From a candidate division KSB1 bacterium (lineage in GTDB: Bacteria > Zhuqueibacterota > JdFR-76 > DREG01): a DNA stretch of 9,076 bases. The notes under the pieces were generated by a model. It made no database searches, had not been told where the DNA came from, and was given only the letters and a program-made list of their open reading frames with translations. Shown piece by piece: positions 1-9,076 of this stretch. Each line of letters starts with the position of its first letter. Within the stretch, counting starts at the first letter, position 1. Position numbers and translations under genes: made by a program. The stretch covers positions 1 through 9,076 of the forward strand of contig JADFJB010000155.1 in assembly GCA_022566355.1 (NCBI GenBank), written 5' to 3'.

Positions 1-112
1 ATCTACGATGTTTTTAGTTATGCGAGATCTTATGAATCCATTCTAAACGAGGATAACTCAAATCTGTGGATAGCTCATTTCTTATGAGTTAAGTTATAAA
101 TCGATCATAAAT

Positions 113-180
113 AACCTCGTAGAGGTTTTATTTTTGTAGATATAGAGTTGATCTAGGTTTTCAAATCCTCGTAGAGGATT
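113..180. repeat. Pair of GTA-loop hairpins, REP-like intergenic repeat
   Basis: Two related palindromes lie about 50 bp apart. AACCTC-GTA-GAGGTT (113-127) has 6-bp arms and AATCCTC-GTA-GAGGATT (164-180) has 7-bp arms. They share the 11-base core CCTCGTAGAGG. The arms differ at the outer positions but stay complementary (AAC/GTT against AATC/GATT), so the pairing is kept while the sequence changes. The first hairpin is followed by TTTTTGTAGATA. This is the look of a REP-type or miniature non-autonomous repeat. A transcribed attenuator is an alternative, but nothing upstream in the window would read into it. Confidence 0.55.
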
Positions 181-204
181 AATAATTAAGGATCATGAAT
201 AGTT

Positions 205-219
205 TATGTACCGTACATA
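205..219. promoter_or_regulatory. Candidate operator: 15-bp perfect odd palindrome
   Basis: TATGTAC-C-GTACATA has perfect 7-bp arms around one central base, 127 bp upstream of the trans-3-hydroxyproline dehydratase start. The inner TGT-N5-ACA spacing resembles the general operator form of GntR-family repressors, which often control amino-acid and hydroxyproline catabolism. That regulator assignment is inference; no regulator gene lies in the window. Chance occurrence in AT-rich DNA is possible but less likely for arms of this length. Confidence 0.35.
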
Positions 220-330
220 TTCTTCAAAAATAGGCACTGGCTTTAAGACCATCCTTGCCATAAATAATTTTATTGTTTGGAAAAGTTATCATATCCGCTT
301 ACATTTTCAAATCGAAAAGTATGCATCTTT

Positions 331-342
331 ATGATTAATCAT
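331..342. promoter_or_regulatory. 12-bp perfect palindrome just upstream of the start codon
   Basis: ATGATTAATCAT is its own reverse complement and ends four bases before the ATG at 347. It occupies the place where a Shine-Dalgarno sequence would be expected, and none is visible. It may be an operator overlapping the translation start or may have arisen by chance. It also contains an in-frame TGA (332-334), which rules out any start upstream of 347. Confidence 0.25.
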
Positions 343-346
343 AACT

Positions 347-1402
347 ATGAACTCCGTATCCATAAATCTTAACCAAATCAAAAACTGGCATCCCCCCGAT
401 CATTGGATTAAAATTACGACAATCGATGCTCATACAGGGGGAGAACCGCTTCGCATCATCACAGGCGGATTTCCGGAATTAGCCGGTAAGACTATCTTGG
501 AACGCAGGCAATTCGCCAAAGAAAATTTTGACACCTTAAGAACAGCACTCATGTGGGAACCGCGCGGTCATGCGGATATGTATGGCTGTGTACTTACACC
601 ACCCACTAGTCAGGATGCGGATTTTGGCATATTATTTCTACACAACGAAGGCTATAGTACCATGTGTGGTCATGCGATTATTGCAATCACAAAAGTGGCG
701 CTGGAAACCGGGTTAGTACCCATGCAGGAACCTGAAACAAAAATCAAAATTGATACGCCCGCCGGACTTGTAAAAGCATTTGCTAAAATAGAAAATAAGC
801 GGGTACAGAGTGTCTCTTTCCATAACGTGCCTTCATTTGTTGTCGAACTAGACGCAAAAATTGATGTTCCCGGCCTGGGTAACATACCCTATGATCTCGC
901 TTTTGGTGGCGCATTCTATGCCTTTGTTCAGGCCGAAGATGTCGGTGTTCAATGCACTCCCGAATTTTTTCAACAGCTCATCAAAAAGGGTATGGCTATT
1001 AAACGAGCCATCATGAAAGATCGACAGATAGAACATCCCTATGAAAAGGATTTGAATTTCTTGTATGGCACTATTTTTATCGATGCATCACCGAATAAGC
1101 AGGTTGATAGCCGCAATGTTTGTATTTTTGCAGAAGGTGAAGTCGACCGCTCGCCAACCGGAACAGGGGTCAGCGCCCGGATGGCGATTCATTATGAACG
1201 GAGGGATATCGGCATAAATCAACCGATGACCATCGAAAGTATCATCGGTAGCCGTTTTACCGGCAGGGTGGTAAACACCACGACGTTCGGACCTTATTCA
1301 GCAGTGATTCCGGAAGTGGAAGGAACAGCTTTTATCACCGGTAAAAATGAATTTTATCTCGACCCGGATGATCCCTATAAACATGGATTTATATTGCGCT
1401 AA
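347..1402 (+). CDS. Trans-3-hydroxy-L-proline dehydratase (proline racemase superfamily)
   Basis: Predicted cytosolic enzyme that removes water from trans-3-hydroxy-L-proline to give delta-1-pyrroline-2-carboxylate. The 351-residue length suits the proline racemase superfamily. The N-terminal family signature is DAHTGGEP (27-34), the first catalytic motif is MCGHA (106-110, Cys107), and the second is DRSPTGTG (267-274). In racemases and 4-hydroxyproline epimerases the second motif carries Cys. Here it is Thr271, the Cys/Thr pair known from human L3HYPDH and bacterial trans-3-hydroxyproline dehydratases. That substitution is the basis for choosing dehydratase over racemase. ATG 347 is the first possible start because an in-frame TGA lies at 332-334. 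There is no clear Shine-Dalgarno sequence. The gene ends in a double stop (TAATAA) and converges on the proline dehydrogenase gene with a 28-bp gap. Family assignment is very secure; substrate specificity is strong inference. Confidence 0.9.
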   Translation: MNSVSINLNQIKNWHPPDHWIKITTIDAHTGGEPLRIITGGFPELAGKTILERRQFAKENFDTLRTALMWEPRGHADMYGCVLTPPTSQDADFGILFLHNEGYSTMCGHAIIAITKVALETGLVPMQEPETKIKIDTPAGLVKAFAKIENKRVQSVSFHNVPSFVVELDAKIDVPGLGNIPYDLAFGGAFYAFVQAEDVGVQCTPEFFQQLIKKGMAIKRAIMKDRQIEHPYEKDLNFLYGTIFIDASPNKQVDSRNVCIFAEGEVDRSPTGTGVSARMAIHYERRDIGINQPMTIESIIGSRFTGRVVNTTTFGPYSAVIPEVEGTAFITGKNEFYLDPDDPYKHGFILR

Positions 1403-1430
1403 TAAAGAGGTTTATGGAGCGTAAAAAGGA

Positions 1431-2360
1431 TTACCTGGTAAACATATTCTTCATGACGAACAACACATTTGCGGGTCGTTCTGCTAATCGACGCATGTAC
1501 CAGGGATACCAGAATTCCCCATAACTAATCAATGATCTAACATGATAACCAGCATTGGCCAACCGAATTTGCTCCTTCGTAACGATGCCATAAAGCATTT
1601 GAATTTCCAGATTTTCCTGGGGAATTTCATATTTCTCTGCAGCCTTCTGGATTCTTGCGAGCAAATCCAAATCATGCGTTGCAAATGCCGCCCGGGTTCC
1701 ATTTTCTTTGGACGATTCAAGCAGCATTTCCGATAATTTATAAAAATTCTCATCGACATCTTTTTTATCTGGATAAGCCTTTTCTTTCGGTTCGTTATAC
1801 GCCCCTTTCACCAAACGAATAGCCGGCGTCAATTTCAACAATTCGACCAGATCATCTTCAGTACGATACAAATAGGATTGAATGCACAATCCAACATTTT
1901 CAAATTCTTTACGTGCGCGATGATAGAACTTCAACGTAACATCCGTATAAGCGCTGCTTTCCATATCAATCCAAACAAAATTCTTACGTGCTAAAGCTTC
2001 TTCTGTAATTGCTTTAAAATATCCATAAGTTTTTTCAACTGATAAATCCAAACCTATTTGAGTCAATTTAAGAGAAATCTCGGCTTGCAGGTTTGTCTTT
2101 TCAATTTTTTTGAGCACTTCTATGTAATGTTTGGCGACTACTTCAGCCTCTGATAATCCCTGAAGATTCTCCCCTAAATGAGTAAATATAATTTTAAGTC
2201 CATTTGCTTGAATGGATTGCGCTGCAAGAATTGCATCCTCGATTTGCTCTCCTGGCATGAAGCGTTTTACTGCTTTTCGAACAAAAAAGAAATTGGCGCC
2301 ATGTTTCCGCAGCCACTGGTTATCTGCGCCCCACAAAATCATATTTCTGAATATAGACAC
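1431..2360 (-). CDS. Proline dehydrogenase (stand-alone, FAD-dependent)
   Basis: Oxidises L-proline to delta-1-pyrroline-5-carboxylate and passes electrons through FAD to the quinone pool, normally at the membrane surface. At 309 residues it is a single-domain PRODH barrel, without the P5C dehydrogenase domain of PutA. Visible motifs in order are SLKLTQIGL (96-104), WIDMESS (130-136), RLVKGAY (182-188), ATHD (227-230), EIQMLYGI (252-259), and YGEFWYPW followed by YMRRLAERP (280-296). Arg290, Arg291 and Glu294 correspond to the RRxxE substrate-binding set of the family. Translation most likely starts at GTG 2358-2360, which keeps the family-type N-terminus (SIFRNMIL...NQWLR). An ATG six codons later is the alternative, and an upstream in-frame stop at 2406-2408 limits extension. 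It lies 143 bp downstream of the aconitase X small subunit on the same strand, so it may be co-transcribed or have its own promoter. P5C dehydrogenase is not in the window. Confidence 0.93.
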   Translation of the reverse strand: MSIFRNMILWGADNQWLRKHGANFFFVRKAVKRFMPGEQIEDAILAAQSIQANGLKIIFTHLGENLQGLSEAEVVAKHYIEVLKKIEKTNLQAEISLKLTQIGLDLSVEKTYGYFKAITEEALARKNFVWIDMESSAYTDVTLKFYHRARKEFENVGLCIQSYLYRTEDDLVELLKLTPAIRLVKGAYNEPKEKAYPDKKDVDENFYKLSEMLLESSKENGTRAAFATHDLDLLARIQKAAEKYEIPQENLEIQMLYGIVTKEQIRLANAGYHVRSLISYGEFWYPWYMRRLAERPANVLFVMKNMFTR

Positions 2361-2503
2361 TTCCCAACCTATTCTTATTAATTGGAAGACTTTTAAAGAA
2401 TTTTTTTAAGGTAACGAAAAACAGTTTAACTGCAAACAGTCTTTTCAAAATATCATAATCAATAAATATTTTCTAAGGACGTCATCGATATTGCAGCACA
2501 TTT

Positions 2504-2923
2504 TTAATCAAAAATTTCCACTGTACCATCTTGCTTAACATGCATCATTTTTCCATTTTCCAACGCATCAAAATCTTCATCATCTAAAGCGATAATGGGA
2601 ATTGGTTTCGAATACATGACTTCCGCAACAACGGAGGCTAAGGCCAGAAATTGATCCACACCGCGCGTAATAATAGCTCCGGGAGCAGTGCCAGCCCGAA
2701 TCGCTTCTAACAAAACGGCAGTAGTTGTACTGGAGCCGCGTGTGGTTGGGATCGCAAGGATACACCCAGCCGCAATTCTGCCGCAAAGAGGATGGCGCCG
2801 GTCGATAATTTCACCGGTTTGGGAATCATAACCGCCCCAGAAACTCAGAGATTCGCTGCTAAACAGAATTTCGCCTTTCGATTCCCCTGGCACAACCGGA
2901 TGACCCTGAATTATTTTTCCCAT
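2504..2923 (-). CDS. Aconitase X small (swivel) subunit, probable cis-3-hydroxy-L-proline dehydratase
   Basis: 139-residue swivelling-domain subunit (DUF126 type) of a two-subunit aconitase X. It pairs with the large subunit to close the active site. Family features are GHPVVPGES (7-15), the FWGGYD...GEIIDRRHPLCG stretch (29-48), TTRGSSTTTAVLLEAI (60-75), whose Ser/Thr-rich loop is the expected substrate-contacting segment, and the AGTAPGAI segment (77-84). The ATG lies inside the end of the large-subunit gene, giving a 13-bp overlap in another frame, which implies translational coupling. AAGGGA about nine bases before the ATG is a plausible ribosome-binding site. In many bacteria this domain is fused to the large one; here it is separate. 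The alternative role for the family is the archaeal mevalonate-5-phosphate dehydratase, disfavoured by the proline-related neighbours. Confidence 0.88.
   Translation of the reverse strand: MGKIIQGHPVVPGESKGEILFSSESLSFWGGYDSQTGEIIDRRHPLCGRIAAGCILAIPTTRGSSTTTAVLLEAIRAGTAPGAIITRGVDQFLALASVVAEVMYSKPIPIIALDDEDFDALENGKMMHVKQDGTVEIFD
2911..2923 (-). other. 13-bp start/stop overlap coupling the aconitase X subunits
   Basis: On the minus strand ATGGGAAAAATAA contains both the small-subunit start ATG and, in another frame, the large-subunit TAA stop. Such an overlap normally keeps two subunits of one enzyme in fixed ratio by translational coupling. Confidence 0.8.
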
Positions 2924-4176
2924 AAAGAATCATCCCTTATAATGAAGCCGGAAATTGCCGAATGGACACAATCTTCCGTGCTGCCAAAAGCAATTTGTTT
3001 ATTCAACAGGCTCGGTGTATAAAAAGCGTATTTGGCCGAATTTGTCATGAGTGTTTTGATTGCCGGGGGTAGCATGGGAGTTGTTATAATGCACGTATCC
3101 ACGGTAATTTTACCGCCGAATTCTTGCAGGGGTGTTAAGAAATTTGCCCGATCTGCCAGTTCTTTCATGGTTCGGCTCGTTGTAACTAAAAACTGCACCT
3201 TACTATGGCATCTCTTGTTTGTAATTAATGGAACCAATTTTTTAAATTCTGCAAAAGAAAAATGTGGACTGCCAAGAACGACCATATCGAGTTGATCTGT
3301 TTTTGTGGTGGTCAATTCATCTCGTGCTTCGCGCAATTGGCTCATATCCAATTCGACACTCCTTTGGAGAAATTTTCCCTGGCAGGCTTCTTTTAAAGTT
3401 GCCGCTTCCGGAGTCACACCGACAATATGGCAGAGACCTAATGCACTCGAAGAGGCCATTGCAGCGCAAAAAGATTTGAGTTGATCTTCAGTAGGGTTGA
3501 TTTTAATGCCCTCGACAATCGGAATTTGGTCACCCGAAATTTTACCAATCCAATGACCGAGAACTGGATAAAAGCTGTCATCTTCCTGTAACTTTAGTGG
3601 GATTTTATCAATTCTGATCACAAACTGTCCGGCGCGATTTTCTTCTAAATGTAATCCGGCAGCCGGAACGCGACCGGTAATTGCGGCGCAAATATCGAGC
3701 AAATCCGGGTAGCGCTCGGTTCGAGCACCAATGACTGTATTCGCAAACGCAATGGCATTGGATTCACCCCAGGCAATCTGTTGTCCAAACCTGGGTCTGT
3801 GCTCGGTTTGATAGGGCGCGCAGGTCCATGTCGGGATGCAACCCATGTTCTGGTAAGCCACCATCTGGCGATGGGCTTTACGGGCATGATCGGGTGGAGT
3901 AGACCATTCCTGCCAATGATGCTCGTCAACTCCGGATACATTTAATGTAGAGGGAACTTTAACTTTTGCTCCTGAATTCGCCAGGCGCTCGGCAAATTCA
4001 AGAGTGGCATCTCCCATGTATAAGCTGCTATCGATGTGAGCAGCGGTTATATCCAGCAAAGAGTTCGCTCCATAAATCCCGACCATTCTTGTCATGATCG
4101 ACATGGCGAGTTGAGCGGCGGGTCCATGCTCTCCGTGCAACAAAGCCTGATCGTAAGAGGTTAGATTTAGATTCAT
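2911..4176 (-). CDS. Aconitase X large (catalytic) subunit, probable cis-3-hydroxy-L-proline dehydratase
   Basis: 421-residue catalytic subunit (DUF521 / AcnX type). Bacterial AcnX enzymes are characterised iron-dependent dehydratases turning cis-3-hydroxy-L-proline into delta-1-pyrroline-2-carboxylate. Family landmarks are LLHGEHGPA (12-20), NMGCIPTWTCAPY (110-122), the WGESNAIAFANTVIGARTER stretch (136-155), GSPHFSF (302-308), DTCIITTP (360-367), NSAKYAFYTP (379-388) and FGSTEDCVHSAISG (397-410). Cys113, Cys362 and Cys403 sit where I would expect the iron or iron-sulfur ligands; this mapping is from memory of the family and unaligned. ATG at 4174-4176 begins the usual family N-terminus, but no good Shine-Dalgarno sequence precedes it. 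A palindromic repeat begins 18 bp upstream. The gene is followed directly by its small subunit and then proline dehydrogenase, which fits a 3-hydroxyproline pathway. Archaeal relatives act on mevalonate 5-phosphate, so substrate remains inference. Confidence 0.9.
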   Translation of the reverse strand: MNLNLTSYDQALLHGEHGPAAQLAMSIMTRMVGIYGANSLLDITAAHIDSSLYMGDATLEFAERLANSGAKVKVPSTLNVSGVDEHHWQEWSTPPDHARKAHRQMVAYQNMGCIPTWTCAPYQTEHRPRFGQQIAWGESNAIAFANTVIGARTERYPDLLDICAAITGRVPAAGLHLEENRAGQFVIRIDKIPLKLQEDDSFYPVLGHWIGKISGDQIPIVEGIKINPTEDQLKSFCAAMASSSALGLCHIVGVTPEAATLKEACQGKFLQRSVELDMSQLREARDELTTTKTDQLDMVVLGSPHFSFAEFKKLVPLITNKRCHSKVQFLVTTSRTMKELADRANFLTPLQEFGGKITVDTCIITTPMLPPAIKTLMTNSAKYAFYTPSLLNKQIAFGSTEDCVHSAISGFIIRDDSLWEK

Positions 4177-4193
4177 AGAATTATTGTATTCTC

Positions 4194-4270
4194 AACTACC
4201 CCTCCTGACCTCTTCTTATCAAGGGGAGGAATTTCCCTTCCTTGTTAAGGAGGGTAAGGGAGGTTAACTA
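4194..4270. repeat. Imperfect C/T-rich palindrome, MITE-like intergenic repeat
   Basis: A roughly 77-bp imperfect inverted repeat is centred near 4230. The left arm runs from AACTACCCCTCC through TTATCAAGGGGAGG, and the right arm from CCTTCCTTGTTAAGG through AAGGGAGGTTAACTA. When the right arm is reverse-complemented, it matches the left over most of its length with several mismatches and small gaps. It resembles dispersed 'CCCCTCC...GGGGAGG' intergenic repeats that I recall from environmental bacterial genomes. It sits 18 bp before the aconitase X start codon, so it would be transcribed into the leader or displace the promoter. Confidence 0.6.
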
Positions 4271-4474
4271 TGCCTTTTTTGATGTTGTTATAGTTAGTTA
4301 GTAAAAGTATTTTTGAATAAAACGTTGAAAATTAGCTAATAAGGTAGGATTTAAGAACTACAAAATCAACCCGTGGGAATGATAATCGTTATAATTAAAA
4401 TGTTTATGATGCCTCAGTAGATAAATTATTTTAATCCAAAATCTAAATCAATGCAATCAGAGTAATCTGTTTAA

Positions 4475-7400
4475 TCAGTGGTCCTGTTCTTTAAATTCTT
4501 CCTCAGATAAAATTTTGATCGTTCCCATTTCCTTTTTTTTAAGCTTTTCATTCAAAGAATTCAAATCTTTACCAATTATTGATTGGAATGATGCATCTGC
4601 ATTTTCAAGTTCTTTTTCTAGTTTCCTGGCCCGATCGAGTTGTGTTTGTGTGGGTCTGCCGCCATAGCTGTTCACGGCGCCAAATAGTGAAACAACTCTT
4701 TCACGAATTCTCTCATCATTTGAAATGCCTCGAGTTCTAACAGTAACGACTAGTGTTTTATAAAGAACATCCAAAGCATCTGCGAATTTTGTTAAATCCT
4801 TCGCCAGACGATCATTCTTCTTTAGGCTATTCGATCGTTCCCTTGCATCATCACGTACGTCTGTTGCTGCTTTGGCAATGTAGGCAAGCCGTTCCTGCAT
4901 GCCGTATAATTTCCACATGGTTTTTTGCTGGAGATCACGATCTTCTGTAGAATGGCTATACTTGGGGTCGTGAAAAACTTCAATCTTGGTTTCAAGTGTG
5001 TCGGATGATTTGATTAATCGAGCCGTATAAACTCCCGGATTCACCGCCGGTCCAAAAACAAAACCGCCTCTTAGTGAACGCGATGGCGGCGTCCTGGGCG
5101 CTTTTAATCGCATGGGCCATTCTACGCGATTAATTCCTCTGCGCTTACCGCCGGATAAAGATTTTATCATTTCACCACCTTCATTAAAAATATCGATCTT
5201 GAGATCTCCAAAAAGATGCCTTTTTTTCAGATAGTAAGTAATCGTCGCCACCTCAGTTGGATTTTCTCCCACAAATTGATCGCTACCGTTAAATCGTTGT
5301 CTGCCCGATCGTGTTGTGATTGTGGTTGGTCGCGATTTAAATAATGAAACATTAGCAGTGAGAACTTCCTGGCTAACCTGGCGCAGGGGAGTAATATCAT
5401 CCAGGATGTAAATTCCGCGACCATGTGTTGCTAAAATAAGATCAGCTTCTCGGGGATGAATTTTAATTTCCCGAATGCCAACTTTGGGTAAATTGCCTTT
5501 AAATCGTACCCATTGCTCACCGCCATCTACAGACACAAACAAACCAAACTCCGTGCCTAAGAATAAAAGTTTCGGATTGACATTATCTTCACAAAAATCC
5601 AGCACATAGCCTTCCACCGCTTCCGTAGCAATAGATTGCCATGTTTTGCCTAAATCTGTGGTTTTAAAAACATACACATTTTTATCGCCATTGCGATGGC
5701 CATCGAACACTGCATAAGCAGTATTGCGATCGTGATAACTTGCCTGGACATCTGAACACCAGGTGTTTTTGGGTAAATTGTCAATATTACCTACAACATT
5801 CGACCAGCTTTTGCCATTGTTCGAAGTGACTTGAAGATTACCATCATCGGTGCCTGCCCAAATGACAGTTGGATCTTTTGGTGATTCGCTTATCGTGTAA
5901 ATGGTACAATGATTCTCCGCCATGCTGTTGTCAATCGTCAATCCACCAGATTTATTTTGTTTTTGCTTTTCAGGATCGTTTGTGGTCAAATCCCCGGAAA
6001 TCGTCTGCCAGGATTCACCACGATCGTTTGACCTGGAAAGATATTGCGATCCGAAATACATCACACCCGGTTTTGTGGGACTAAAAGCAATGGGAGTATT
6101 CCAGTTAAAGCGATATTTTTTCTCGCCGTCTTTTGGAAAGGGCTTGATTTGTTTCGTTTCGTTGGTTGAACGATGCCTTCTAACAATATTACCGCCCTGT
6201 GATTCATAATAAATAATATCGTTATCAGAAGGATCCGGAAAAACATAAAAGCCATCGCCACCACCGATATTTTTCCAATCGCTATTTGAAATACCACCCA
6301 ACCCCTTTGAGGGTGCCATCCACGAGCCATTATCTTGCAATCCACCATATACATTGTAGGGGCGATCCATATCATAACTAACCCGATAAAATTGTGATAC
6401 CGGTAAATTTTTATAAAAGAGCCAGGTACCGCCCCTGTCACGGGATTCATAAATTCCGCCATCGGTTCCCAGTAAGATATGACGTGTCTCATCAGGATTA
6501 ACCCAAATGGCATGGTGATCCGGATGAACACCGCCTCCTAGTCTGGAGAATGTTCGTCCACCATTTTCACTGATCGAAAGCGATTGGCCCGGTTTATAAA
6601 CTCTATCATGATTTTTAGGATCTACGTATAGATGACCAAAATAGAATGGACGACCGGCAACCGATTGAGAGGAATTCATTTCTTCCCAATTATGTCCCAA
6701 ATCATCCGTGCGATACAAAGCGGTTTTTTCTGCCTCGACAATCGCATAAACAACGTTTGGACGAGATGGTGCCACTGTAACAGTTATCCGACCCAAATTC
6801 CCTTCAGGTAAACCGTTCCGCAATATCTCCCAGGTTTCGCCGCCGTCAATGGATCGATAGAGGTTGCTGCCTGGTCCACCGGAATTAAATGTATGGGGCT
6901 GACGCCTGAATTCCCACATTCCGGCATACAGTATTTTAGGATTAAGGGGATCCATCGATAAGGAAGAGCACCCGGTATTTTCATTGACTTTAAGGATATG
7001 CTTCCAGGTTTTACCGCCATCTGTTGTCCTGTAAACGCCACGCTCTTCATTCGCATTCCACAAATGTCCCAATACACCCACATATACCGTATTCGAATGA
7101 TGTGGATCGATTTGTATTGAACTGATTCTCTCGGAATTCCCTAATCCCATAAATTTCCAGGTTTTACCACCATCCATTGTTTTATAAATGCCTGTCCCAA
7201 TTGAAACGCTATTTCGGACATTGTGCTCACCTGTGCCGACCCAAACTGTTTTGGGATTTGATTGATCGATTTTGAGATCGCCTATGGATTGAGAGTGTTC
7301 GTCAAAGATTGGGGAAAAGGTTATCCCGCCACTTTCTGATTTCCAAACACCGCCGCCTGCTGTACCGACATAAATGATATTTTTATCATTATTAACAACA

Positions 7401-7570
7401 TCGATGCTGGTTATACGGCCGCTCATGACAGCAGGTCCAATGGCCCGGGCTTTCATCCCGCCAAATATGTTTGAATCTATTTTGATGCCATTATCCTGTT
7501 CGTTAGAACCAAGTGAAAATGAAGAGGATAAGAAAATACATAAAGATAGGAAGGCTATACGTTTCAGCAT
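4475..7570 (-). CDS. Secreted sortilin/Vps10-like Asp-box (BNR) beta-propeller protein
   Basis: 1031-residue exported protein of unknown function. Residues 1-22 form a signal peptide (MLKR, then a hydrophobic core). Cys11 is not in a proper lipobox, so a lipoprotein is unlikely. At least eleven Asp-box-like motifs (D-x-G-x-[ST]-W type) occur near residues 78, 132, 183, 241, 289, 335, 377, 515, 583, 639 and 681, each in a blade with an I/V-Y-V/A-G-T type strand. This fits a large or double propeller spanning about 40-725. Residues about 740-870 look like a beta-sandwich ending in GVYTARL. Residues 870-1018 are charged and probably helical. Such proteins are often labelled glycosyl hydrolase, but I see no sialidase catalytic set, and binding or a structural role is as likely. 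The start is supported by AGAAGGAG eight bases upstream. No functional link to the proline genes is evident. Confidence 0.85.
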   Translation of the reverse strand: MLKRIAFLSLCIFLSSSFSLGSNEQDNGIKIDSNIFGGMKARAIGPAVMSGRITSIDVVNNDKNIIYVGTAGGGVWKSESGGITFSPIFDEHSQSIGDLKIDQSNPKTVWVGTGEHNVRNSVSIGTGIYKTMDGGKTWKFMGLGNSERISSIQIDPHHSNTVYVGVLGHLWNANEERGVYRTTDGGKTWKHILKVNENTGCSSLSMDPLNPKILYAGMWEFRRQPHTFNSGGPGSNLYRSIDGGETWEILRNGLPEGNLGRITVTVAPSRPNVVYAIVEAEKTALYRTDDLGHNWEEMNSSQSVAGRPFYFGHLYVDPKNHDRVYKPGQSLSISENGGRTFSRLGGGVHPDHHAIWVNPDETRHILLGTDGGIYESRDRGGTWLFYKNLPVSQFYRVSYDMDRPYNVYGGLQDNGSWMAPSKGLGGISNSDWKNIGGGDGFYVFPDPSDNDIIYYESQGGNIVRRHRSTNETKQIKPFPKDGEKKYRFNWNTPIAFSPTKPGVMYFGSQYLSRSNDRGESWQTISGDLTTNDPEKQKQNKSGGLTIDNSMAENHCTIYTISESPKDPTVIWAGTDDGNLQVTSNNGKSWSNVVGNIDNLPKNTWCSDVQASYHDRNTAYAVFDGHRNGDKNVYVFKTTDLGKTWQSIATEAVEGYVLDFCEDNVNPKLLFLGTEFGLFVSVDGGEQWVRFKGNLPKVGIREIKIHPREADLILATHGRGIYILDDITPLRQVSQEVLTANVSLFKSRPTTITTRSGRQRFNGSDQFVGENPTEVATITYYLKKRHLFGDLKIDIFNEGGEMIKSLSGGKRRGINRVEWPMRLKAPRTPPSRSLRGGFVFGPAVNPGVYTARLIKSSDTLETKIEVFHDPKYSHSTEDRDLQQKTMWKLYGMQERLAYIAKAATDVRDDARERSNSLKKNDRLAKDLTKFADALDVLYKTLVVTVRTRGISNDERIRERVVSLFGAVNSYGGRPTQTQLDRARKLEKELENADASFQSIIGKDLNSLNEKLKKKEMGTIKILSEEEFKEQDH

Positions 7571-7578
7571 GTTCTTAA

Positions 7579-7586
7579 CTCCTTCT
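7579..7586 (-). promoter_or_regulatory. Strong ribosome-binding site of the propeller gene
   Basis: On the minus strand AGAAGGAG lies eight bases before the ATG at 7570. This near-ideal Shine-Dalgarno sequence fixes the start and places the signal peptide at the true N-terminus. Confidence 0.8.
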
Positions 7587-7923
7587 TTTAGTTGTGTGAA
7601 TGGTTAAATGGGAATCTACAAAATGATTTTGACACATTTTTTAATAATGCTTGAGTCTACACTAAAAACCGATTCAGTCGCTTTTCTAAGAAAAAAGTAC
7701 TTATGAGAGCGATGGAATGGGTATCCCACCTTTTTAGAATGAACTCATGCTTAATTATTTTTAAAGTATTAGAAGGGCTCAAGATCCACAAGATTTGCAA
7801 ATTCTTTACAAAATGATAAATGAATAAGCCTTTCCTTTGAACCGATGAAAACGGTTTTAAAGTATTGCTTTTGTTATTAAGATCCTGTAAACAGATTGTT
7901 ACAGAAAGCTAAAAATCAATAAA

Positions 7924-8019
7924 AATGTCATTCTGATCCCGCCAAGGCGGAAGAAAAATCTATTGATTTTATTGATCTTACAGCATTCAAGATCCTTCGC
8001 TGACGCTTAAGATGACATT
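7924..8019. repeat. TGTCAT-ended inverted-repeat element (MITE-like)
   Basis: The ends are imperfect terminal inverted repeats: AATGTCATTCTGA on the left, and on the right a stretch that reads AATGTCATCTTAA on the other strand, matching at 10 of 13 positions. Inside are a CCGCC-AA-GGCGG hairpin (7939-7950) and a right-arm segment AAGATCCTTCGCTGACGC. The general form TGTCATyCTGA...GAAGAATC...GATCCTTCGC...GATGACA is a dispersed palindromic repeat type I recall from many bacterial genomes. There is no coding capacity, so it would be non-autonomous. Confidence 0.6.
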
Positions 8020-8077
8020 ATGTTGGATGGAATTACAATTCAGCTAAGGCTATGATCATATAGTTCAATACCTAAAC

Positions 8078-8890
8078 CTACTTTCCAGGCATTTTGAAAA
8101 TCTTATCATCCAACTCTACATTGACTTCGTATTTTTTGATTGTAATTTCAGAACTTCCACCGCCACGACCTCCGCGGCCACCACGACCACCTCTACCGCC
8201 TCTGCCTCCTCTACCACCACCTCGGCCGCCAAAACCACCGCCACCTTTTGTGGTAATCGAATGCGGCATCATTACTCCATCTACAGGTTTGAAATCGCTG
8301 AATAAAGATTCTATTTCAACAGTATTTCCTTCTCTTCCCACTCTTTGAGCCACGCGTTTTATTTCCACATAATACTCTGAATCTAAATAGGATATAAACG
8401 TTTCACCGTCTTTGCCGGTAACTTTTAGTTTATACACTTCAGTGCCTTCAAACTCTTCTTTTCCCTGGAGCTCCACTTTGAATCCTTTATCTTTATAATT
8501 AACTAACGGACTTCCAATTTCAGCCTGGCCAATGATTGATTGGGCTTGCGGTCCTGTCATTTCTTCAGGGTCTTCGCTCCGAAATGGAATAATAGCCCAA
8601 GCTGTTTTACCATCATAAGCTTGCACGATTAAATTACCGCGCATTTCAGTCTCGTTGCGCACCATATTCGGCTGTTTAATGTAACGGGTAAAATCTGATT
8701 CAAAACTAAAATTGCCACCACCTCTGGTTGTGGTACCTGTGATCTTTAGAGTTTTGATGGCTTCAATTTTTTTCAGGCCGCCTAAAGCTTCAATATGCTT
8801 TTTGATAATATCATCAACACTTTGGCTCCAAGCTGAAACGGCATAAAAACTAAAGATAATCAGTAAGGTAAATATTTTTCGAATTATCAT
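8078..8890 (-). CDS. Exported LolA-like protein with an RGG-repeat insertion
   Basis: 270-residue protein with a clear Sec signal peptide (MIIRKIFTLLIIFSFYAVSA, cleavage probably near residue 20-22). The mature N-terminus SVDDIIKKHIEALGG and the following alternating strand pattern resemble the periplasmic proteins annotated as outer membrane lipoprotein-sorting (LolA/LolB-fold). The fold would be a half-barrel that holds lipid or peptide, acting in the periplasm or at the outer membrane. I infer this from style; it is not a canonical LolA, and its function is unknown. Late strands DGVMMPHSITTK (204-215) and ITIKKYEVNVELDD (249-262) are separated by a Gly/Arg tract at 216-245 with seven arginines in an RGG register. 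The start is secured by GGAGGA seven bases upstream. The next gene in the same direction is about 500 bp away, and no intrinsic terminator is visible after the stop. Confidence 0.7.
   Translation of the reverse strand: MIIRKIFTLLIIFSFYAVSAWSQSVDDIIKKHIEALGGLKKIEAIKTLKITGTTTRGGGNFSFESDFTRYIKQPNMVRNETEMRGNLIVQAYDGKTAWAIIPFRSEDPEEMTGPQAQSIIGQAEIGSPLVNYKDKGFKVELQGKEEFEGTEVYKLKVTGKDGETFISYLDSEYYVEIKRVAQRVGREGNTVEIESLFSDFKPVDGVMMPHSITTKGGGGFGGRGGGRGGRGGRGGRGGRGGRGGGSSEITIKKYEVNVELDDKIFKMPGK
8156..8245 (-). repeat. In-frame Arg-Gly-Gly tract (about 9-bp unit)
   Basis: Codes residues 216-245 of the LolA-like protein: a GGGGFGG lead-in, then seven arginines each followed by two or three glycines. Arg codons are mixed (CGA, AGA three times, CGT twice, CGC) and Gly codons alternate among GGT, GGC and GGA. 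The tract is therefore not a fresh DNA slippage product, and the peptide pattern has been kept while codons drifted. Confidence 0.85.
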
Positions 8891-8896
8891 GGTATA

Positions 8897-8902
8897 TCCT
8901 CC
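8897..8902 (-). promoter_or_regulatory. Strong ribosome-binding site of the LolA-like gene
   Basis: On the minus strand GGAGGA lies six bases before the ATG at 8890, confirming the start at the signal peptide. Confidence 0.8.
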
Positions 8903-8955
8903 ATCGTTTTAATGAGAATGAAATTAATTAACCTGGACTACATGAACCTTAACAC

Positions 8956-9033
8956 TGTCATCCAGGAGGGATCTATTTTGCAACTATTTTATACTTACAA
9001 TTATGCTTTTTCAATTTTATGGAAATAGATCCC
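8956..9033. repeat. Second TGTCAT-type element, degenerate, with 11-bp perfect inverted repeat
   Basis: It starts with TGTCATCC (8956-8963). Then GGGATCTATTT (8968-8978) is exactly matched by AAATAGATCCC (9023-9033) across 44 bp. It shares the TGTCATyC start and a GATCT motif with the element at 7924-8019, but the right terminal TGACA is missing, so this copy looks decayed. It lies just upstream of the LolA-like gene and may contain or affect its promoter. Confidence 0.5.
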
Positions 9034-9076
9034 GTTTACTTAAATGAATTCGATTATCAATTTGAAAATTAGGTAT

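Follow-up and report, generated by a model that had tools for sequence, protein, structure and literature searches.

Catabolism of 3-hydroxy-L-proline has been described for clusters that hold AcnX (LhpI) and trans-3-hydroxy-L-proline dehydratase (T3LHypD, LhpG) genes, whose enzymes share the product delta-1-pyrroline-2-carboxylate (Pyr2C) (PMC5144071). The Cys/Thr class of the proline racemase superfamily has been assigned to T3LHypD (PMC4364671), and the T. litoralis trans-3-hydroxyproline dehydratase has been solved (6r76; PMC9309405). AcnX proteins of type IIa have two cluster cysteines and the residues that bind cis-3-hydroxy-L-proline (C3LHyp), and several of them are C3LHyp dehydratases. 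Most bacterial AcnX copies do not have this C3LHyp signature and their substrates are not established, and C3LHyp itself is, as far as known, rare in nature (PMC8184944). Pyr2C reductases may be of the OCD or the MLD2 type (PMC4113996).

Here we analyzed a window of 9,076 nucleotides, which is the entire contig C155 of a MAG of 4.62 Mb in 213 contigs. The dehydratase pair that it encodes is already a published cluster type (PMC5144071), and the divergent proline dehydrogenase (ProDH) is the least expected part. Compared with the published clusters, the window has no transporter, regulator or reductase, its AcnX is split, T3LHypD is on the other strand and a ProDH-family gene adjoins; the lineage also differs from the proteobacterial and fungal examples.

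Gene content of the locus

Both dehydratase types and the ProDH family named in the original prediction were confirmed, as the open reading frames are present, pass the Pfam cut-offs and match the corresponding structures (Table 1).

Table 1. Features of the 9,076-nucleotide window.
Feature	Position	Strand	Length (aa)	Remarks
T3LHypD	347-1402	+	351	Pfam PF05544 Pro_racemase, 393 bits, over curated cut-off
ProDH-family flavoenzyme, divergent branch	1431-2360	-	309	Pfam PF01619 Pro_dh, 103.6 bits versus cut-off 27
AcnX small subunit (AcnXS, swivel domain)	2504-2923	-	139	Pfam PF01989 AcnX_swivel_put, 85 bits, over curated cut-off
AcnX large subunit (AcnXL)	2911-4176	-	421	Pfam PF04412 AcnX, 477.4 bits, over curated cut-off
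Sortilin-Vps10/BNR-repeat beta-propeller protein	4475-7570	-	1031	Upstream of AcnX
LolA-like outer-membrane lipoprotein-sorting protein	8078-8890	-		Weak Pfam match; Gly/Arg-rich low-complexity stretch near C-terminus

The minus strand carries, in order, the VPS10/BNR protein, AcnXL, AcnXS (with a 13-bp overlap) and, after a 143-bp gap, ProDH. T3LHypD converges on ProDH from the opposite strand, with 28 bp separating both genes, so AcnX and T3LHypD do not share a transcription unit. Only AcnXL-AcnXS, possibly together with ProDH, could form a single operon. Promoter and terminator scans of the window were near shuffled expectation.

For T3LHypD, the best solved relative was 6r76 (E 2.3e-151), well ahead of proline racemases, and the catalytic pair is Cys107 (in MCGH) and Thr271 (in SPTGTG). 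The top NCBIfam model was NF045511, with 403 bits and thus under its equivalog cut-off of 540; judged from its sequence, we assign the protein at the level of the class and not of the equivalog.

AtAcnX numbering was transferred to the AcnX pair via alignments and verified with the S70A mutant and every named residue. The closest structures are those of the A. tumefaciens cis-3-hydroxyproline dehydratase, namely 7cnq for AcnXL (E 2.3e-93, 316 bits, versus 216 bits for 7cnr) and 7cnp for AcnXS (91 bits versus 52.6 for 7cnr). Membership of AcnX type IIb (mevalonate-5-phosphate dehydratase) was not supported, as both subunits score TkAcnX (7cnr) below AtAcnX. The NF051439 cut-off was made for fused AcnX of 555 aa and is uninformative for split subunits. 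The C3LHyp-binding residues Trp35, Ser70, Thr72, Asp203, Asn233, Glu292, Ser293, Asn294, Lys530 and Tyr534 are all identical to AtAcnX, the equivalents of the first three being carried by the small subunit, and the cluster cysteines are two, Cys273 and the one Cys left of Cys-X-Cys. At sequence level, the pair is thus like type IIa AcnX (PMC8184944) in its binding residues, its two subunits and its two cluster cysteines. It is unlike the described members in having Leu for Ile206, a conservative change, and Ser for Cys71, and its identity to the nearest proteobacterial AcnX, which is plasmid-borne, is about 43%.

The ProDH-family gene is the only Pro_dh match in the genome. Its product resembles the monofunctional ProDHs of Thermus (2ekg/2g37) and Deinococcus (4h6q), which are the closest solved structures, in fold family, length and the carboxylate-side RR motif, but differs from them at the equivalent of PutA Tyr540, which is Leu. 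The window motif is L-I-S-Y-G, where ordinary ProDHs have Y-(V/L)-P-Y-G. Tyr was found at this position in all 24 ordinary ProDHs compared from the phylum, as well as in the Thermus and Deinococcus structures, versus Leu in the window branch. No NCBIfam equivalog cut-off was reached by the window protein. Matches to it were present in 51 of 59 genomes, mostly as ordinary ProDH with 31-38% identity. Besides an ordinary ProDH, a complete one about 50% identical to that of the window is present in five genomes belonging to one family of the phylum, and a fragment with 80% identity occurs in a same-order genome. Loci noted for the Leu branch, with L-I-S-Y-G in place of Y-V-P-Y-G, are the window gene, L112-L116 and L141-L146.

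Reductase candidates and a P5C dehydrogenase gene outside the window

The original prediction had described the Pyr2C reductase as missing from the window, which is correct for the whole contig; at its left edge (positions 1-346), there is no partial reductase ORF either. A search of the genome, as had been proposed, returned three OCD-family genes (contigs C114, C175 and C123) and no MLD2-type reductase, so that at family level the genome does have reductase candidates. In a small maximum-likelihood tree with long branches, the C114 gene (8453-9385) groups, with support 96/92, with OCDs that five relatives have beside or near T3LHypD; this group also includes an OCD near AcnX in a Pyrinomonadaceae contig. 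In the same tree, mu-crystallin/ketimine reductase is the partner of the C175 protein, and alanine dehydrogenase that of the C123 protein. The Pyr2C reductase 6t3e is the best solved relative of two of the OCD proteins of the genome (38-40% identity), that of C175 included; none of the three reaches an equivalog cut-off. On these grounds, we consider C114 the first reductase candidate and C175 the second. The solved T3LHypD and Pyr2C reductase are thus the best solved relatives of the respective proteins, but the reductase genes are here unlinked to the dehydratase.

Two observations were made in passing on the contigs with OCD genes. On C114, the OCD gene is adjoined by a distant relative (27% identity) of the window VPS10/BNR protein. 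On C123 (L099), a short remnant of an M24 peptidase (1737-2030, covering HMM positions 150-208 only) stands before the OCD gene (2285-3268), and the two are perhaps a decayed peptidase-OCD pair.

An aldehyde dehydrogenase on contig C9 was identified as P5C dehydrogenase by TIGR01236 (816.9 bits versus a cut-off of 613.6). TIGR01237 was the wrong model for this genome.

Neighbourhoods and co-occurrence in other genomes

In the set of 59 genomes (own included), AcnX was found above cut-off in 3 and Pro_racemase in 19, and both in the window genome only; two sampled members of the same family had neither. In the two other phylum members with AcnX (G044 and G046), Trp35 is replaced by Phe, Thr72 by Val and Asp203 by Ala. 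Shared ancestry of their AcnX with that of the window was rejected, as they represent a different, signature-less class.

T3LHypD genes of the relatives have peptidases of the M24 aminopeptidase P/prolidase type close by at seven loci, OCD reductases at five and a sodium:solute symporter at two, which suggests that the hydroxyproline is derived from peptides. In the own genome, nine matches to M24 were found, some of them partial and none linked to the window. Among the sources named in the original prediction, nothing ties the locus to peptide antibiotics, and peptide-bound 3-hydroxyproline derived from protein is the better guess, on indirect evidence.

ProDH adjoins AcnX at 0 of about 120 other AcnX loci and was rejected as a conserved AcnX partner. 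In the other family with Leu-branch ProDHs, no hydroxyproline genes were found among the neighbours. The adjacency of ProDH and AcnX in the window is therefore weak evidence for a pathway. Neighbours of AcnX in Chloroflexi and others were also considered as pathway genes and rejected, being of mixed and mostly unrelated families.

AcnXL-AcnXS-T3LHypD tandems are present in three Anaerolineales contigs. Their T3LHypDs fall within a supported clade that excludes the window T3LHypD, and the AcnX-T3LHypD association may therefore have arisen at least twice. Overall, a member of the Pro_racemase superfamily adjoins AcnX at 5/36 signature loci, versus 0 of about 84 other AcnX loci.

Co-occurrence was analyzed in 199 Anaerolineae genomes, with AcnX copies typed by the C3LHyp signature residues. 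AcnX was present in 88 genomes, in 15 with and in 73 without the signature. Genes of the Pro_racemase superfamily were found in 13/15 genomes with signature AcnX, in 7/73 with other AcnX and in 18/111 without AcnX. With shared ancestry ignored throughout, the Fisher test for signature genomes versus the rest gave p = 5e-9 for the superfamily (13/15 vs 25/184), p = 0.02 for the Cys/Thr dyad (4/15 vs 12/184), p = 2e-5 for Ser/Cys or Ser/Thr (5/15 vs 2/184) and p = 0.04 for Cys/Cys (4/15 vs 15/184). These data speak for a general function of signature AcnX in (hydroxy)proline metabolism; for a specific pairing with T3LHypD, the support is weak. The wording "T3LHypD with AcnX" was dropped for this co-occurrence, because Ser/Cys and Cys/Cys members make up much of the signal. 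Ser/Cys homologues that co-occur with signature AcnX were seen, for example, at L220, L222, L226, L227 and L228; this class, the function of which is listed as unknown (PMC4364671), may work together with AcnX. The signature-less copies (L243-L340), without Trp35, Thr72 and Asp203, belong to other classes, among them a group of about 600 aa with an open frame.

Proposed route and alternative explanations

We consider it probable that the locus serves the catabolism of both 3-hydroxy-L-proline isomers, with reductase and P5C dehydrogenase encoded elsewhere. With its Cys/Thr pair as acid and base, T3LHypD would dehydrate trans-3-hydroxy-L-proline. The cis isomer would be dehydrated by AcnX of type IIa, an iron-sulphur enzyme of two subunits, and the products of both dehydratases would tautomerise to Pyr2C. 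An OCD-family enzyme, most likely that of C114 and as second choice that of C175, would reduce Pyr2C to L-proline. The co-directional ProDH-family enzyme would then probably convert proline to P5C, from which the C9 dehydrogenase would form glutamate. The imino acids would most likely be released by M24 Xaa-Pro peptidases from peptides of hydroxylated protein, collagen-like or other. Of all this, gene identities, active-site residues, the genome inventory and the co-occurrence were observed, whereas the substrates (that of ProDH included), the choice of reductase and the origin of 3-hydroxyproline are inferred. From the original prediction, a route for both isomers thus stands on the class-defining residues of both dehydratases, the OCD candidates and the P5C dehydrogenase, and is weakened by the separate transcription of T3LHypD and AcnX, the missed equivalog cut-offs of T3LHypD, ProDH and the OCDs, the weak co-occurrence for the Cys/Thr dyad and the apparent rarity of C3LHyp in nature.

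Proline as substrate of the third enzyme, which had been taken for granted, fared worse. According to the part of PMC3718742 that cites Ostrander 2009, PutA Tyr540 enforces proline over hydroxyproline; with Leu at the equivalent position, proline as substrate is therefore an assumption. Instead, the ProDH-family enzyme might oxidise a substituted proline such as a hydroxyproline, or a different cyclic imino acid, and so form a branch alongside the dehydratases, not a step after them; the five genomes that keep an ordinary ProDH besides the Leu-branch one hint at such another job. We regard this as rather unlikely, because the window gene is the sole one of its family in a genome that has a P5C dehydrogenase elsewhere, and because the branch does not neighbour hydroxyproline genes in other genomes. 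Moreover, the published mimic of hydroxyproline activity is reportedly a Tyr-to-Ser change, and the window residue is Leu, not Ser.

It is less likely still that AcnX acts on another 3-hydroxy imino acid or a hydroxy acid, with an incidental place beside T3LHypD. The signature is missing from most bacterial copies (PMC8184944), the window pair has substitutions at Cys71 and Ile206, and at most signature AcnX loci T3LHypD is not close by; on the other hand, all other C3LHyp contacts are retained, and only signature AcnX goes together with proline racemase superfamily genes, both across genomes and in adjacency. Finally, the neighbourhood could be an artefact of a misassembled or misbinned contig, given that C155 is short (9 kb), that the MAG is fragmented and that the two sampled family members have neither AcnX nor Pro_racemase. 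This explanation appears very improbable for a MAG with 98.5% completeness and 0.21% contamination. In particular, contamination is unlikely in view of the tetranucleotide correlation of 0.90 with the other contigs of the genome, exceeding that of all foreign loci compared, and of the ProDH fragment with 80% identity that another genome from this order carries.

Together, the catabolism of both isomers remains our preferred reading, and the locus would put 3-hydroxyproline catabolism outside the described proteobacterial and fungal examples. That signature AcnX and the proline racemase superfamily are coupled at genome level is independent comparative support for its function in (hydroxy)proline metabolism, and the small share of Anaerolineae AcnX genomes with the signature (15/88) means that AcnX annotation needs a residue test. 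Work on substrate specificity has a concrete target in the divergent ProDH branch: if it oxidises a hydroxyproline or another proline analogue, which we regard as rather unlikely, it would represent a third, oxidative entry to substituted prolines beside the two dehydratases.
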